Part shown: positions 1 through 64,000 of the stretch, in pieces | Position numbering within the stretch: position 1 is the first letter of the stretch | Layout: each line of letters opens with the position of its first letter | DNA from: Palleronia marisminoris | Lineage (GTDB): Bacteria; Pseudomonadota; Alphaproteobacteria; Rhodobacterales; Rhodobacteraceae | Direction: 5' to 3' | Assembly: GCF_900172315.1 (NCBI RefSeq) | Contig: NZ_FWFV01000012.1 | Coordinates: forward strand, 1 to 64,000 | Length of the DNA stretch: 64,000 bases | Position numbers and translations under genes: made by a program | The notes under the pieces: model-generated | What the model was told of the DNA's origin: nothing | Databases searched by the model: none | What the model saw: only the letters and a program-made list of their open reading frames with translations

Positions 1-360
1 CGTTCCGATGTCAACCAGTTGATTTCCGGTCTCTTTCGGTCGTCCCCTCCGCCCCGTCTGGCGTCCCGTAAGCGCCTCAGCGCCGCCGGTGAAGCGCTAT
101 CTACGGATCACAACTCACACCCGCAAGAGGAAAATTCGGTCTAGGCCGAGAAAATTGCGGATCGCAAGGTCAGGACTGAAGACAGACCCTTCCGGACAAC
201 ATCCTGTCGCGCCGAGTCGCCGACACGCAATCCGTTACAGACTCGCTCCTGCCTCCCCGTGAGACGAATACTGTCGCCTTTATGGACAGGTCTCCGTCCC
301 CACCGTAGCTAGGCCACATGATCGGACGACTCCCACCAGCCACCTAGAGAAAGAGCCCAC
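1..360. other. Left-edge non-coding stretch
   Basis: No gene with a recognisable product is visible on either strand before the aldolase gene. The long minus-strand reading frame that enters here from 906 is an antisense shadow of the aldolase. There is no tRNA-like fold and no clear terminator. The last part should carry the promoter of the aldolase gene, and AGAGAAAGAG just before 361 is a weak purine-rich ribosome site. Confidence 0.5.
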
Positions 361-1011
361 ATGCAGGACGCCGAACGCACGATCAGGCTGCAGATCATCC
401 AGGCATGCCTTGACATGGATCGGCGCGGCCTGAACCAGGGCACGTCGGGCAACGTCTCGGCAAGGTGGGGCGACGGCCTGCTCGTCACGCCGTCGGGCCT
501 CGCCTACGAGACGATGACGCCCGAGGAGATCGTCTTTCTCGACATGGAGGGCACCCCCACGGGCCCGCACGCGCCCTCCTCCGAGTGGCGCTTCCACCGA
601 GACATCCTGCGGGATCGATCCGACCTCAACGCAGTCGTCCACGCCCACCCCACCTATGCCACGGCGCAGGCGATGCTGGGCGAGGCCATTCCTGCCGTGC
701 ATTACATGATCGCGGCCGCCGGTGGCCCGACGATCCGCTGCGCGACTTACGCGACTTTCGGAACCGAAGAGCTGTCCCAAAACGCCCTCGCCGCGCTCGA
801 AGGGCGGACTGCGTGCCTGCTCGCCAACCATGGCCTCATCGCCTGCGGCCCGACGGTGTCGCGCGCCCTGTGGCTGGCCGAAGAGGTCGAGACGCTTTCG
901 CGTCAATATGCGATCGCCCGTCAGATCGGAACGCCGGCGATCTTACCCGATGATGAAATCGGCCGCGTGCTCGAGAAGTTCGCAACCTACGGTCCTCGCG
1001 CGAAGGCCTGA
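361..1011 (+). CDS. Class II aldolase/adducin family protein (FucA-like)
   Basis: The 216-residue protein has the full length of a class II (zinc) aldolase domain, the family of L-fuculose-phosphate and L-ribulose-phosphate enzymes. The zinc-site pattern is present: H94-A-H96 in a VVHAHPTYAT motif, a later His in LLANHGLIACG (H157), and the catalytic-base Glu in PSSEW (E75). The family cleaves or epimerises phosphorylated sugars in the cytoplasm and also includes sugar-acid decarboxylases, so the substrate cannot be named. It stands alone with no operon partner, and the next gene is convergent. Family confidence is high and substrate confidence is low. Confidence 0.85.
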   Translation: MQDAERTIRLQIIQACLDMDRRGLNQGTSGNVSARWGDGLLVTPSGLAYETMTPEEIVFLDMEGTPTGPHAPSSEWRFHRDILRDRSDLNAVVHAHPTYATAQAMLGEAIPAVHYMIAAAGGPTIRCATYATFGTEELSQNALAALEGRTACLLANHGLIACGPTVSRALWLAEEVETLSRQYAIARQIGTPAILPDDEIGRVLEKFATYGPRAKA

Positions 1012-1057
1012 AAGTACCGCCCCCGCCGCGCTCCCTGCGCACGCCGGCCCTCCGGAC

Positions 1058-1507
1058 CTATACCAACCTGTGCGTCGCTACCTGTCCGGAGCCATTCCGC
1101 GTCGGCGCGGTACCAAGGCCCACGGTCGCCTCCGATCCGAGCGCATCACGCATCAGGACCAGAAGGTTGGGCACATCCACCGGCTTCGTCATCCGGGCGA
1201 AGGAACTCAGGTCGGCCGGAAGCTCGACAGCGGAGGGCGCGTGGCCCGATACGAAGATGTAGGGAACTCCATGGGCCTGCAGGACCCGAGCGATGTCGAA
1301 GCTCGTCAGCCCGGGACCCAGATCGATGTCGAGTAGTGCAAGATCGACCCTGCCGGCAGCAATTTCCGCTCTCGCGGTTGCCATGTGTCGCAACGGACCC
1401 GAGACGACGAAGCCACGTTCTTCGAGGGTCATGGCCAGATCGACGCCGAACAGCGCTTCATCCTCGACAAGCAGAATCTTCGATCCCGCGATGCTATGAC
1501 CTTCCAT
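1058..1507 (-). CDS. Single-domain response regulator
   Basis: This 149-residue receiver domain has no output domain. It carries the acidic pair E15-D16 in LLVEDEALF, the phospho-acceptor D60 in LALLDIDLG, a switch Ser at about 87 in FVSGH, and the conserved Lys K108 in MTKP. Such stand-alone receivers pass phosphate in relays or bind a partner protein. No histidine kinase lies nearby, so the partner must be encoded elsewhere. The C-terminal tail of about 30 residues is low in secondary-structure signal. It is not PhyR, because the N-terminal sigma-like domain of PhyR is absent. Confidence 0.85.
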   Translation of the reverse strand: MEGHSIAGSKILLVEDEALFGVDLAMTLEERGFVVSGPLRHMATARAEIAAGRVDLALLDIDLGPGLTSFDIARVLQAHGVPYIFVSGHAPSAVELPADLSSFARMTKPVDVPNLLVLMRDALGSEATVGLGTAPTRNGSGQVATHRLV

Positions 1508-1731
1508 CGCCTTCCCTCCGGCGCAGCCAGCAGCAGTCCCGCTCTGCCACTACGGATCGCTGTCCGCAGCGGCGCATGGTGTTTCCAGAATCGACGGTAG
1601 CAGGCCCCGTCCCCGAAATGGTTAAAACATCGCTAATAGTGTGCAGGTTTTTGCCTGCCCGAGCAGCCATTCGGTCGATCGGCGGTGCCGCGCACCGAAC
1701 TTGCATCTCATCACGCACATACCAACCGCAA

Positions 1732-1764
1732 ACGGCCCACCTCGTTGCCGGGGCGGGCCGTCGA
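1732..1764 (-). terminator. Probable terminator of the cold-shock gene
   Basis: Arms ACGGCCC (1732-1738) and GGGCCGT (1755-1761) can pair and extend inward by two further pairs after one mismatch. Read on the minus strand, the stem follows the cold-shock stop codon and ends in a short TTT run, so the U-tract is weak. Confidence 0.4.
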
Positions 1765-1785
1765 TCATGGGGATGAACGGGGGTG

Positions 1786-1992
1786 TCAGAGCGGCTGAAG
1801 CTCGCCGGCCGACTCGCGACCGTCCCGGTTCGAGATCAGCTCGTATGCGATCTTCTGATTGTCGGCCAGTCCGGTCAGGCCGGCGCGCTCGACCGCCGAG
1901 ATATGGACGAAAATGTCTTTCCCGCCGTCGTCGGGGGCTATGAAACCGTAGCCTTTCGTGGTGTTGAACCATTTGACGGTGCCAGTGGGCAT
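1786..1992 (-). CDS. Cold-shock protein (CspA family)
   Basis: The 68-residue protein is a single OB-fold cold-shock domain with RNP1 as KGYGFI and RNP2 as DIFVHIS, the two single-strand nucleic-acid binding strips. It starts MPTGTVKWF, the usual start of the alphaproteobacterial paralogues. Members act as RNA chaperones and transcription antiterminators. Roughly 150 bases separate the start from the next divergent gene, which leaves room for the long 5' leader typical of cold-shock mRNAs. Paralogues are numerous, so the exact name and temperature response are not determined. Confidence 0.93.
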   Translation of the reverse strand: MPTGTVKWFNTTKGYGFIAPDDGGKDIFVHISAVERAGLTGLADNQKIAYELISNRDGRESAGELQPL

Positions 1993-2161
1993 ACCAGTTC
2001 TCCGTGTCTTAACCGCCTTCAGGCGGCCCGCGTTAGAGCCAGGATCTTCCGTTTCCAGGTCGCTCCGAGAGCGTATGCCTTGGAAGATTGACCTCTTCAG
2101 CCTAACCGCGAATCAGGACGCCAATGCAAGAGAAGTCTTCATGAAAGAAATGAGCGCCACC

Positions 2162-2488
2162 ATGCACCTCTACGGAATCACCAGCTGCGACACCTGCCGC
2201 ACTGCCCTGAAGGACCTGAAGGAGGCCGGGCGAGAGGTCACCTTCGTGGACATGCGCAAGGACGGCATCCCTCAAGGCAAGCTCGAACGGTTCCACGACG
2301 CCTTCGGGCCCGAGATCATCAATCGCCGCTCCACCACATGGCGCCAGCTGTCCGACGCCGAGCGCGAGGGCCAACCAGTCGATCTGATCCTCGCCCACCC
2401 CACCCTGATGAAACGCCCGGTGATCGAAGACGGCGAAGCTCTCTACCTCGGCTGGAGCGCCAAGACGCGCGCGGCGCTTTTGCCCTGA
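2162..2488 (+). CDS. ArsC/Spx-family thioredoxin-fold reductase
   Basis: From the ATG at 2162 the protein has 108 residues and begins MHLYGITSCDTCRTA, with the CxxC-type motif C9-C12 at the place of the catalytic Cys of arsenate reductases. The later RP-V segment (LMKRPVIEDG) is the conserved ArsC/Spx loop. It resembles the YffB/Spx-like small proteins more than true arsenate reductases, and no other ars gene is near. In-frame ATGs at 2141 and 2150 are possible earlier starts. AGAGAAG before 2141 is a reasonable ribosome site, but the family normally begins at the first beta strand, which favours 2162. Confidence 0.8.
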   Translation: MHLYGITSCDTCRTALKDLKEAGREVTFVDMRKDGIPQGKLERFHDAFGPEIINRRSTTWRQLSDAEREGQPVDLILAHPTLMKRPVIEDGEALYLGWSAKTRAALLP

Positions 2489-2503
2489 CCGCGCGCGCCA
2501 TGG

Positions 2504-4450
2504 TCAACGCAGATCCGGGGGCGTCGCCTCCGCGGCGAGGACTTCCACGCATTCCTGCAGCGACAACGACTTCTGGTGCTTGTCTCCCAGCCGGCGCAGC
2601 GAGACCGACCGTTCCTCGACCTCCCGCGCACCGAGCGCCAGGATCGCGGGAACCTTCCCCAGCGAATGCTCGCGGACCTTGTAGTTGATCTTCTCGTTGC
2701 GCGTGTCGACTTCGGCCCGCAGGCCTGCCTTGCGAAGAGCCGCGACCACCTCGTGCGCATACGCATCTGCCTCGGACACGATGGTCGCCACGACCACCTG
2801 CCGCGGCGCCAGCCACAGCGGAAGTCGCCCTGCCGAGTCCTCGATCAGGATGCCGATGAAGCGCTCGAAGCTGCCCAGAACCGCACGATGCAGCATGTAG
2901 GGCCGGTGCTTCGCGCCGTCCTGCCCGATATACGTCGCGTCCAGACGTTCAGGCAGGTTCGGATCCACCTGCAAGGTGCCGCATTGCCAATCGCGCCCGA
3001 TGGCATCCGTAAGAACGAATTCCAGCTTCGGTCCGTAGAAGGCCCCCTCGCCCGGGTTCAGCTCGAACGAATAGCCGGCCGCCTCGCAGGCGCTCCGCAG
3101 CGCCGCTTCGACCCGGTCCCAGCTTTCGTCCGACCCGATGCGCTGATCGGGCCGGTCCGAGAACTTGATCCGCCACGACGTGAACCCGAGATCGGCATAG
3201 ATCGCTGCCAGCATCTCGATGAAGCGGCGCGTCTCGTCCTCAATCTGCGCTTCGGTGCAGAAGATATGGGCGTCGTCCTGCGTGAAGCCACGGACCCGCA
3301 TGATCCCGTGCAAGGCTCCGCTCGGCTCGTACCGGTTGCACGACCCGAACTCGGCCATGCGCAAAGGAAGGTCGCGGTAGGATTTCAGCCCCTGATTATA
3401 GACCTGCACATGGCCCGGGCAGTTCATCGGCTTGAGCGCGTTCATCGACTTTTCGCGGGCGTGGTCTTCATCCACCTCGACGATGAACATGTGGTCCTGG
3501 TACTTCTCCCAGTGCCCGGACGCCTCCCACAGCTTGCGGTCGACGACCTGCGGCGTGTTCACCTCGACATAGCCATTCTCACGCTGGCGGCGGCGCATGT
3601 AGTCCTGCAGCGTGACGTAGATGTTCCAGCCGTTCGGGTGCCAGAAGACCTGCCCCGGCGCCTCTTCCTGCATGTGGAACAGGTCCATCTCGCGGCCCAG
3701 CCGACGGTGGTCGCGCTTGGCAGCTTCCTCCAGCATCGTCAGATGCGCGTCGAGCTCCTTCTTCGTCTTGAAGGCGACGCCGTAGATCCGCTGGAGCATG
3801 GGACGCGACGAATCCCCGCGCCAGTAGGCCCCTGCTACGCTCATCAGCTTGAACGCGTCCTGCGGGACCTGCCCGGTATGCTGCAGGTGCGGGCCACGGC
3901 ACAGGTCCTGCCAGTCGCCATGCCAGTACATGCGCAGGGGTTCGTCGCCGGGGATCGCCTCGATCAGCTCGACCTTGTAGGGCTCGCCCCGCTCTTCGTA
4001 ATACGAAACCGCCTTCGGACGCTCCCACACCTCGGTGCGCACCGTGTCCTTCTTCGCGATGATCTCCTTCATCTTCTTCTCGATGCGGCCGAGATCCTCG
4101 GGCGTGAACGGTTCCACCCGGTCGAAGTCATAATACCAGCCGTTGTTGATGACGGGGCCGATGGTGACCTTCACGTCCGGCCAGATCTCCTGCACCGCAC
4201 GAGCCATGATGTGAGCCAGGTCGTGGCGGATCAGCTCGTAGGCCGCCGCGTCGTCATCCATGGTGTGAATGGCGATCTGCGCGTCGCCTTCGATGGGCCA
4301 TTGCAGGTCGTGATGGCGTCCGTCCACGCTGGCCGAGATCGCCTTCTTCGACAGCGACTTCGAGATCGAGGCAGCCACTTCGGCAGGCGTCACGCCCGCA
4401 TCGAATGCGCGCGCGTTTCCATCGGGAAATGTCAGGGAGATCTGGGCCAT
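2504..4450 (-). CDS. thrS: Threonyl-tRNA synthetase
   Basis: The 648-residue enzyme charges tRNA-Thr. In order it shows an N-terminal TGS domain ([14 protein letters not shown] onward), the editing domain with [16 protein letters not shown], and the class II catalytic core with the zinc Cys in LKPMNCPGH. Motif 2 reads [15 protein letters not shown], followed by [14 protein letters not shown]. The C-terminal anticodon domain contains [12 protein letters not shown]. The start at 4450 follows a GAGGAG ribosome site and gives the usual family length. An upstream extension to 4633 is open but lacks conserved sequence. It is essential and transcribed away from acuI. Confidence 0.97.
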
Positions 4451-4662
4451 CGGCGCCCTCCTCGTCGGTTCGGCGCCCACGGAACGCCCGGTTGCAAGTA
4501 TGTTCGCGCCCACATGGGACAGCGCGCGCGGGCTGTCAACTGACGAGACACGCGGTCGCGGCTCGATTACCGCATGGATTTCGCGGCCGCCCTGCCTAAG
4601 CTTTCGGCATGACCTGCGCGCAGACGATCCCACGCCCGCATCACACCTGCCGAGGGAAGCAA

Positions 4663-5655
4663 ATGTTCGACGCCATCCTGATCGAGAAATCCGGCGAGAC
4701 CCAGACTTGTGACGTCAAGCAGCTCTCCGAGGACCAGTTGCCCGAGGGCGATACGCTGGTCGACGTGGCCTGGTCCACCCTCAACTACAAGGACGCGCTG
4801 GCGCTGACCGGCGCGGGCCCCGTCGTTCGTTCGTTCCCCATGGTCCCTGGCATCGACTTCGCAGGCGTCGTGGCCGAGACGACCCACCCCGACCTGAAGC
4901 CCGGCGACCGCGTCGTGCTGAACGGCTGGGGCGTCGGCGAATCCCGTTGGGGCGGGCTTGCAAAGAAGGCGCGGGCCAAAGGCGAATGGCTGGTGCCTCT
5001 ACCCGACGGGATCACGCTGCGGCAGTCCATGGCGATCGGCACAGCCGGCTACACGGCGATGCTCTGCGTCATGGCGCTGGCCGATCATGGCGTCACGCCC
5101 GACAAAGGCGAGGTCGCCGTGACCGGGGCCGCGGGCGGCGTCGGAAGCATCGCCACCGCGCTTCTGGCGCATCGCGGCTACGGCGTGGCGGCCGTGACGG
5201 GCCGCACCTCCGAGGCCGATTACCTGCGCGACCTTGGCGCCTCCACGATCCTCGATCGCGAAGAGCTGTCGGCCAAACCCCGCCCCCTGAACAAGGAGCG
5301 TTTCGCGGGCGGCATCGACGTGGCGGGCAGTACGCCGCTGGCCAACCTGCTGTCGATGATCCGCTACGGCGGAACGGTCGCGGCCTGCGGGTTGGCGGCG
5401 GGGATGGACCTTCCAACCTCGGTCGCGCCCTTCATCCTGCGTGGCGTCACGCTGGCGGGAATCGACAGCGTCATGTGCCCGATGGAGCGGCGACGCGACG
5501 CCTGGGCGCACCTGGCCCGCGACATGGATATGGCGAAGTTGGACTCGCTGTCGGTCGACCTGCCGTTCGACAAGGTCATTGAGACCGCACCCAGGTTCCT
5601 CGATGGCGGGATCCGCGGCCGCCTGGTCGTCCCCGTCGCGCCCGACCTGGGCTGA
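4663..5655 (+). CDS. acuI: Acrylyl-CoA reductase-type MDR oxidoreductase
   Basis: The 330-residue protein belongs to the zinc-free medium-chain dehydrogenase group YhdH/AcuI. It shows [10 protein letters not shown] at the start, the substrate loop [19 protein letters not shown] and a nucleotide-binding [10 protein letters not shown]. AcuI reduces acrylyl-CoA to propionyl-CoA with NADPH, which detoxifies acrylate from 3-hydroxypropionate or DMSP breakdown and is widespread in Rhodobacteraceae. The ATG at 4663 follows GAGGGAAG at good spacing. An earlier in-frame ATG at 4609 adds 18 unconserved residues. No other DMSP gene adjoins it. Confidence 0.85.
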
Positions 5656-5867
5656 TCGCCACCGGTCGCGCACGAACGACCTACAGAACACCGGCAATCC
5701 GGCACGCGCGACGCTCACCCCTCGCCCGGGGGGCTCGAACCGGTCCCATCGTGCGGGCGGCCCGTATGGGCGCGCCTCTGCCGGCGCTCTGAAATCACGG
5801 AACCGTTGGCTCACGCAGTTCTTACTCTGCCAGAGAGTATACGGTTTCGCTGTCGAGGAGACTTCAC

Positions 5868-5936
5868 ATGAACAGCCTTATTTATCTGGTCGGCCTCGTA
5901 GCCGTCATTCTCATCGTCATCAATGTCGTGGCTTAA
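5868..5936 (+). CDS. 22-residue single-helix membrane microprotein
   Basis: An ATG preceded by GAGGAG (5855-5860) opens a 22-codon frame ending TAA. After MNSL the product is almost entirely hydrophobic (Ile, Leu, Val, Ala) with one Asn near the end, so it is predicted to be one membrane helix. A second strong Shine-Dalgarno follows at once for the next gene, 13 bases downstream, so it reads as the first cistron of the membrane-stress cluster. Similar tiny helices are common in front of YtxH/DUF883-like genes. Function is unknown. The frame is real by layout and is below usual annotation cut-offs. Confidence 0.6.
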   Translation: MNSLIYLVGLVAVILIVINVVA

Positions 5937-5949
5937 GGAGGGCGCCTGA

Positions 5950-6585
5950 ATGACCGATCCCAACACTGATCCGCGCAATGTCGGCCGCGAAGCCGGCGAA
6001 GACGCGAAACGATCCGCGGAGCGCTTGGCGCAAGACGCCCGCTCGACCGCGGAAGACCTCACCGGCCGCGCCCGCGACGAGGCCTGGTCCCAGGCCGAGC
6101 GTGCCCGCGGCGGCGTCGCGACCGAGATTTCCGGCATCGCCGACGCACTGCGTAAGGCTGCCGAAGAGATGCGCTCGGGCTCGCCGCAAGAGCGGACCTT
6201 CGGGCTCGTTGCCGAAACGCTCGCGGACGCTTCGGACACGATCCGTGACCGCGACGTGGGCGAGCTTGCCAGCGACGTGACCCGTTTCGCCCGGCGCAAC
6301 CCCCTCGCCTTCATAGGCGGCGCGGCGCTCGTGGGTTTTGCGGCCACCCGGTTCGCCAAGGCGTCGGCACGCTCGCCGAGCCGCTCGGGCACGGGCGCTG
6401 ACCGTGGCGGCACGACCCAGACCGGTCCGTCGTCCGGCGGAACCGGCTCGACGCCGGCGACCCCGGTGGACGGCGATCGCATCCCCGGCCCCGCCACCAC
6501 GCCCGCCGGCACCACGCCCGGCACCGGGGCGAGCACGACGGCGAACCCGTCGCCCACTGCAACCAAGACGCCGGGAGATTACTGA
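5950..6585 (+). CDS. DUF883/YtxH-like membrane-anchored stress protein
   Basis: The 211-residue protein starts with about 100 residues of charged, Ala-rich amphipathic helix (GREAGEDAKRSAERLAQDARSTAED), resembling late-embryogenesis or DUF883-type coils. One membrane segment follows at about 118-133 (NPLAFIGGAALVGFAATRF). The C-terminal 75 residues are disordered and rich in Gly, Thr, Pro and Ser. RFARRNPLAFIGGAAL matches the 'R-x-NP-hydrophobic' anchor of DUF883 and nutrient-deprivation-induced proteins. GGAGG at 5938-5942 sets the start. The stop overlaps the next start as TGATG, indicating translational coupling. No enzymatic function is visible. Confidence 0.7.
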   Translation: MTDPNTDPRNVGREAGEDAKRSAERLAQDARSTAEDLTGRARDEAWSQAERARGGVATEISGIADALRKAAEEMRSGSPQERTFGLVAETLADASDTIRDRDVGELASDVTRFARRNPLAFIGGAALVGFAATRFAKASARSPSRSGTGADRGGTTQTGPSSGGTGSTPATPVDGDRIPGPATTPAGTTPGTGASTTANPSPTATKTPGDY

Positions 6586-7049
6586 TGTCCGACACCGACA
6601 ACCATACCAACCGCTCGACCCATGGTGCCCACGCCGACCACGACGCGCGAACGGATCATGGGATGCGCGGGCAGATCCGTGACACGGGCGGCCTTCTGAG
6701 CGACGCGCTTCAGCAAGTCGTCGCGCTGGTCCGCGGAGAGCTGAACCTCCTGCGCGCCGAGATGGACGAGAACGTCCGCAAGGCCGTTGCGGCAATCGGC
6801 ATGATCATCGCTGGCGTCGTCATCATGCTGGTGGCGCTGAACGTCCTGGCTGCCGCCCTTGTCGAAGCGATCACCGAGCTTGGCCTCGAGGCCGGCTGGG
6901 CCGCGCTGCTCGTCGGCGTGGTCTTTGCCATCATCGCCGCGATCCTGGCGGCGAAGGGCACGAACAATCTGAAAGTCACCTCCCTCGCCCCGACGCGGAC
7001 CACTAAGAACGTGGAACGCGACGGCGAGGCCGTGAAGAAGGCACTGTGA
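6585..7049 (+). CDS. Phage-holin-superfamily III-like membrane protein
   Basis: The 154-residue protein has an acidic and His-rich N-terminus and an amphipathic stretch (LLSDALQQVVALVRGELNLLRAEM). Two membrane helices at about 66-90 and 103-125 are followed by a charged tail. This is the layout of the chromosomal 'phage holin family' (PF07332-type) proteins, which are not phage genes but stand beside DUF883 and DUF3618 genes in alphaproteobacteria. The gene is coupled to both neighbours, with TGATG upstream and one base to the next ATG. It probably works with them at the inner membrane under stress. Confidence 0.75.
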   Translation: MSDTDNHTNRSTHGAHADHDARTDHGMRGQIRDTGGLLSDALQQVVALVRGELNLLRAEMDENVRKAVAAIGMIIAGVVIMLVALNVLAAALVEAITELGLEAGWAALLVGVVFAIIAAILAAKGTNNLKVTSLAPTRTTKNVERDGEAVKKAL

Positions 7050-7050
7050 T

Positions 7051-8157
7051 ATGAGCGATACAAGGAAACCGGACGAAATCGAACGCGAGATCGAGGAACA
7101 CCGCGATGGCCTCCAAAGCACGCTCGTGGAGCTGCAGGAGACCTTCTCGCCGGATGCCATCTTCCGCACCATCTCCGACAATGTCGGGACGCAAGGAGGC
7201 GAAATCGGCAGGTCCATCGTCTTGGCGGCACGGGAAAACCCGTTGGCGCTGGCAGTGACCGGCCTCGGATTGGGCTGGCTGATCTTCGGCCACGGCCCCA
7301 GCGCCGACCGGATCGAGGCCAACGCGCGTCGGGCAGGCGATAGCTACAACGCCCGCCGCTCGGGCGGCGGTGTGTCGCTCGGCGGCGGCCGCGACACCGA
7401 ATATGGCGAGGGTGCGGACGCCCATATCGGCACGCGTGGACCGACCCCTCGCGGCGAAGGCCCGAACTGGTTCTCGGACAACCACGGACCGTCGGCTGGT
7501 CAGCGGATGCGCGCGGGGATGCACAATGCCCAGCGTGGCGCCTCTGACCGGGCGGGTCGTGCGCGCGAACGCTCGTCGGAAATGGCTGGGCGCGTCCGCG
7601 ACCGTTCGGCGGACGTGAGGCGGCGCCTCTCGGAAGGCACCGAACACCTGAGCGAACAGGCGCGCGAACGGATCGTGGCGGCCCGGGAACGGGCGATCCT
7701 CGCCAACGAGCAAGCCGGCCGCGGCATGCGCCGTGGTGCGGACCAGGCGATGGACTTCTTCGAAGAGCATCCGATCGTCGCCGGTGCGCTGGCCTTTGCG
7801 GTCGGTGCAGCCATCGCCGGCGGGCTGCCCCGCTCGCGCTATGAAGACGAGTATCTCGGGGAAGAAAGCGATCACCTCTATGACGAGGCCGAGCGCATCT
7901 TCGCCGAGGAGCGCGCCAAGGCAGAACGTGTCGCGGGTGCCGCGCTCGACGAGGCGAAGAACGTCGGCAAGGAAGTCCGCGACGACGCGAGCCAAGCCAC
8001 GCGCGACGCGAAGGACCAGGCCGATCGCAACACGCAGGGCGAGGGTTCTGCAGCCGATGCGGCCGTGGACCGGACCGAGGACGCGGCGCGGCGCATCGCC
8101 GACGCGGCCGAAGAGCAGGCCGACAAGGAGAACCTCGGCGGCCGTTCGCAGAGCTGA
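7051..8157 (+). CDS. DUF3618 domain-containing membrane protein
   Basis: The 368-residue protein begins with the DUF3618 signature (KPDEIEREIEEHRDGLQSTLVELQETFSPDAIF). A short hydrophobic segment (ENPLALAVTGLGLGWLIFG) comes next, then a long Arg/Glu-rich linker. A second hydrophobic segment near 242-260 (HPIVAGALAFAVGAAIAGG) is followed by a highly charged Ala/Asp/Glu/Lys helix to the end. The two NP-type or HP-type anchors echo the protein encoded at 5950. The sequence suggests long amphipathic helices lying on or bridging membrane. It is the last cistron before a strong terminator. Confidence 0.78.
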   Translation: MSDTRKPDEIEREIEEHRDGLQSTLVELQETFSPDAIFRTISDNVGTQGGEIGRSIVLAARENPLALAVTGLGLGWLIFGHGPSADRIEANARRAGDSYNARRSGGGVSLGGGRDTEYGEGADAHIGTRGPTPRGEGPNWFSDNHGPSAGQRMRAGMHNAQRGASDRAGRARERSSEMAGRVRDRSADVRRRLSEGTEHLSEQARERIVAARERAILANEQAGRGMRRGADQAMDFFEEHPIVAGALAFAVGAAIAGGLPRSRYEDEYLGEESDHLYDEAERIFAEERAKAERVAGAALDEAKNVGKEVRDDASQATRDAKDQADRNTQGEGSAADAAVDRTEDAARRIADAAEEQADKENLGGRSQS

Positions 8158-8177
8158 CCCTCTGCTGCGAGAACAGG

Positions 8178-8207
8178 AACGCCCGCGTCGGAAGGCGCGG
8201 GCGTTTT
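8178..8207 (+). terminator. Rho-independent terminator of the stress cluster
   Basis: Ten-base perfect arms AACGCCCGCG (8178-8187) and CGCGGGCGTT (8196-8205) flank an 8-base loop and end in TTTT. The hairpin lies 20 bases after the DUF3618 stop codon. Confidence 0.88.
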
Positions 8208-8447
8208 CGTGTCCGACCCAAAGCCAACGAGGCGCCTCGGCGAAATTCCGCCGACACGCTCGTTTGTGGGGTCGGCGTGCAAACCTGCCGATGCCCGCCG
8301 CGTTGGGTGTCGAGGGCCGAGAGGCCACTGTCCAAAGCGTGCAACCACCACCCGGAAGGCTGCGCAACCCGGACAGCAACGACACCTCCCGGCGCAGGTC
8401 GAAGACGACCGATCGTCGGGGCAGACCGCGAAAGAGGGAGTGCTTCC

Positions 8448-9110
8448 ATGTATCGCGACCATCGTCCAAAACGCCGCGCAGCGTATCGTCCCGAACCGGG
8501 CGAGTTGTGGCTCGCGGCCGGTATCGGAGCCATCATCGGACTAGCCGGGGCCTCCTGGTATCAGATCCAGACGCGCAACTCGGTCGATCGGCGACTGCCC
8601 GACGATGCGCCGTTGCGCACCGCTCGCAGCCAGCCGGATCGGCGCCGGACCGTGACAGGCCGCACGATCACCATCGACCGGCCGCGCAGCGAGCTCTACG
8701 AGTTCTGGCGCGATTTCAAGAACCTGCCGCAGGTCATGGAGAACGTGAAGGACATCACCGCCGACGGCGACTTGTCGCGCTGGCAGATCGATGGTCCGGG
8801 TCGTGACGTCTCGCTCGTCACCGCCGTCACCGATGACGTTCCGAACGAGCGCATCGCCTGGAGTTCGACCGAGGCGTCCGACATCGAAACCCGCGGCCAG
8901 GTCTCCTTCCGCGACGCGCCAGCCGGTCGCGGAACCGAAGTGACGCTCGACCTCGAATACCGCGCCCCCGGCGGCGCTCTGGGACGGGCCGTCGCCAAGA
9001 TGTTCCAATCCGAGCCTCATCTGCAGGCCCGCCGCGACCTCAAGCGTCTGAAGATGCTCATGGAAACCGGCGAGATCGCCACCAATGCCAACCGCCGCTC
9101 GGCGGCCTGA
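8448..9110 (+). CDS. SRPBCC (polyketide cyclase-like) family protein with N-terminal membrane helix
   Basis: The 220-residue protein has a basic N-terminus and one helix at about 18-36 ([20 protein letters not shown]). A START/SRPBCC ligand-binding fold follows from about residue 70 ([30 protein letters not shown]), the hallmark of the COG5637/OligoC-like group. The ATG at 8448 has GAGGGAG in front, and an upstream frame to 8277 has no conserved residues. It is separated from the DUF3618 gene by a terminator but shares the membrane theme, and sits 11 bases before the alcohol dehydrogenase, so those two form an operon. The ligand is unknown. Confidence 0.8.
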
Positions 9111-9121
9111 AAGGACACGAC

Positions 9122-10306
<1,185 letters not shown>

Positions 10307-10316
10307 CAGCGTTCAG

Positions 10317-10373
10317 AGCTCGCCCCGTCGTGACCGGTGCCTCGACACGCATTGGTCACGAACGGGGCGAGCT
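10317..10373. terminator. Long bidirectional hairpin between convergent genes
   Basis: AGCTCGCCCCGT then CGTGACC (10317-10335) pairs with GGTCACG then AACGGGGCGAGCT (10354-10373), giving about 19 pairs with one bulge and an 18-base loop. It exactly fills the gap between the plus-strand alcohol dehydrogenase and the minus-strand dehydrogenase. There is no U-run, so it may also act as an RNA end-stabiliser. Confidence 0.65.
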
Positions 10374-11231
10374 TCAGGACCGTCGCATCTGCAGGATAGC
10401 GAGGGCGGCCTCCTCCAGCGTGCCATCCGGCACTTCGACCGTGGGCAGAGCGCCCATCCGGTCCTGTACCGCCGCAATTTCTGCCCCGAGGTCTCCGCTC
10501 AACCCCAGAGCATCCAGTGTGGCCGCGCTTTCGCGCATCTCGGACGCGCGGCGGGCGCCGTGGCGCAAGGTGCGCTCGAAATTGTAGCTCACATTGTCGG
10601 GCCAGCCGAGGCCGGGATAAGTCTTTTCAAGCGAGGCCATGACTCGGTCGAAACAACCCGAGGCGGCCGCGGCCAGGGCGGCCTCGACCGTGATCGCCTC
10701 GAGCCCCTTGACGAAGAGCGACCGAACCATCTTGACCGCCGTCGCCTCCCCCGCCGTCTCGCCCACCACCTCGAACGAGAAGCCAGCCTGCGCCAACGCC
10801 TCGGCCAGGTCCGGCGCGTTGGGTCCAGCGATCAGGACCGGCGTGGCGTGGCCTTGGGGATGAACGGGGGCCATCACCGCCATGTCCACGTAATGGGCGG
10901 CGCGCACATCGACCAGTTTCGCCGTCTCGCGCTTGCGGTCGGGCGAGACCGAGTTGATGTCGAAGAACACCTGCCGCTGTTCCAGCGCGTCCGCGACTGA
11001 TTCCGCGGCGGCCAGGGATTGGTCGGCCGTGACCGCGCTGATGATCCAGTCCGCTCCCGAGACGGCCTCGGCCGGGCTGGTGGCGCGCCGGATGCCGCGG
11101 CTGGTCATCGCCTCGCACATCGCGTCGTCGTCGAGCCTATCATAGGCGGTGATGGCGTGATCGCCCTGGACCAGCAGGCTTTCGGCAAAGGCGCGGCCTG
11201 CCTCTCCGAACCCGATGAAGGTGATGTTCAT
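10374..11231 (-). CDS. NAD(P)-dependent beta-hydroxyacid dehydrogenase with DUF1932 C-terminal domain
   Basis: The 285-residue protein starts with the Rossmann motif ITFIGFGEAGRAFA of the 3-hydroxyisobutyrate/6-phosphogluconate dehydrogenase superfamily. It has a substrate-binding segment DMAVMAPVHPQGHATPVLIAG and the catalytic Lys region AVKMVRSLFVKGLEA. The C-terminal third is DUF1932-like (KTYPGLGWPDNVSYNFERTLRHGARRASEM). Family members oxidise hydroxyacids such as L-threonate-type substrates. It is downstream of the RpiR regulator and co-directional, so it is likely in that operon. The substrate is unknown. Confidence 0.82.
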   Translation of the reverse strand: MNITFIGFGEAGRAFAESLLVQGDHAITAYDRLDDDAMCEAMTSRGIRRATSPAEAVSGADWIISAVTADQSLAAAESVADALEQRQVFFDINSVSPDRKRETAKLVDVRAAHYVDMAVMAPVHPQGHATPVLIAGPNAPDLAEALAQAGFSFEVVGETAGEATAVKMVRSLFVKGLEAITVEAALAAAASGCFDRVMASLEKTYPGLGWPDNVSYNFERTLRHGARRASEMRESAATLDALGLSGDLGAEIAAVQDRMGALPTVEVPDGTLEEAALAILQMRRS

Positions 11232-11324
11232 GGCGACGCTCCTGTCTGGGTCCGCGGGTGATCCGCGCCTCGCGGACCAGTGTCGATATTCAACCGGCGC
11301 ACCGACGGCCAGTCTGGTTGCGGA

Positions 11325-12191
11325 TCAGATCCCGCGAAAGATCCGCGACTGGCCGATGGTCTTTTCCAATGCGGAGATCCGCTCGGCGCTCGAGACCGAG
11401 TGGCGGCTCTGGACCTCGGCGATCAGCGCCTCGACCAGAAAGTTGATCGCCAGGGTCGAGTCCCAGCTCGACGGGACCTCGACCGCCGCGCGGAAACAGA
11501 CCTCGGCGTGCTGCTCGATGGCCGAGCCCCAGATATCGGTGAACAGTAGGATGCTGACGCCCTGCCCCTCGGCCAAGCTCGCCAGCTTCTCGAGTTCCTT
11601 CTCGTAGCGGCGGATGTCGAAGATCACGAGGACCGACTGCGCCCCCATGTCCAGCAGCGACTGCGGCCACACGCTGGGCGAGCTGTCCATCAGGAAGACG
11701 CGCGGCCGGATGATCTGCATGTGGTTGAAGAAGTAATGCGCGTTCGACCGCGTGATCCGCCCGCCCATGAAATGAAGCTCGCGCGCCGGGTCCGACAGCA
11801 TCTCGGCAGCACGGTCGAAATCCCCCAGATCGAGCCGCTCGAGCGTCCGGTTGATGTTCCCCATTGCCCCCGCAACGAAGCGCGACACGATATGATCGGG
11901 CGGCGTGTCGTGATCCGCCGCTTCCAGCTTCGCAAGCGGCTCCTTTATACGGGCGGCGATATCGTCCCGGATCGCGTCCTGCAGGTCGCCGAACCCGTCG
12001 AAGCCGAGCTTGCGGGCCAGCCGGATCACCGTCGGCGTCGAAACCTGCGCGCTTTCGGCCAGGCGGGTGATCGACTGAAGCCCCGCGACCATCGAGTTGT
12101 CGACCAGAACGGCCGTGAGCTTGCGCTCGGACGCGGTCAGATCCGCCTCTTTCTCCTTCAGAAGATCGCGGACGAGGGGGCGCCTGCTCAC
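11325..12191 (-). CDS. MurR/RpiR family transcriptional regulator
   Basis: The 288-residue protein has an N-terminal HTH_6 domain (ASERKLTAVLVDNSMVAGLQSITRLAESAQVSTPTVIRLARKLGFDGFGDLQ). A C-terminal SIS sugar-isomerase-like sensor domain starts at about residue 125. The start is GTG at 12191 behind AAAGGAACC. It is divergent from the amidohydrolase/TRAP operon and most likely controls both directions. Sensors of this family usually bind phosphosugars or related acids, so here the ligand would be an intermediate of the adjoining pathway (inference). Confidence 0.88.
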   Translation of the reverse strand: MSRRPLVRDLLKEKEADLTASERKLTAVLVDNSMVAGLQSITRLAESAQVSTPTVIRLARKLGFDGFGDLQDAIRDDIAARIKEPLAKLEAADHDTPPDHIVSRFVAGAMGNINRTLERLDLGDFDRAAEMLSDPARELHFMGGRITRSNAHYFFNHMQIIRPRVFLMDSSPSVWPQSLLDMGAQSVLVIFDIRRYEKELEKLASLAEGQGVSILLFTDIWGSAIEQHAEVCFRAAVEVPSSWDSTLAINFLVEALIAEVQSRHSVSSAERISALEKTIGQSRIFRGI

Positions 12192-12216
12192 ACGAGGTTC
12201 CTTTCTCTACACTTCC

Positions 12217-12281
12217 GTATCCGCATGTAGCTAAAGATACAGAAAAATTCTTGACACATCAGTTGAGGCTGTAGTGATAAT
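12217..12281. promoter_or_regulatory. Divergent promoter region with candidate RpiR operator
   Basis: GTATC (12217-12221) and GATAC (12236-12240) form an interrupted inverted repeat. TTGACA at 12251-12256 and GATAAT at 12276-12281 resemble sigma-70 boxes for the plus-strand operon, but the 19-base spacer is long. The local AT content is higher than in the flanking genes. Confidence 0.4.
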
Positions 12282-12310
12282 TTCAGAGGGGCAGGCAAGG
12301 GGCAAGCGGG

Positions 12311-13084
12311 ATGAGCGGGGACGACTGGACAGCGGTCCACATCATCGGTGCCGACCGCCCTGCCCCGCTGGTCGTCGCCTGCGAGCATGGTTCGCGCCAT
12401 ATCCCGAAGGATTTGGGAAACCTTGGCCTCGATCCGGCGGCGCTGGCCAGCCACGCGGTCTGGGATATCGGCGCGGCCCACGTGGCACGGGCCCTGGGCG
12501 AAACGATGCAAGCACCCGTGGTCGAGGGTGGAATCTCGCGCCTCGTCTATGACTGCAACCGCCCGCCCTCGGCGCCCGACGCCATCCCCGCTAAAAGCGA
12601 GGTCTTCGACATTCCAGGCAACCGTGATCTCGGCGAGGCTGCGCGAGACGAACGCTTCCGGCGCGTCCACGAGCCTTACCATGCCGCCCTTGCCGAAACC
12701 TGTCGGCAGCAGGAAGCCAGGTCCGGCGGACCGGTCGTGCTGATCACGGTCCACAGCTTCACGCCGGTCTACCTGGGCCAGCAGCGCGAGGTCGAGATCG
12801 GGTTCCTGCACGACGCGACACCGACCCTCGCCCGAGCAGCCCTCGGTGCCGAACGGGCGCGGGGCATCTGGCGTGCGGCGCTCAACTCTCCCTATTCCGC
12901 AGCGGACGGCGTGACCCACACGCTCGCCCGTCATGCCGAGGCGGAAGGGCGCGACTCGGTGATGATCGAGATCCGGAACGACCTGATCGCCGATGACGAG
13001 GCCGGGGCGCGGATGGCTGCGCATCTTGCAGAGACGCTCCGCGCCGCGCTGGCCCCAGGCGCCAGACAAGGGGCGGCCGAATGA
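12311..13084 (+). CDS. N-formylglutamate amidohydrolase family protein
   Basis: The 257-residue protein belongs to the FGase/HutG2 family, zinc-dependent amidases that release glutamate from N-formylglutamate. Family patterns visible are VVACEHGSRHIP near the N-terminus, DIGAAHVA, RLVYDCNRPP, and VHSFTPVYLGQQREVEIGFLHD. No histidine-utilisation genes surround it. It opens a TRAP-transporter operon that also holds a glutamine-synthetase-like ligase, so it may hydrolyse a glutamyl or acyl amide other than N-formylglutamate (inference). AAGGGGC precedes the ATG. Its stop overlaps the next start (ATGA). Confidence 0.86.
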   Translation: MSGDDWTAVHIIGADRPAPLVVACEHGSRHIPKDLGNLGLDPAALASHAVWDIGAAHVARALGETMQAPVVEGGISRLVYDCNRPPSAPDAIPAKSEVFDIPGNRDLGEAARDERFRRVHEPYHAALAETCRQQEARSGGPVVLITVHSFTPVYLGQQREVEIGFLHDATPTLARAALGAERARGIWRAALNSPYSAADGVTHTLARHAEAEGRDSVMIEIRNDLIADDEAGARMAAHLAETLRAALAPGARQGAAE

Positions 13085-13623
13085 AGGTACTTCGTGCCTA
13101 TGTCGCCGTCGTCGATCGGATGAACTACGGCCTCGGGCGGCTCGTGATGTTCGGGATCTTCGCGCTGATGGGCGTCCTGATGTGGTCGACCATCTCGAAG
13201 ATGTTCTTCTCGCCGTCCCTCTGGACGCTCGAGATGGCGCAGTTCGTGATGATCGCATATTTCGTGCTGGGCGGGCCCTACGCGATGCAGATGGGGTCGC
13301 ATGTGCGGATGGACCTGATCTACGGCGCGCTCAACCCGCGGCGCAAGGCATGGACGGATGCGATCACCGTCTTCTTCCTGATCACCTACCTCGGCATCAT
13401 GCTCTGGGGCGGGATCGACAGCACACGGTACTCTTTCCAGTACGGGGGCGAGCGCAGTTCCTCTGCCTGGCGGCCGTATATGTGGCCGATCAAGGTCACG
13501 ATCTGTGTCGGCATCGCGCTCATGCTCCTGCAGGCCCTCAGCGAACTGGCGAAGGACATCCTGTTCCTGCGCACAGGCCGCCCTCTCCGCCATATCGACG
13601 AGGAGCAAGGCGATGCCCTATGA
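13081..13623 (+). CDS. TRAP transporter small permease (DctQ type)
   Basis: The 180-residue protein has four predicted membrane helices (about 20-40, 57-75, 97-117 and 138-158) and the DctQ-family pattern of a conserved central motif near GGPYAMQMGSHVRMDLIYG. It forms the small membrane subunit that pairs with the DctM protein encoded next. It overlaps both neighbours (ATGA upstream, 11 bases downstream), so the three are translationally coupled. The solute is discussed under the binding protein at 14997. Confidence 0.88.
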   Translation: MKVLRAYVAVVDRMNYGLGRLVMFGIFALMGVLMWSTISKMFFSPSLWTLEMAQFVMIAYFVLGGPYAMQMGSHVRMDLIYGALNPRRKAWTDAITVFFLITYLGIMLWGGIDSTRYSFQYGGERSSSAWRPYMWPIKVTICVGIALMLLQALSELAKDILFLRTGRPLRHIDEEQGDAL

Positions 13624-14941
13624 GCTGATCGCCGTCCTCATGTTCTCGACCATGATGCTGATGCTGTTCACCGGGCAGCGGGTCTTCGGCGCCATCGGTT
13701 TCGTCGCGGTCATTGCGGCGGTGCTGCTCTGGGGCGACCGGGGCGGCTACGACCTGGGGTTCTCGGCGATCATCAAGGTGATGCGGTGGTACCCCCTGCT
13801 GACGCTGCCGATGTTCATCTTCATGGGCTACGTCCTGTCGGAGTCGAAGATCGCCGACGACCTCTACCGCATGTTCCACGTCTGGACCGGCGGGATGCCC
13901 GGCGGGCTTGCCATGGGAACGATCGGGCTGATGGTCCTGATCTCTGCCATGAACGGGCTGTCGGTCGCGGGCATGGCGATCGGCGCGACCATCGCGCTGC
14001 CGGAGCTTCTGAAGCGGAATTACGACAAGCTCATGGTCACGGGGGTGGTCCAGGCGGGGTCTTCGCTGGGCATCCTCGTGCCGCCATCGGTGGTACTGGT
14101 GCTTTACGCGATGATCGCGCGTCAGCCGGTGGGGCAGCTGTGGTTGGCCGGAGCGGTGCCGGGGCTGATGATGGCGGCGATGTTCATCCTCTACATCTGG
14201 ATTCGCTGCCGGATCACGCCAGAGCTTGGCCCGACGCTGACCGAAGCCGAGCGGGCCGAGATCACCCCGGCCGAAAAGATGCGCCTCCTGCGTGCCGGCC
14301 TGCTGCCCATCGCGATCTTCGCGGTGATGATGGTGCCCTTCGTCAACGGCTGGACGAGCCTTGTGGAAAGTTCGGCAATCGGCGCCATCGCGGCCTTTGC
14401 GGCGGCGGTGCTCAAGGGGCGAATGACCCGCAAGGTGTTCGAGACCACGATCCGCCAGACGCTGGGCATCACCTGCATGTTCATGTGGATCATCACCGCC
14501 GCCCTCGCCTTCGGGGCCGTGTTCGACGGGCTGGGTGCCGTCCGCGCGATCGAGAACCTCTTCACCGAGCAGCTGGGCCTCGACCCTTGGGTGATCCTGA
14601 TCCTGATGCAGCTGAGCTTCCTGGTGATGGGCACGTTCCTCGACGACACGGCCATGCTGGTCATCGTGGCACCCCTTTACGTGCCGCTGGTCGGCGATTT
14701 GGGCTTCGACTTGGTGTGGTACGGGGTGCTCTACACGATCACCTGCCAAATCGCGTACATGACGCCGCCTTTCGGCTACAACCTGTTCCTGATGCGCGCG
14801 ATGGCCCCGCCCGAGATTGAACTTCGGGACATCTACCGTTCGATCGTGCCCTTCGTTTTCGTCATGATCGCGGCGCTCGCGCTGGTGATGATTTTCCCGC
14901 AGATCGCGCTGTGGCTGCCGAACAAAGTCTACGGCCTCTGA
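13613..14941 (+). CDS. TRAP transporter large permease (DctM type)
   Basis: The 442-residue protein has about 11-12 membrane helices with DctM-family patterns such as VFGAIGF near the start, LSVAGMAIGATIALPELLKRNYDK, GSSLGILVPPSVVLVLYAMIARQPVG and YMTPPFGYNLFLM. It carries the Na+-coupled translocation path. The ATG at 13613 follows GAGGAGCAAGG and lies inside the dctQ-type gene. An earlier frame start at 13505 would overlap dctQ more and lacks family sequence. Confidence 0.9.
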   Translation: MPYELIAVLMFSTMMLMLFTGQRVFGAIGFVAVIAAVLLWGDRGGYDLGFSAIIKVMRWYPLLTLPMFIFMGYVLSESKIADDLYRMFHVWTGGMPGGLAMGTIGLMVLISAMNGLSVAGMAIGATIALPELLKRNYDKLMVTGVVQAGSSLGILVPPSVVLVLYAMIARQPVGQLWLAGAVPGLMMAAMFILYIWIRCRITPELGPTLTEAERAEITPAEKMRLLRAGLLPIAIFAVMMVPFVNGWTSLVESSAIGAIAAFAAAVLKGRMTRKVFETTIRQTLGITCMFMWIITAALAFGAVFDGLGAVRAIENLFTEQLGLDPWVILILMQLSFLVMGTFLDDTAMLVIVAPLYVPLVGDLGFDLVWYGVLYTITCQIAYMTPPFGYNLFLMRAMAPPEIELRDIYRSIVPFVFVMIAALALVMIFPQIALWLPNKVYGL

Positions 14942-14996
14942 AGGCCCAATCGAGCCGGGCAAACCGGCCTTCCATCAACAGAGGAGATCACGAGAG

Positions 14997-16031
14997 ATGA
15001 CCACAAGACGCAAGTTCCTTCACGGCGCGGTGCTCGCCGGGCCTGCCGCACTGGCCGCCCCCTCGATCGCGCGCGCGCAGGAGCCGATCCGCTGGCGCTT
15101 CCAGACCTATGCCGGCGCCGCCCTGGGCGAGCAGGTGACCAAGCCTGTCATCGACTACATCAACGCCGCCTCGAATGGCGAAATGGAGATCGAGCTGTTC
15201 TACGCCGATCAGATCGTCCCCACCGGCGAGCTGTTCCAGGCGCTCCAGCGCGGGACGATCGACGGCGTCCATTCCGACGACGACTCGATGGCCTCGCCCA
15301 CCCCGCTGCGCCAGTTCGGAGGCTACTTTCCCTTCGCGACCAAGCACATCCTCGACGTGCCGGTCCTGTTCAACCAATACGGTTTGGCCGAGATCTGGGA
15401 CGAGGAATATTCCAAGGTCGGGGTCAAATGGCTGTCTGCCGCCGGTCAGGACCCGTGCAACTTCAACACCACGCGCGAGATCACCAGCGTCGCAGACCTG
15501 GACGGCCTCAAGCTCTACACCTTCCCGACGGCAGGCCGCTTCCTGTCCCAGTTCGGCGTCGTGCCGGTGAACATCCCCTACGAGGACGCCGAGGTCGCGG
15601 TGCAGACGGGCGAGCTCGACGGCATGGCATGGTCCGGCATCACCGAAGATTACACCGTCGGCTGGGCGGACGTGACCGACTACTTCCTGACCAACAACAT
15701 CTCGGGCGCGTGGATCGGGTCGTTCTTCGTCAACCAGGAACGCTGGAACGAGCTGCCCGATCACCTCAAGCAGCTCGTCATGGCCGGGATCGAGGCAGGC
15801 CACACCTATCGCAACCAGTGGTACTGGGGCGGCGAGGCCGCGCTGCGCGCCAAGGGCGAGAAGCTGGAGCTGCGGACCGTTCCGGCCGACGAATGGGCGC
15901 TGGTCGAGGAAGCCGCCAAGGAGTTCTGGGAGGAAGTCGCCCAGGAAGGCGAGGTTCACCAGAAGATCGTCTCGATCTTCCGTGACTACAACCAGGTCAT
16001 CAACCAGGCCGGACCGCCCTACACGTTCTAA
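14997..16031 (+). CDS. TRAP substrate-binding protein (DctP family), Tat-exported
   Basis: The 344-residue protein has a twin-arginine signal (TTRRKFLHGAVLAGPAALAAPSIARA, cut near residue 27). Mature DctP-type sequence follows, with GELFQALQRGTIDGVHSDD, the conserved Arg region around FNTTREITSVADLDGLKLYTFP, and VQTGELDGMAWSG. It captures the solute in the periplasm for the DctQM pair. Tat rather than Sec export is typical of the DctP subgroup that binds 2-oxoacids or mandelate-like ligands, but the ligand cannot be read here. It lies third in the operon, with AGAGGAG upstream. Confidence 0.88.
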   Translation: MTTRRKFLHGAVLAGPAALAAPSIARAQEPIRWRFQTYAGAALGEQVTKPVIDYINAASNGEMEIELFYADQIVPTGELFQALQRGTIDGVHSDDDSMASPTPLRQFGGYFPFATKHILDVPVLFNQYGLAEIWDEEYSKVGVKWLSAAGQDPCNFNTTREITSVADLDGLKLYTFPTAGRFLSQFGVVPVNIPYEDAEVAVQTGELDGMAWSGITEDYTVGWADVTDYFLTNNISGAWIGSFFVNQERWNELPDHLKQLVMAGIEAGHTYRNQWYWGGEAALRAKGEKLELRTVPADEWALVEEAAKEFWEEVAQEGEVHQKIVSIFRDYNQVINQAGPPYTF

Positions 16032-16050
16032 GCGGATCGAACCCGAACCG

Positions 16051-16073
16051 GGGCGGCCCTTGCGGGGCCGTTC
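16051..16073 (+). terminator. Intercistronic hairpin after the binding-protein gene
   Basis: GGGCGGCCC and GGGCCGTTC pair over nine positions (two G-U) around a TTGCG loop, 19 bases after the stop codon and before the ligase gene. No U-run follows, so it is more likely an mRNA stabiliser or attenuator than a full stop. Confidence 0.45.
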
Positions 16074-16096
16074 CGTCGTCTGACGAAGGAAAGCCC

Positions 16097-17461
16097 ATGC
16101 CCGGAAACCTGACATTCGACGCCCTGAAAGAGAAAGCCGCCAACGGCGAGATCGATACGGTCATGGCCGCTATGGTGGACATGCAGGGCCGGCTGATGGG
16201 CAAGCGGTTCCACGTCTCGAACTTCCTCGACCACGCGCATGAGGAAACCCACTGCTGCAACTACCTGCTGGCCACCGACCTCGTCATGTCGACGCCCGAA
16301 GGCTACGCCGCCACCAGCTGGCAAAGCGGCTACGGCGACTACACGCTGCGTCCCGACCTTTCGACCCTGCGCTCGGTCCCTTGGCTCGGAGGGACGGCGC
16401 TGGTCCTGGGCGACGTGCTGGACCACCACACGCACGCCCCCGTCCCGCACGCCCCGCGCGAGATGCTGAAGAGGCAGGTCGCGCGGCTGGCCGACCTGGG
16501 CTTCGACGCAGTCATGGCGACCGAGCTGGAGTTCTTCCTGTTCCAGGGCGATTACCGGACGCTCCAGAAGGACGGCTACCGCAACCTCGTCCCGTTCAAC
16601 GGCTTCAACGAAGACTACAACCTCTTCCAGACCACCAAGGAAGAGGCCGTGATGCGGCCGTTGCGCAACCACCTCGTTGCGGCCGGCATCCCGGTCGAAG
16701 GCACCAAGGGTGAGGCCGAGATGGGCCAGCAGGAGCTGAACATCCGCTACGCCCCCGCGCTCGACTGCGCCGACCATCACACCATCGCCAAGCACGCCAC
16801 CAAGGAAATCGCCTGGATGAACGGCTGCTCGGCGACGTTCCTGCCGAAGTGGGCGAGGGACAAGGTCGGCTCGTCCAGCCACGTGCACCTGTCGCTCTGG
16901 CGGGACGGCAACCCGGCCTTCCACGACGAGGACGTCGAGTTCGGGATGTCGGCCACGATGCGGCACTTCGTGGCGGGCCTTCTGGCCTACGCACGCGACT
17001 ACACGTTCTTCCTTGCGCCCTACGTCAACAGCTACAAGCGCTTCGCCCCCGGCACCTTCGCGCCGACAAAGGCCGTCTGGTCCGTGGACAACCGTACCGC
17101 GGCGTTCCGCCTCTGCGGCGACGGGACGAAAGGCATCCGCATCGAATGCCGCATCGGGGGCTCGGACATGAACCCTTACCTCGCGCAAGCCGCGCTGATC
17201 GCCGCCGGTATCCGCGGGATCGAGGAGGGGCTGAGCCTCGACCCGCCTCACAAGGGCGACGCCTACGCGGGCAACGAGGTCGAAGAAATCCCGCGCACCC
17301 TGCGCGATGCGATCGAAACCTTGAAGCACTCGACCATGCTGCGCGACGCCTTCGGTGGGGCGGTGGTCGATCACTACGTCCGCTGCGGCCAGTGGGAACA
17401 GGAAGAGTTCGACCGGGCCGTGACGGACTGGGAACTCAAACGAGGGTTCGAGGGGGCCTGA
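16097..17461 (+). CDS. Glutamine-synthetase-family ligase (gamma-glutamyl-amine synthetase-like)
   Basis: The 454-residue protein has both GS folds: a beta-grasp part (VDMQGRLMGKRFHVSNFL) and the catalytic barrel. The barrel shows ATELEFFLF, GEAEMGQQELNIRY, the ATP and metal His strip SSSHVHLSLW, NSYKRFAPGTFAPTKAVWSVDNRTAAFR and the Glu/Arg pair RIECRIGGSDMNPYL. It is closer in pattern to PuuA/GlnT/type III relatives that glutamylate amines than to the housekeeping GlnA, and GlnB-type control genes are absent. With ALDH and ADH genes directly behind, it likely activates an amine by gamma-glutamylation (inference). Confidence 0.85.
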   Translation: MPGNLTFDALKEKAANGEIDTVMAAMVDMQGRLMGKRFHVSNFLDHAHEETHCCNYLLATDLVMSTPEGYAATSWQSGYGDYTLRPDLSTLRSVPWLGGTALVLGDVLDHHTHAPVPHAPREMLKRQVARLADLGFDAVMATELEFFLFQGDYRTLQKDGYRNLVPFNGFNEDYNLFQTTKEEAVMRPLRNHLVAAGIPVEGTKGEAEMGQQELNIRYAPALDCADHHTIAKHATKEIAWMNGCSATFLPKWARDKVGSSSHVHLSLWRDGNPAFHDEDVEFGMSATMRHFVAGLLAYARDYTFFLAPYVNSYKRFAPGTFAPTKAVWSVDNRTAAFRLCGDGTKGIRIECRIGGSDMNPYLAQAALIAAGIRGIEEGLSLDPPHKGDAYAGNEVEEIPRTLRDAIETLKHSTMLRDAFGGAVVDHYVRCGQWEQEEFDRAVTDWELKRGFEGA

Positions 17462-17463
17462 AC

Positions 17464-18846
17464 ATGACGACGATCCTAAAATGCGTCTCGCCGATCGACG
17501 GATCGGTCTTTGCCGAGCGCGAGGCGCTCTCGCCCGACGGCGCCCGGAAAGCCGCCGCCCGCGCCCGCGCCGCGCAGGCCGAATGGGCAGCCCGGCCGAT
17601 CCGCGAGCGGGCCGATCTCGTGCGCGCGGCCGTCGCCGCCGTGGGCGAAATGAATGACGAGATCGTGCCCGAACTGGCCCGCATGATGGGCCGCCCCGTC
17701 CGCTCCGGCGGTGAATTCGGCGGCTTCCGCGACCGCGCCCACTACATGGCGGACATTGCCGAAGAGACCCTCGCCGACATCGAGATCGCGGACGACGCCG
17801 ACTTCCGCCGCCTGATCCGCCGCGTGCCCTGGGGCGTGGTCCTGGTCGTCGCACCCTGGAACTACCCCTGGATGACGGCCATCAACACCGTCGCCCCCGC
17901 CCTCATCGCGGGCAATGCGGTGCTGCTGAAACACGCCACCCAGACCCTTCTGGTGGGCGAGCGCATGGCCCGCGCCTTCCACTCCGCCGGAATCCCCAAG
18001 GAGGTGTTCCGGAACGTCTACCTGGACCACGACACGACCCGCACCCTGATCGCCGGGCGCCACGTGAACTACGTCAACTTCACCGGCTCGGTCGCGGGCG
18101 GCCAGTCGATGGAGCGTGCGGCGGCAGGCACGTTCATCCCCGTCTCGACCGAACTCGGCGGCAAGGACCCGGGCTACGTGATGGAGGACGCCGATCTCGA
18201 CGCCGCGGTCGATGTGCTGATGGACGGCGCGATGTTCAACGCCGGCCAGTGCTGCTGCGGGATCGAACGCATCTATGTCCACCACACCCTCTACGACACC
18301 TTCGTCGAGAAGGCCGTCGCCTGGGTAAAGGCGCTCAGGCTCGGCGATCCGCTGGACCCCGAGACGACGCTCGGCCCCATGGCTCACGCCCGGTTCGCCC
18401 GCACGGTGCGCGACCAGATCGACGACGCCGTCGCCGCCGGGGCCACGGCGCACATCCCCACCGATCCGCGCGACGATGGTCAGGCCTACCTGACCCCGCA
18501 GGTGCTGACCGGCGTCAATCACGGCATGGACGTCATGTGCGAGGAAAGCTTCGGCCCGGTGGTCGGCATCATGTCGGTCCGCGACGACGACGAGGCCGTG
18601 CACCTGATGAACGACAGCCGCTACGGCCTGACCGCCAGCCTCTGGACCGCCGATCCCGACCGCGCCGCGCGGCTGGGCGACCGGCTCGAGACCGGAACCG
18701 TGTTCATGAACCGCGCCGACTACCTCGACCCCGCGCTCTGCTGGACCGGGTGCAAGGATTCCGGTCGTGGCGCCGGGCTGTCCGTGCTTGGCCTGCAGGC
18801 GTTGACCCGGCCGAAATCCTACCACCTGAAGAAGGCCACCACATGA
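17464..18846 (+). CDS. NAD(P)-dependent aldehyde dehydrogenase
   Basis: The 460-residue ALDH has the general-base E230 in TELGGKDPG and the catalytic Cys in NAGQCCCG (C264 by alignment to the GQxC motif). The Asn active-site motif is PWNYPWMTAINTVAPAL and the cofactor loop is NFTGSVAGG. Start at 17464 is two bases past the ligase stop. The stop overlaps the next ATG (ATGA). In the ligase-ADH-ALDH set it would turn a gamma-glutamyl aminoaldehyde into the acid (inference). Three adjacent Cys residues at the active site are unusual but seen in some ALDHs. Confidence 0.9.
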   Translation: MTTILKCVSPIDGSVFAEREALSPDGARKAAARARAAQAEWAARPIRERADLVRAAVAAVGEMNDEIVPELARMMGRPVRSGGEFGGFRDRAHYMADIAEETLADIEIADDADFRRLIRRVPWGVVLVVAPWNYPWMTAINTVAPALIAGNAVLLKHATQTLLVGERMARAFHSAGIPKEVFRNVYLDHDTTRTLIAGRHVNYVNFTGSVAGGQSMERAAAGTFIPVSTELGGKDPGYVMEDADLDAAVDVLMDGAMFNAGQCCCGIERIYVHHTLYDTFVEKAVAWVKALRLGDPLDPETTLGPMAHARFARTVRDQIDDAVAAGATAHIPTDPRDDGQAYLTPQVLTGVNHGMDVMCEESFGPVVGIMSVRDDDEAVHLMNDSRYGLTASLWTADPDRAARLGDRLETGTVFMNRADYLDPALCWTGCKDSGRGAGLSVLGLQALTRPKSYHLKKATT

Positions 18847-19988
18847 GCCCGACCGGCAACTGGTCCTATCCCACCGCCATTCGCTTCGGCGCCGGACGTC
18901 TCGCAGAACTGCCCGAGGCCTGCCGCGCCGCCGGCATCGCCCGCCCGCTGCTCGTTACCGACAAGGGTCTGGCGGGGCTCGACATCACGACGCGCGCGCT
19001 CGACCTGCTCGAGGCGGCGGGCCTCGGGCGCGCGATCTTCGCCGAGGTGGACCCCAACCCGAACGAGAAGAACCTTGCCGCCGGCGTCGAGGCCTATCGC
19101 GCCGGCAGGCATGACGGGGTGGTCGCATTCGGCGGCGGATCTGGCCTCGATCTGGGCAAGATGGTCGCCTTCATGTCCGGCCAGTCCCGACCCCTGTGGG
19201 ATTTCGAGGATATCGGCGACTGGTGGACCCGCGCCGACGCAGATGCCATCGCGCCCGTCATCGCCGTGCCCACCACGGCCGGAACGGGATCCGAGGTCGG
19301 CCGCGCCAGCGTCATCACCAATTCCGAGACGCACGAGAAGAAGATCATCTTCCACCCCAAGGTCCTGCCGACGATCGTCATCGCCGACCCCGAACTGACT
19401 GTCGGGATGCCGAAGCCGATTACCGCCGGGACCGGCCTCGACGCCTTCGCCCACTGCGTCGAGGCGTTCTCGTCCCCGCACTACCACCCGATGAGCCAAG
19501 GGATCGCCCTTGAAGGCATGCGGCTGGTGATCGACAATCTGCCCCGCGCCTACGACACGCCCGACGATCTCGAAGCACGTGCCAACATGATGTCTGCCGC
19601 CGCCATGGGGGCCGTGGCATTCCAGAAGGGGCTCGGCGCCATCCACGCGATGAGCCATCCGGTCGGCGCCGTCTTCGGCACCCATCACGGCACGACGAAC
19701 GCGGTCTGCATGCCCGCCGTGCTCGAGTTCAACGCCCCGGCCATTCGCGACAGGTTCGACCGGGCGGCGCCCTATCTCGGGATCACCGGCGGGTTCGAGG
19801 GGTTCCGCGCTTTCGTGGCAGAGTTCAACGACCGGTTCGCCATCCCGCGAAAGCTCAGCGACCTCGGGGTGACGGACACGCGGATGGACGACCTGGTCGC
19901 CATGGCTCTGCGGGACCCCTCTTGCGGTGGCAACCCGGTGGAGCTGACCGAAGCGAACCTGCGCGACCTGTTCGAAGCGGCGCTCTGA
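18843..19988 (+). CDS. Iron-containing alcohol dehydrogenase
   Basis: The 381-residue protein is a group III alcohol dehydrogenase. It shows the NAD-binding GGGSGLDLGKMVA and VPTTAGTGSEVGRASVI, and metal-site segments with Asp/His: TGLDAFAHCVEAFSS and GAIHAMSHPVGAVFGTHHG. Family members oxidise short alcohols, 1,3-propanediol-type diols or hydroxyacids. Start at 18843 is coupled to the ALDH stop. With the upstream ligase, an alcohol group on an amino-alcohol is a plausible substrate (inference). Confidence 0.9.
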   Translation: MSPTGNWSYPTAIRFGAGRLAELPEACRAAGIARPLLVTDKGLAGLDITTRALDLLEAAGLGRAIFAEVDPNPNEKNLAAGVEAYRAGRHDGVVAFGGGSGLDLGKMVAFMSGQSRPLWDFEDIGDWWTRADADAIAPVIAVPTTAGTGSEVGRASVITNSETHEKKIIFHPKVLPTIVIADPELTVGMPKPITAGTGLDAFAHCVEAFSSPHYHPMSQGIALEGMRLVIDNLPRAYDTPDDLEARANMMSAAAMGAVAFQKGLGAIHAMSHPVGAVFGTHHGTTNAVCMPAVLEFNAPAIRDRFDRAAPYLGITGGFEGFRAFVAEFNDRFAIPRKLSDLGVTDTRMDDLVAMALRDPSCGGNPVELTEANLRDLFEAAL

Positions 19989-20077
19989 TCCGCGATCCGT
20001 ATCTGCTGGCCCTTATCCGACAATTATCGTAAGGATTTTGAACGACACCGATTCCGAACCCTTCGTGAGGCCAAAAC

Positions 20078-20725
20078 ATGGGCATTCCCGGTTTACTCGA
20101 CAGCCGCTCTGCCTATGGCCTCGTCAGCCGCATCCTGCACTGGAGCCTGGCGCTGATGCTGCTCTGGCAGCTCACGGGCATGGCGGTGAGGGCGCTGCTC
20201 GGGCGGCATCCCGTCTCGGCCTTCTTCGTCGGCATGCACCAGTCGCTCGGCACCGCGATCTTCGTGCTGGTGATCCTCCGGATCGTCTGGATGCTGGCCA
20301 TGCGGGGCCGCCGTCCCGACCACGGCAACGGCCTTCCGGCGGTCGCCGCAAAAGCGGGTCACGCGGCCCTTTACGCGCTGATGCTGCTCGTGCCGTCCGT
20401 GGCCCTGGTGCGGGCCTTCGGCACCACCCGCGGCTTTGCCCCTTTCGGGATCGAGCTTGCTCCGCCGCGGGAGGAGGACGTCGAGGCGCTGGTGTGGCTG
20501 GGCAATGCGGTTCACGGGACGCTCGGATGGGTCCTGGCGGCGCTGATCGGCGGCCATGTGGTCGCGGTTCTCATCCACGAGGCCTTGCTGCGCGACGGGA
20601 CGCTACGCCGCATGGCCGGGCGCACCCGCAACTCGACGGCAGGGCCGCCCAGCCCCGGCATCGACAACTTGCAGGGCAGGAAAGATGCGGCGGGCGGGAC
20701 GGATAGCTACGCCCGGACGAGCTAG
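20078..20725 (+). CDS. Cytochrome b561-family membrane protein
   Basis: The 215-residue protein has four membrane helices and the YceJ/CybB-type pattern. A first His lies in SRILHWSLALMLLWQL, one in GMHQSLGTAIFVLVILRIVWML, one in AGHAALYALML, and others in AVHGTLGWVLAALIGGHVVAVLIHEALL, positioned to ligate two b hemes. It would move electrons from the quinone pool or to superoxide. The last 35 residues are disordered. It stands alone after a 90-base gap and ends convergently, overlapping the ridA-like stop by 4 bases. No cytochrome partner gene is close. Confidence 0.85.
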   Translation: MGIPGLLDSRSAYGLVSRILHWSLALMLLWQLTGMAVRALLGRHPVSAFFVGMHQSLGTAIFVLVILRIVWMLAMRGRRPDHGNGLPAVAAKAGHAALYALMLLVPSVALVRAFGTTRGFAPFGIELAPPREEDVEALVWLGNAVHGTLGWVLAALIGGHVVAVLIHEALLRDGTLRRMAGRTRNSTAGPPSPGIDNLQGRKDAAGGTDSYARTS

Positions 20726-21123
20726 TCCGATGGGAACCGCTCAAGAACGGCCGTCGCTTCGATCTCGAGCTTGGCGGCATCCTCGACCAGGGCGGACACG
20801 ACGACCATCGTCATGGCCGGGAAGTGGTAGCCCATCACGTCGCGATAGGCCGCTCCGATATCCTTCTGGTGCGCCAGGTATTCGGTCTTGTCGGTGACGT
20901 ACCAGGTCAGCCGCACGATGTCGGTCACCTCGCCACCCGCCGCCCGCACGACCTCGGCGATGTTGCCGAGCGCCTGACGCATCTGGCCGATGAAATCGTG
21001 CGCCTCGAAGACTTGTTCGGCAGTCCAGCCGATCTGCCCGCCGACGAAGAGCACGCGCCCCTCGGCCACCATGCCATTCGCGTAGCCCTTCGCGGGCTTC
21101 CAGCCCTCGGGGTGAATCGTCAT
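20722..21123 (-). CDS. RidA family enamine/imine deaminase
   Basis: The 133-residue protein is a RidA/YjgF trimer-fold member with GRVLFVGGQIGWTAEQ, FIGQMRQALGNIAEVV, IVRLTWYVTD and a C-terminal AKLEIEATAVL. The Arg that binds the carboxylate in RidA-type enzymes is usually in an R-x(2)-(L/V) context, and the R of IVRLTWYV fits only loosely. Start at 21123 is chosen over 21168 because the longer start adds unconserved residues and overlaps the upstream gene. It is co-directional with the thioesterase. In the anthranilate-type island it may hydrolyse the enamine formed after ring reduction (inference). Confidence 0.85.
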   Translation of the reverse strand: MTIHPEGWKPAKGYANGMVAEGRVLFVGGQIGWTAEQVFEAHDFIGQMRQALGNIAEVVRAAGGEVTDIVRLTWYVTDKTEYLAHQKDIGAAYRDVMGYHFPAMTMVVVSALVEDAAKLEIEATAVLERFPSD

Positions 21124-21136
21124 CGTCGCCAAAAGG

Positions 21137-21550
21137 TCACTCCTCCTGATAGGTCGCGAGGGTCGCACGGCGCCCGTCCGGCCAGCGGATCGACTTCATC
21201 CTCGCCAGATCGACCAGAACCAGCGTTCCCTCGGCGCGAACACGCTGCTCGCCACCGCAACTGGCACGGATCTCGAGGTCGAGGCTCGCGCGCCCGATCC
21301 GGGGGAACGTCAGCGTCCAATCCAGGACGTCGCCCAATCGGGACGCGGCGGGGAAGCGGGTCTCGAGGCGCCCCATCGGAACGCCAAGTCCGTCATCCTC
21401 GTGCATCTGCCGGAACGACCAGCCCATGGCGTCGTCGAAGAAGGTCTCGACCACCTCGTTGATCATCTCGAAATAGCGCGGGTAGAAGACGATGGCGGCC
21501 GGGTCGCAATGCTGGAACATCACCTTGGTCCGGTGCCGGAACGCCGCCAT
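21137..21550 (-). CDS. Acyl-CoA thioesterase, 4-hydroxybenzoyl-CoA thioesterase type
   Basis: The 137-residue single hotdog domain has FQHCDPAAIVFYPRYFEMINEVVETFF, with D16 at the place of the nucleophilic Asp of Pseudomonas-type 4-hydroxybenzoyl-CoA thioesterase. It hydrolyses aromatic or alicyclic CoA esters. It is the first gene of a two-gene minus-strand unit with the RidA gene, divergent from the CoA-ester monooxygenase and sharing its palindromic control region. It probably rescues CoA from dead-end esters in that pathway (inference). Confidence 0.88.
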   Translation of the reverse strand: MAAFRHRTKVMFQHCDPAAIVFYPRYFEMINEVVETFFDDAMGWSFRQMHEDDGLGVPMGRLETRFPAASRLGDVLDWTLTFPRIGRASLDLEIRASCGGEQRVRAEGTLVLVDLARMKSIRWPDGRRATLATYQEE

Positions 21551-21608
21551 GTCTCAGCCCCTGCCTGTCGCGATCTCGTCCCGTCACTATCGCAAGCGGC
21601 TCGAAAAC

Positions 21609-21634
21609 TTCAAGCCTAAAGGTTTAGGCTTGAA
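21609..21634. promoter_or_regulatory. Perfect 26-bp palindrome, likely MarR-type operator
   Basis: TTCAAGCCTAAA (21609-21620) and TTTAGGCTTGAA (21623-21634) are exact reverse complements around GG. It lies between the divergent thioesterase and monooxygenase starts. The outer seven bases of each arm recur as an inverted repeat in front of the MarR gene at 29465-29491. Confidence 0.75.
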
Positions 21635-21687
21635 ATGATGCGGAGGCGGTGAGACATTCGAACCGGATCACCGGAACGGAGCGTTCG

Positions 21688-23976
21688 ATGAAGACCGTCT
21701 GTCTTGGCGGCGGCCCCGCCGGCCTCTATTTCGCCATCAGCCTCAAGCTCCGCCAGCCGGATTGGCCGGTCACGGTGATCGAGCGCAATCGCGCGGACGA
21801 TACCTTCGGCTGGGGCGTCGTGCTGTCGGCCGAGACGCTGGACAATCTTCAGGCAAACGACCCCGCCAGTGCGCGCCTGATCCGCGACCACTTCGCATAT
21901 TGGGACGACATCAAGGTCATCAAGGATGGCACCGAGATCACCTCCACCGGCCACGGCTTCTGCGGGCTGGGACGCAAGGCGATGCTGATGCTTCTCCAGG
22001 ACCGGGCGCGCGAGTTGGGCGTCGATCTGCGGTTCGAGACCGAGGTGGACGACATCGACGCTCTGCGCCGGGACTACGACCTGGTGGTCGGGGCGGATGG
22101 CATCAATTCGAAGACCCGCACGCGCTACGCTGACGCTTTCGAGCCCGAGATCGACCGGCGTGCCTGCAAGTTCGTCTGGCTGGGCACACACGCGAAGTTC
22201 GACGACGCCTTCACCTTCATCTTCAAGAAGACCGAACACGGCTGGATCTGGGCTCATGCCTACCAGTTCGACTCCGACACCGCGACGTTCATCGTTGAAT
22301 GCGCCGAAGAGACGTGGCGGTCCTTCGGGTTCGACAGGATGGACCAGGACCAGATGATAGAGATCTGCGAACGGGTATTCGCCGAGCATCTGGGCGGGCA
22401 CGACCTGATGTCGAACGCCAAGCACCGGCGCGGATCGGCCTGGATCAATTTCGACCGGGTCCTGTGCAAGACATGGCACCACGAGAACGTCGTGCTGCTG
22501 GGGGATGCCTCGGCCACGGCGCATTTCTCGATCGGTTCGGGCACCAAGCTGGCGCTGGAATCTGCGATTGCCCTCGCCGACCTGGTGTCGAAGGAGCCGA
22601 CGCTGGACACCGCCTTCTCCAAGTACCAGGACGAGCGCCGTCTGGACGTTTTGCGCCTGCAATCGGCGGCCCGAAACTCGACCGAGTGGTTCGAGGAGGT
22701 CGAGAGGTATCTCAACCTCGACCCGGTGCAGTTCAACTATTCCCTGCTGACGCGGTCGCAGCGGATCAGCCACGAAAACCTGCGCCTGCGCGACCCGAAG
22801 TGGCTGCGCGAAGCGGAAGAGTGGTTCCAGAACCAGGCCGGCGCCAACGGCGTGCATCGCGCCCCCATGTTCGCGCCGTTCCAATTGCGCGACATGCGGC
22901 TGAAGAACCGGATCGTGGTGTCGCCCATGGCACAGTACAAGGCGGTGGACGGCTGCCCGACCGACTGGCACTTCGTGCACTACGCCGAACGCGCAAAGGG
23001 CGGGGCGGGACTGGTCTATACCGAAATGACATGCGTCAGCGCCGAAGGCCGGATCACGCCGGGCTGCCCCGGTCTCTACGCGCCGGAACACGAGGCCGCG
23101 TGGAAGCGCCTCGTCGATTTCGTCCATGCCGAGACCGACGCGAAGATCTGCATGCAGATCGGCCATTCGGGCCGCAAGGGATCGACGCAACTCGGATGGG
23201 AGGCGATGGACGCGCCCTTGCCACAGGGCAATTGGCCCCTTCTATCGGCCTCGGACGTGCCTTGGTCCGACGGCAACGCGATCCCCAAGGCAATGGATCG
23301 CGACGACATGGTCCGCGTGCGCGACGAGTTCGTCGCGGCCACGGAAATGGCCGGGCGCGCCGGATTCGACATGGTCGAACTCCACGCTGCCCACGGCTAC
23401 CTGATCTCGTCCTTCATCTCGCCGCTGTCGAACCAGCGCAGGGACGAATACGGCGGATCGCTGGAGAACCGGATGCGATATCCGCTCGAGGTCTTTCAGG
23501 CGATGCGCGCCGTCTGGCCCGAGGGCAAGCCGATGTCTGTCCGGATCTCCGCCACCGATTGGGCGGGCGAGCACGGCGTCGACCGCGACGAGGCCGTCGC
23601 CATCGCGCGGATGTTCCACGAGGCGGGCGTCGATATCGTCGATGTCTCGGCCGGGCAGACCAGCGCCGAGGCCAAGCCCGTCTATGGCCGCATGTTCCAG
23701 ACGCCATTCTCGGACCGCATCCGCAATGAGAGCGGGATTCCCACCATGGCGGTCGGCAATATCTACGAGCCCGACCACGTGAACTCGATCCTGATCGCCG
23801 GGCGCGCAGACCTGGTCTGTCTTGCCCGCCCGCACCTCGCCGACCCCTACTGGACGCTTCACGCCGCCGCGGCCCTCGGCGACGAAGACACCGCGTGGCC
23901 CCTGCCCTACCTGCCCGGGCGCGACCAGATGCGGCGCCTTGCCGAGCGGGGCGAGGGTTTGGGGATCCGAGTATGA
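21688..23976 (+). CDS. Bifunctional aryl-CoA monooxygenase/reductase (2-aminobenzoyl-CoA or salicylyl-CoA type)
   Basis: The 762-residue protein is a fusion. Residues 1 to about 385 form a flavin monooxygenase ([52 protein letters not shown]). Residues 394-762 form an Old Yellow Enzyme domain ([61 protein letters not shown]). This architecture is that of 2-aminobenzoyl-CoA monooxygenase/reductase, which hydroxylates then reduces the ring. Databases also label it salicylyl-CoA 5-hydroxylase. The ATG at 21688 starts at the FAD motif, and an upstream ATG at 21649 overlaps the operator region. The adjoining aryl-CoA ligase supports the anthranilate reading. Confidence 0.9.
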
Positions 23977-24722
23977 CGGATCTGAAGGGAAAAACTGCCC
24001 TTGTCACCGGCGGCGGCGGCGGGCTCGGGGCGGACCTTGCGCGCGGTTTGGCCGAGGCAGGCGCCGATGTCTGGATCGCCGGGCGGAGCGGCGCCCCCCT
24101 GAGCGCACTTGCCGAGCGCCACGACCGCCTGCACCCCGTTGTTGCAGACGTGACGGACGAGGCCTCCGTCCGGACCATGTTCGACCAGACCGGCCCCTGC
24201 GACATCGTGATCGCAAATGCCGGGGCCTCGACCAGTGCGCCATTCACCCGGACCGACCTGTCGACATGGCAGAGCATGATCGACGTGAACCTGACCGGCG
24301 CATTCCTGACCCTGCGCGAGGGAGCGATCCGGTTGGAAGGCTCGGGTTGGGGCCGGTTGATCGCGGTGGCGTCCACCGCCGGGCTCAAGGGCTACGGCTA
24401 CGTCTCGGCCTATTCCGCGGCCAAGCATGGCGTGATCGGCATGGTCAGATCGGCGGCCCTGGAACTGGCGCGGACCGGCATCACGGTGAACGCCCTGTGT
24501 CCCGGATTCCTCGACACAGAGATGACCGAGCGCTCGGTCGCCAACATTGCCGAGAAAACCGGCATGAGCCCCGAGGACGCACGCGCCAGCCTCGAGAAGA
24601 TGAGCCCCCAGCGGCGTCTGACGCGCCCCGAGGAGGTCACGGCCGCGCTCATGTGGCTGTGTGGTCCGGGCTCTGAAGGGATCACCGGCCAGACCATCGC
24701 CGTCGCCGGGGGCGAAGTCTAA
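23973..24722 (+). CDS. SDR family NAD(P)-dependent oxidoreductase
   Basis: The 249-residue classical short-chain dehydrogenase has the cofactor motif TGGGGGLG (12-19), NAG (82-84), and catalytic S134, Y147 and K151 (YSAAK). It overlaps the monooxygenase stop (ATGA), so it is coupled to it. A 3-hydroxyacyl-CoA or ring-ketone dehydrogenase in the alicyclic part of the pathway is the likely role (inference). Family identity is certain. Confidence 0.9.
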
Positions 24723-24735
24723 ACCACCCGCCGGT

Positions 24736-25422
24736 TCAGACGTGCAGGAAGCGGTCCTTCACCTCGGGGGTCGCGAGGATCTCGGGAGTGGTGCCAGTCC
24801 AGACGACGCGGCCCTTCTCGATCACCACGTGCCGGTCGGCAAATCGCGTCAGCGCGTCCACGTTCTTGTCGATCACGAGGATCGCCTCGCCCTCGGCCTT
24901 GATCCGGGTCAGGCAGGCCCAGATGTCCGCGCGGATCAGCGGGGCCAGCCCTTCCGTCGCCTCGTCCAGCACGACCAGCCGCGGGTTGGTCATCAGGGCG
25001 CGGCCGATGGCCAACATCTGCTGCTCTCCGCCCGAAAGCTGATTTCCCATGTTGCGGCGCCGCTCGTGAAGGCGCGGGAACAGGTCGTAGATGCGCGCGA
25101 GATCCCATTTTCCACGTCGCGCGGTGGCGCGAAGGTTCTCTTCCACCGACAGGGTGGGAAAGATCTGCCGCCCCTCGGGCACGAGGCCAAGCCCGGCCAG
25201 CGCCACACGATGCGGCTCGGCACCGGTCAGGTCGTCGCCGTCGACGCTGACCCGGCCGCCGCGCGGCTTCAGCATGCCGAAGATCGACTTGATCGTCGTC
25301 GTCTTGCCCATGCCGTTGCGGCCCAGAAGGGTCACGACCTCGCCCTGCCGCACCGTCAGGTCGATGCCGAACAGGATGCGGCTTTCGCCGTAGGCGGCTT
25401 CCAACCCTTCGACTTCCAGCAT
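24736..25422 (-). CDS. livF: Branched-chain amino acid-type ABC transporter ATP-binding protein
   Basis: The 228-residue ATPase has Walker A GRNGMGKTT, signature LSGGEQQML and Walker B RLVVLDEATEGL, with the LivF-type start MLEVEGLEAAYGESRILFGIDL. It is the last gene of a five-gene import operon (binding protein, LivH, LivM, LivG, LivF) and ends 13 bases from the convergent SDR gene. In this setting the importer probably brings in the aromatic acid rather than leucine (inference). Confidence 0.92.
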   Translation of the reverse strand: MLEVEGLEAAYGESRILFGIDLTVRQGEVVTLLGRNGMGKTTTIKSIFGMLKPRGGRVSVDGDDLTGAEPHRVALAGLGLVPEGRQIFPTLSVEENLRATARRGKWDLARIYDLFPRLHERRRNMGNQLSGGEQQMLAIGRALMTNPRLVVLDEATEGLAPLIRADIWACLTRIKAEGEAILVIDKNVDALTRFADRHVVIEKGRVVWTGTTPEILATPEVKDRFLHV

Positions 25423-26171
25423 CAGGCGCTCTCCTCTTCGCCCAGATAGGCGGTACGGACCGCGGGGTCGGACCTGACCTCGTCCGGCGGGCCGGACGCG
25501 ACGATCTGGCCGTAGACCAGCACGGAGACACGGTCGGCGAGCGCAAAGACGGCATCCATGTCGTGCTCGATCAGCAGCATCGTGAAGCGGCCCTTCATGG
25601 CCGCGAGCCGGGCAACGAAGGCGTCGGCCTCTTCGCCCCCGACGCCTGCCAAAGGTTCGTCCAGCAGCAACACCTGCGGCTCGGTCGCCAGCGCGATGGC
25701 CAGTTCCAGCCGCCGATGCTCGCCATGGCTGAGCGCGCTGGCCCGCACGCCGGCGCGGTCATCGAGCCCAGCCTCGCGCAGGGTCGCCATCGCCGCGCCG
25801 TTCAGGCCCGTGTCCTCCGCCGCCGGCGCGAAGAACCGGAAGCTCGACCCGCGGCGCGCCTGCACCGCCAGCGCCACGTTTTCCAGCACCGTGAAGGCAG
25901 GCAGGATCTGGGTGATCTGGAAGCTGCGGGCGAGCCCCATGCGGACCCTCTGCGGCATGGGCATGCGGGTGATGTCGCGCCCGTCCAGCGTGATCCGCCC
26001 GGAATCGGGACGCATCTCACCGGAAAGCTGAGCGACCAGCGTCGTCTTCCCCGCGCCATTGGGACCGATGATCGCGTGAAGCTCGCCCGGGGCGACATCC
26101 AGCGACACGTCGTCGGTCACCTTCAGCGCGCCGAAGCTCTTGCACAGATTGGTCACCTGCAGCCGGCTCAT
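25422..26171 (-). CDS. livG: Branched-chain amino acid-type ABC transporter ATP-binding protein
   Basis: The 249-residue ATPase has Walker A GPNGAGKTTL and Walker B PQVLLLDEPLAGV, and the LivG C-terminal extension ending around DEVRSDPAVRTAYLGEE. The signature is LSHGEHRRLELA, with His replacing the usual second Gly, a common LivG variant. It overlaps livM and abuts livF, so it forms the second nucleotide-binding subunit. Confidence 0.92.
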   Translation of the reverse strand: MSRLQVTNLCKSFGALKVTDDVSLDVAPGELHAIIGPNGAGKTTLVAQLSGEMRPDSGRITLDGRDITRMPMPQRVRMGLARSFQITQILPAFTVLENVALAVQARRGSSFRFFAPAAEDTGLNGAAMATLREAGLDDRAGVRASALSHGEHRRLELAIALATEPQVLLLDEPLAGVGGEEADAFVARLAAMKGRFTMLLIEHDMDAVFALADRVSVLVYGQIVASGPPDEVRSDPAVRTAYLGEEESA

Positions 26172-27154
26172 CGGCGCGACCCCTTGATCTGCTGGACCAG
26201 CCCGGTGATGCCGCGGGGCGAGAAAAGAACCATCAGAACCAGGAATATGCCGAAATACAGCCGCCAGTGCTCGGTCACGGCGCCAAGGAACTCTTCGAGC
26301 AGCAGCGCGGCGACCGCGCCGCCGATGGCGCCCGACAATGTACCGATGCCGCCCAGTACGACCATCACGATCAGCTCACCCGAGCGGTGCCACGACATGA
26401 AGGCGGGCGAGACGAACTGCGCCTGGTTGGCCAGCACCACCCCCGCCACCGATGTCAGGCAGCCCGAGATGACGAAGGCGGTCAGCTGGTAGCGGAACGG
26501 CGGAAAACCGATCGCCTGCATCCGCGTACGGTTTTCTCGCAGTCCCGTCAGAACCCGCCCGAAGCGCGAGCGGACGATGAGGTGGCACAGCGCAAACAGA
26601 CCCATCAGCAACCCGAGCGTCGCGTAGTAGAACACCGTGTTGCTGCGCAGAAGGTCCATTCCGAACAGGGTGGACCGCTGCGACAGCGCATATCCGTCAT
26701 CGCCGCCGTAGGCCGAAAGCGATGTGAAGAAGAAGAACGCCATCTGGCCGAACGCCAGCGTGATCATGATGAAGTACACGCCCCGCGTCCTGAGCGAGAT
26801 GGCTCCCGTGACCAGCGCGAACAGCGCCGAGACCGCCATAGCCGCCAGGATCTGGAGCGCGATGTCGTGGATTCCGAAACTCGACAGGACCGCCACCGCG
26901 TAGGCGCCGAACCCCAGATACGCGGCATGACCGAAGGACACCATGGCCCCGAACCCAAGGATCAGATCCAGCGCCATGGCGGCGATGGCATAGGCCAGTA
27001 TTCGCGTGCCGATCAGGATCAGGAACGGATCGTCTAAAGCGATCACCACAGGCGGGAACAGCGCGAAGAGCGCGAAGAGAACCAGCGCCACCTGCACGCG
27101 CGCCGACATGGCGGAAGGGCGGCCAGCGGTCCCGGTCAATGCCGCGTCCGTCAT
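26168..27154 (-). CDS. livM: Branched-chain amino acid-type ABC transporter permease
   Basis: The 328-residue protein has a cytoplasmic N-terminus and about 9-10 membrane helices. LivM-family patterns include DLILGFGAMVSFGHAAYLGFGAYA, SRFGRVLTGLRENRTRMQAIGFPPFRYQLTAFVISG and the EAA-like loop. It overlaps livH (ATGA) and livG (ATGA). With LivH it forms the translocation pore. Confidence 0.92.
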   Translation of the reverse strand: MTDAALTGTAGRPSAMSARVQVALVLFALFALFPPVVIALDDPFLILIGTRILAYAIAAMALDLILGFGAMVSFGHAAYLGFGAYAVAVLSSFGIHDIALQILAAMAVSALFALVTGAISLRTRGVYFIMITLAFGQMAFFFFTSLSAYGGDDGYALSQRSTLFGMDLLRSNTVFYYATLGLLMGLFALCHLIVRSRFGRVLTGLRENRTRMQAIGFPPFRYQLTAFVISGCLTSVAGVVLANQAQFVSPAFMSWHRSGELIVMVVLGGIGTLSGAIGGAVAALLLEEFLGAVTEHWRLYFGIFLVLMVLFSPRGITGLVQQIKGSRR

Positions 27155-28071
27155 CAGCCGCGCCCCCCGAACAGGCCGTCGGGTTTCACGCAGAGCAGTG
27201 CCGCCATCAGGATGTAGATCAGCATCGGCGCCAGCATCCGCCCTGCCTGCCCCGCCGCCGACGGATCGAGCACCGATCGCAGCAGGATCGGCCCGAACAC
27301 TCCGCCCAGCGTATCCACCACCGCGACCAGGATGGCGCCCAGGAACGCGCCGCGGATCGATCCGATGCCGCCGATGACAACGACCACGAAGGTCAGGATC
27401 AGGACGCTCTCGCCCATTCCGGTATCGACCGACAGGATCGGCGCCACCAGCGCACCCGCGATACAGGCCAGCACCGCGCCCAGCGTGAAGACGATCGCGA
27501 AGAGCTTGCCGATGTCGATGCCCAGCGCCGAGACCATCGCCCGGTTGGTCGCACCCGCCCTCAGCAGCATCCCGATGCGGGTGTGATTGATGACAAGATA
27601 CAGCCCCCCCGCCATCGCTAGCCCGGACGCGATGATCGCGATCCGGTAGACCGGGTATTGCAGCGGTCCCATCAGCGGAACGGAGCCCGACAGAAGCTCG
27701 GGCATCGGCACCGCCAACGGGGACGTGCCCCAGACGATCTTGACCGCCTCATTGGCGATCATCACCAGCCCGAAGGTCGCCAGCACCTGGTCCAGGTGGG
27801 ACCGGTCATAGAGCCTTCGGATCACCACCAGCTCGAGGATCAGGCCCACGGCGATGGCGGCGGGGACCGTCAGCAGAAGCCCCCACCAGAAGCTGCCCGT
27901 CATCGCCGCGAAGGTGGCGATGAAGTAGGCACCCACCATGTAGAGGACGCCGTGGGCCAGGTTGACGACGTCCATGATCCCGAACACCAGCGTCAGCCCC
28001 GCCGCGATCAGGAACAGAAGCACGCCCAGCTGCAGCCCGTTGAGAAGCTGAAGCACGAGAAGGTTCATCAT
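27154..28071 (-). CDS. livH: Branched-chain amino acid-type ABC transporter permease
   Basis: The 305-residue protein starts MMNLLVLQLLNGLQLGVLLFLIAAGLTLVFGIMDVVNLAHG, the conserved LivH opening. The GMLLRAGATNRAMVSALGIDI loop contacts the ATPases. The start at 28071 is chosen over 28119 because the upstream residues overlap the binding-protein gene and are not hydrophobic. Its ribosome site is weak, so 28068 is also possible. Confidence 0.9.
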   Translation of the reverse strand: MMNLLVLQLLNGLQLGVLLFLIAAGLTLVFGIMDVVNLAHGVLYMVGAYFIATFAAMTGSFWWGLLLTVPAAIAVGLILELVVIRRLYDRSHLDQVLATFGLVMIANEAVKIVWGTSPLAVPMPELLSGSVPLMGPLQYPVYRIAIIASGLAMAGGLYLVINHTRIGMLLRAGATNRAMVSALGIDIGKLFAIVFTLGAVLACIAGALVAPILSVDTGMGESVLILTFVVVVIGGIGSIRGAFLGAILVAVVDTLGGVFGPILLRSVLDPSAAGQAGRMLAPMLIYILMAALLCVKPDGLFGGRG

Positions 28072-28103
28072 GGTCGTCGTCTTTCGCTCGGATTGCGCCG
28101 GGA

Positions 28104-29294
28104 TCACTCCATCGTGCAATTTTCGGCGTAGGTGTCGACGTAGTCGTCGAAGATCTTCTCCCTGACTGAAGTGGCGTAGAGACCGTCGTCGCGCTTCACC
28201 GCCTCGACCAGGTAGAAGTCCTGGACCGGGAAGTTGTTGACGCCGAACGAGAAGTCGCCGCGAGGGCTGTCGAAGTCGGCCTCTTTCAGGGCGGCGCGCA
28301 GGGCGTCGCGGTCGGTCAGGTCGCCTCCGACCTTCTCGACCGCGCTGTCGATGAGCTGCGCCGCGTCATAGGCCTGCATCGCGTAGGTGCCGGGAACGTG
28401 GCCGTATTCCTCGATATATTCCGACACGAATTCCTCGTTGGCGGCGTTGTCCAGATCGGGCGCCCAGTTCGCGCCGCCCAGAAGCCCCAGCGCCGCGTCC
28501 TGCGTGGCCGGCAGCGTCGTTTCGTCCACCGTGAAGGCCGACAGGAACGGGATCGAGGACAGACCCGCCTGATCGTACTGCTTCACCAGGTTCACGCCCA
28601 TGCCGCCCGGCATGAAGGCGAACAGCGCGTCCGGCTGGAACGCGGCGATCTGCGCCAGTTCGGACGAGAAGTCGAGCTGCCCCAGTTCCGTGAAGACCTC
28701 GCCCGCAGTGCCGCCGGTGTAGGAGTTCTTGAACCCGGCAAGGCTGTCCTTGCCCGCCTGGTAGTTCGGCGCCATCAGGAACACGTTCTGGAAACCCTGC
28801 TTCTGGGCATAGGCACCCATGACCTCGTGGTTCTGGTCGTTCTGGTAGGAGGTCGCGAAGAAGTTCGGGTTGCATTGTGCCCCTGCGAAGTCCGACGGCC
28901 CCGCGTTGGGCGAGATCAGGATCGTGCCAGACTCGGTCACCGGCTGGTGGATCGCCACCGCGATGTTCGAGAAGATGGGCCCGACCACGAAATCGACGTT
29001 CTCGCGCTGCACCAGTTCGCGCGCGTCGTCGGCCGCCTTGTCGGGCCGCTGCTCGTCGTCGATCACCACGATCTCGGTCTCGACGCCGCCCAATTCGCCG
29101 ATCCGGTCGGCGGCCAGCATGAAGCCGTTGCGCGCCTGCTCGCCCAAGCTCGCGGCCGGACCCGAGAGCGTGAGGATCAGCCCGATCTTCAGCACGTCGT
29201 CCTCGGCCGAAGCCGGAACGTCCTGCGCCGCGGCTGCGGTCGCCAGGCAGATGGACAAGGTGGTCGTGGCGAGAAGGTTGGTCTTCATGGTCAT
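28104..29294 (-). CDS. ABC transporter substrate-binding protein (LivJ/type I periplasmic fold)
   Basis: The 396-residue protein has a Sec signal peptide (MKTNLLATTTLSICLATAAAA, cut near AAAQ). Type I binding-fold patterns follow: LKIGLILTLSGPAASLGEQARNGFMLA and NVDFVVGPIFSNIAVAIHQPV. GGGAGAC-like purines precede the ATG at 29294, and 29288 is an alternative. It heads the import operon and is divergent from the MarR gene. An aromatic-acid ligand such as a benzoate derivative is inferred from the island, since this subfamily often binds aromatics. Confidence 0.88.
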   Translation of the reverse strand: MTMKTNLLATTTLSICLATAAAAQDVPASAEDDVLKIGLILTLSGPAASLGEQARNGFMLAADRIGELGGVETEIVVIDDEQRPDKAADDARELVQRENVDFVVGPIFSNIAVAIHQPVTESGTILISPNAGPSDFAGAQCNPNFFATSYQNDQNHEVMGAYAQKQGFQNVFLMAPNYQAGKDSLAGFKNSYTGGTAGEVFTELGQLDFSSELAQIAAFQPDALFAFMPGGMGVNLVKQYDQAGLSSIPFLSAFTVDETTLPATQDAALGLLGGANWAPDLDNAANEEFVSEYIEEYGHVPGTYAMQAYDAAQLIDSAVEKVGGDLTDRDALRAALKEADFDSPRGDFSFGVNNFPVQDFYLVEAVKRDDGLYATSVREKIFDDYVDTYAENCTME

Positions 29295-29464
29295 GATCGT
29301 CTCCCGTGTTGGTCATGGGCCGCGCCGTCTGCCGGGCGTCGTGCCGTGTTTTGCGATCAGTGCGGGAAAGGCCCCGCGCAGCAAGTCTCAATCGTCGTTT
29401 TCGTCGCGACAAGGCGTCGGTGTGGCACCGGATACCGTCATCCTGAGCTAAGCCCATTGTTGCT

Positions 29465-29491
29465 TCAAGCTCAAACATTTTTTGCTTGAAC
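29465..29491. promoter_or_regulatory. TTCAAGC/GCTTGAA inverted repeat, second candidate MarR operator
   Basis: TTCAAGC (29465-29471) and GCTTGAA (29485-29491) are spaced by 13 bases with a CAAA...TTTT inner part. They lie between the divergent importer and MarR genes. The same seven-base arms, spaced by 12, form the outer part of the palindrome at 21609-21634. Confidence 0.7.
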
Positions 29492-29540
29492 CAAATTTGG
29501 GCGACGCCTAGCCTCGTCTGGAGCGGGGCAGAAGAAGGCG

Positions 29541-30026
29541 GTGGCGGTGCAGCAGGCAGGGACAGAGTCCACGGCAAAGCTTGGGGGCGAGGCATCCAAG
29601 GCCCGTCTGCGGCTATGGCTGAGATTGCTGAAGCGCACCCGCGGCGTCGAAACGGTCTTGCGCGACCGGCTCAGGACCGACTTCCAGACGACCCTTCCCC
29701 GCTTCGACGTGATGGCCGCGCTGGCGCGCAGCGAGGCCGGACTGAAGATGAGCGCGCTGTCGGGTGTGCTGCGCGTGTCGAACGGCAACATCACCGGCAT
29801 CGTCGATCGCCTGGTCAAGGACGGCATCGCCATCAGGGTACAGGTGCCCGAAGATCGCCGCGCTTCGCTGGTCCGCCTGACCCGAAAGGGTGCCGAGGAA
29901 TTCGCCCGCCAGGCAGAGGCGCACGAGGCATGGGTGTCCGAGCTGCTGTCGGATTTCCCTGCCGACGAGGCCGAGGCGCTGGCCGCCCACCTCAAGACCG
30001 GCTGCATCGGGGAGGAACCCGAGTGA
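29541..30026 (+). CDS. MarR family transcriptional regulator
   Basis: The 161-residue protein has the MarR winged helix: [66 protein letters not shown], with the DRR wing motif. MarR repressors of aryl-CoA pathways usually sense the CoA ester. The start is GTG at 29541, with an in-frame GTG at 29547 better spaced from AGAAGG. It is the first gene of the degradation operon, and its stop overlaps the crotonase start (GTGA). Confidence 0.9.
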
Positions 30027-30823
30027 GAACCGACACCGAACACTTCCGCTGCGAGATCGAGGACGGCATCGCCACGCTGCGCCTCGATCGTCCCGACCGG
30101 AAGAACCCCCTGACCTTCGACAGCTATGCCGAACTGCGCGACTGGTTCCGCGCCCTGTCCTACGACGACAGCGTCAAGGCGGTGGTCTTCGGCTCGAATG
30201 GCGGGAACTTCTGCTCGGGCGGGGACGTGCACGACATCATCGGCCCGCTGACGAAGATGAGCATGAAGGAGCTGTTGGCCTTCACCCGCATGACCGGCGA
30301 CCTGGTCAAGGCGATGCTGGGATGCGGAACGCCCATCATCGCCGCGGCCGATGGCGTTTGCGTGGGGGCCGGCGCGATCATCGCCATGGCCTCGGATCTG
30401 CGCATCGCCACGCCCGAGGCCAGGACGGCGTTTCTCTTCACCCGCGTCGGGCTTGCCGGCTGCGACATGGGTGCCTGCGCGATGCTGCCGCGCATCATCG
30501 GCCAGGGGCGCGCGGCGGAACTTCTCTATACCGGCCGCACGATGAGCGCCGAGGAAGGCGCCGCGTGGGGGTTCTGGAACCGCCTCGTGCCGGCCGCCGA
30601 GCTGGACGATGCGGCCCGGGACTTGGCCGCCCGGATCGCGGCTGGCCCGAACTTCGGGCACATGATGACCAAGACGATGCTGAACCAGGAATGGTCGATG
30701 TCGCTGGATCAGGCCATCGAGGCCGAGGCGCAGGCCCAGGCGATCTGCATGCAGACCGCGGATTTCACCCGCGCGTTCGAGGCGTTCGCCGCCAAGGAAA
30801 AACCAGCTTTCGAGGGGGATTGA
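30023..30823 (+). CDS. Enoyl-CoA hydratase/crotonase family protein
   Basis: The 266-residue crotonase-fold protein has the oxyanion-hole motifs ([33 protein letters not shown]). One catalytic Glu of classical hydratases is kept ([11 protein letters not shown]166), but the other, normally in a PE-x-x-x-G motif, is replaced by Arg (FTRVGLAG, R141). The reaction is therefore probably not plain enoyl-CoA hydration. A ring-opening hydrolase or isomerase step is possible (inference). The start is GTG with GGAGG at 30011-30015, coupled to marR, and the stop overlaps the next start. Confidence 0.85.
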
Positions 30824-31986
30824 TGCCCGACCGCTCGTATCTTGACTGGCCGTTCCTCGAGGCCCGCCACCGCGACCACGCCCGCGCGCTGGACGCTTGG
30901 GCGGACGCGCTGCCCGCCATCGACCACGCCGATACCGACGCCGCCTGCCGCGACCTCGTGCGCCGGCTGGGCGCCGACGGATGGCTGGGGCCGACCGCCA
31001 TCGACCCAGCCGAACCGCAACCGTTGGACGTGCGCACGCTCTGCCTCAGCCGCGAGACCTTGGCGCGCCATGACGGTCTGGCCGATTTCGCCTTCGCCAT
31101 GCAGGGGCTGGGGACCGGGGCGCTGTCGCTTTTCGGCTCGGACGCCCAGCGGGGCGAATGGCTTCCCCTGACGCGCGCGGGCGACGCGATCTCGGCCTTT
31201 GCGCTGACCGAGCCGCAATCGGGCTCGGATGTGGCGAACTCCGCCATGACGGCCCGCGATGATGGCGACGCCTGGGTGCTCGACGGCGAGAAGACCTGGA
31301 TCTCGAATGGCGGGATCGCCGACGTCTATACCGTCTTTGCCCGCAGCGAGGACGCGCCGGGCGCCCGCGGCCTGTCGGCCTTCGTGGTGCCGGCCGACAC
31401 GCCCGGCCTGCACATAGCCGAACGGCTCGAGACCATCGCGCCGCATCCTTTGGCCACGCTCCGTTTCGACGGGGCGCGCGTGCCGAAGGCCGCGCTGATC
31501 GGCGAGCGCGGACAGGGCTTCAAGATCGCCATGTCGGTGCTGGACGTGTTCCGCACCACCGTCGCCGCCGCGGGCCTCGGGTTTGCCCGGCGCGCACTGG
31601 ACGAGTCGCTTCTGCGCGTGCGGGAACGCCATGTGCAAGGCAAACCGCTGGCCGAGCTTCAGATGGTCCAGGGCCACATCGCCGACATGGCGCTGCGCGT
31701 GGATGCGGCCGCGCTTCTGGTCTACCGCGCCGCCTGGGCCAAGGATTCCGGCGCCCCTCGCGTCACCCGCGAGGCGGCGATGGCCAAGCTCTACGCCACC
31801 GACGAGGCGCAGAAGGTCATCGACGCGGCGGTTCAGCTTCATGGCGGCGACGGCGTCAGATCCGGCTCGGTAGTCGAACGGCTGTACCGCGAGATCCGCG
31901 CCCTGCGGATCTACGAGGGGGCCTCGGACGTGCAGAAGGTCATCATCGCACGCCAGACGCTCGACCTCGCCCGGCAGAGCGGATGA
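30823..31986 (+). CDS. Acyl-CoA dehydrogenase
   Basis: The 387-residue flavoenzyme has [18 protein letters not shown] and [20 protein letters not shown] in the middle domain. The C-terminal helical domain contains [41 protein letters not shown], whose Glu in IYEG is the catalytic base position. It likely oxidises a cyclohexane- or ring-derived acyl-CoA in the lower pathway (inference). The start at 30823 overlaps the crotonase stop (TGATG) behind GAGGGGG. Confidence 0.92.
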
Positions 31987-32017
31987 CGTCATGGGGCAAA
32001 TCAGGGGGGATGTTACG

Positions 32018-33661
32018 GTGACGCTGCAAGGTTCTGAGACTGCCCTCGGCCCGTCGGCCCACGTGGATACCTTCACGCGGGACAACCTGCCCCCGCCGGA
32101 GCAATGGCCCGATTTCCTGCTGGACGGGTTCGACTATCCCGACCGGATCAATGTCGGGGTCGAGCTGACGGACGCCATCGTCGCGCGCGGCCTGGGCGAC
32201 CGCACCGCGCTGATCGGCAACGGGCGGCGGCGCACCTACAAGGAACTGTCCGACTGGACCAATCGCCTCGCTCACGCGCTGGTCGACGATCTGGGCGTCC
32301 GGCCCGGCAACCGGGTCCTGATCCGCTCGGCCAACAACCCGGCCATGGTGGCCTGCTGGCTGGCCGCGACCAAGGCCGGCGCCGTGGTGGTCAACTCGAT
32401 GCCGATGCTGCGCGCGAAGGAGCTTGGGCAGATCGTCGACAAGGCCGAAGTGGAATTCGCACTCTGCGACACGCGGCTGATGGACGAGTTGGTGACCTGC
32501 GCCAAGACCAGCGGATACCTGAAGAAGGTGGTGGGCTTCGACGGCACCTGGAACCACGATGCCGAACTGGATCGGCTGGCGCTGAACAAGCCCGTCCGCT
32601 TCGACGCGGTGCCGACCGGGCGCGACGACGTTGCGCTGCTGGGCTTCACCTCGGGCACCACAGGATCGCCCAAGGCGACGATGCACTTCCACCGCGACAT
32701 CCTGATCATCGCCGACGGCTATGCGAAGGAGGTGTTGGGGGTCACGTCCGACGACATCTTCGTCGGCTCTCCGCCCTTGGCTTTCACCTTCGGATTGGGC
32801 GGGCTTGCGGTATTTCCGCTGCGCTTCGGGGCCGCGGCCGCGCTGCTCGAGAACGCGTCGCCCCCCAACATGGCAGCGCTGATCGAGGAGTATCGCGCCA
32901 CCGTCTCCTTCACCGCACCCACCGCCTACCGCGTGATGTTGCGTGCCATGGAGGACGGCGCCGACCTGTCGTCGCTTCGGGCCGCGGTCTCGGCGGGCGA
33001 GACGCTGCCCGCCCCGGTCTACGAAGAGTGGATGGCAAAGACCGGCAAGCCCATGCTCGACGGCATCGGCGCGACCGAGATGCTGCACATCTTCATTTCC
33101 AACCGCTTCGAGGACCACCGCCCCGCCTGCACGGGCAAGCCTGTGCGGGGCTATGAGACGCGCGTGCTGGACGAGGACGGCAACGAGGCGCCCCGCGGCA
33201 TGGTCGGGCGCCTGGCCGTGCGCGGCCCGACCGGCTGCCGCTACCTCGCCGACGAGCGACAGGGCGACTATGTGCAAGACGGCTGGAACGTGACCGGCGA
33301 CGCGTTTTCGATGGACGACGACGGCTATTTGCATTTTGCCGCCCGCAACGACGACATGATCATCTCGTCGGGCTACAACATCGCGGGCCCCGAGGTCGAA
33401 GCCGCGCTTCTCGCCCACCCCGCCGTCGCCGAATGCGCGGTCGTCGGCCAGCCGGACGAAAATCGCGGCGCGATCGTCGCGGCCTACGTCGTTCCGGCCG
33501 AGGGGCACGACCCAGATGATGCGCTGGTCAAGACGCTGCAAGAGCACGTGAAGGCGACCATCGCCCCCTACAAGTATCCGCGCGCCGTCACCTTCATCGA
33601 CGCGCTTCCCAAGACGCAGACCGGCAAGGTGCAGCGCTTTCGCCTCAAGCAGGGCGACTAG
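32018..33661 (+). CDS. Benzoate-CoA ligase family protein, probable 2-aminobenzoate-CoA ligase
   Basis: The adenylate-forming enzyme has LGFTSGTTGSPKATMHFHRD (ATP loop), DGIGATEMLHIFISN, QDGWNVTGD and the C-terminal catalytic Lys motif PKTQTGKVQRFRL. The pattern is of the benzoate/2-aminobenzoate ligase group. The GTG at 32018 has an ideal AGGGGGGA seven bases upstream and gives 547 residues. An in-frame ATG at 31991 (556 residues) has only a weak site. It activates the aromatic acid with CoA and ATP, and so starts the pathway served by the monooxygenase/reductase at 21688. Confidence 0.87.
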   Translation: MTLQGSETALGPSAHVDTFTRDNLPPPEQWPDFLLDGFDYPDRINVGVELTDAIVARGLGDRTALIGNGRRRTYKELSDWTNRLAHALVDDLGVRPGNRVLIRSANNPAMVACWLAATKAGAVVVNSMPMLRAKELGQIVDKAEVEFALCDTRLMDELVTCAKTSGYLKKVVGFDGTWNHDAELDRLALNKPVRFDAVPTGRDDVALLGFTSGTTGSPKATMHFHRDILIIADGYAKEVLGVTSDDIFVGSPPLAFTFGLGGLAVFPLRFGAAAALLENASPPNMAALIEEYRATVSFTAPTAYRVMLRAMEDGADLSSLRAAVSAGETLPAPVYEEWMAKTGKPMLDGIGATEMLHIFISNRFEDHRPACTGKPVRGYETRVLDEDGNEAPRGMVGRLAVRGPTGCRYLADERQGDYVQDGWNVTGDAFSMDDDGYLHFAARNDDMIISSGYNIAGPEVEAALLAHPAVAECAVVGQPDENRGAIVAAYVVPAEGHDPDDALVKTLQEHVKATIAPYKYPRAVTFIDALPKTQTGKVQRFRLKQGD

Positions 33662-33667
33662 AGCGGC

Positions 33668-33907
33668 TCAGAACGCCTTGAAGGTCAGCGTGGTGAGGCT
33701 GCGCTCGATATCTTCGATGTCGAGGAAATTGTCGTTGATGAAACGGCCCACATCCTGCCCCTCGGGAATGTAGACCTTCATCAGCAGGTCCCAATCGCCG
33801 CTGGTGGAGTAGAGCTCCGAATGAAGCTCCTTCAGCGCGAGCGCATCGGCGACGCGGTAGGTGCTGCCGGGCCGGCACCGCAGGTGGATGAAGACACAGT
33901 TCATCAT
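33668..33907 (-). CDS. Stand-alone Lrp/AsnC ligand-binding (RAM) domain protein
   Basis: The 79-residue protein is only the effector-binding ferredoxin-like half of an Lrp/AsnC regulator (FIHLRCRPGSTYRVADALAL...ELYSTSGDWDLLMKVYIPEGQDVGRFINDN), with no helix-turn-helix. Such stand-alone RAM domains form oligomers and may modulate full-length Lrp proteins or bind amino acids. It ends six bases from the convergent CoA ligase and follows the galactarolactone isomerase by 90 bases, so its affiliation is uncertain. The start is one of two adjacent ATGs. Confidence 0.8.
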   Translation of the reverse strand: MMNCVFIHLRCRPGSTYRVADALALKELHSELYSTSGDWDLLMKVYIPEGQDVGRFINDNFLDIEDIERSLTTLTFKAF

Positions 33908-33996
33908 GGTCGAGGCTTGTCCCGTGATCGAGGCTGGGGCGAGGCCCGATCCGACGCCGTTTCCGGCAGTTTGTCAATCGGGCCTCCGCCGCGACG

Positions 33997-34853
33997 CTAC
34001 CGGCCCCCGAAGAACAGCGATTGCGGGGTGTCGACAAGCGCCATCCGCATGGCATCCTCGGACGGGAACCAGGAAAGGACCGTGTTGAGAAGGGCCGCGT
34101 CGTCGGGATACTCCGATGTCGTCTTGGCCATGTTGTGCGGCCAGTTGGTGCCCCAGACGATGCGCTCGGGGGCATGGGCGGCCATCTCGCGGGCGACCTC
34201 TGCCACGTCATCAAAATCGGGCGCGCCGGCGGTGCTGCTCTCATAGCAGCCGGCGAACTTGAACCAGCAGTTGCCGCCGTCCAGAAGGCGCTTGATCGCG
34301 GCCTTCCGCCCCGGAGTGGGGCCGTCGAAGATCTTGGCGTGGTGGTCGAGGATCCACGGCTGGTCGAGCCTTGCCAGCCGCGCCTCTTCCTCTTCGATCC
34401 GGCTGCCGTCGAACTGCACCGTCATAACCCAGTCGCGGGCCTTGGCCCGGGGGGCGACCTCGTCGAGCTTCGACAGCGGCACCGCTCCGCCCGGCAGATC
34501 CATGATGCGCGCGCCCACGACGCCCGCCTCGGCCAACTGGTCGAGCTCGGCTTCGGAGGTGTCGGCGTCGATGCAGCCGATGCCGCGCGCGACGTCTCCC
34601 ATCTCGGCCAGGCAGGCCAGGAGGTTGCCGTGGTCCTTCTGCTGGGCATTGCCCTGCGTGACCACGACCCTGTCGATGCCGAGCCACTCCATCACCTGCC
34701 GGTACTGGTCCGGCGTCGGAAGATCGCCCGGCGGGTTCGGCGGGCCGCCTTCGATTGACGGGTAGCCCGGCAGATACATGTGCATCTGCGTGTCCACCGT
34801 GCCCTTGGGCAGGGTCGTCCGGGGCTTCGGGCCGGTCAGCTTGCGCTCGATGG

Positions 34854-34857
<4 letters not shown>
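33997..34857 (-). CDS. D-galactarolactone isomerase-like amidohydrolase
   Basis: The 286-residue amidohydrolase-fold protein resembles LigI/COG3618. The metal-binding HxH of the superfamily reads Q-M-H (VDTQMHMYLPG), and the usual Asp near the C-terminus is Asn (WGTNWPHN). That fits an isomerase of D-galactaro-1,5-lactone to the 1,4-lactone rather than a hydrolase, as described for the Agrobacterium enzyme. AAGGAGG precedes the ATG, which overlaps the cycloisomerase stop (ATGA). It lies third in the kdgD-gci operon and supplies the cycloisomerase with its substrate. Confidence 0.85.
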
Positions 34858-36955
<2,098 letters not shown>

Positions 36956-36960
36956 TCAAC

Positions 36961-36975
36961 ACTTGTATGACAAGT
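36961..36975. promoter_or_regulatory. FadR-type operator in front of kdgD
   Basis: ACTTGT-ATG-ACAAGT is a perfect inverted repeat and fits the TNGTNNNACNA consensus of FadR-subfamily GntR proteins. It lies 65 bases upstream of the kdgD start and just past the regulator gene's stop. Confidence 0.7.
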
Positions 36976-36980
36976 TCGCA

Positions 36981-37688
36981 TTATCGTCGGATGAGGTCGC
37001 GGTAGCGGGCCATGGAATTGCGCAGATGGTCCTGCATGGCGGCCCGCGCACCGGCGGAATCTCCGCCGGAGATGGCCTCGGCGATACGCTCATGCTCGGC
37101 CGCGATCTTGGCGATGAAGTCCGGCGCGGCCCTGCGCTCGGTCAGGCTGAGCGCCGCGCGAGGGATCATCGAGAGGCCCATGATGTCCAGGAATTCGCGG
37201 AACCGCGGGTTGTTCGTCGCATCCGCGACAGCAAGGTGGAAGGTCAGGTCGGCCTCCTTCGTGGGCCGGTCCTCGGCAGCGCAGCGGCGCATTTCGGCGG
37301 CGGCATCGAAGATCGCCTCTTCCTGCTGGGGACTGCGGCGCTGCGCAGCAAGGGCAGCGGCCTCCATTTCGACCGAAACGCGCAGTTCGAGCATCTCGAT
37401 CACCGAGGAAATCTTCTCGTAATCGATGATATGAAAGGGTCGCGGCGGCTCTTGCGGCCGCTCGAGAACGAACACCCCCGCCCCTTGCCGCGGCGCAACC
37501 AGCCCGTCGGCGCGCAGGCCCGCAATTGCCTCGCGCACGACGGTGCGCGACACGCCGAACCGCTCGGTCAGGCGGGCTTCGGACGGCAGCTTGTCTCCGG
37601 GGCGGAAGGTGCCCTCGGCGATTTCCGAGCCCAGCGTCTGAATGATGTCCGCCGCAAGGTTGCGTCTTGCTTCACCGGTACGGGCCAT
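36981..37688 (-). CDS. FadR-subfamily GntR transcriptional regulator of the uronate genes
   Basis: The 235-residue protein has an N-terminal winged helix (GDKLPSEARLTERFGVSRTVVREAIAGLRADGLVAPRQGAGVFV). An all-helical FCD sensor domain shows the metal and ligand residues in DLTFHLAVADATNNPRF, AEHERIAEAI and AAMQDHL. It is flanked by two matching operators (36961 and 37748), one in front of the catabolic operon and one in front of the transporter operon, so local repression relieved by a uronate or aldarate is the simple model. The start at 37688 follows GGGAG, and ATGs at 37721 and 37724 are alternatives. Confidence 0.9.
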   Translation of the reverse strand: MARTGEARRNLAADIIQTLGSEIAEGTFRPGDKLPSEARLTERFGVSRTVVREAIAGLRADGLVAPRQGAGVFVLERPQEPPRPFHIIDYEKISSVIEMLELRVSVEMEAAALAAQRRSPQQEEAIFDAAAEMRRCAAEDRPTKEADLTFHLAVADATNNPRFREFLDIMGLSMIPRAALSLTERRAAPDFIAKIAAEHERIAEAISGGDSAGARAAMQDHLRNSMARYRDLIRR

Positions 37689-37747
37689 CGGCGGGACTCC
37701 CTTCTTCACGATCGCTGTCATCATACGGCTTGACAGGTAACGACACA

Positions 37748-37762
37748 ACTCGTCATACAAAT
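37748..37762. promoter_or_regulatory. Second FadR-type operator, in front of the uronate TRAP operon
   Basis: ACTCGTCATACAAAT matches the reverse complement of the 36961 site at 13 of 15 positions. It lies 25 bases before the binding-protein start, inside the divergent region shared with the regulator gene. Confidence 0.6.
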
Positions 37763-37787
37763 TACCGAAACCAAGGGAGGAGATACC

Positions 37788-38777
37788 ATGACCAAACACA
37801 TCACCACCACCGCGATCGCAGCCCTTCTGGCCGGCGCGACCGCCATGCCCGTGGCCGCCGAGACCTGGCGCGGGTGGAACATCCACCCCGAGGACTACCC
37901 GAACGGCGTCGCGCTCGAGAGCTTTGCCGACATGGTGACCGAGCGCACCGAGGGCCGGATCGAGCCGGAAGTCTACCACAACGCCGTCCTCGGCGATCAG
38001 CCCGACGCGATCGAGCAGCTTCGCAGCGGCGGCATCGACTTCGCCAACTTCAACATGGGCCCGATGGGCGAGATCGTTCCCGACACGAACGTCCTGTCCC
38101 TGCCCTTCCTGTTCACCGACCTCGACAACATGCACGAGGTCATGGACGGCGAGATCGGCGACCGTTTCGCAGCCGCCCTCGAAGAGGCCGGCATCATCGC
38201 CCTGTCGTGGTTCGACAGCGGTGCGCGCAGCTTCTACAACACCGAGCGCCCGATCGCGACGCCCGCCGACATGGACGGCCTGAAGTTCCGCGTGATGAAC
38301 AACGACCTCTACGTCCAGATGGTCGACCAGCTTGGCGGCAACGCCACGCCCATGGCCTACGGTGAAGTCTACCAGTCGCTGCGCACGGGCGTGATCGACG
38401 GCGCCGAGAACAACTGGCCCTCGTTCGACACGTCGAACCACTACGAGGTGGCCGGCTACTACTCGAACACAAACCACCTGATCCTGCCCGAGTGCATCTG
38501 CATTGCGGCCGAGACGTGGGAAAACACGTCCGACGAGGACAAGGAGATCGTGCGTCAGGCCGCTACCGAGGCCGCCGATCAGCAGCGTCAGCTCTGGCAG
38601 GAAAGTTCGGAAGCGAGCCGTCAAAAGGTTCTCGATGCCGGTGTCGAGGTGAACGAGGTCGAGGACGCCTCTGCGTTCCAGGACGCCATGCAGCCGATCT
38701 ATGACCAGTTCATCCAGAACAACCCTGATCTGGAAAGCTACATCACCGACATCCGGGCCACGCAGAACGCGGGCTGA
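37788..38777 (+). CDS. TRAP substrate-binding protein (DctP family), probable uronate binder
   Basis: The 329-residue protein has a Sec signal peptide (TTTAIAALLAGATAMPVAAE, cut near AAE). It carries DctP patterns: HPEDYPNGVALESFADMV, GDQPDAIEQLRSGGIDFANFNMGP, the Arg segment GLKFRVMNNDLYVQMVDQLGG, and GEVYQSLRTGVIDGAENNWPSFDTSNHYEVAGYY. DctP proteins beside udh, gci and kdgD bind D-glucuronate and D-galacturonate in related bacteria. GGAGGAG before the ATG is a strong ribosome site. It is first in the operon that continues to the aldehyde dehydrogenase. Confidence 0.9.
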   Translation: MTKHITTTAIAALLAGATAMPVAAETWRGWNIHPEDYPNGVALESFADMVTERTEGRIEPEVYHNAVLGDQPDAIEQLRSGGIDFANFNMGPMGEIVPDTNVLSLPFLFTDLDNMHEVMDGEIGDRFAAALEEAGIIALSWFDSGARSFYNTERPIATPADMDGLKFRVMNNDLYVQMVDQLGGNATPMAYGEVYQSLRTGVIDGAENNWPSFDTSNHYEVAGYYSNTNHLILPECICIAAETWENTSDEDKEIVRQAATEAADQQRQLWQESSEASRQKVLDAGVEVNEVEDASAFQDAMQPIYDQFIQNNPDLESYITDIRATQNAG

Positions 38778-38786
38778 GCCCTTACA

Positions 38787-38812
38787 GGCCGGGCGGCGCT
38801 GATCGCCCGGCC
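38787..38812 (+). terminator. Intercistronic hairpin after the uronate binding-protein gene
   Basis: GGCCGGGCG (38787-38795) pairs perfectly with CGCCCGGCC (38804-38812) around an eight-base loop. There is no U-run and the next gene follows in 23 bases, so it probably protects or attenuates the mRNA to raise binding-protein yield over the permeases. Confidence 0.6.
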
Positions 38813-38835
38813 ACCGATCCGGCAAAGGGGCCACC

Positions 38836-39351
38836 ATGCTTCTCGTGGATGAACGCAAGACCCGCGACCCTGCCTACCGTGTGCTCCACGCGCTTGCGAC
38901 GGTGTGCATGGGAATCGCAGGGGTGCAGCTTGTTCTGCTGATCGTGATCTTCGGCTGGCTCGTCTGGGGCCGCTACGTGCTGAACGACACGCCCACCTGG
39001 GTCGAGCAGCTCGCCCTGGTCCTCGTCGTCTGGATCACCTTCCTGGGCGGCGCGACCGGCGTATGGACGAAATCCCACCTCTCCGTCGATTTCATGCGCG
39101 AGATGATGCCCTCCGCCATCGCCGCGCCGCTACGCTGGGTGGCGCTGGTGGGGGTCCTGCTGTTCTCGATAGCGCTGGCGATCTACGGAACCGAGCTGAC
39201 GATGAACACCTGGGCCCGCACCATTCCGATGCTGGGCTTCGCCGAGGGCTGGCGCGCCATGCCCATGGCGATCTGCGGCGTTCTTTCGGCGCTCTTCACC
39301 CTCTACCACATGGCCGAGCATGCGCGCGGCCGCGACCCGCTGAAAGGTTGA
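38836..39351 (+). CDS. TRAP transporter small permease (DctQ type)
   Basis: The 171-residue protein has four membrane helices (about 20-43, 56-74, 96-117 and 138-156). The family centre is WGRYVLNDTPTWVEQLALVLVVWITFLGGATGVWTKSHLSVDF. AAAGGGG precedes the ATG. It pairs with the DctM protein four bases downstream. Confidence 0.9.
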   Translation: MLLVDERKTRDPAYRVLHALATVCMGIAGVQLVLLIVIFGWLVWGRYVLNDTPTWVEQLALVLVVWITFLGGATGVWTKSHLSVDFMREMMPSAIAAPLRWVALVGVLLFSIALAIYGTELTMNTWARTIPMLGFAEGWRAMPMAICGVLSALFTLYHMAEHARGRDPLKG

Positions 39352-39355
39352 CCGC

Positions 39356-40633
39356 ATGGGCCTAGCCCTTCTCTTCGGCCTGTTCTTCTTCGGCCTGATC
39401 GCCGGGATGCCCGTGGCCTTCGCGCTCGGCCTCGCGACCGTCGGCGGCTTCCTGTTCGAGGGGCTGCCGCTGTTCATCGGATTCCAGCGCATCCTGTCCG
39501 GCATTTCGGTCTTTTCGCTGCTGGCCATCCCGTTCTTCATCTTCGCGGGCGAGCTGATGATGCAGGGCGGCATCGCGGCCCGCCTCGTCCGTCTTGCCGC
39601 GTCGGCCGTGGGCTTCATGCGCGGCGGTCTAGGCGTGGTGAACGTCGCCTCGTCGATGCTGTTCGGCGGCATCTCGGGTTCGGCGGTTGCCGACACCTCG
39701 GCGCTCGGCTCGATCCTCATCCCGGTGATGCGCGAGAAGGGCTACGACGCCGACTACGCCGTGAACGTCACCGTGACCTCGTCGATCGCCGGCGTCGTCA
39801 TCCCGCCCTCGCACAACATGATCCTCTACGCGGTCGCGGCGGGGGGCGTGTCTGTGTCGAACCTCTTCATTGCGGGGATCCTGCCGGGCATCCTGATGTG
39901 CCTGATCCTCGGCTTCGTCGCGTGGTTCATCGCCGTGCGCCGCGGCTATCCGGGTGAGGCCTTCCCCGGCTTCCGCGAGCTTGGCATCCGCTTCATCGTC
40001 GCGATCCCGGGCCTGATGACGGCGATCATCATCGTCGGCGGCGTGCTGTCGGGCGTGATGACCGTGACCGAATCCGGTGCCTTCGGGGCGATCTGGGCGA
40101 TCCTCGTGACCACGCTGGTCTATCGCGAACTCAATTGGGAGCGCTTCGTCGCGGCCGTGGTTGCTGCGGTGCGCACCACGGCGCTGGTGATGATCCTGGT
40201 CGCGACCGCGTCGTCCTTCGCCTACCTGCTGGCGCTCTACCGGGTGCCGGACCTGCTGGCGACGACCGTGACGATGATCTCGGAGAACCCGATCATCATC
40301 CTTCTGCTTTTGAACGTGACGCTGCTGGTCCTGGGCATGATCATGGACATGGCGGCGCTGATCCTGATCTGCACGCCGATCTTCCTGCCCGTCGTCACCG
40401 ACCTTGGTATGGACCCGCTGCAGTTCGGTGTGATCCTGATGATGAACCTGGGGCTCGGCCTCTGCACCCCGCCGGTGGGCGCCTGCCTCTTCGTCGGCTG
40501 CGTGGTCGGCGGGATACGGATCGACCAGGCGGTGCGGACCATCCTGCCCTTCTACGCGGCCATCATCGTGGCGCTCCTGCTCGTCACCTACGTGCCGTTC
40601 TTCTCGATGTATCTTCCCAGCCTAATGAACTAG
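39356..40633 (+). CDS. TRAP transporter large permease (DctM type)
   Basis: The 425-residue protein has about 12 helices with clear DctM motifs: LLAIPFFIFAGELMMQGGIAARLVRLA, NVASSMLFGGISGSAVADTSALGSILIPVM and TPPVGACLFVGCVVGGIRIDQ. It is the transport channel of the uronate TRAP system. Confidence 0.93.
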   Translation: MGLALLFGLFFFGLIAGMPVAFALGLATVGGFLFEGLPLFIGFQRILSGISVFSLLAIPFFIFAGELMMQGGIAARLVRLAASAVGFMRGGLGVVNVASSMLFGGISGSAVADTSALGSILIPVMREKGYDADYAVNVTVTSSIAGVVIPPSHNMILYAVAAGGVSVSNLFIAGILPGILMCLILGFVAWFIAVRRGYPGEAFPGFRELGIRFIVAIPGLMTAIIIVGGVLSGVMTVTESGAFGAIWAILVTTLVYRELNWERFVAAVVAAVRTTALVMILVATASSFAYLLALYRVPDLLATTVTMISENPIIILLLLNVTLLVLGMIMDMAALILICTPIFLPVVTDLGMDPLQFGVILMMNLGLGLCTPPVGACLFVGCVVGGIRIDQAVRTILPFYAAIIVALLLVTYVPFFSMYLPSLMN

Positions 40634-40642
40634 GAGCTTGAC

Positions 40643-41437
40643 ATGAAACGACTTCTCATCACCGGAGCGGCCGGGGGGCTGGGGCGGTTGATGCGAACCC
40701 GCCTGGCACACATGGCCGATACCATCCGCCTGACGGACCTGACCGAGATGGAGCCCGAGGGCGACGGCGAAGAGGTCGTCCAGGCCAACCTCGCGGACGA
40801 GGCGGCGGTCCATGACCTGGTCCAGGGATGCGACGGGATCGTCCATTTCGGCGGCGTCTCGGTCGAACGCTCCTTCGACCTGATCAGCGACGCCAATCTT
40901 CGTGGGGTCTACAACCTCTACGAAGCGGCCCGCGCCAACGGCCATCCGCGCATCGTCTTCGCCACGTCGAACCACGTCGTCGGCTTCCACACCCAGGACC
41001 GACGGCTGAGCGCGCACGACCCCATGAAGCCCGACGGGCTCTACGGCGTTTCGAAGTGCTTCGGCGAGGCGATGGCCTCGATGTACCACTCGAAATTCGG
41101 GCAGGAGACCGCGCTGGTCCGCATCGGCTCGTGCTTCCCCGAGCCCATCAATCACCGGATGCTCGCCACCTGGTTCAGCCCCGACGACTTCGTCTCGCTG
41201 ATCGAGTGCTGCTTCCGCGCACCGCGCCTGGGCTGCCCGATCATCTGGGGCGTGTCGGATAATGACGAGCAATGGTGGGATAATTCCGCAGCGCGCTACC
41301 TTGGGTGGAGGCCGAAGGACAGTTCGGCCCGCTTCCGGGACAAGGTCGAGGCCGCGAACGAGCGACCCTCTGCCGATGCACCGGATTCCGTCTACCAGGG
41401 CGGCGCCTTTACCGCCGATCCTATCCACCGCGACTGA
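40643..41437 (+). CDS. udh: Uronate dehydrogenase (NAD+)
   Basis: The 264-residue extended SDR starts LLITGAAGGLG. It has FATSNHVVGFH and the catalytic Tyr/Lys in YGVSK (Y134, K138). These patterns and the length match uronate dehydrogenase, which oxidises D-galacturonate or D-glucuronate to the aldaro-1,5-lactone. TAGGAG precedes the ATG. It sits between its importer and the last pathway enzyme, while isomerase, cycloisomerase and dehydratase are in the divergent operon. The assignment is strong from sequence and context together. Confidence 0.93.
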   Translation: MKRLLITGAAGGLGRLMRTRLAHMADTIRLTDLTEMEPEGDGEEVVQANLADEAAVHDLVQGCDGIVHFGGVSVERSFDLISDANLRGVYNLYEAARANGHPRIVFATSNHVVGFHTQDRRLSAHDPMKPDGLYGVSKCFGEAMASMYHSKFGQETALVRIGSCFPEPINHRMLATWFSPDDFVSLIECCFRAPRLGCPIIWGVSDNDEQWWDNSAARYLGWRPKDSSARFRDKVEAANERPSADAPDSVYQGGAFTADPIHRD

Positions 41438-41452
41438 CCCTATGAGGACAAC

Positions 41453-42973
41453 ATGACCTATCAACCCCACGGCAAGCACCTGATCGCCGGCGAGCGGGTC
41501 GCGTCCGACCGCAGCTTCTCCTCCGAACCCGCCCACGGGACCGCGCACGACTTCTCGGTCGGCACGCCCGACTTGGTGAACCGCGCCGCCGAGGCCGCCG
41601 AGGCCGCCTTCGACGCATACGCCGCCACCTCGCGCGAAGACCGCGCCGCGTTCCTCGACGCCATCGCCGAAGAGCTGGAAGCGCGAGTCGACGAGATCAC
41701 CGAAACCGCGATGTCCGAGACCGGACTGCCCGAGCCGCGCATCCGCTCGGTCGAGCTACCGCGGACCGCGAACCAGCTGCGCCTCTTCGCCAAGCATATC
41801 CGTGACGGCGCCTACCTTGACCAGCGCCATGACGACGCGATGCCTGACCGCAAGCCGATGCCCCGGCCCGACCTGCGCATGATTCAGCGGCCGATCGGAC
41901 CCGTTGCCGTCTTCGGCGCGTCGAACTTCCCGCTCGCCTTCTCGACCGCCGGCGGCGACACCGCCGCGGCGCTGGCCGCCGGCTGCCCCGTCGTCGTGAA
42001 GGGCCACGGCGCCCATCCCGGCACCGGCGAACTGGCCGCCGAGGCCATCCAGGCCGCAGCCGAGCGGACCGGCATGCCCACGGGCGTCTTCTCGTTGATC
42101 CAGGGCGGAGACCGGACCGTCGGACAGACGCTGGTGCAGCACCCGCTCGTCAAGGCGGTCGGCTTCACCGGATCGCTGAAGGGCGGCCGCGCGCTCTACG
42201 ATCTGTGCGCCCAGCGCGACGAGCCGATCCCGTTCTTCGGCGAGCTCGGCTCGGTCAACCCGATGTTCCTGATGGACGAGGCGACCGAGGCCCGCGCCGC
42301 CGAGATCGGCAAGGCTTGGGCCGGGTCGCTCTGCATGGGCGCCGGCCAGTTCTGCACGAATCCCGGTGTCGCCGTGGTGCTGGACGGTTCCGGCGCGGAC
42401 GCCCTGCGTGACGCCGCCAAGGAGGCGCTCGAGGGGATGGAGCCGCAGACCATGCTGACCGACGGCATTGCCTCGGCCTACAAGGGCGGCGCGGCGGCGA
42501 TGGCCAAGGAAAGCGGCGTCACGGCCGTGGTCACGACCGAACCTGCCGAACGCAGCGCCACGCCCTTCCTGTTCGAGACCGACGCCGACACCTGGATGTC
42601 GAACCACGCGATCAACGAAGAAGTCTTCGGGCCCCTCGGCCTGATCGTGCGCTGCAAGGACGCCGCGCAGATGGAGAAGGTAGCACGGACGCTCAAGGGC
42701 CAGCTGACCATCACGATCCATATGGATGACGGCGACGCCGAAGCCGTCCGCTCGCTTCTGCCGATCGTCGAGCGCAAGGCAGGCCGGATCCTCGTCAACG
42801 GCTTCCCCACTGGCGTCGAGGTTGCCGACGCGATGGTCCACGGCGGCCCCTACCCCGCCTCGACCAATTTCGGCCATACGAGCGTCGGCACCCTGTCAAT
42901 CCGCCGGTTCCTGAGGCCCGTGTGCTTCCAGAACCTGCCCGAGGCCGTCCTGCCGGCCGACCTCAAGGGCTGA
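41453..42973 (+). CDS. 2-oxoglutarate semialdehyde dehydrogenase (NADP-type ALDH)
   Basis: The 506-residue ALDH has the catalytic Cys C301 in GAGQFCTNPG and the base Glu in FFGELGSVNP. RPIGPVAVFGASNFPLAFSTAGGDTAAALAAGCPVVVKGH and VGFTGSLKGGRAL are typical of the KGSADH type II/III branch. It oxidises the KdgD product to 2-oxoglutarate, completing the path into the citric-acid cycle. GAGGA precedes the start. It is the last gene before a strong terminator. Confidence 0.92.
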   Translation: MTYQPHGKHLIAGERVASDRSFSSEPAHGTAHDFSVGTPDLVNRAAEAAEAAFDAYAATSREDRAAFLDAIAEELEARVDEITETAMSETGLPEPRIRSVELPRTANQLRLFAKHIRDGAYLDQRHDDAMPDRKPMPRPDLRMIQRPIGPVAVFGASNFPLAFSTAGGDTAAALAAGCPVVVKGHGAHPGTGELAAEAIQAAAERTGMPTGVFSLIQGGDRTVGQTLVQHPLVKAVGFTGSLKGGRALYDLCAQRDEPIPFFGELGSVNPMFLMDEATEARAAEIGKAWAGSLCMGAGQFCTNPGVAVVLDGSGADALRDAAKEALEGMEPQTMLTDGIASAYKGGAAAMAKESGVTAVVTTEPAERSATPFLFETDADTWMSNHAINEEVFGPLGLIVRCKDAAQMEKVARTLKGQLTITIHMDDGDAEAVRSLLPIVERKAGRILVNGFPTGVEVADAMVHGGPYPASTNFGHTSVGTLSIRRFLRPVCFQNLPEAVLPADLKG

Positions 42974-43002
42974 CCTGTCGCGGGCCCGCCTAGGTCCGCC
43001 TC

Positions 43003-43044
43003 GCCCTGCGCCGCCGGACGTAATCGGGCTGCGCAGGGCTTTTT
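43003..43044 (+). terminator. Rho-independent terminator of the uronate operon
   Basis: GCCCTGCGC (43003-43011) pairs with GCGCAGGGC (43031-43039), then TTTTT (43040-43044). The stem lies 30 bases past the aldehyde dehydrogenase stop. Confidence 0.85.
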
Positions 43045-43396
43045 CCCCCGGTCCACGCCAGCGAGGCCCCGGTTCGATCCGAGAGTATCCGCGCTGGCTG
43101 CCCGTGTCGTGGATGTCCCGGCTCCCGTCTCCTCCGACTCCTCATTTTCCTGACGCTCGGCATGGATGACCTCGCTCCCGGTCTTCAGGTCGAAGATCGC
43201 GATCCCGTCATCCCTCGCGCGCGGCCGTGACGCACGACGTTCTGGTGTGGAAGCACGACGCGTGCACATGCTCGTGCTCCGGCTCCACTCATTCCAGGTC
43301 GAACTCGCCGCTCATATCGCGGGCGGGCCGTCAAAGTTAACGAGTTGGCAAAAATTGGTGGTTAACGGTCGGTGCGTTAATTCCCTTGGAGCCTCC
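43045..43396 (+). other. Upstream region of the autotransporter gene
   Basis: About 350 bases with no gene of its own. The autotransporter frame is open upstream to 43166, but those 77 codons lack a signal peptide and conserved sequence. From 43330 the DNA turns AT-rich and carries GTTAAC at 43336-43341 and 43361-43366 and GTTAAT at 43376-43381, probably part of the promoter. Confidence 0.5.
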
Positions 43397-46300
43397 ATGA
43401 AAAGCTATCGGTCCATTCTCTCGACTACCGCGCTGGTCGGGACACTCGTCGGTGCGGCGCCCGCCACCATCGCATCGCCTGTCCATAGCATCGTGGAGGA
43501 TGGCGGCGGTCGCGCCGGCCACGCGATCCAGGGCATCGCGACTTTCGGCACGTCCGACGCGCAAACGACCTTCACCAACTTCTTCACCGAAGGTGGTGCC
43601 GGGTCGGGCGGAGGCGCGGGCCTAGGCGGTGTCTTCTTCATCGACAGCAACGCATCGCTGACACTGCAGAATATCGACCTTCGCGGCAACGTGACCAAGG
43701 GCGGACAGGGCGGGAGCAGGCCGCCGGTCGATCTTTCGGGCTCGACCCTTCTCCTGACGGACCTGACCGCAGACATCTCGGCCGTTCAGGCCATCAATCC
43801 CCAGCCGATCCTGACCCGGGTCGGAAGCACCTACTTCGTCGCGGGCGTGACGCTGGCCAACCAGAACCCCGCGATCAGAAGCGGCGTCTCTGCCGGGCTC
43901 GACGGCGTGAACGGGACCGTCGACATCGAGAGCGTCGACGGCACGGAAGTGACCTTCGCGACGAACGTGGAGATCAGGACCGAGTCCATCACCAAGGCAA
44001 GCACGACCGCCGTGATTCCCGGCGCCACGACCCTTCCGATCGACACGCTCACCGGCAGCAACGAAAACCTGCGCATCGGCGCGTCCGTCTTCGGGACCGG
44101 GATCGACGACGACACGCGGATCACCGGCGTCAACTATGGCGGGGCCGACGGGCGCGAGGTCGTCAGCATCGTCATCGACAAGCCCACCACGTCCGCGACG
44201 TCCGGCTTCGACGCCGTGAACGTCGGCACGCTGACCGCGCCCCAGTTCGCGCGCGTCGGCGCCGACGAGATCCGCATCCTTTCGAGCGGCAACACGCTCA
44301 AGGTCGGCATGACCCTCGCGGGCGAAGGCATCGCGGCCGGCACGACCGTCACCGCAATCGACGAGGACGGCACGGTCCGGTTCTCTCAGCCGCTCCCGGC
44401 CGGGCTGCAGGAGTTCAAGGGCCTGATCGAGGCCGGCCAGGTCGGCAGCAACATCATCAACCTGCCCGCCCCCACGACCCGCGTCTCCGTGGGCACCATC
44501 GTGACGGGTGCAGGCATTCCGGCCGGCACGACCGTCACCAGCATCGAGGGCAACAGCATCAAGCTGTCGAACGCCCTGACCGCGGTGCCCGAGACGATCC
44601 GGACGACGCCGATCTTGTCGCAGGCGGCGTCCGGCGGGCAGACCCGTCTGCGGCTGCCCGCCCACCTGACCGGCATCGCTGCCGGAATGGAGGTGTCCGG
44701 CACCGGAATTCCCGCGGGCACCAGGGTTGTCTCGTATAGCTCGGCAACAGGGATCGCCGTTCTCGACCACGCGGTCACCGAGGCGCTTTCGGACGTGCGC
44801 TTCGTTTCGCCCCTGCAGGACGGCGGCGCGATGAATGGCGGGATCGTATCGGCCAGCGGATCAGGCTCGGACGGCGGCAGCGGCGTGAACGCGAACTCCG
44901 CCAGCGCCTTCATCTTCAGCGGCGAAGGCCAGGCTGGCCGCAACGGCGGCTCGGGTGGCGCAGCGACGCAGGGAACCGGCGGCGACGGTGGATCGGGCGG
45001 CGACGGCAGCAACGGCGCCCCGGTCAACAAGGAGCTGATCTTCGACATCGCCACGACGACGGCCTCGGCCGTGGCGGACACCGCTTCGGCGGCCGCAGCT
45101 CTCACCAGCTTCCCGACCGACGTGGGCGAAAGCATCGTCAGTGCGGCCAATGCGGCCATCACCTGGATCCAGGTCGCCGACCTCGGCATCCGGCTTGGTG
45201 TCTGGCAAAGCGACCAGGCGAAAGGTCGGGTCGGTCTCGGCGGTGACGGCGGCACCGGTGGTGCGGGCGGTGCCGGCAGCGAGTTCTTCGGCGGCGGGGC
45301 CGGCGGCGACGGCGGCGACGGTGGCGACGGCGGCAATTCAATCACCGACGGCGGAACCGGCGGCAACGGCGGCAATGGCGGCCGCGGCGGTTTCGGCGCC
45401 GGCGGCGGCTCGGGCGGCACCGGCGGGTCGGCCGGTTCGACGGGCAACGGGATCGACGGTAGTTCCGGGGCCGGTGGTGCTGCGGGCTTCGGCGGCGGGG
45501 TCGGCTCGGACGGCGCGGGCTTCGGCGGTGGCGGCGGCTCGGGCTATGGCGGCGCGATCTTCGTGCGCTCGGGCGGCAGTCTCGTCGTCAGCGGCAACAG
45601 CACCTTCGCCAACAACGCGGCCCTCGCGGGTTCGAGCAGCAACGCCGGTCAGGCCGGCAACGCGGCGGGTTCCGACATCTTCATGATGCGCGGTTCGGAC
45701 GTCCTGCTGGCCCCCGGCGCCGGCAACAGGATCCGCATCGAGGGCACGATCGCGGACGACAGCACGGCGAGCATCTCGTCCATGTCCAACGCATCGGGCG
45801 ACGGCGCGTCTCTCAGGATCGGGGGCGGCGGCACGGTCGAGCTTCTGGGCGAGAACACCTATACCGGAACCACCAACATCGAGGGCGCGGCGCTTGCCGC
45901 CAAGGATGGCATTGGCATCCACTCGCGCAGCCATCTGCAGTTCGACGGGGGCGGCGCACTGTCCGACCTGGCCGAAAGCAACGCCGGCGTCCTGCTGACC
46001 GACGGTCAGTTCGTGCGGCGGGTCGGCACGCTGTCGACGCAGGCATCCTGGAGCGGAAGCGGCGGATTCGCGGCCAGCGAAGAAGGGCTGACCCTGAATT
46101 TCGGCTATCTCGGCGGCGCCTCGGGCCAGACGCTTTCGCTGGGGCAAGGCGGCTTCGTGGGGGGCGACTCCGTCCTCGTCTTCGGCGCGCGTGACGCGAC
46201 CGGCACGGTGCGGCTGGTCAACAAGATCGTCCTGAACGGCGGCAAGATGAACGTCGCTGTCCACGACAACGAAGCGGTCGACACCGACCGCGCCGTCGTG

Positions 46301-49300
46301 ACCGGCAACATGACGGGCGGCGCGCTCGAGGTCGGTGCCGCGGGCTATACCGGCGAACTCGTGATGACGGGCACGAACGCCCTGACCGGGCTGACGGTCA
46401 ATGCCGGAAAACTGACCACGCGCGAAGGCGACGTGGTGGGCCGGCTGATGGCCTCGAACGGCATCGCGACGGTGGACGGCGGCGGCCTGGCGTTCTCGGC
46501 TGCCGAGATCTTCGCGGCCCTGTCGGTCGCGGCACGGGGAGAGATCGTCGCGGCCGATGCCATGACGGTGAACCAGCTGACGAACCAGGGCCTCTCGACG
46601 TTCTTCGGCATCCTCTCGGCCGGCGCGATCCACAACCTCGCGGACGGGGAATTGCGGGTCAAGCAGGTCACGTCCGACAGCTTCGTCAACGAGGGGCTTC
46701 TGCTTCTGGCCGGGGACGTGACCGTGGGACACGGTGCGCCGCTCACAAACGATGGCACGATTGCCGTTGCCGACATCCGACACATCGTAGCGGACGGCCT
46801 GGCTGGCAAAGGGACCCTGAGCGTGGCCGACGAGGGCGCGCTGACGCTCGAGTTGAGCGGCGTCTCGACCTACGAGGGCAGCAGCAGCGGCGCCGGCGAG
46901 ATCGCAAAGGCCGGGACCGGCACGCTGACCCTGACCGGCGACATGGGACATACCGGTGCGACGCGCGTCATGAACGGCACGCTCGTCCTCGACGGCGGCA
47001 CCCTGTCGGACATTGCGACGCTTGCCGTCGAGAAGGACGGCCAGTTCATCCTGCTCACGCCGGAAACCGTGGGCGACCTGCTCTCGGCCGGCATGATCGA
47101 GCTCCATGCCGACCTGACGACGACCGGCAAGATGGTCAATGACGGCGTCCTGACCTTCCGCGAGCCCGTCACCCTGACGACGGCTGGCCTGTCGGGCGGC
47201 GACACGGGCGAGGTTCGCATCGACGCGGGCACACCACTGCGCCTGGTCCAGTCGAAGAACACCATATATTCGGGAAACTTCACCGGCGACGGCATCCTCA
47301 CCAAGGCCGGGTCGGGCACGCTGAGCCACGACGGCGCGGCGGGCAGCTTCACCGCCGACGGCATCCTGGTCGAGGAAGGCGGCATGTCCTTCGCGTCGGC
47401 ACAGGCGTTCGACAGCCTATCGGTCGCGGCGAAGGGCAAGGTCACCTCGGCGGACGCGCTGACCGTAGACACGGTGACGAACGAAGGCATCTCGGCGTTC
47501 GGCGGACATCTGTTCGCGGGCTCGATCCACAACCTGACGGGCGGCGAGATGAGGGTGGATGCCGTCACGGCCGACGCGTTCGAGAACGCGGGGCTGCTGC
47601 TTCTCGCCGGCGACGTCACCATGAACCATGGCGCCTCGATGCAGAACGAGGGCAAGATCGGCGTCGCCGACGCAAGGCGGATCATCGCGGCCGGGCTGTC
47701 GGGCGAAGGCTCATTAGAGCTGTCCGAGGCAGGCATCCTGGCGCTCGACCTGAGCGGCGCCTCCAGCTTCGCGGGCAGCAGTGCCGGGGGTGGCCGCATC
47801 ATCAAGGAGGGGACGGGCCAGCTGACCCTGACCGGCGAGATGCTGCATTCCGGCGGCACGCGGGTGACGAACGGCACCCTCGTGCTCGACGACGGCAACC
47901 TGTCGGATGTCGGCACGCTGGTCGTGGACAAGAACGGCCGGTTCGTGCTGCTCACGGACGAAAGCGTGGGCGAGCTGCGGAACTCGGGCAAGGTCGAACT
48001 GGTGGCGAACCTCACCGCGGCGGGCAAGGTGGTCAATGATGGCTCCCTGACTTTCGAGGACCGCGTCACCCTGACGACGGCCGGACTTTCGGGAGGAGCC
48101 ACGGGTGCAATCACGATCGACGCCGAGGAGTCCCTGCGCCTCGTCCAGACGGGAACCAGCACCTATTCCGGCACGATCGGCGGCGCGGGCGTTCTCACCA
48201 AGGCGGGGACGGGCACGCTCGGCCTCGACGGGGCCGAGGGCAGCTTCTCGGTCGGCACCCTGTATATCGACGCGGGGCGCGTGACCTTCGCGAGCCCCTA
48301 TGTCGCCGCGCAGACTGTCGGCGTCGATATCCGCTCGAACGGTACGCTGCAGCTCGCGAACGGGAACCAGCGGATCACGCGGCTTGTGGGGGCGGGCACG
48401 CTCGCCCTCGGCACGAACGACCTTTATGTCTCGGACGGTGGCGAGTTCTCGGGCGTCCTCACCGGCACGGGATCGCTGCGGGTCGTCGGCGGCCAGTTCC
48501 TGGTCGACAGCAGCCTGTCATCCGAGACGAACGCGTTCGAGGTCGACGGGACAAGCGACATTCTGGTCGCCAAGGGGCAGAAGATCACCTTCCCCAAGGT
48601 CAACGTCACCGGAGGCAAGCTGTCCGTCGCGGGCGGTCTGAAAACCGCCGAACTGTCGGTGTCCAAGGGCGGCACGCTGCAACTGGGCACGGACGAGAAT
48701 ATCTCTGTGGAGGCGAAAACCACCACGATTTCGGGCGCGGGAAGCTCGGTTCGGGGCAACGGCCGGGTCTCGGGCAAGATGACGATCGGCATCGGCGCGT
48801 TCCTGCGGCCCGGCAATTCGCCGGGCGAGATCGCCGTCGAAGACCTGGTGCTTGCCGAAGGCTCGACGACCGAGCTGGAATACGTCAGCGGAACCTCCCA
48901 CGACGTCATGCGCATAACCGGGGAGTTCACGATCGAGCCCGGCGCGCGTCTCGACATCCTGGCGACCGCCGGTCAAAGCCTCGCTGCCGGTGAAAGCGTC
49001 CGCTTCTTCGATTTCACCGCCGGGAACCTGTCCGGCCATTTCGGAGAGGTCGCCAGCGGGTTCGACGGCACGTCGGTCCTGAACCTGTCCACCGGGTCGC
49101 TGGTCGGCCTCGGCGGGATCACGATCGACGAGCTCTTCGAGGCTGCGGCGCGGACCGATAACGACCGCGCCATCCTCGCGGCCGCCCTCGTGGCGGGAAC
49201 CGACGGGGTCGCCCAGACCTACGGGGGCAACCTCGTGCCATCGCTGGCGTTGGCACAGACCTCGGCCAACCCGGCTGCGGCCAACGCGGCGGTTCTCGCC

Positions 49301-50185
49301 ATGGCCTCGCCCGAGGTCTACACCGGGGTCGGCGAGGCTGCGTCGTTCGGCCTGCGCCATGCGCTTCCCGGCGCCGCGCTCGAGGCCGGCTCCGCGCGGT
49401 TCGTCCTCAGCGGCGCCGAGGCCGAAACCGATCAGGACCGCCGCTTCGCCGATTATGGCCTGTCCGCCAACTTCGCCGGCGGATCGGTGGCGTTCGGCAC
49501 CGAGATCGGCATTCTCTCGGGCTCGCTCGGGAAACTCGACGGAGAGGTGTCGTCCGACTACCTGGACGCGGAACTCGACGGTCTTGCGGCAGGCATCGGC
49601 TTCGCCCTGCCGATCGGCGGCGTACCGGGCCTGACCGCAACGGCGCGGGCCGGGATGGCAAGCTACGACGTGTCGGGGGAACGGATCGCCCTCGGCGGCC
49701 GCACGAGCATCGACGGCGTTGACGCGTCGTCCCGGCTTCTGGGGCTGGGTCTTGCCTACCAGCACCAGGCCGGGCGGAACCTGTTCTCGGCCACGTCCGA
49801 ACTGCTTCGGCTGAGCGATGACGTGGACGGGTTCGCCGAACAGGGCGATGCGCTGGACGCCCTCTCGGTCGAGGGGCAGGACGCGGACCGGACCTATCTC
49901 GACCTCGGGGTGGCTGTCCGGCATGCGGCAACGCCGCAAGTGGGGCTCTCGGCCTCGCTCGACACGAGCATCCGCCTGTCGGGCGACGAGCGCGAAGTGC
50001 TCGCCGGTCTAGCCGTCGAAGAGGCACGCTTCGGCGTCGGGAACGGCGGTCTCGCCGACCAGGAGTTCCGAGTCGGCCTCGGCGCGGACGTGCAATTCGG
50101 TCAGCACAACTCTGCCTCGGCGAGCATCAAGGCCGGAAGCGCTTCGGAAGTGACCTACGCCGTGTCGCTGGACTTCAAGTTCTGA
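43397..50185 (+). CDS. Giant autotransporter outer-membrane protein
   Basis: From the ATG at 43397 (GGAG upstream) the protein has 2262 residues and a Sec signal (SILSTTALVGTLVGAAPATIAS). The order is as follows. Residues 30-100 show beta-helix starts (GAGLGGVFFIDSNASLTLQNIDLRGN). Four GxGIPAGTxV repeats lie at 226-461. Gly-rich tracts lie at about 488-541 and 610-721. Beta-helix blocks with GTLTLTGD...GTLVLDGGTLSD repeats, duplicated at about 1041-1340 and 1341-1621, come next. LRPGNSPGEI is the usual passenger end motif. A 12-strand barrel of about 265 residues ends in Phe. It is surface-exposed or released, probably an adhesin or biofilm protein. No catalytic motif is visible. Confidence 0.92.
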   Translation: MKSYRSILSTTALVGTLVGAAPATIASPVHSIVEDGGGRAGHAIQGIATFGTSDAQTTFTNFFTEGGAGSGGGAGLGGVFFIDSNASLTLQNIDLRGNVTKGGQGGSRPPVDLSGSTLLLTDLTADISAVQAINPQPILTRVGSTYFVAGVTLANQNPAIRSGVSAGLDGVNGTVDIESVDGTEVTFATNVEIRTESITKASTTAVIPGATTLPIDTLTGSNENLRIGASVFGTGIDDDTRITGVNYGGADGREVVSIVIDKPTTSATSGFDAVNVGTLTAPQFARVGADEIRILSSGNTLKVGMTLAGEGIAAGTTVTAIDEDGTVRFSQPLPAGLQEFKGLIEAGQVGSNIINLPAPTTRVSVGTIVTGAGIPAGTTVTSIEGNSIKLSNALTAVPETIRTTPILSQAASGGQTRLRLPAHLTGIAAGMEVSGTGIPAGTRVVSYSSATGIAVLDHAVTEALSDVRFVSPLQDGGAMNGGIVSASGSGSDGGSGVNANSASAFIFSGEGQAGRNGGSGGAATQGTGGDGGSGGDGSNGAPVNKELIFDIATTTASAVADTASAAAALTSFPTDVGESIVSAANAAITWIQVADLGIRLGVWQSDQAKGRVGLGGDGGTGGAGGAGSEFFGGGAGGDGGDGGDGGNSITDGGTGGNGGNGGRGGFGAGGGSGGTGGSAGSTGNGIDGSSGAGGAAGFGGGVGSDGAGFGGGGGSGYGGAIFVRSGGSLVVSGNSTFANNAALAGSSSNAGQAGNAAGSDIFMMRGSDVLLAPGAGNRIRIEGTIADDSTASISSMSNASGDGASLRIGGGGTVELLGENTYTGTTNIEGAALAAKDGIGIHSRSHLQFDGGGALSDLAESNAGVLLTDGQFVRRVGTLSTQASWSGSGGFAASEEGLTLNFGYLGGASGQTLSLGQGGFVGGDSVLVFGARDATGTVRLVNKIVLNGGKMNVAVHDNEAVDTDRAVVTGNMTGGALEVGAAGYTGELVMTGTNALTGLTVNAGKLTTREGDVVGRLMASNGIATVDGGGLAFSAAEIFAALSVAARGEIVAADAMTVNQLTNQGLSTFFGILSAGAIHNLADGELRVKQVTSDSFVNEGLLLLAGDVTVGHGAPLTNDGTIAVADIRHIVADGLAGKGTLSVADEGALTLELSGVSTYEGSSSGAGEIAKAGTGTLTLTGDMGHTGATRVMNGTLVLDGGTLSDIATLAVEKDGQFILLTPETVGDLLSAGMIELHADLTTTGKMVNDGVLTFREPVTLTTAGLSGGDTGEVRIDAGTPLRLVQSKNTIYSGNFTGDGILTKAGSGTLSHDGAAGSFTADGILVEEGGMSFASAQAFDSLSVAAKGKVTSADALTVDTVTNEGISAFGGHLFAGSIHNLTGGEMRVDAVTADAFENAGLLLLAGDVTMNHGASMQNEGKIGVADARRIIAAGLSGEGSLELSEAGILALDLSGASSFAGSSAGGGRIIKEGTGQLTLTGEMLHSGGTRVTNGTLVLDDGNLSDVGTLVVDKNGRFVLLTDESVGELRNSGKVELVANLTAAGKVVNDGSLTFEDRVTLTTAGLSGGATGAITIDAEESLRLVQTGTSTYSGTIGGAGVLTKAGTGTLGLDGAEGSFSVGTLYIDAGRVTFASPYVAAQTVGVDIRSNGTLQLANGNQRITRLVGAGTLALGTNDLYVSDGGEFSGVLTGTGSLRVVGGQFLVDSSLSSETNAFEVDGTSDILVAKGQKITFPKVNVTGGKLSVAGGLKTAELSVSKGGTLQLGTDENISVEAKTTTISGAGSSVRGNGRVSGKMTIGIGAFLRPGNSPGEIAVEDLVLAEGSTTELEYVSGTSHDVMRITGEFTIEPGARLDILATAGQSLAAGESVRFFDFTAGNLSGHFGEVASGFDGTSVLNLSTGSLVGLGGITIDELFEAAARTDNDRAILAAALVAGTDGVAQTYGGNLVPSLALAQTSANPAAANAAVLAMASPEVYTGVGEAASFGLRHALPGAALEAGSARFVLSGAEAETDQDRRFADYGLSANFAGGSVAFGTEIGILSGSLGKLDGEVSSDYLDAELDGLAAGIGFALPIGGVPGLTATARAGMASYDVSGERIALGGRTSIDGVDASSRLLGLGLAYQHQAGRNLFSATSELLRLSDDVDGFAEQGDALDALSVEGQDADRTYLDLGVAVRHAATPQVGLSASLDTSIRLSGDEREVLAGLAVEEARFGVGNGGLADQEFRVGLGADVQFGQHNSASASIKAGSASEVTYAVSLDFKF
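44074..44780 (+). repeat. Four GxGIPAGTxV repeats in the autotransporter
   Basis: The related units read GASVFGTGIDDDTRITGV, GMTLAGEGIAAGTTVTAI, GTIVTGAGIPAGTTVTSI and GMEVSGTGIPAGTRVVSY. Each is followed by a short strand such as KLSNAL or RFSQPL. Spacing is about 60-75 residues. They likely form small beta modules near the N-terminus of the passenger. Confidence 0.8.
44860..45560 (+). repeat. Gly-Gly-X low-complexity tracts in the autotransporter
   Basis: Two tracts are dominated by GG-D, GG-N, GG-S and GG-A triplets, separated by an Ala/Thr-rich helix-like stretch (about 45030-45220). They look like PGRS-type or polyglycine-II linkers. The DNA is nearly all GGC/GGN codons, so slippage is possible here. 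Confidence 0.8.
46517..48260 (+). repeat. Tandem duplication of about 0.9 kb inside the autotransporter
   Basis: The unit that starts LSVAARGEIVAADAMTV near 46517 repeats as LSVAAKGKVTSADALTV near 47417. The order continues the same in both: IHNL, LLLLAGDVT, GTLTLTGD or GQLTLTGE, GTLVLD, VTLTTAGLSGG, LRLVQ. Copies are diverged, so the duplication is old. Confidence 0.85.
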
Positions 50186-50192
50186 AAAACCG

Positions 50193-50218
50193 GGCCGGGT
50201 GGCGACCGCCACCCGGCC
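50193..50218. terminator. Bidirectional terminator between autotransporter and rlpA-like genes
   Basis: GGCCGGGTGGCG (50193-50204) pairs perfectly with CGCCACCCGGCC (50207-50218) around two bases. Read on the minus strand it is followed by GGTTTTTC, a good terminator for the rlpA-like gene. On the plus strand the T-run is short. Confidence 0.8.
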
Positions 50219-50220
50219 TT

Positions 50221-50241
50221 CACGTCTGCCACGCAGACGTG
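50221..50241. repeat. Second short perfect hairpin
   Basis: CACGTCTGC (50221-50229) and GCAGACGTG (50233-50241) form a nine-pair stem with a three-base loop, two bases after the first terminator stem. Confidence 0.7.
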
Positions 50242-50267
50242 GCACCTGCGGATTGCGCGCGATGCGA

Positions 50268-50657
50268 TCAGGCAAGCACCTCGATCTTGACGTGGGCGAC
50301 GCCGGTGGCGGTAAGCCCGATATCGTTCGCCGCCTCTTTGGACAGATCGATCACCCGGTCCTTGGCAAAGGGGCCCCGGTCGTTGATCCGTACCACCACG
50401 GATTCATCGGTGACCTCGTTCGTGACACGGACCTGCGTGTCGAAGGGCAGCGTCGGATGGGCGGCGGTAAGGTCGTTCATGTCGAACGTCTCGCCATTCG
50501 CCGTCTTGCGCCCGTGAAACCCCGGACCATACCAGGACGCCGTTCCCTCGATCGTTCTCTCGACGGTTGCGCCTTCGTGCGCTGAGGCGAGAAAAGGCAC
50601 CGCGAAGAAGCAGCTTGCTGCGAGAGCGGTTCGGCGCATGAGCTTGGACTTGATCAT
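50268..50657 (-). CDS. RlpA-like double-psi beta-barrel septal-ring/lytic protein
   Basis: The 129-residue protein has a Sec signal peptide ([22 protein letters not shown]). An RlpA/DPBB domain follows: [44 protein letters not shown] and [24 protein letters not shown]. The catalytic Asp (NDRGPF) and the His of HGRKTANGE are kept. RlpA proteins bind or cleave naked glycan strands at the septum. There is no SPOR domain and no lipobox, so it is a small secreted form. Start at 50657 follows GGAGG. A longer start at 50744 has no signal peptide. Confidence 0.9.
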
Positions 50658-50819
50658 AAGGTGTTCCTCCGTGTTTTTTTGGTCGTTGGACGCCATCTGT
50701 GCAGGCCGTCCGCCATGTGCAACGGGGGGTCTTTCGGGTTCCATCCTCGGGGCAAATCAGGCGGATGGTCGCCACTTTCCGGGGTTTGCGGGCACCTTTC
50801 CGCCGGGGCAAGGAGGTCA

Positions 50820-50843
50820 GGAACAAACGCAGTCCGGGTCGTT
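50820..50843 (+). promoter_or_regulatory. Possible ECF-type (general stress) promoter of the DUF892 gene
   Basis: GGAAC (50820-50824) is followed after 15 bases by CGTT (50840-50843). The alphaproteobacterial EcfG consensus has GGAAC and CGTT spaced by 16-17, so the spacing is one short. DUF892 genes are often stress induced, which is the only support beyond the match. Confidence 0.3.
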
Positions 50844-50876
50844 TGTGTAGTCAACACGACACTACAGGAGGCATAG

Positions 50877-51392
50877 ATGGCCGATACCGATTACGCGCGC
50901 GAGGTGTTCCTCACGGGATTGAAGAACGCTCACGCGATGGAAAAGCAGGCGCTGTCGATCATGCAGCCGCAAGTGAGCCGCCTGAAGCACTATCCCGATC
51001 TCTCGAAGCGCCTCGAGGCGCATATTTCCGAGACGGAAACGCAGCTCGAACGCCTTTCGGAGGTGCTGGATTCCGTCGGGGAAAGCAGCTCCACGACGAA
51101 GGACGCCTTCCTCTCGACCGTCGGCTCGACCGCCGCGCTGAGCCATGTCGCGGCCGCGGACGAGGTCCTGAAGAACTCTTTCGCGAACCTGGCCTTCGAG
51201 AATTACGAGATCGCCGCCTATATCTCCCTTATAACGGCCGCCCAGGTTTCCGGCGAAAGCAAGGCCGTGCCCTTGCTGGAAGCCAACCTGGACGAAGAGC
51301 GGCGCATGGCAGAATGGGTTGCGGGACACATTCCGTTGATCACCGAGACATTCATCTCGCTGAAGGACTCGGGCGAAACGGCGAAAGTCTGA
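50877..51392 (+). CDS. DUF892 (YciE/YciF-type) ferritin-like protein
   Basis: The 171-residue four-helix protein has the YciF-type pattern: VFLTGLKNAHAMEKQALSIMQPQ, LSKRLEAHISETETQLERL and AFENYEIAAYISLITAA, then LDEERRMAEWV. Glu/His residues at E-x-x-H-like sites would hold two irons. Members are stress-induced ferritin-like proteins, sometimes expressed with catalase. AGGAGG before the ATG is strong. It stands alone. Confidence 0.88.
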   Translation: MADTDYAREVFLTGLKNAHAMEKQALSIMQPQVSRLKHYPDLSKRLEAHISETETQLERLSEVLDSVGESSSTTKDAFLSTVGSTAALSHVAAADEVLKNSFANLAFENYEIAAYISLITAAQVSGESKAVPLLEANLDEERRMAEWVAGHIPLITETFISLKDSGETAKV

Positions 51393-51439
51393 GTTCGCCC
51401 TTCGTCAGCGCGAGGGCAGTCGCCGTCGTGCTGACGCAA

Positions 51440-52390
51440 TCAACTGGCCCGCGGCCAGTTTTCGGCGACGGAATCCCGGAATAGCTGGTTGTTGATATCC
51501 GTCGCGGCGATGGCAGCCTGCCCGGTCGCCACCGCGACCTGCGCCAGCCCCTTCACCGCGTCACCAGCAGCATAAAGCCCCGGCACGTTCGTCCTCTGGT
51601 GGTCGTCGACGATCAAGGCGCCCTCGGCGTCGCCTTCCGCACCCACCGCCCGAGCGAGTTCCGAACGCACATCCCGGCCGAGCGCCGAATAGACCGCGTC
51701 GAAACTATGCTTCTCGCCGCCTTCCATGTGCCAGGAGTCGATCGCCCCATCGGCGAGGCCGAACTGCCGCACCGGCACGTCGATGACGCGCACTCCGGCA
51801 TCCCGAAGCCCCTTGCGATCCTGTGGAGAAAACTCCATCGGCCGGCCCAGCGTCAGCAGCGTCAGATCATCGGTATAGCCGCGCAAGAGCAGCGCTTCCC
51901 TGAGCGAGCAGGCGCCGTAGCCGATGATGGCGACCTTCTGTCCCGTCACCTCATAGGCGTCGCAAATGGGGCAATAGCGCAGGAAGCCGTTCCGGGTGGC
52001 CTCTGGGATGTCGGGGAGGTCGGGCTCTCGGTCGACGCAGCCGGTCGCGAGCAGGACCATCCGGCTGCGGACGGTTCCCGCCGACGTCTCGGCCAGGAAG
52101 GATCCGTCCGGATCGCGCCTCAGCCGGTGGACGGTATCGCTCACGATCCGGGAGCCGTAGCGCATGGCCTGCTCGCGCATGCGCGACAGCAGCGTGTTGC
52201 CCGGTATCCCGTCGGGGAACCCGGGCAGGTTGTGCGAGACCGGGATGCGGCTCGCCCGGCTCGCTCCCGAGTCGAAGACGATGAACCGGCGGCGGAACCG
52301 CGCCAGGTAGGTCGCGGCAGTCAATCCCGCGGGACCGCCACCGATCACCACCACATCGACGTCCGTCTCGTTGGTTCGTCGTTCACTCAT
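51440..52390 (-). CDS. Thioredoxin-reductase-like NAD(P)/FAD oxidoreductase
   Basis: The 316-residue flavoprotein has [20 protein letters not shown] and a CxxC as CPICD ([10 protein letters not shown]), where classical thioredoxin reductases have CATC. The second dinucleotide-binding motif is [17 protein letters not shown], and FAD contact is through [33 protein letters not shown]. The CPIC type is a common alternate group whose partner may not be thioredoxin. No thioredoxin gene is near. It reads toward the DUF892 gene (convergent). Confidence 0.88.
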
Positions 52391-52492
52391 GACCCGCTTC
52401 GCGCCTCTCGTCCCGAGCGCCTCCGTTGCTTCTCTTGAGAGACGCAGCCAGGCGGGAATGGTTCACAGTCGCGGCGACAACTGCCCTCGCGG

Positions 52493-53800
52493 TCAGCTCC
52501 CGATCATGGTGTTGGGCAGCCAGAGAGAGATCCCCGGGAAGGCCAAGAGAACGAGGAGCGTCACGATCATCGCCAGGAGATAAGGCATGATCCCGCGGAA
52601 GATCTGGTTGAGCGACGTGTCCGGCGCGACCGATTTCACGATGTAGACGTTGATCCCCACGGGAGGCGAGATCAGCCCCATCTCGAGCGTCAGGACCACG
52701 AGCACGCCGAACCAGATCGGGTCGATGCCGAGCTCGATGACGATTGGGTAGAAGATCGGCATCGACAGGACGAGCATCGCAAAGCCCTCCATGAAGCAGC
52801 CCATGACCAGGTAGGTCGCCAGCATCAGGGCGAGGACGCCGAGGACCGGCAGGTCCAGGCCCACGATAAACGCGCCGAGCGATTGCGGGATGCGGCTGAG
52901 CGCCAGGAACGGGATCAGCGTGTAGGCCGAGATCAGGATCAGCATGACGGCGGCGGTGGTCACGACAGACGAGCGCGCGGCCTTCCAGAACGCGTTCAGC
53001 GTCAGCGTGCGCCGGATGAGGCCGAAGAGGATCGCCAGCCCCGCCCCCACCGCCGACGCCTCGGTCGGAGAGAACACACCGCCATAAATCCCGCCGATAG
53101 TCAAAAGGATGATGCCGATGATCGGCGCGGCGTTCGCCATGGCCAGGAGCTTCTCGCGCCCGGTGGTGCGCGGCCCCTCCGGGCCTTTCGTCGGGTCGAG
53201 GTAGCACAGGACCATGATGGTGCCGACGAACATCGCCAGCAGCAGAAGGCCCGGCAGCACACCGGCGAGGAACAGGCGGCCGATGCTTTCCTGCGCGAGA
53301 ATCGCATAGATCACGAAGCCGGTCGAGGGCGGGATCAGGATGCCCAGCGTCCCGCCCGCGGCGACGGCCCCCGTGGACAGGCCCTTGTCGTAACCGAACC
53401 GGTCCATCTGCTTGAGGCTGACCTTGCCCATCGTCAGCGCCGCGGCCACCGACGATCCCGACAGCGCGGCGAACCCGCCGCAGCCGATCACGGTCGCGGC
53501 GGCAAGCCCGCCCCGCAGCCGCCCGATCAGCGCATAGGCGGCGTCGTAGAGCCGCCGGCTCATGCCCGTCTCGGTGGCGATGTTGCCCATGAAGATGAAC
53601 AGGGGCACGACCACCAGCTCGGCCGACGAGGCCAGCGTGAAGGTATCCGAGGCAAGGTTGGCGATCGCGGCGGAAGGAGAATTCAGGATCGCCTGCCCTG
53701 TCAGACCGACGGTGAACATGGCCAACGCCACCGGGATGCGCAGCGCGAGAAGCACCAGCAGCACGACCATGCCGATGGTGCCGACGGCGAGACCGCTCAT
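52493..53800 (-). CDS. TRAP transporter large permease (DctM type)
   Basis: The 435-residue protein has about 12 helices and DctM motifs LVVVPLFIFMGNIATETGMSRRLYDAAYAL, CGGFAALSGSSVAAALTMGKVSLKQM, GGTLGILIPPSTGFVIYAI and ISPPVGINVYIV. It is the last gene of the C1/demethylase operon. Start at 53800 overlaps the dctQ-type stop (ATGA), and an earlier frame start at 53977 lies within that gene. Confidence 0.9.
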   Translation of the reverse strand: MSGLAVGTIGMVVLLVLLALRIPVALAMFTVGLTGQAILNSPSAAIANLASDTFTLASSAELVVVPLFIFMGNIATETGMSRRLYDAAYALIGRLRGGLAAATVIGCGGFAALSGSSVAAALTMGKVSLKQMDRFGYDKGLSTGAVAAGGTLGILIPPSTGFVIYAILAQESIGRLFLAGVLPGLLLLAMFVGTIMVLCYLDPTKGPEGPRTTGREKLLAMANAAPIIGIILLTIGGIYGGVFSPTEASAVGAGLAILFGLIRRTLTLNAFWKAARSSVVTTAAVMLILISAYTLIPFLALSRIPQSLGAFIVGLDLPVLGVLALMLATYLVMGCFMEGFAMLVLSMPIFYPIVIELGIDPIWFGVLVVLTLEMGLISPPVGINVYIVKSVAPDTSLNQIFRGIMPYLLAMIVTLLVLLAFPGISLWLPNTMIGS

Positions 53801-54303
53801 GCTTCGTGTCTTTCCTGCAGGGGTTTGCCGCCAAGGATCAGGAACACGGCGCGCAGGGCCATGCCCAGCGCGGTGATGATCGAAGCAACCACCACGAAGT
53901 ACTGGAACCACGCCTTGGGCATCTCGATGATGTTCGTGGCCAGGTTCAGAAGCCGCGACAGGGACGCCGAGTCCCATGCGGTATAGGCGATGAGGGCGAA
54001 GATGACCGCCCCCAGAAGCGCCGCGACGATGTCCCCCACCCGCTTGAGCCAGGTGGGGAACACGCGCTCGAAGACGTCCACGACGATGTGTCCGTCCATT
54101 CTGTCGCAGATCGACATGCCGCCGAAGATCACGATGACCAGCGCCATCGATGTCAGGTCCTGCGCCCCGTAGAGCGGATGACCCAGGTAGCGCCCGACCA
54201 CGTCGTAGCAGATCACCAGGGTCAGCCCGACGAGGCCCAGGGTGCCGGCAATGGCCGCCACGCGCGCGAGGACGTAGGACAGCTTGTCGATCTTCGCGAG
54301 CAT
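53797..54303 (-). CDS. TRAP transporter small permease (DctQ type)
   Basis: The 168-residue protein has four helices and the family centre GRYLGHPLYGAQDLTSMALVIVIFGGMSICDRMDGHIVVDVF. It overlaps the binding-protein stop by one triplet and the large permease by four bases, so all three are coupled. Confidence 0.9.
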   Translation of the reverse strand: MLAKIDKLSYVLARVAAIAGTLGLVGLTLVICYDVVGRYLGHPLYGAQDLTSMALVIVIFGGMSICDRMDGHIVVDVFERVFPTWLKRVGDIVAALLGAVIFALIAYTAWDSASLSRLLNLATNIIEMPKAWFQYFVVVASIITALGMALRAVFLILGGKPLQERHEA

Positions 54304-55289
54304 CAGCCTTGCTGGCCGGTCATGACGTTGTAGACCTCTTCGGCGCCGCGCTCTTCGACGATCCGCTGCGTCACCGGCTCGGTGATGTCGCTGAAGGCCG
54401 CCGATTCTTCTTCGCCGAGTTCGATGACGGTGTTGTCGCCTGCACCCTTGATGCTCTGCAGCGTCTCGTCGGCCTTGGCGTACCAGCCCTCCTCCGACAG
54501 GCGCGAGAGTTCGCGGCCGGCAATGCTGTCGATCGCCGCGCGCTGCTCTTCCGGAAGGCCGTCATACTTGCTCTGGTTCATCACCACGAAGAACGAGATG
54601 TGACCGAGATTCGGGCCGGTGGTATAGCTGTTGGCCACCTCGTCGAGCCGGAAGTCGCTGATCGCCGAGGCGCCCGTGATGATGCCGTCGATCAGGCCGG
54701 TCTGCAGGGCGTTGTACATCTCGCTGGCGGGCATCTGCACCGGCGTCCCGCCGAGCGCCTCGACCAACTGCCCGGCCGCCGAGCCCGAGACGCGGATCTT
54801 CAGCCCTTCGACATCGGCGGGCGTACGGATGTCCTTGTCCTTCATGATGAAGACGTTGGGCTCGGACAGCCACAGCGCGAGCGGCTTGGCGCGGGGGAAC
54901 TCGTCCTGAAGCAGCCCGGCATCCCAGGCATCCCACAGGATTTCGTAGCCCGAGCGGTCTCCGCCGCCGACGCCCGGCAACTCCGAGATCATGGTCTTGT
55001 CGAACTGCGACGAGGTGTAGCCCGGCAGGCCCCAACCGATATCGGCCACGCCCTGGATGACGCGGACATATTGCTCGGTCGGGCCGGCACCCAGCTCGCC
55101 GCCCGGGTAGACCTGGATCTCGAGGCCCGAGTCGGCGACGGCTTCCTGCAGAGGTTCGATATTGGCCTCGGTCAGCGTGTGCTGCGGCGGCACGAAATGG
55201 GCGTAGGACACCGTTTCGGCGCTCGCCGCACCGGCGGTCAGGATCGTCGCGGCCGCGATGGCGCGGCGCAAGGTCGTCTGGATCGTCAT
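54303..55289 (-). CDS. TRAP substrate-binding protein (DctP family)
   Basis: The 328-residue protein has a Sec signal (RAIAAATILTAGAASAE, cut near ASA). DctP patterns follow: HFVPPQHTLTEANIEPLQEAV, GELGAGPTEQYVRVIQGVADIGWG, the Arg segment EGLKIRVSGSAAGQLVEALGG, and SEMYNALQTGLIDGIITGASAISDFRLDEVANSY. The ligand is unknown. With an O-demethylase-type gene in the same operon, a methoxylated aromatic or other methylated acid is a fair guess (inference). GGGAGG precedes the ATG at 55289. Confidence 0.9.
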   Translation of the reverse strand: MTIQTTLRRAIAAATILTAGAASAETVSYAHFVPPQHTLTEANIEPLQEAVADSGLEIQVYPGGELGAGPTEQYVRVIQGVADIGWGLPGYTSSQFDKTMISELPGVGGGDRSGYEILWDAWDAGLLQDEFPRAKPLALWLSEPNVFIMKDKDIRTPADVEGLKIRVSGSAAGQLVEALGGTPVQMPASEMYNALQTGLIDGIITGASAISDFRLDEVANSYTTGPNLGHISFFVVMNQSKYDGLPEEQRAAIDSIAGRELSRLSEEGWYAKADETLQSIKGAGDNTVIELGEEESAAFSDITEPVTQRIVEERGAEEVYNVMTGQQG

Positions 55290-55310
55290 TCTGGTTTCCT
55301 CCCTGAATGT

Positions 55311-55332
55311 CCCGGCCGGTCGACCGGCCGGG
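55311..55332 (-). terminator. Perfect hairpin in front of the binding-protein gene
   Basis: CCCGGCCGGT (55311-55320) and ACCGGCCGGG (55323-55332) are exact complements around CG. It lies in the 71-base gap between the MetE-like and DctP genes. A partial terminator or RNA end-processing stem would set the ratio of the C1 enzymes to the transporter. Confidence 0.55.
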
Positions 55333-55360
55333 TTGCTCTTTGATCTGGTGTGGCCTTCGC

Positions 55361-56466
55361 TCAGACGGTGCCCCAGATGTCCCGGGCCAGCGTCACGACA
55401 CGTTCGAGCTTGCGCCACTGGTCGTCCTCGGTCAGCGCGTTTCCGTGCTCGGTCGACGAGAACCCGCATTGCGGGGCGATCCCCAGCTGGTCGAGATCCA
55501 CGTAGGCCGAGGCCTCGTCGAACTTGCGCTTCAGCCAGTCCATGTCCTCGAGCTCGGGCGTCTTGGTGGTGATGAAGCCGGCCATGATGCGCTTGTCGCC
55601 CTTGGGCAACAGGCGCAGCGGCTCGAGGCCCCCTGCCCGGTCAGTGTCGTACTCCATGAAATAGACGTCTACGTCGGCACCGAAGATCGCCTCGGCCGCC
55701 GCCTCGTAGCCGCCCGAGGCGACATGGCTCGAGCGGAAGTTGCCGCGGCACATGTGCATCCCTATGGTCATGTCGCTGGGCCGATCCTTGATCGCCTCGT
55801 TCAGCATCCAGCCGTAGCGCTCGATCAGCCAGTCCGGGTCCTGCCCCATCGCCCGGCGGTTTTCGCGCTGCGTCTCATCGCACAGATAGGCGAAGAAGAT
55901 GTCGTCGAGCTGCAGGTAGCGGCAGCCGGCCTCGTAATAGGCCGCGACCGCGTCCTTGTAGGTGTCGGCGATGGCGGAAAAGAACGCCTCGTGATCCTTG
56001 TAGGGCTCGTGCCGGATGGTGTCGGGAGTCACCCGGAAATGGATCGCCGAGGGGCCGGGGATCGAGATCTTGGGACAGACCTTCGTGCGCTCGGCCACGA
56101 AGCGGTAATGCTCCAGCATCGGGTGGTCCTTGGGGAACGCGAGCGGCCCCGAGTTGACTGGAAACACGCTGATGTCGGCGCCCTTGAAGCCGAGGCCCGA
56201 ACCCGTCTTCTCCTCGAATTCGATCCCGTCGAGCACCCCATGAAATCGTAGTGCCAGAAGGCGCGGCGCGCCTCGCCATCGGTGACGACGGGCAGGCCGA
56301 TCTCTTCCTGGCGCTGGATGAGACGCGGAATCTCGGCATCCTCGACTTCGCGCAGCTTCTCGGCCGAGACGCCGGCGGCGCGGGCCTTGGCGATCGCTTC
56401 GGGGCGAAGAAGGCTGCCCACGTGGTCGGCGCGGAAGGGAGGCATCTTCGAAGTGGTCTCAGTCAT
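55361..56466 (-). pseudogene. Short-form methionine-synthase (MetE C-terminal-like) gene, frameshifted
   Basis: Two overlapping frames complete one protein of about 368 residues. The first (from 56466) reads PPFRADHVGSLLRPEAIAKAR...VVTDGEARRAFWHYDFMG. The second continues LDGIEFEEKTGSGLGFKGADISVFPVNSGPLAFPKDHPMLEHY to 55361. They are joined at a run of four G (CCCC at 56236-56239 on the plus strand), where one more G would restore the frame. Zinc-site-like residues are kept (MHMCRGNFR; PQCGFSSTEHGN). The family transfers methyl from methyl-tetrahydrofolate to a thiol. A sequencing error, a recent mutation or programmed shifting are all possible. Its start overlaps the metF stop. Confidence 0.85.
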
Positions 56467-57383
56467 GTACGGCTCTTCTGATTGGTGTGGCTGTCGATCC
56501 AGCGTGCGCATGTCTCGATACCGCCTAAAGGGAAGAAGTGGAACTGCTCAACCAACTGTCCCTCGGCCGAATGCGCCCGGGCGAAGGCCTGCATGACCTC
56601 GTCCGGCTCGTACGGCTTGACCAGCTTGGTCACATCGGCCGCCCGCTTCTTCAACACCCCGATCGAGGGGCCGACGCCGCATTCCACTGCGAACCGGATC
56701 AGCGTCTGGAGCTTGGCCGGCCCCGCGATCCCCACATGCACTGGCAACTCGACGCCCGCGGCACGCATCCGGGCGATCCAGTCGAGCACCGGGCGCGCCT
56801 CGAATGCGAATTGCGTGACGAGCGCCACCCCGGCATCCGTGCGCTCGGCGAAGTCATGCTTCCACCGCGCCGCTTCGTCGACGATGCGCGTTCCGTCCTT
56901 GTCGATGTCGCGGTTGCCCTCGGGATGGCCCGCGAAATGCAGGCGGTCGAACCCGCGCGCATCGAAGATCCCGCTCTCGGCCAGTTGCATCGACGAGTGG
57001 TAGTCGCCCCGCGCCTCGGCAAGACCGCCGGCCAGCAGCAGGGCCTGATTGACGCCGGCCTCGTCGGCATAGCGCGCCACTCGCGCCTCCAGATCGGCTC
57101 GATTTTCGATGAGCCGCGCCGTGATGTGGGGCATGGGCGTCATGCCCTCGTCCGTCAGACGCTTCGCGGTCGCCACCATGTCGTCGAAATCGACATCCGG
57201 CAGGTGGGCGATGTAGACGCGCGTCCCCTGTGGCAGGATCGCGGCGAAATTCTCGACCTTCTGGGCGGTGCGCGGCATCACCTCGATCGAGAAGTTGTGC
57301 AGCACCGGCTCGAGATCGCCCGTGTCGGGCGCGCTCGAGTCGCGTAGGCTGGACTTCGCGAAGCCCTTGATCAGTCTCAGCAT
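56463..57383 (-). CDS. metF: Methylenetetrahydrofolate reductase
   Basis: The 306-residue flavoprotein has the MTHFR barrel order with NFSIEVMPRTAQKVE, HLPDVDFDDMVATAKRLTDEGMTPMPHITAR, LLLAGG, GHPEGNRDID, ALVTQFAFEARPVLDWIARMRAAGVELPVHVGIAGPAK and EQFHFFPLGGIETCARWI. It interconverts 5-methyl- and 5,10-methylene-tetrahydrofolate. In this operon the oxidative direction would process methyl-THF formed by the demethylase-type enzyme (inference). It is divergent in sequence from housekeeping MetF, as is usual for operon-bound copies. Confidence 0.9.
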   Translation of the reverse strand: MLRLIKGFAKSSLRDSSAPDTGDLEPVLHNFSIEVMPRTAQKVENFAAILPQGTRVYIAHLPDVDFDDMVATAKRLTDEGMTPMPHITARLIENRADLEARVARYADEAGVNQALLLAGGLAEARGDYHSSMQLAESGIFDARGFDRLHFAGHPEGNRDIDKDGTRIVDEAARWKHDFAERTDAGVALVTQFAFEARPVLDWIARMRAAGVELPVHVGIAGPAKLQTLIRFAVECGVGPSIGVLKKRAADVTKLVKPYEPDEVMQAFARAHSAEGQLVEQFHFFPLGGIETCARWIDSHTNQKSRT

Positions 57384-57429
57384 GGCGACGTCTCCTCCCC
57401 TGTCGACAGCGGTCGGGCTCTCCGCCGCT

Positions 57430-58281
57430 TCATTTTCCGAACACCACCGTCTTGCGGCCGTTCACCAGGACCCGCTGGTCGAGATGCAGATGCACCGCCC
57501 GCGCCAGCACGCGCCGTTCGATGTCGCGACCCTTGCCTATCAGGTCCGCGGGCGTGTCGGCATGGCTGACCGCCTCGACGTCCTGATAGATGATCGGCCC
57601 CTCGTCGAGATCAGCTGTCACGTAGTGCGACGTCGCCCCGATCATCTTCACCCCGCGCTCGTGGGCGCGGTCGTAGGGCCTGGCACCCTTGAAACCGGGC
57701 AGGAACGAATGATGGATGTTGATGCAGCGCCCGGCGAGAAACTGGCACATCTCGTCCGACAGCACCTGCATGTAGCGGGCCAGCACGACCAGTTCGGCAT
57801 CCGTCTCTTCGACGATCCGACGCACCTCGGCCTCCTGTTGAGCCTTCGTGTCCTTCGTGACCGGCAGGTGGTGATAGTCGAACCCCTTGTGCAGCGAGGT
57901 GTGCAGCACCTCTTCCGGGTGGTTGCCGATGATTCCGACCACGTCGGCGTTCATCTCACCCAGCTTCACACGATACAGGAGATCTCCCAGACAATGGTCG
58001 AATTTCGACACCATAAGGAGCATCCGCGTCGGACGCGCCGCATCTTTCAGGCGCCACTCCATCCCGAAGCGCCCCGCGGTCTCGGCGAAGGCCGTGGTGA
58101 ACGCGCCGAGGCCCTCTTCGGCGATGTCGAAGCGCAGGCGCATGAAGAACGTGCCCGAGAACTGGTCGTCGAACTGCGCGGCTTCGGTGATGTTGCCGCC
58201 ATTGTCCGCCACCCGCGCGGCCACCTCGGCTACGATGCCAGCGGTGTTCGGGCAGGACAGGGTCAGGATCCGGGATGTCAT
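57430..58281 (-). CDS. purU: Formyltetrahydrofolate deformylase
   Basis: The 283-residue protein has an N-terminal ACT domain (ILTLSCPNTAGIVAEVAARVADNGGNITEAAQFDDQ) and a formyltransferase-fold hydrolase domain. The catalytic Asn, His and Asp lie in GRCINIHHSFLPGFKGARPYDRAHERGVKMIGATSHYVTADLDEGPIIYQD. It releases formate and free tetrahydrofolate from 10-formyl-THF. Start at 58281 is chosen, since the longer frame starts with TTG at 58296. It lies between the demethylase and metF genes, where it would close the cofactor cycle (inference). Confidence 0.93.
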   Translation of the reverse strand: MTSRILTLSCPNTAGIVAEVAARVADNGGNITEAAQFDDQFSGTFFMRLRFDIAEEGLGAFTTAFAETAGRFGMEWRLKDAARPTRMLLMVSKFDHCLGDLLYRVKLGEMNADVVGIIGNHPEEVLHTSLHKGFDYHHLPVTKDTKAQQEAEVRRIVEETDAELVVLARYMQVLSDEMCQFLAGRCINIHHSFLPGFKGARPYDRAHERGVKMIGATSHYVTADLDEGPIIYQDVEAVSHADTPADLIGKGRDIERRVLARAVHLHLDQRVLVNGRKTVVFGK

Positions 58282-58341
58282 CTGCTCGCCTTGCAAAAGG
58301 GGGAGTGGCCGGAGCAGGCGTCGTCCACCCCGGCCTTCGGC

Positions 58342-59748
58342 TCACTTCTTGGTGCGCCAGCTGTCCGAGGCGTAGCTTTCGCGGGCCATGCTGGAATACG
58401 GCACCGGCGAGACGCGGACCCGAATCTCGGCCTGCTTGTGCTTCTCGGCCGAGGTTTTCTGGGTGTCGTCGGGCTCGCCCCAGATCATCGTCAGCACGTC
58501 GCCCTCGTTTACGTCAGGATTGACGACGCCCAGCGAGAGGACGCGCCGCTCGTTGAAGCTGTAGCCGTTGAACATCGACATGCCGACCATCTTGTCGCCC
58601 TGCATGATCTTGTCGGCCGAGGCGGAGTTGTAGTTCGGCTGCGGGAAGTCGATCCACTTCGCCGGGGTGCCTTCCTCGAAGCCGGTGCGGATCACGTCGA
58701 TCACGTCGTCGGGGTTCCACTCGAACGTGACCTTCTTCCGCTGGGGCTGCTCCTTCATCTTCAGAAGGGCGTCCTTGCCGATGAAGTCGTCCTTCTTCCA
58801 GCCGATGTAGAAGTCGTAGCCCAGCTCGAACGGGTTGACGTAGTAGTCCGAGATATCGTCGCTGACGAAGCTGCCGCCCAGCGATCCGGCCGCCTCGAGC
58901 GAGTCCGCGCCCATGTAGTCGCGATATTCGGCGACCATGCCGTCACCGGTGTAGATCGCGGGCAGCGGCGAGGGGATCCAGCCCGACTCACACGTATTTG
59001 TCGAATAGGCCCGGCTGCCGCAGCGGCGGATGTCGACGCCCACATCCTCGGCCGCCTGCAGGATGTTCGACAGGATGTAACGATGATCCTCGTACGGCCC
59101 CCAGATCTCGAGGCCCGGCGCGCCGGACATGCCGTGCCGCAGCGCCGAGACGTTCCGCGAGCCGATGGTGATCTCGCCCACGTGGAAGAACTTCAACTCG
59201 GGGATCGGGCCGCTGTTCAGCTTCTCGAAGATCTTGTTGGCCTCGGGGCCCTGGATCTGGAAGCGGTAATGCTCGCGCAGCACCCGCTCGCCTTCGGGGC
59301 GCGACGGAGAGCGCGGATCGTAGCGCAGGCGGACGTTCCACTTGCCGATCGCGGCCTGGAACTGGGTCCAGGTGGCGGTGGGCGAACGACCGACGAGGAT
59401 GAACTTGTCCTCGCGCTCGCGGAAGATGATCATGTCGCCGATCACGTGGCCGGCCGGCGTCACGGGCACGAAGTGCTTGGCGCGGTCGAGCCCGAAGTTG
59501 TGGAAGGCGTTGATGCCCACATGGGCCAGGAACGCCTCGGCGTCCGGGCCTTCCACGATCAGCTCGTCCATGTGGTGGCTCTGGTCGAACAGGACGGCGG
59601 TTTCGCGCCAGGCGCGCTGCTCGTCCCGCCAGTTCGAGAATTCCGGCGCCACGACGGGATATACGTAGATCCCGCTGCGCGAGTTGCGCAGCATCTCGAC
59701 GGGGCTGGAGTGCTGCTTGAGCTTTTCAGACAGGCTCGACACGGCCAT
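58342..59748 (-). CDS. Tetrahydrofolate-dependent O-demethylase/aminomethyltransferase-like protein (LigM type)
   Basis: The 468-residue protein has the GcvT/YgfZ fold of aminomethyltransferases. It opens EMLRNSRSGIYVYPVVAPEFSNWRDEQRAWRETAVLFDQSHHMDELIVEGPDA, a pattern of the vanillate/3-O-methylgallate demethylases LigM and DesA. Length also fits those (about 470) rather than GcvT or DmdA (about 365). Such enzymes move a methyl from a methoxyl to tetrahydrofolate. GGGAGG precedes the ATG at 59748. An upstream start at 59889 would run through the operator region. No aromatic ring-cleavage genes are in the window, so the substrate is inferred. Confidence 0.85.
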   Translation of the reverse strand: MAVSSLSEKLKQHSSPVEMLRNSRSGIYVYPVVAPEFSNWRDEQRAWRETAVLFDQSHHMDELIVEGPDAEAFLAHVGINAFHNFGLDRAKHFVPVTPAGHVIGDMIIFREREDKFILVGRSPTATWTQFQAAIGKWNVRLRYDPRSPSRPEGERVLREHYRFQIQGPEANKIFEKLNSGPIPELKFFHVGEITIGSRNVSALRHGMSGAPGLEIWGPYEDHRYILSNILQAAEDVGVDIRRCGSRAYSTNTCESGWIPSPLPAIYTGDGMVAEYRDYMGADSLEAAGSLGGSFVSDDISDYYVNPFELGYDFYIGWKKDDFIGKDALLKMKEQPQRKKVTFEWNPDDVIDVIRTGFEEGTPAKWIDFPQPNYNSASADKIMQGDKMVGMSMFNGYSFNERRVLSLGVVNPDVNEGDVLTMIWGEPDDTQKTSAEKHKQAEIRVRVSPVPYSSMARESYASDSWRTKK

Positions 59749-59770
59749 ATGATGTCCTCCCAGGAGCATA

Positions 59771-59911
59771 ATGTATGCATTCCACGGTGACGCATTTCGA
59801 TAATTATGCAAGAGCCGTGTAGGGCAGACCGGGATTTTCCGCTCAGGAGGCTTGTGTCGCTGAAAATCCGTGCATGCGGCGCGTCTCACGGGTCGCCGTA
59901 CATGTATACAT
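59771..59911. promoter_or_regulatory. Two ATGTATRCAT boxes upstream of the demethylase operon
   Basis: ATGTATGCAT at 59771-59780 lies 22 bases before the demethylase start. ATGTATACAT, a perfect palindrome, lies at 59902-59911 at the end of the gntR gene. The region is AT-rich compared with the flanks. They are candidate binding sites of the adjoining GntR regulator. Confidence 0.5.
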
Positions 59912-60642
59912 CAGTCCGGCTCGCCGTAATCGCCCGTTATCAGCGCCAGCTCGCTGCGATCGCGCCCTTCGGCGGCCGCCCAGATCTGCTCCAGGTTCTC
60001 CATCGCGGTCCGCGCATGCTCACGCGCCAGCGTCTCTGCGCGGGCACTGTCGCGTTCGCGAATCGCCTGCAGGATGGCGCGGTGCTGGTGCTGGTTGACG
60101 AAGAAGGTGCGGTTCACCCATGTCTTGCTGCGCTTCATCGGCAGGAACGCCGAGGGCGAGGCGAAGGGCAGCCGCATCATCCGCTCGAGCTCGCGGGCAA
60201 GGACGGCGCTGTCGGCCATGCGCGGCAGGGTGGCGTGGAAGGCCAGGTTCAGGCGGCTGTAGCCCTCGTTGTCCACCCCGTCGCCGACGGTGTCGAAGCA
60301 GTCGTCCAGTTCGGCCACTATCCGCTCCGCCTCTTCCAGCGCCTCGGGCACCGCGCCGCGCGTGGCGGCGAGCCGGGTCGCCAGCCCTTCGAGGGTACCG
60401 CGCAGGATCAGCGTGTCCCGCACATCGGCATAGGAGAACGCGCGCACCTCGAAACTACCCCCGGCCGTCCGGTCGAGAAGCCCCTCCTCGGCCAGTTGCG
60501 ACAGGGCCGCGCGGACGGGGGTGCGCGAGATCTCCAGCGCCTCGGCAAGGTTCACGGTAAGCAGCTTCTCGCCCCCGCGATACGCCCCCTTCAGGATGCG
60601 TTCGCGCAAGATCAGGAGCGCGCGTTCTGTTTGTGTGGTCAT
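59911..60642 (-). CDS. GntR family (FCD) transcriptional regulator
   Basis: The 243-residue protein has the winged-helix start ERALLILRERILKGAYRGGEKLLTVNLAEALEISRTPVRAALSQLAEEGLL. An FCD helical domain shows metal and ligand residues in NLAFHATLPRMADS, QHQHRAILQAIRERD and LAREHARTAMENL. The start at 60642 follows a weak site in a region shared with the TauE gene. Being co-directional and just upstream of the demethylase operon, it likely regulates that operon. Confidence 0.9.
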   Translation of the reverse strand: MTTQTERALLILRERILKGAYRGGEKLLTVNLAEALEISRTPVRAALSQLAEEGLLDRTAGGSFEVRAFSYADVRDTLILRGTLEGLATRLAATRGAVPEALEEAERIVAELDDCFDTVGDGVDNEGYSRLNLAFHATLPRMADSAVLARELERMMRLPFASPSAFLPMKRSKTWVNRTFFVNQHQHRAILQAIRERDSARAETLAREHARTAMENLEQIWAAAEGRDRSELALITGDYGEPD

Positions 60643-60652
60643 GCGGACGAAA

Positions 60653-61402
60653 CTAGCCCCCCGCTGCCGAACAGAACACCCAGGCAAGCCGCGTGGCGGT
60701 GGCCACCAGCAGCAACAGGATCACCCGCTCGAACGTCTCGCGCGAAATCCGCTGCGCCAGCCACGTCCCGAGCGGCATCGCCCCCAGGATCGGCACCACC
60801 GCGAGCACGCTGATCGCCGCGCGCGGCCATGTCAGGATGCCGTAGACAGCCTGCACGGGGATCTGCGACAGGCTCATGGCGAAGAAGAAGATCGAGATCG
60901 TCCCAAGGAAGGCGGGCCGCGACAGGTTCAGCGCGTTGAGGAACGCGATCGACACAGGTGCCGAGACACCGATGACCCCCTGCAGCACCCCGCCGGCCAG
61001 CCCTGCGGGAAGAACCGACAACCGACCGACGCGCGCAGGCATGACCCAATCTGGCCGGGCGAGGCGGAACCCCACATAGGCATAGACCGCGAGGGCCGTG
61101 AGCAGGATCAGGTAGTGCGTCTCGAGCTTCGCCAGAAGCACCGTGCCCACCCCCGCGCCGATCAGCCCCGCCGCCGCGAAGGTCAGCGTGAAAGCCGGGC
61201 TCACGGCCTCGCGTCGATAGGCCCAGCCCTGCCAGGCGTTCGCGATAAGGTTCGGGAACACGAGAAGCGACACCGCCAGCGACACGTCCCCGGTCAGAAG
61301 CGTGATCACCGGCACCGCGACGATCGGCGCCCCGGCACCGGTGGCGCCCTTGATCAATCCACCGGCGGCAAGGGCGAGGAAGGCCGCGATCCACAGGGTC
61401 AT
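60653..61402 (-). CDS. TauE/SafE family membrane permease
   Basis: The 249-residue protein has about eight membrane helices in two similar halves. The family patterns are GGLIKGATGAGAPIVAVPVITLL near the start and AGLAGGVLQGVIGVSAPVSIAFLNAL in the middle. Members export sulfite, sulfoacetate or other small organic anions. GGAGG lies 12 bases before the ATG. It is ten bases ahead of gntR and therefore in the same unit as the C1 genes, possibly for export of a small anion such as formate (inference). Confidence 0.85.
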   Translation of the reverse strand: MTLWIAAFLALAAGGLIKGATGAGAPIVAVPVITLLTGDVSLAVSLLVFPNLIANAWQGWAYRREAVSPAFTLTFAAAGLIGAGVGTVLLAKLETHYLILLTALAVYAYVGFRLARPDWVMPARVGRLSVLPAGLAGGVLQGVIGVSAPVSIAFLNALNLSRPAFLGTISIFFFAMSLSQIPVQAVYGILTWPRAAISVLAVVPILGAMPLGTWLAQRISRETFERVILLLLVATATRLAWVFCSAAGG

Positions 61403-61770
61403 CTCAACCGGATACCTCCGCTCGATGCAGATCAGACCCGCCGGAGCACGGGCTCGAGCCGCTCTTTTCAGGCGGACCCGGCCCGACATCAAGTTGTTTC
61501 GTGACCGAGGCGCAGGCCGAATTATACGCGTGTCGGCCCCGATCGGCTCGGCCTCGCAAGACGACGCGGGACGTGGGCTACTCGATGGGCGGCCGCTTCG
61601 CGAAGGATCGCGCGCCAAGCCCTCGAGCGGGTGCGCGGGTTCATCCTCGCTCCGACCGAAGCGGAACTGCGGAAACGCGAGGCGAGGATCCTTGGAGCGT
61701 CCCGATGCCGTTCTGGGGTTCATCCGGGCGTGGATGATCGAACAGCAACTGGCGGGGGAAAAGTCCCCGC
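61403..61770. other. Gene-poor stretch with possible remnant of a small gene
   Basis: No intact gene is convincing. On the plus strand, fragments LERVRGFILAPTEAELRKREARILG (about 61620-61695) and DAVLGFIRAWMIEQQLAGE (about 61700-61757) lie in different frames and read like coding sequence broken by a frameshift. They could be the remains of a small gene, but no family was recognised. Confidence 0.35.
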
Positions 61771-63072
61771 CTAGCCGAACAGATCCGGCAGGAACAGGAC
61801 GATCCCCGGCACGGCGATGATCAGCGCGACCACCACGATGTCGGCCAGGATGAACGGGACCACGCCGGCAAAGATCTGCGTCAGCGAGACATATTTCGAT
61901 GCCACCGAACGGATGATGAAGACGTTCATCCCCACCGGCGGCGTGATCATACCGACCTCCAGCAGCTTCACCACCAGCACGCCGAACCAGACGAGGCTAG
62001 CGCCCTGCGCCTCTACCACCGGCAACAGCACCGGCAGCGTGATGAAGAGCGCGCCGAACGGCTCCATGAAGGTGCCGAGCAGCAGGTAGATCACGACGAT
62101 CAGCACCATGAGCTGCCAGAACGACAGGTCCGCCGAGGCGACGGCCTGCGAGATGAAGCCCGACAGGCCCGAGAGGCCGAGGAACCGGGTGAACATCGCC
62201 GCGCCCACGCCGATGATGAAGAGCGCGGCCGTGGCCATCAGCGTCTCGGTCAGCGACTGGGTCAGCACGTCGCGCGTCAGCCGTCCCGAGGCCGCGGCGA
62301 TGGCGATGGCCCCGGCCGCACCGACAGCACCCGCCTCGGTCGCCGTGAAGAACCCCGCAAAGAGGCCGCCGAGCACCAGCACGACCAGAACGATCACCGG
62401 GGCCACGTCGCGCACCGCCCGCCCCGCGTCGCCCATGTCAACGGGTGCGCTCCGCGGGATCACGTCGGGGCGCAGGACGCAGATCGCCATGACGACCAGC
62501 GCGTAGGACACCGCCGTCAGAAGCCCGACCGACACACCGCCAAGGAAGACCTGCGTGATCGAGGTCTCCGCGAAGACGCCGTAGATGATCATCAGGATCG
62601 AGGGCGGGATCAGTGCGCCGATGGTCCCTCCAGCCGCGATGCAGCCCGCTGCGATCGAGGGTCGGTAGCCGGCCGCAACCATCTCGGGGATGGCGATCCG
62701 GCCCATCGCGGCCGCACAGGCCAGCGACGATCCCGACACGGCGGCGAATCCCGAACAGGCGAAGATGGAAGACACCGCCAGCCCCCCCGGTACCCGCGCC
62801 AGCACCAGCTTGGCGGCGGCGAACAGGCCCCCGGTCAGGCCCGAATGGTAGGCGACGAAGCCCATCAGCAGGAACATCGGCACGGCCGACAGCGTCCAGC
62901 TGGCCACGAAATCGTAGGGTGTGCCCGACACGATGCCGAGCGCGGGCGTCAAGCCCAGAAGGGCAACGATCCCGCCGAAGCTGACCGCCACGAGGGCGAG
63001 CGCCACCGGCACACGCAGAAGCAGAAGCAGGAACAGGATGCCGATGCCCCAGAAGCCGAAGGCGACGTTCAT
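61771..63072 (-). CDS. TRAP transporter large permease (DctM type)
   Basis: The 433-residue protein has about 12 helices with AVPMFLLMGFVAYHSGLTGGLFAAAKLVLARVPGG, ACSGFAAVSGSSLACAAAMGRIAIPEMVAAGY, GGTIGALIPPSILMIIYGVFAETS and ITPPVGMNVFIIRSVA. It overlaps the small permease gene (ATGA). It differs in sequence from the other three DctM proteins of the window and thus serves another solute. Confidence 0.92.
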   Translation of the reverse strand: MNVAFGFWGIGILFLLLLLRVPVALALVAVSFGGIVALLGLTPALGIVSGTPYDFVASWTLSAVPMFLLMGFVAYHSGLTGGLFAAAKLVLARVPGGLAVSSIFACSGFAAVSGSSLACAAAMGRIAIPEMVAAGYRPSIAAGCIAAGGTIGALIPPSILMIIYGVFAETSITQVFLGGVSVGLLTAVSYALVVMAICVLRPDVIPRSAPVDMGDAGRAVRDVAPVIVLVVLVLGGLFAGFFTATEAGAVGAAGAIAIAAASGRLTRDVLTQSLTETLMATAALFIIGVGAAMFTRFLGLSGLSGFISQAVASADLSFWQLMVLIVVIYLLLGTFMEPFGALFITLPVLLPVVEAQGASLVWFGVLVVKLLEVGMITPPVGMNVFIIRSVASKYVSLTQIFAGVVPFILADIVVVALIIAVPGIVLFLPDLFG

Positions 63073-63575
63073 GTCCTGGTCTCCACGGGTCGCGCCATGA
63101 CACGCGTCGCCGTCTTCAGAAGCACTGCGATCGCGGCGAGGGTGAAGCCTGCGGGCAGAAGCAGGTAGCCCGGCCAGACCGGCACCCGGGAATTCAGCAC
63201 GATGACGAAGCTGCGATTGGCGACCTGCGACAGGGCCGCCTCGCCGCTGGTCCAGGCCAACACCACGTAGATCAGGGCCGACAGGAGGCCGACGATCGCG
63301 TTCGACAGGCGCATCGTCCCAGCGCCCATGACGCCGTCGATGAACTCGACCGAGATCATGCCGTCCTGACGCTCGACCCAGGCCAGCGGCAGGAATGCGA
63401 CGATCAGCATGTAGTAGCGCGAGACGATCTCGACCGTGGCGGGCAACGGCCGGCCGGTCAGCGTCCGCAGGATGACGTCGCCGCAGATATGGACCATCAT
63501 CACCAGAACGCCCACGCCGGCCACGATGGCGATCAGGCGGAAGAACCTGTCCGAGATGGCGTTGAGCCGATCCAT
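63069..63575 (-). CDS. TRAP transporter small permease (DctQ type)
   Basis: The 168-residue protein has four helices, with TGRPLPATVEIVSRYYMLIVAFLPLAWVERQDGMISVEFIDGVM as the family centre. It is coupled to the large permease gene by overlap. The binding-protein gene precedes it, with a hairpin in between. Confidence 0.9.
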   Translation of the reverse strand: MDRLNAISDRFFRLIAIVAGVGVLVMMVHICGDVILRTLTGRPLPATVEIVSRYYMLIVAFLPLAWVERQDGMISVEFIDGVMGAGTMRLSNAIVGLLSALIYVVLAWTSGEAALSQVANRSFVIVLNSRVPVWPGYLLLPAGFTLAAIAVLLKTATRVMARPVETRT

Positions 63576-63603
63576 GGGGAAGTGCCTAGATTGGGTTGAG
63601 GTC

Positions 63604-63627
63604 GAGGGCCGACCGGGATCGGCCCTC
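63604..63627 (-). terminator. Intercistronic hairpin after the binding-protein gene
   Basis: GAGGGCCGA (63604-63612) pairs perfectly with TCGGCCCTC (63619-63627) around six bases. It lies nine bases past the binding-protein stop and before the small permease gene, as in two other TRAP operons of the window. Confidence 0.6.
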
Positions 63628-63635
63628 GGGTTCCG

Positions 63636-64000
63636 TCACTGGCCGTAGGTGGCGAAATCCACGTTGTCCCAGACTTCGGTCTGGACGATGGCGGCGATTT
63701 CCTCGGGTGTCTCGACGCCCTCGAGCAGACCCTCCCACTTGGTGATCAGCTCTTCGAAGCGCGCGACCCGCTCGGCCGCGTTCTCGAGGCCGAACTCTTC
63801 GGTGGAGAAGGTCGCCGCGGTGGCGGCATCGGCCTCGGCGAAGGCGTTGCTGGCCTCGAGGAAGGCCGGGTCGGGTTCGATGAACTCGATGCCTGCCTCT
63901 TCGGCGGCCGCGCGCGCCTCCTGCGGCATCTCGGCGGACCACCTGTGGGTGAACACGGCGTTCAGCTTGTTGGCCGCACGTGCAAGCGCCGTTCGTTCCT
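63636..64000 (-). CDS. TRAP substrate-binding protein (DctP family), C-terminal part cut by window edge
   Basis: Only the last 120 or so residues are present. The frame is open to the window edge, and the first in-window start-like codon (GTG at 63956) is an internal Val. The segment reads NKLNAVFTHRWSAEMPQEARAAAEEAGIEFIEPD...WDNVDFATYGQ. The pattern of long charged helices (ARAAAEEAG, ERVARFEELITKWEGLL) is the usual C-terminal end of DctP-type proteins, and the position before the dctQ and dctM genes confirms it. Confidence 0.8.
   Translation of the reverse strand, partial: ERTALARAANKLNAVFTHRWSAEMPQEARAAAEEAGIEFIEPDPAFLEASNAFAEADAATAATFSTEEFGLENAAERVARFEELITKWEGLLEGVETPEEIAAIVQTEVWDNVDFATYGQ

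Follow-up and report, generated by a model that had tools for sequence, protein, structure and literature searches.

A stretch of 64,000 nucleotides of the Palleronia marisminoris genome (contig NZ_FWFV01000012.1; hereafter, the window) carries an operon in which a TRAP importer is joined to a glutamine synthetase (GS)-like ligase, two dehydrogenases and a hydrolase of the FGase family (PF05013). The locus raises the question of which compound such an operon would serve and whether the route that it encodes is new, as a sequence-only reading had proposed in describing it as an undescribed gamma-glutamyl route for an amino-alcohol. We conclude that the locus is very probably an Eto-type ethanolamine utilisation operon, based on the identity, order and conservation of its genes, the closeness of its binding protein to the Chromohalobacter protein Csal_0678, the missing arginine in that binding protein, and searches of the genome in which neither EutB nor HutH was matched.

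Operon layout and its conservation in relatives

All the genes named in the sequence-only reading are present in place, at positions 12311–19988 plus the divergent RpiR gene, and profile matches confirm that they make up one operon with the order given in Table 1. Seven of the genes share a strand, with overlaps of a few bases at three adjacent pairs. A promoter scan of positions 12100–20100 returned no promoter-like sites (0.9 in shuffles) and three terminator-like sites (3.7 in shuffles). A repeat search 5' of the hydrolase gene yielded two families of direct repeats, each with two copies, and a single imperfect palindrome that lies within the RpiR coding stretch. Two neighbouring genes considered as extra members, the DUF1932/NAD-binding gene (10374–11231) and the cytochrome b561 gene (20078–20725), were excluded from the operon because none of the 80 loci described below carries a match covering 60% of either gene.

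Table 1. Genes of the operon, with coordinates in the window and profile scores
Gene product	Coordinates	Strand	Profile match
RpiR-family regulator	11325..12191	-	HTH_6 53.0 bits, SIS 53.6 bits
FGase-family (PF05013) hydrolase, predicted gamma-glutamylglycine amidohydrolase	12311..13084	+	PF05013 148.2 bits
TRAP small permease DctQ (EtoV type)	13081..13623	+	PF04290 83.1 bits
TRAP large permease DctM (EtoW type)	13613..14941	+	PF06808 226.8 bits
TRAP solute-binding protein DctP (EtoX type)	14997..16031	+	PF03480 92.5 bits
GS-like ligase, predicted ethanolamine gamma-glutamylase	16097..17461	+	PF00120 (Gln-synt_C) 327.1 bits
Aldehyde dehydrogenase (ALDH), predicted gamma-glutamylglycine producer	17464..18846	+	PF00171 (Aldedh) 399 bits
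Iron-type alcohol dehydrogenase (Fe-ADH), predicted gamma-glutamylethanolamide dehydrogenase	18843..19988	+	PF00465 (Fe-ADH) 162.7 bits, PF25137 (ADH_Fe_C) 142 bits

All eight genes are kept, in the same order and orientation, in 66 of the 80 named loci found via the ligase, which argues that their grouping is not due to chance; the possibility, raised in the sequence-only reading, that the genes would not stay together in relatives is set aside for these 66 loci. The full set of 80 ranks highest among at least 586 relatives and, by title, comes mostly from Rhodobacterales, so that its members do not count as independent cases. Among the other 14 loci, four are contig fragments of just 3.2–10.3 kb (L030, L031, L089 and L094), and the remaining ten are without at least one operon gene in the stretch examined. 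Within the genus of the window, the binding protein was found at E ≤ 1e-60 in only 6 of 14 genomes, its own genome counted.

In the search that gave the identity to Csal_0678, matches were kept if they covered at least 60% of a query, and rows of at most 85% of the query length were left out of the alignments of the loci proteins (one each for the FGase-family hydrolase, ALDH and Fe-ADH). Pair counts between operon proteins refer to the 65 of the 80 loci that have all eight proteins. Internal stop signs were removed before alignment from eight rows (five of DctQ and three of ALDH), and the clade, tree and hydrolase results are free of these rows. A plasmid search with the binding protein returned 17 records.

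Relationship to described gamma-glutamyl pathways

The Phaeobacter MED193 operon MED193_10021 to 10056 has been described as an ethanolamine operon (Westermann et al. 2023, PMC10132767). It comprises the identical eight families in the identical locus-tag order, namely, RpiR, gamma-glutamylglycine amidohydrolase, EtoV, EtoW, EtoX, ethanolamine gamma-glutamylase and two dehydrogenases, a likeness that rests on gene families and on the locus-tag order in the published legend, where the RpiR gene adjoins the hydrolase gene. According to the same source, EtoVWX is an ethanolamine TRAP importer, Phaeobacter EtoX binds ethanolamine with a Kd of 7.9 uM, and five proteins of the MED193 operon are at raised levels on phosphorylethanolamine; in its ocean data, etoX is carried by roughly 5 to 10% of bacteria, with ~94% of the matches falling in Alphaproteobacteria. 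The source is inconsistent on the status of the pathway, which is "predicted" in the legend and "demonstrated" in the text, and the name N-formylglutamate does not occur in its text.

For the pathway of Chromohalobacter salexigens, a 2022 review tabulates the families PF00120, PF00465, PF00171 and PF05013, and gives the last of these as the gamma-glutamylglycine hydrolase (PMC9397018); another source refers to this pathway as an in silico prediction (PMC6529630). The GlnA4 route of Streptomyces coelicolor resembles that of the window in the gamma-glutamylation of ethanolamine, followed by two oxidations and a hydrolysis, all three proposed, the last by an enzyme of the formylglutamate-amidohydrolase family, whereas its gene cluster, by description, includes the regulator EpuRI and a putative permease in place of the TRAP importer found here (PMC6529630). 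The chemistry put forward in the sequence-only reading, from glutamylation through alcohol and aldehyde oxidation to FGase-family hydrolysis of the amide, with a dedicated TRAP importer, matches the published ethanolamine pathway of MED193 and C. salexigens, but the route is not undescribed, given that the gene set appears in PMC10132767, PF05013 in PMC9397018 and the formylglutamate-amidohydrolase-family step, as a proposal, in PMC6529630.

A literature search joining ethanolamine, glutamine synthetase and N-formylglutamate amidohydrolase returned no match. The logic of gamma-glutamyl protection is common to the window operon and to the Puu putrescine and Ipu pathways. Nevertheless, the hydrolase of the Puu pathway is of the PuuD type, whereas that of the window is of the FGase type, and the window ligase scores below the cut-off for gamma-glutamylputrescine synthetase (213.3 bits on NF045547, the PuuA model, against 650). 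B12-dependent Eut utilisation of ethanolamine was rejected for this genome, because EutB (PF06751) was not found in it; among 14 control genomes, E. coli gives a match.

In an Eto-type operon, the TRAP importer EtoVWX would take up ethanolamine, which the GS-like ligase would couple to the gamma-carboxyl of glutamate with the expenditure of ATP. The iron-type alcohol dehydrogenase and ALDH would then convert the alcohol, through the aldehyde, into gamma-glutamylglycine, and the FGase-family hydrolase would split the gamma-amide, regaining glutamate and releasing glycine, with RpiR as the presumptive regulator of the operon. The activity of each enzyme, the ligand of the importer and the signal of the regulator are what we infer for this genome.

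The binding protein and the choice of amino-alcohol

By its binding protein, the window operon resembles the C. salexigens DSM 3043 pathway with Csal_0678, for which the primary paper is that of Vetting et al. 2015. The window protein shares 62% identity with Csal_0678, a protein of solved structure that it matches at E 8.7e-142, the next solved structure following at 1.3e-17, and 4uab/4xf5 (Csal_0678) are also the top fold matches of its predicted structure; this model is middling (mean pLDDT 74.2, with residues 218–227 below 50), and only the top fold matches were therefore used. The ligand in 4xf5 is reportedly 2-amino-1-propanol. Tyr174 of the window protein aligns with the carboxylate-binding Arg of 4yzz/4yic, 2hzk and 4pet, so that the usual Arg is absent. 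Csal_0678, which has Phe at this position, is likewise without the usual Arg and, according to PMC4646407, binds ethanolamine.

The same chemistry might instead act on another small amino-alcohol (e.g., 2-amino-1-propanol, serinol or 3-amino-1-propanol), the clade of the binding protein marking the change of substrate. Such a reading draws on the placement of the window protein, together with 31 of the 73 loci proteins, in clade B, with Csal_0678 belonging to the other clade and every A–B pair being at most 68.9% identical. Across 75 binding proteins, 144 positions are invariant and 30 differ near-consistently between clades A and B, including W151Q, H155N, F174Y and W195Y. However, mapped onto the ligase tree, the binding-protein class requires at least 11 changes, versus two on its own tree, and clade A and clade B operons may have ligases that are 92% identical, indicating that the operon enzymes do not track the binding protein. 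Furthermore, no genome with both clades was seen among the matches listed for 161 family genomes, with at most seven candidates scored per genome. A substrate other than ethanolamine is thus very unlikely.

The two clades of binding proteins seem, judging from the trees and identities, to have been swapped repeatedly between otherwise similar operons. It is conceivable, although doubtful, that the operon represents a fixed enzyme chassis with exchangeable binding proteins, in which the clade found in the window, with its Tyr instead of the usual Arg and its other consistent changes, would adapt the importer to another amino-alcohol, or to another range of concentrations, than the clade of Csal_0678 does.

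The enzymes and the place of the operon among known systems

The hydrolase belongs to PF05013, a family named for N-formylglutamate deformylase activity, and might be taken for a true enzyme of this kind (HutG), in which case the operon would serve histidine or formyl-amino-acid salvage. Yet, its score on TIGR02017, the equivalog model for HutG, is 28.9 bits, below the cut-off of 278.75, and HutH, matched in 5 of 14 control genomes, has no match in this genome. The best fold match of its predicted structure (mean pLDDT 95.1) is Atu2144 (2odf), with TMq of 0.88–0.92 over five chains and 46–48% identity, whereas the identity to the N-formylglutamate amidohydrolase of Ralstonia, also a solved structure, is 22%. 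The HutG score, the missing HutH match and the lower identity to the Ralstonia enzyme count against the histidine route, which was rejected, and the salvage reading is exceedingly improbable.

Among PDB entries, the ligase best matches 5dm3 (692.7 bits), presumably the C. salexigens ligase adjoining Csal_0678, and 11zs (555.5 bits), with the next entry at 175.9 bits. That it makes glutamine, within a nitrogen-stress cassette to which the TRAP importer is unrelated, would fit its PF00120 catalytic domain but has next to no likelihood, because it falls under the cut-off of all five NCBIfam models matched (235.5 bits against 429.15 for the GlnA equivalog and 240.9 against 469.6 for type III) and the genome carries three more GS-family matches elsewhere (31–33% identical), for which reasons a plain glutamine synthetase was rejected, while the ligase is linked to the dehydrogenases and the hydrolase in the 66 conserved loci and the MED193 operon is published (PMC10132767). 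In the ALDH, every residue of the motifs ELGGKD at 230 and GQCCCG at 261 is conserved in 97% or more of 73 rows.

Collectively, the window operon is a further copy of a system already known from related marine bacteria, to which it adds a host. The ethanolamine of phospholipid headgroups is a source of both nitrogen and carbon in the marine environment, and the apparent exchange of the binding-protein gene among otherwise similar operons is of some interest.

The operon and the published ethanolamine system

The operon of the window is one more host's copy of a system already in the literature. Family scans found its eight genes at the positions proposed by the sequence-only reading, and their arrangement is the same as that printed for the ethanolamine operon of Phaeobacter sp. 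MED193 by Westermann et al. 2023 (PMC10132767). The MED193 list runs from RpiR, gamma-glutamylglycine amidohydrolase, EtoV, EtoW and EtoX (the TRAP importer) to ethanolamine gamma-glutamylase, gamma-glutamylacetylaldehydeamide dehydrogenase and gamma-glutamylethanolamide dehydrogenase; 5 of these eight proteins are tabulated as up with phosphorylethanolamine, and purified EtoX has a Kd of 7.9 uM for ethanolamine (PMC10132767). The MED193 genes are termed there close kin of those "demonstrated" in Chromohalobacter salexigens and Agrobacterium tumefaciens C58, with Vetting et al. 2015 as the cited source, whereas another paper has the pathway as "predicted in an in silico approach" (PMC6529630). 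A 2022 review table assigns to the C. salexigens pathway PF00120, PF00465, PF00171 and PF05013, the last as gamma-glutamylglycine amidohydrolase (PMC9397018), and an enzyme of the formylglutamate-amidohydrolase family, like the FGase-family hydrolase of the window, was proposed for the last step of the Streptomyces GlnA4 route (PMC6529630). Given the MED193 arrangement and the PF05013 hydrolase of the review table, the earlier claim that this gamma-glutamyl amino-alcohol route is undescribed is not borne out; the mechanism proposed with it was judged good. In the assembly (3.75 Mb, 99.79% complete), a genome search returned no match for EutB or HutH.

Operon genes and their neighbours in the window
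Feature	Positions	Strand	Basis
NAD-binding/DUF1932 dehydrogenase, adjoins RpiR gene	10374-11231	-	family scan
RpiR regulator	11325-12191	-	family scans
FGase, DctQ, DctM, DctP, Gln-synt_C, Aldedh, Fe-ADH	12311-19988	+	family scans
Binding-protein gene (DctP)	14997-16031
Rid-family gene	20722-21168		below cut-off
YbgC/FadM-like thioesterase	21137-21550		below cut-off
Bifunctional salicylyl-CoA 5-hydroxylase/oxidoreductase	21649-23976	+	1293.2 bits, cut-off 1078

The dehydrogenase gene beside RpiR had a match in none of 80 related loci reached via the ligase (the 80 top-ranking among 586 or more relatives), and is therefore probably not a member of the operon. On the other side, the Rid-family and thioesterase genes lie near the salicylyl-CoA 5-hydroxylase/oxidoreductase gene, and the three (20722-23976) are perhaps an aromatic-acid degradation cluster.

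Ligase, hydrolase and binding protein

The ligase scored below the cut-off of all 5 NCBIfam models matched, which include glutamine synthetases and gamma-glutamylputrescine synthetase; 5dm3 and 11zs, its best PDB matches, stand far above all others. On the HutG model, whose cut-off is 278.75, the hydrolase reached 28.9 bits. Its structural model (mean pLDDT 95.1) matches Agrobacterium Atu2144 with 46-48% identity and the Ralstonia N-formylglutamate amidohydrolase with 22%. A second FGase-family gene of the same genome (L001:1336-2313, contig C9), with 106.9 bits on TIGR02017, is also below 278.75; it occurs in a genome with no HutH match.

With Csal_0678 of C. salexigens the binding protein shares 62% identity, and the Csal_0678 structures (4uab and 4xf5) are its top matches by both sequence and fold; the next-best sequence match has E = 1.3e-17. 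An Arg is present in 96.8% of such binding proteins, and Csal_0678, which is without it, bound ethanolamine (PMC4646407). The window's protein likewise lacks this residue, Tyr174 aligning with the Arg of 4yzz/4yic, 2hzk and 4pet.

Conservation among relatives

The gene set stays together in most of the related loci: 66 of the best 80 loci, among at least 586 relatives, carry all eight genes in one order and orientation, a sample in which close relatives therefore weigh heavily. Among the 14 loci without the full set, four (L030, L031, L089 and L094) are fragments on short contigs; ALDH is missing at L046 and Fe-ADH at L056 and L059, L092 is without RpiR, FGase and TRAP, and L081 is without FGase and TRAP, its sole RpiR match (26%) lying ~9 kb off. 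L057 is without RpiR, FGase and ALDH; a Rep3-type replication initiator gene (L057:5560-6735) sits directly upstream of its TRAP genes, and this partial operon may be plasmid-borne. At L049, L051, L065 and L097, only the ligase (68-71% identical) and the Fe-ADH that follows it are kept, TRAP, FGase, ALDH and RpiR not being found within the locus stretch examined, and these loci possibly represent a reduced or different glutamylation route. A family scan of 10 proteins adjoining 7 of the ligases at incomplete loci revealed an Amidohydro_1 gene on the downstream side at L049 and, at L081, two ABC-transporter ATPases on the upstream side. Counted alone rather than with the whole operon, the binding protein occurs in 161 of 295 family genomes; within the genus 6 of 14 genomes have it, and so do 16 of 40 relatives, a set that counts the window's own genome.

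Groups of binding proteins

Across the loci, the binding-protein gene (DctP of L019-L098) looks as if it had been exchanged among operons that are alike in their other genes.

Comparison of 73 binding proteins from the loci with the window's own and with Csal_0678 yields three groups. Group A holds Csal_0678 and 34 of the loci, group B the window and 31 loci, and group C the other 8. Identity between A and B is at most 68.9%, with 30 positions differing nearly consistently. Some operon pairs share 92% ligase identity yet just 63-66% in the binding protein, and 79 of 2080 pairs, drawn from 65 of the 80 loci, are 84% or more identical in the ligase but below 70% in the binding protein. Group changes number at least 11 on the ligase tree (74 rows; built by a quick search under a simple model, with no shuffled control) versus 2 on the binding-protein tree. 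Two of the 161 family genomes with a match have two, equal in G212 and weak in G167 (best E 2.5e-79); in this search, which scored at most 7 candidates for each genome, A and B were not seen together in any of the 161. This separation, along with the group changes across similar operons, fits repeated replacement of the binding-protein gene within a fixed operon, and the exchanged groups would more likely have kept their ligand than have gained a new one.
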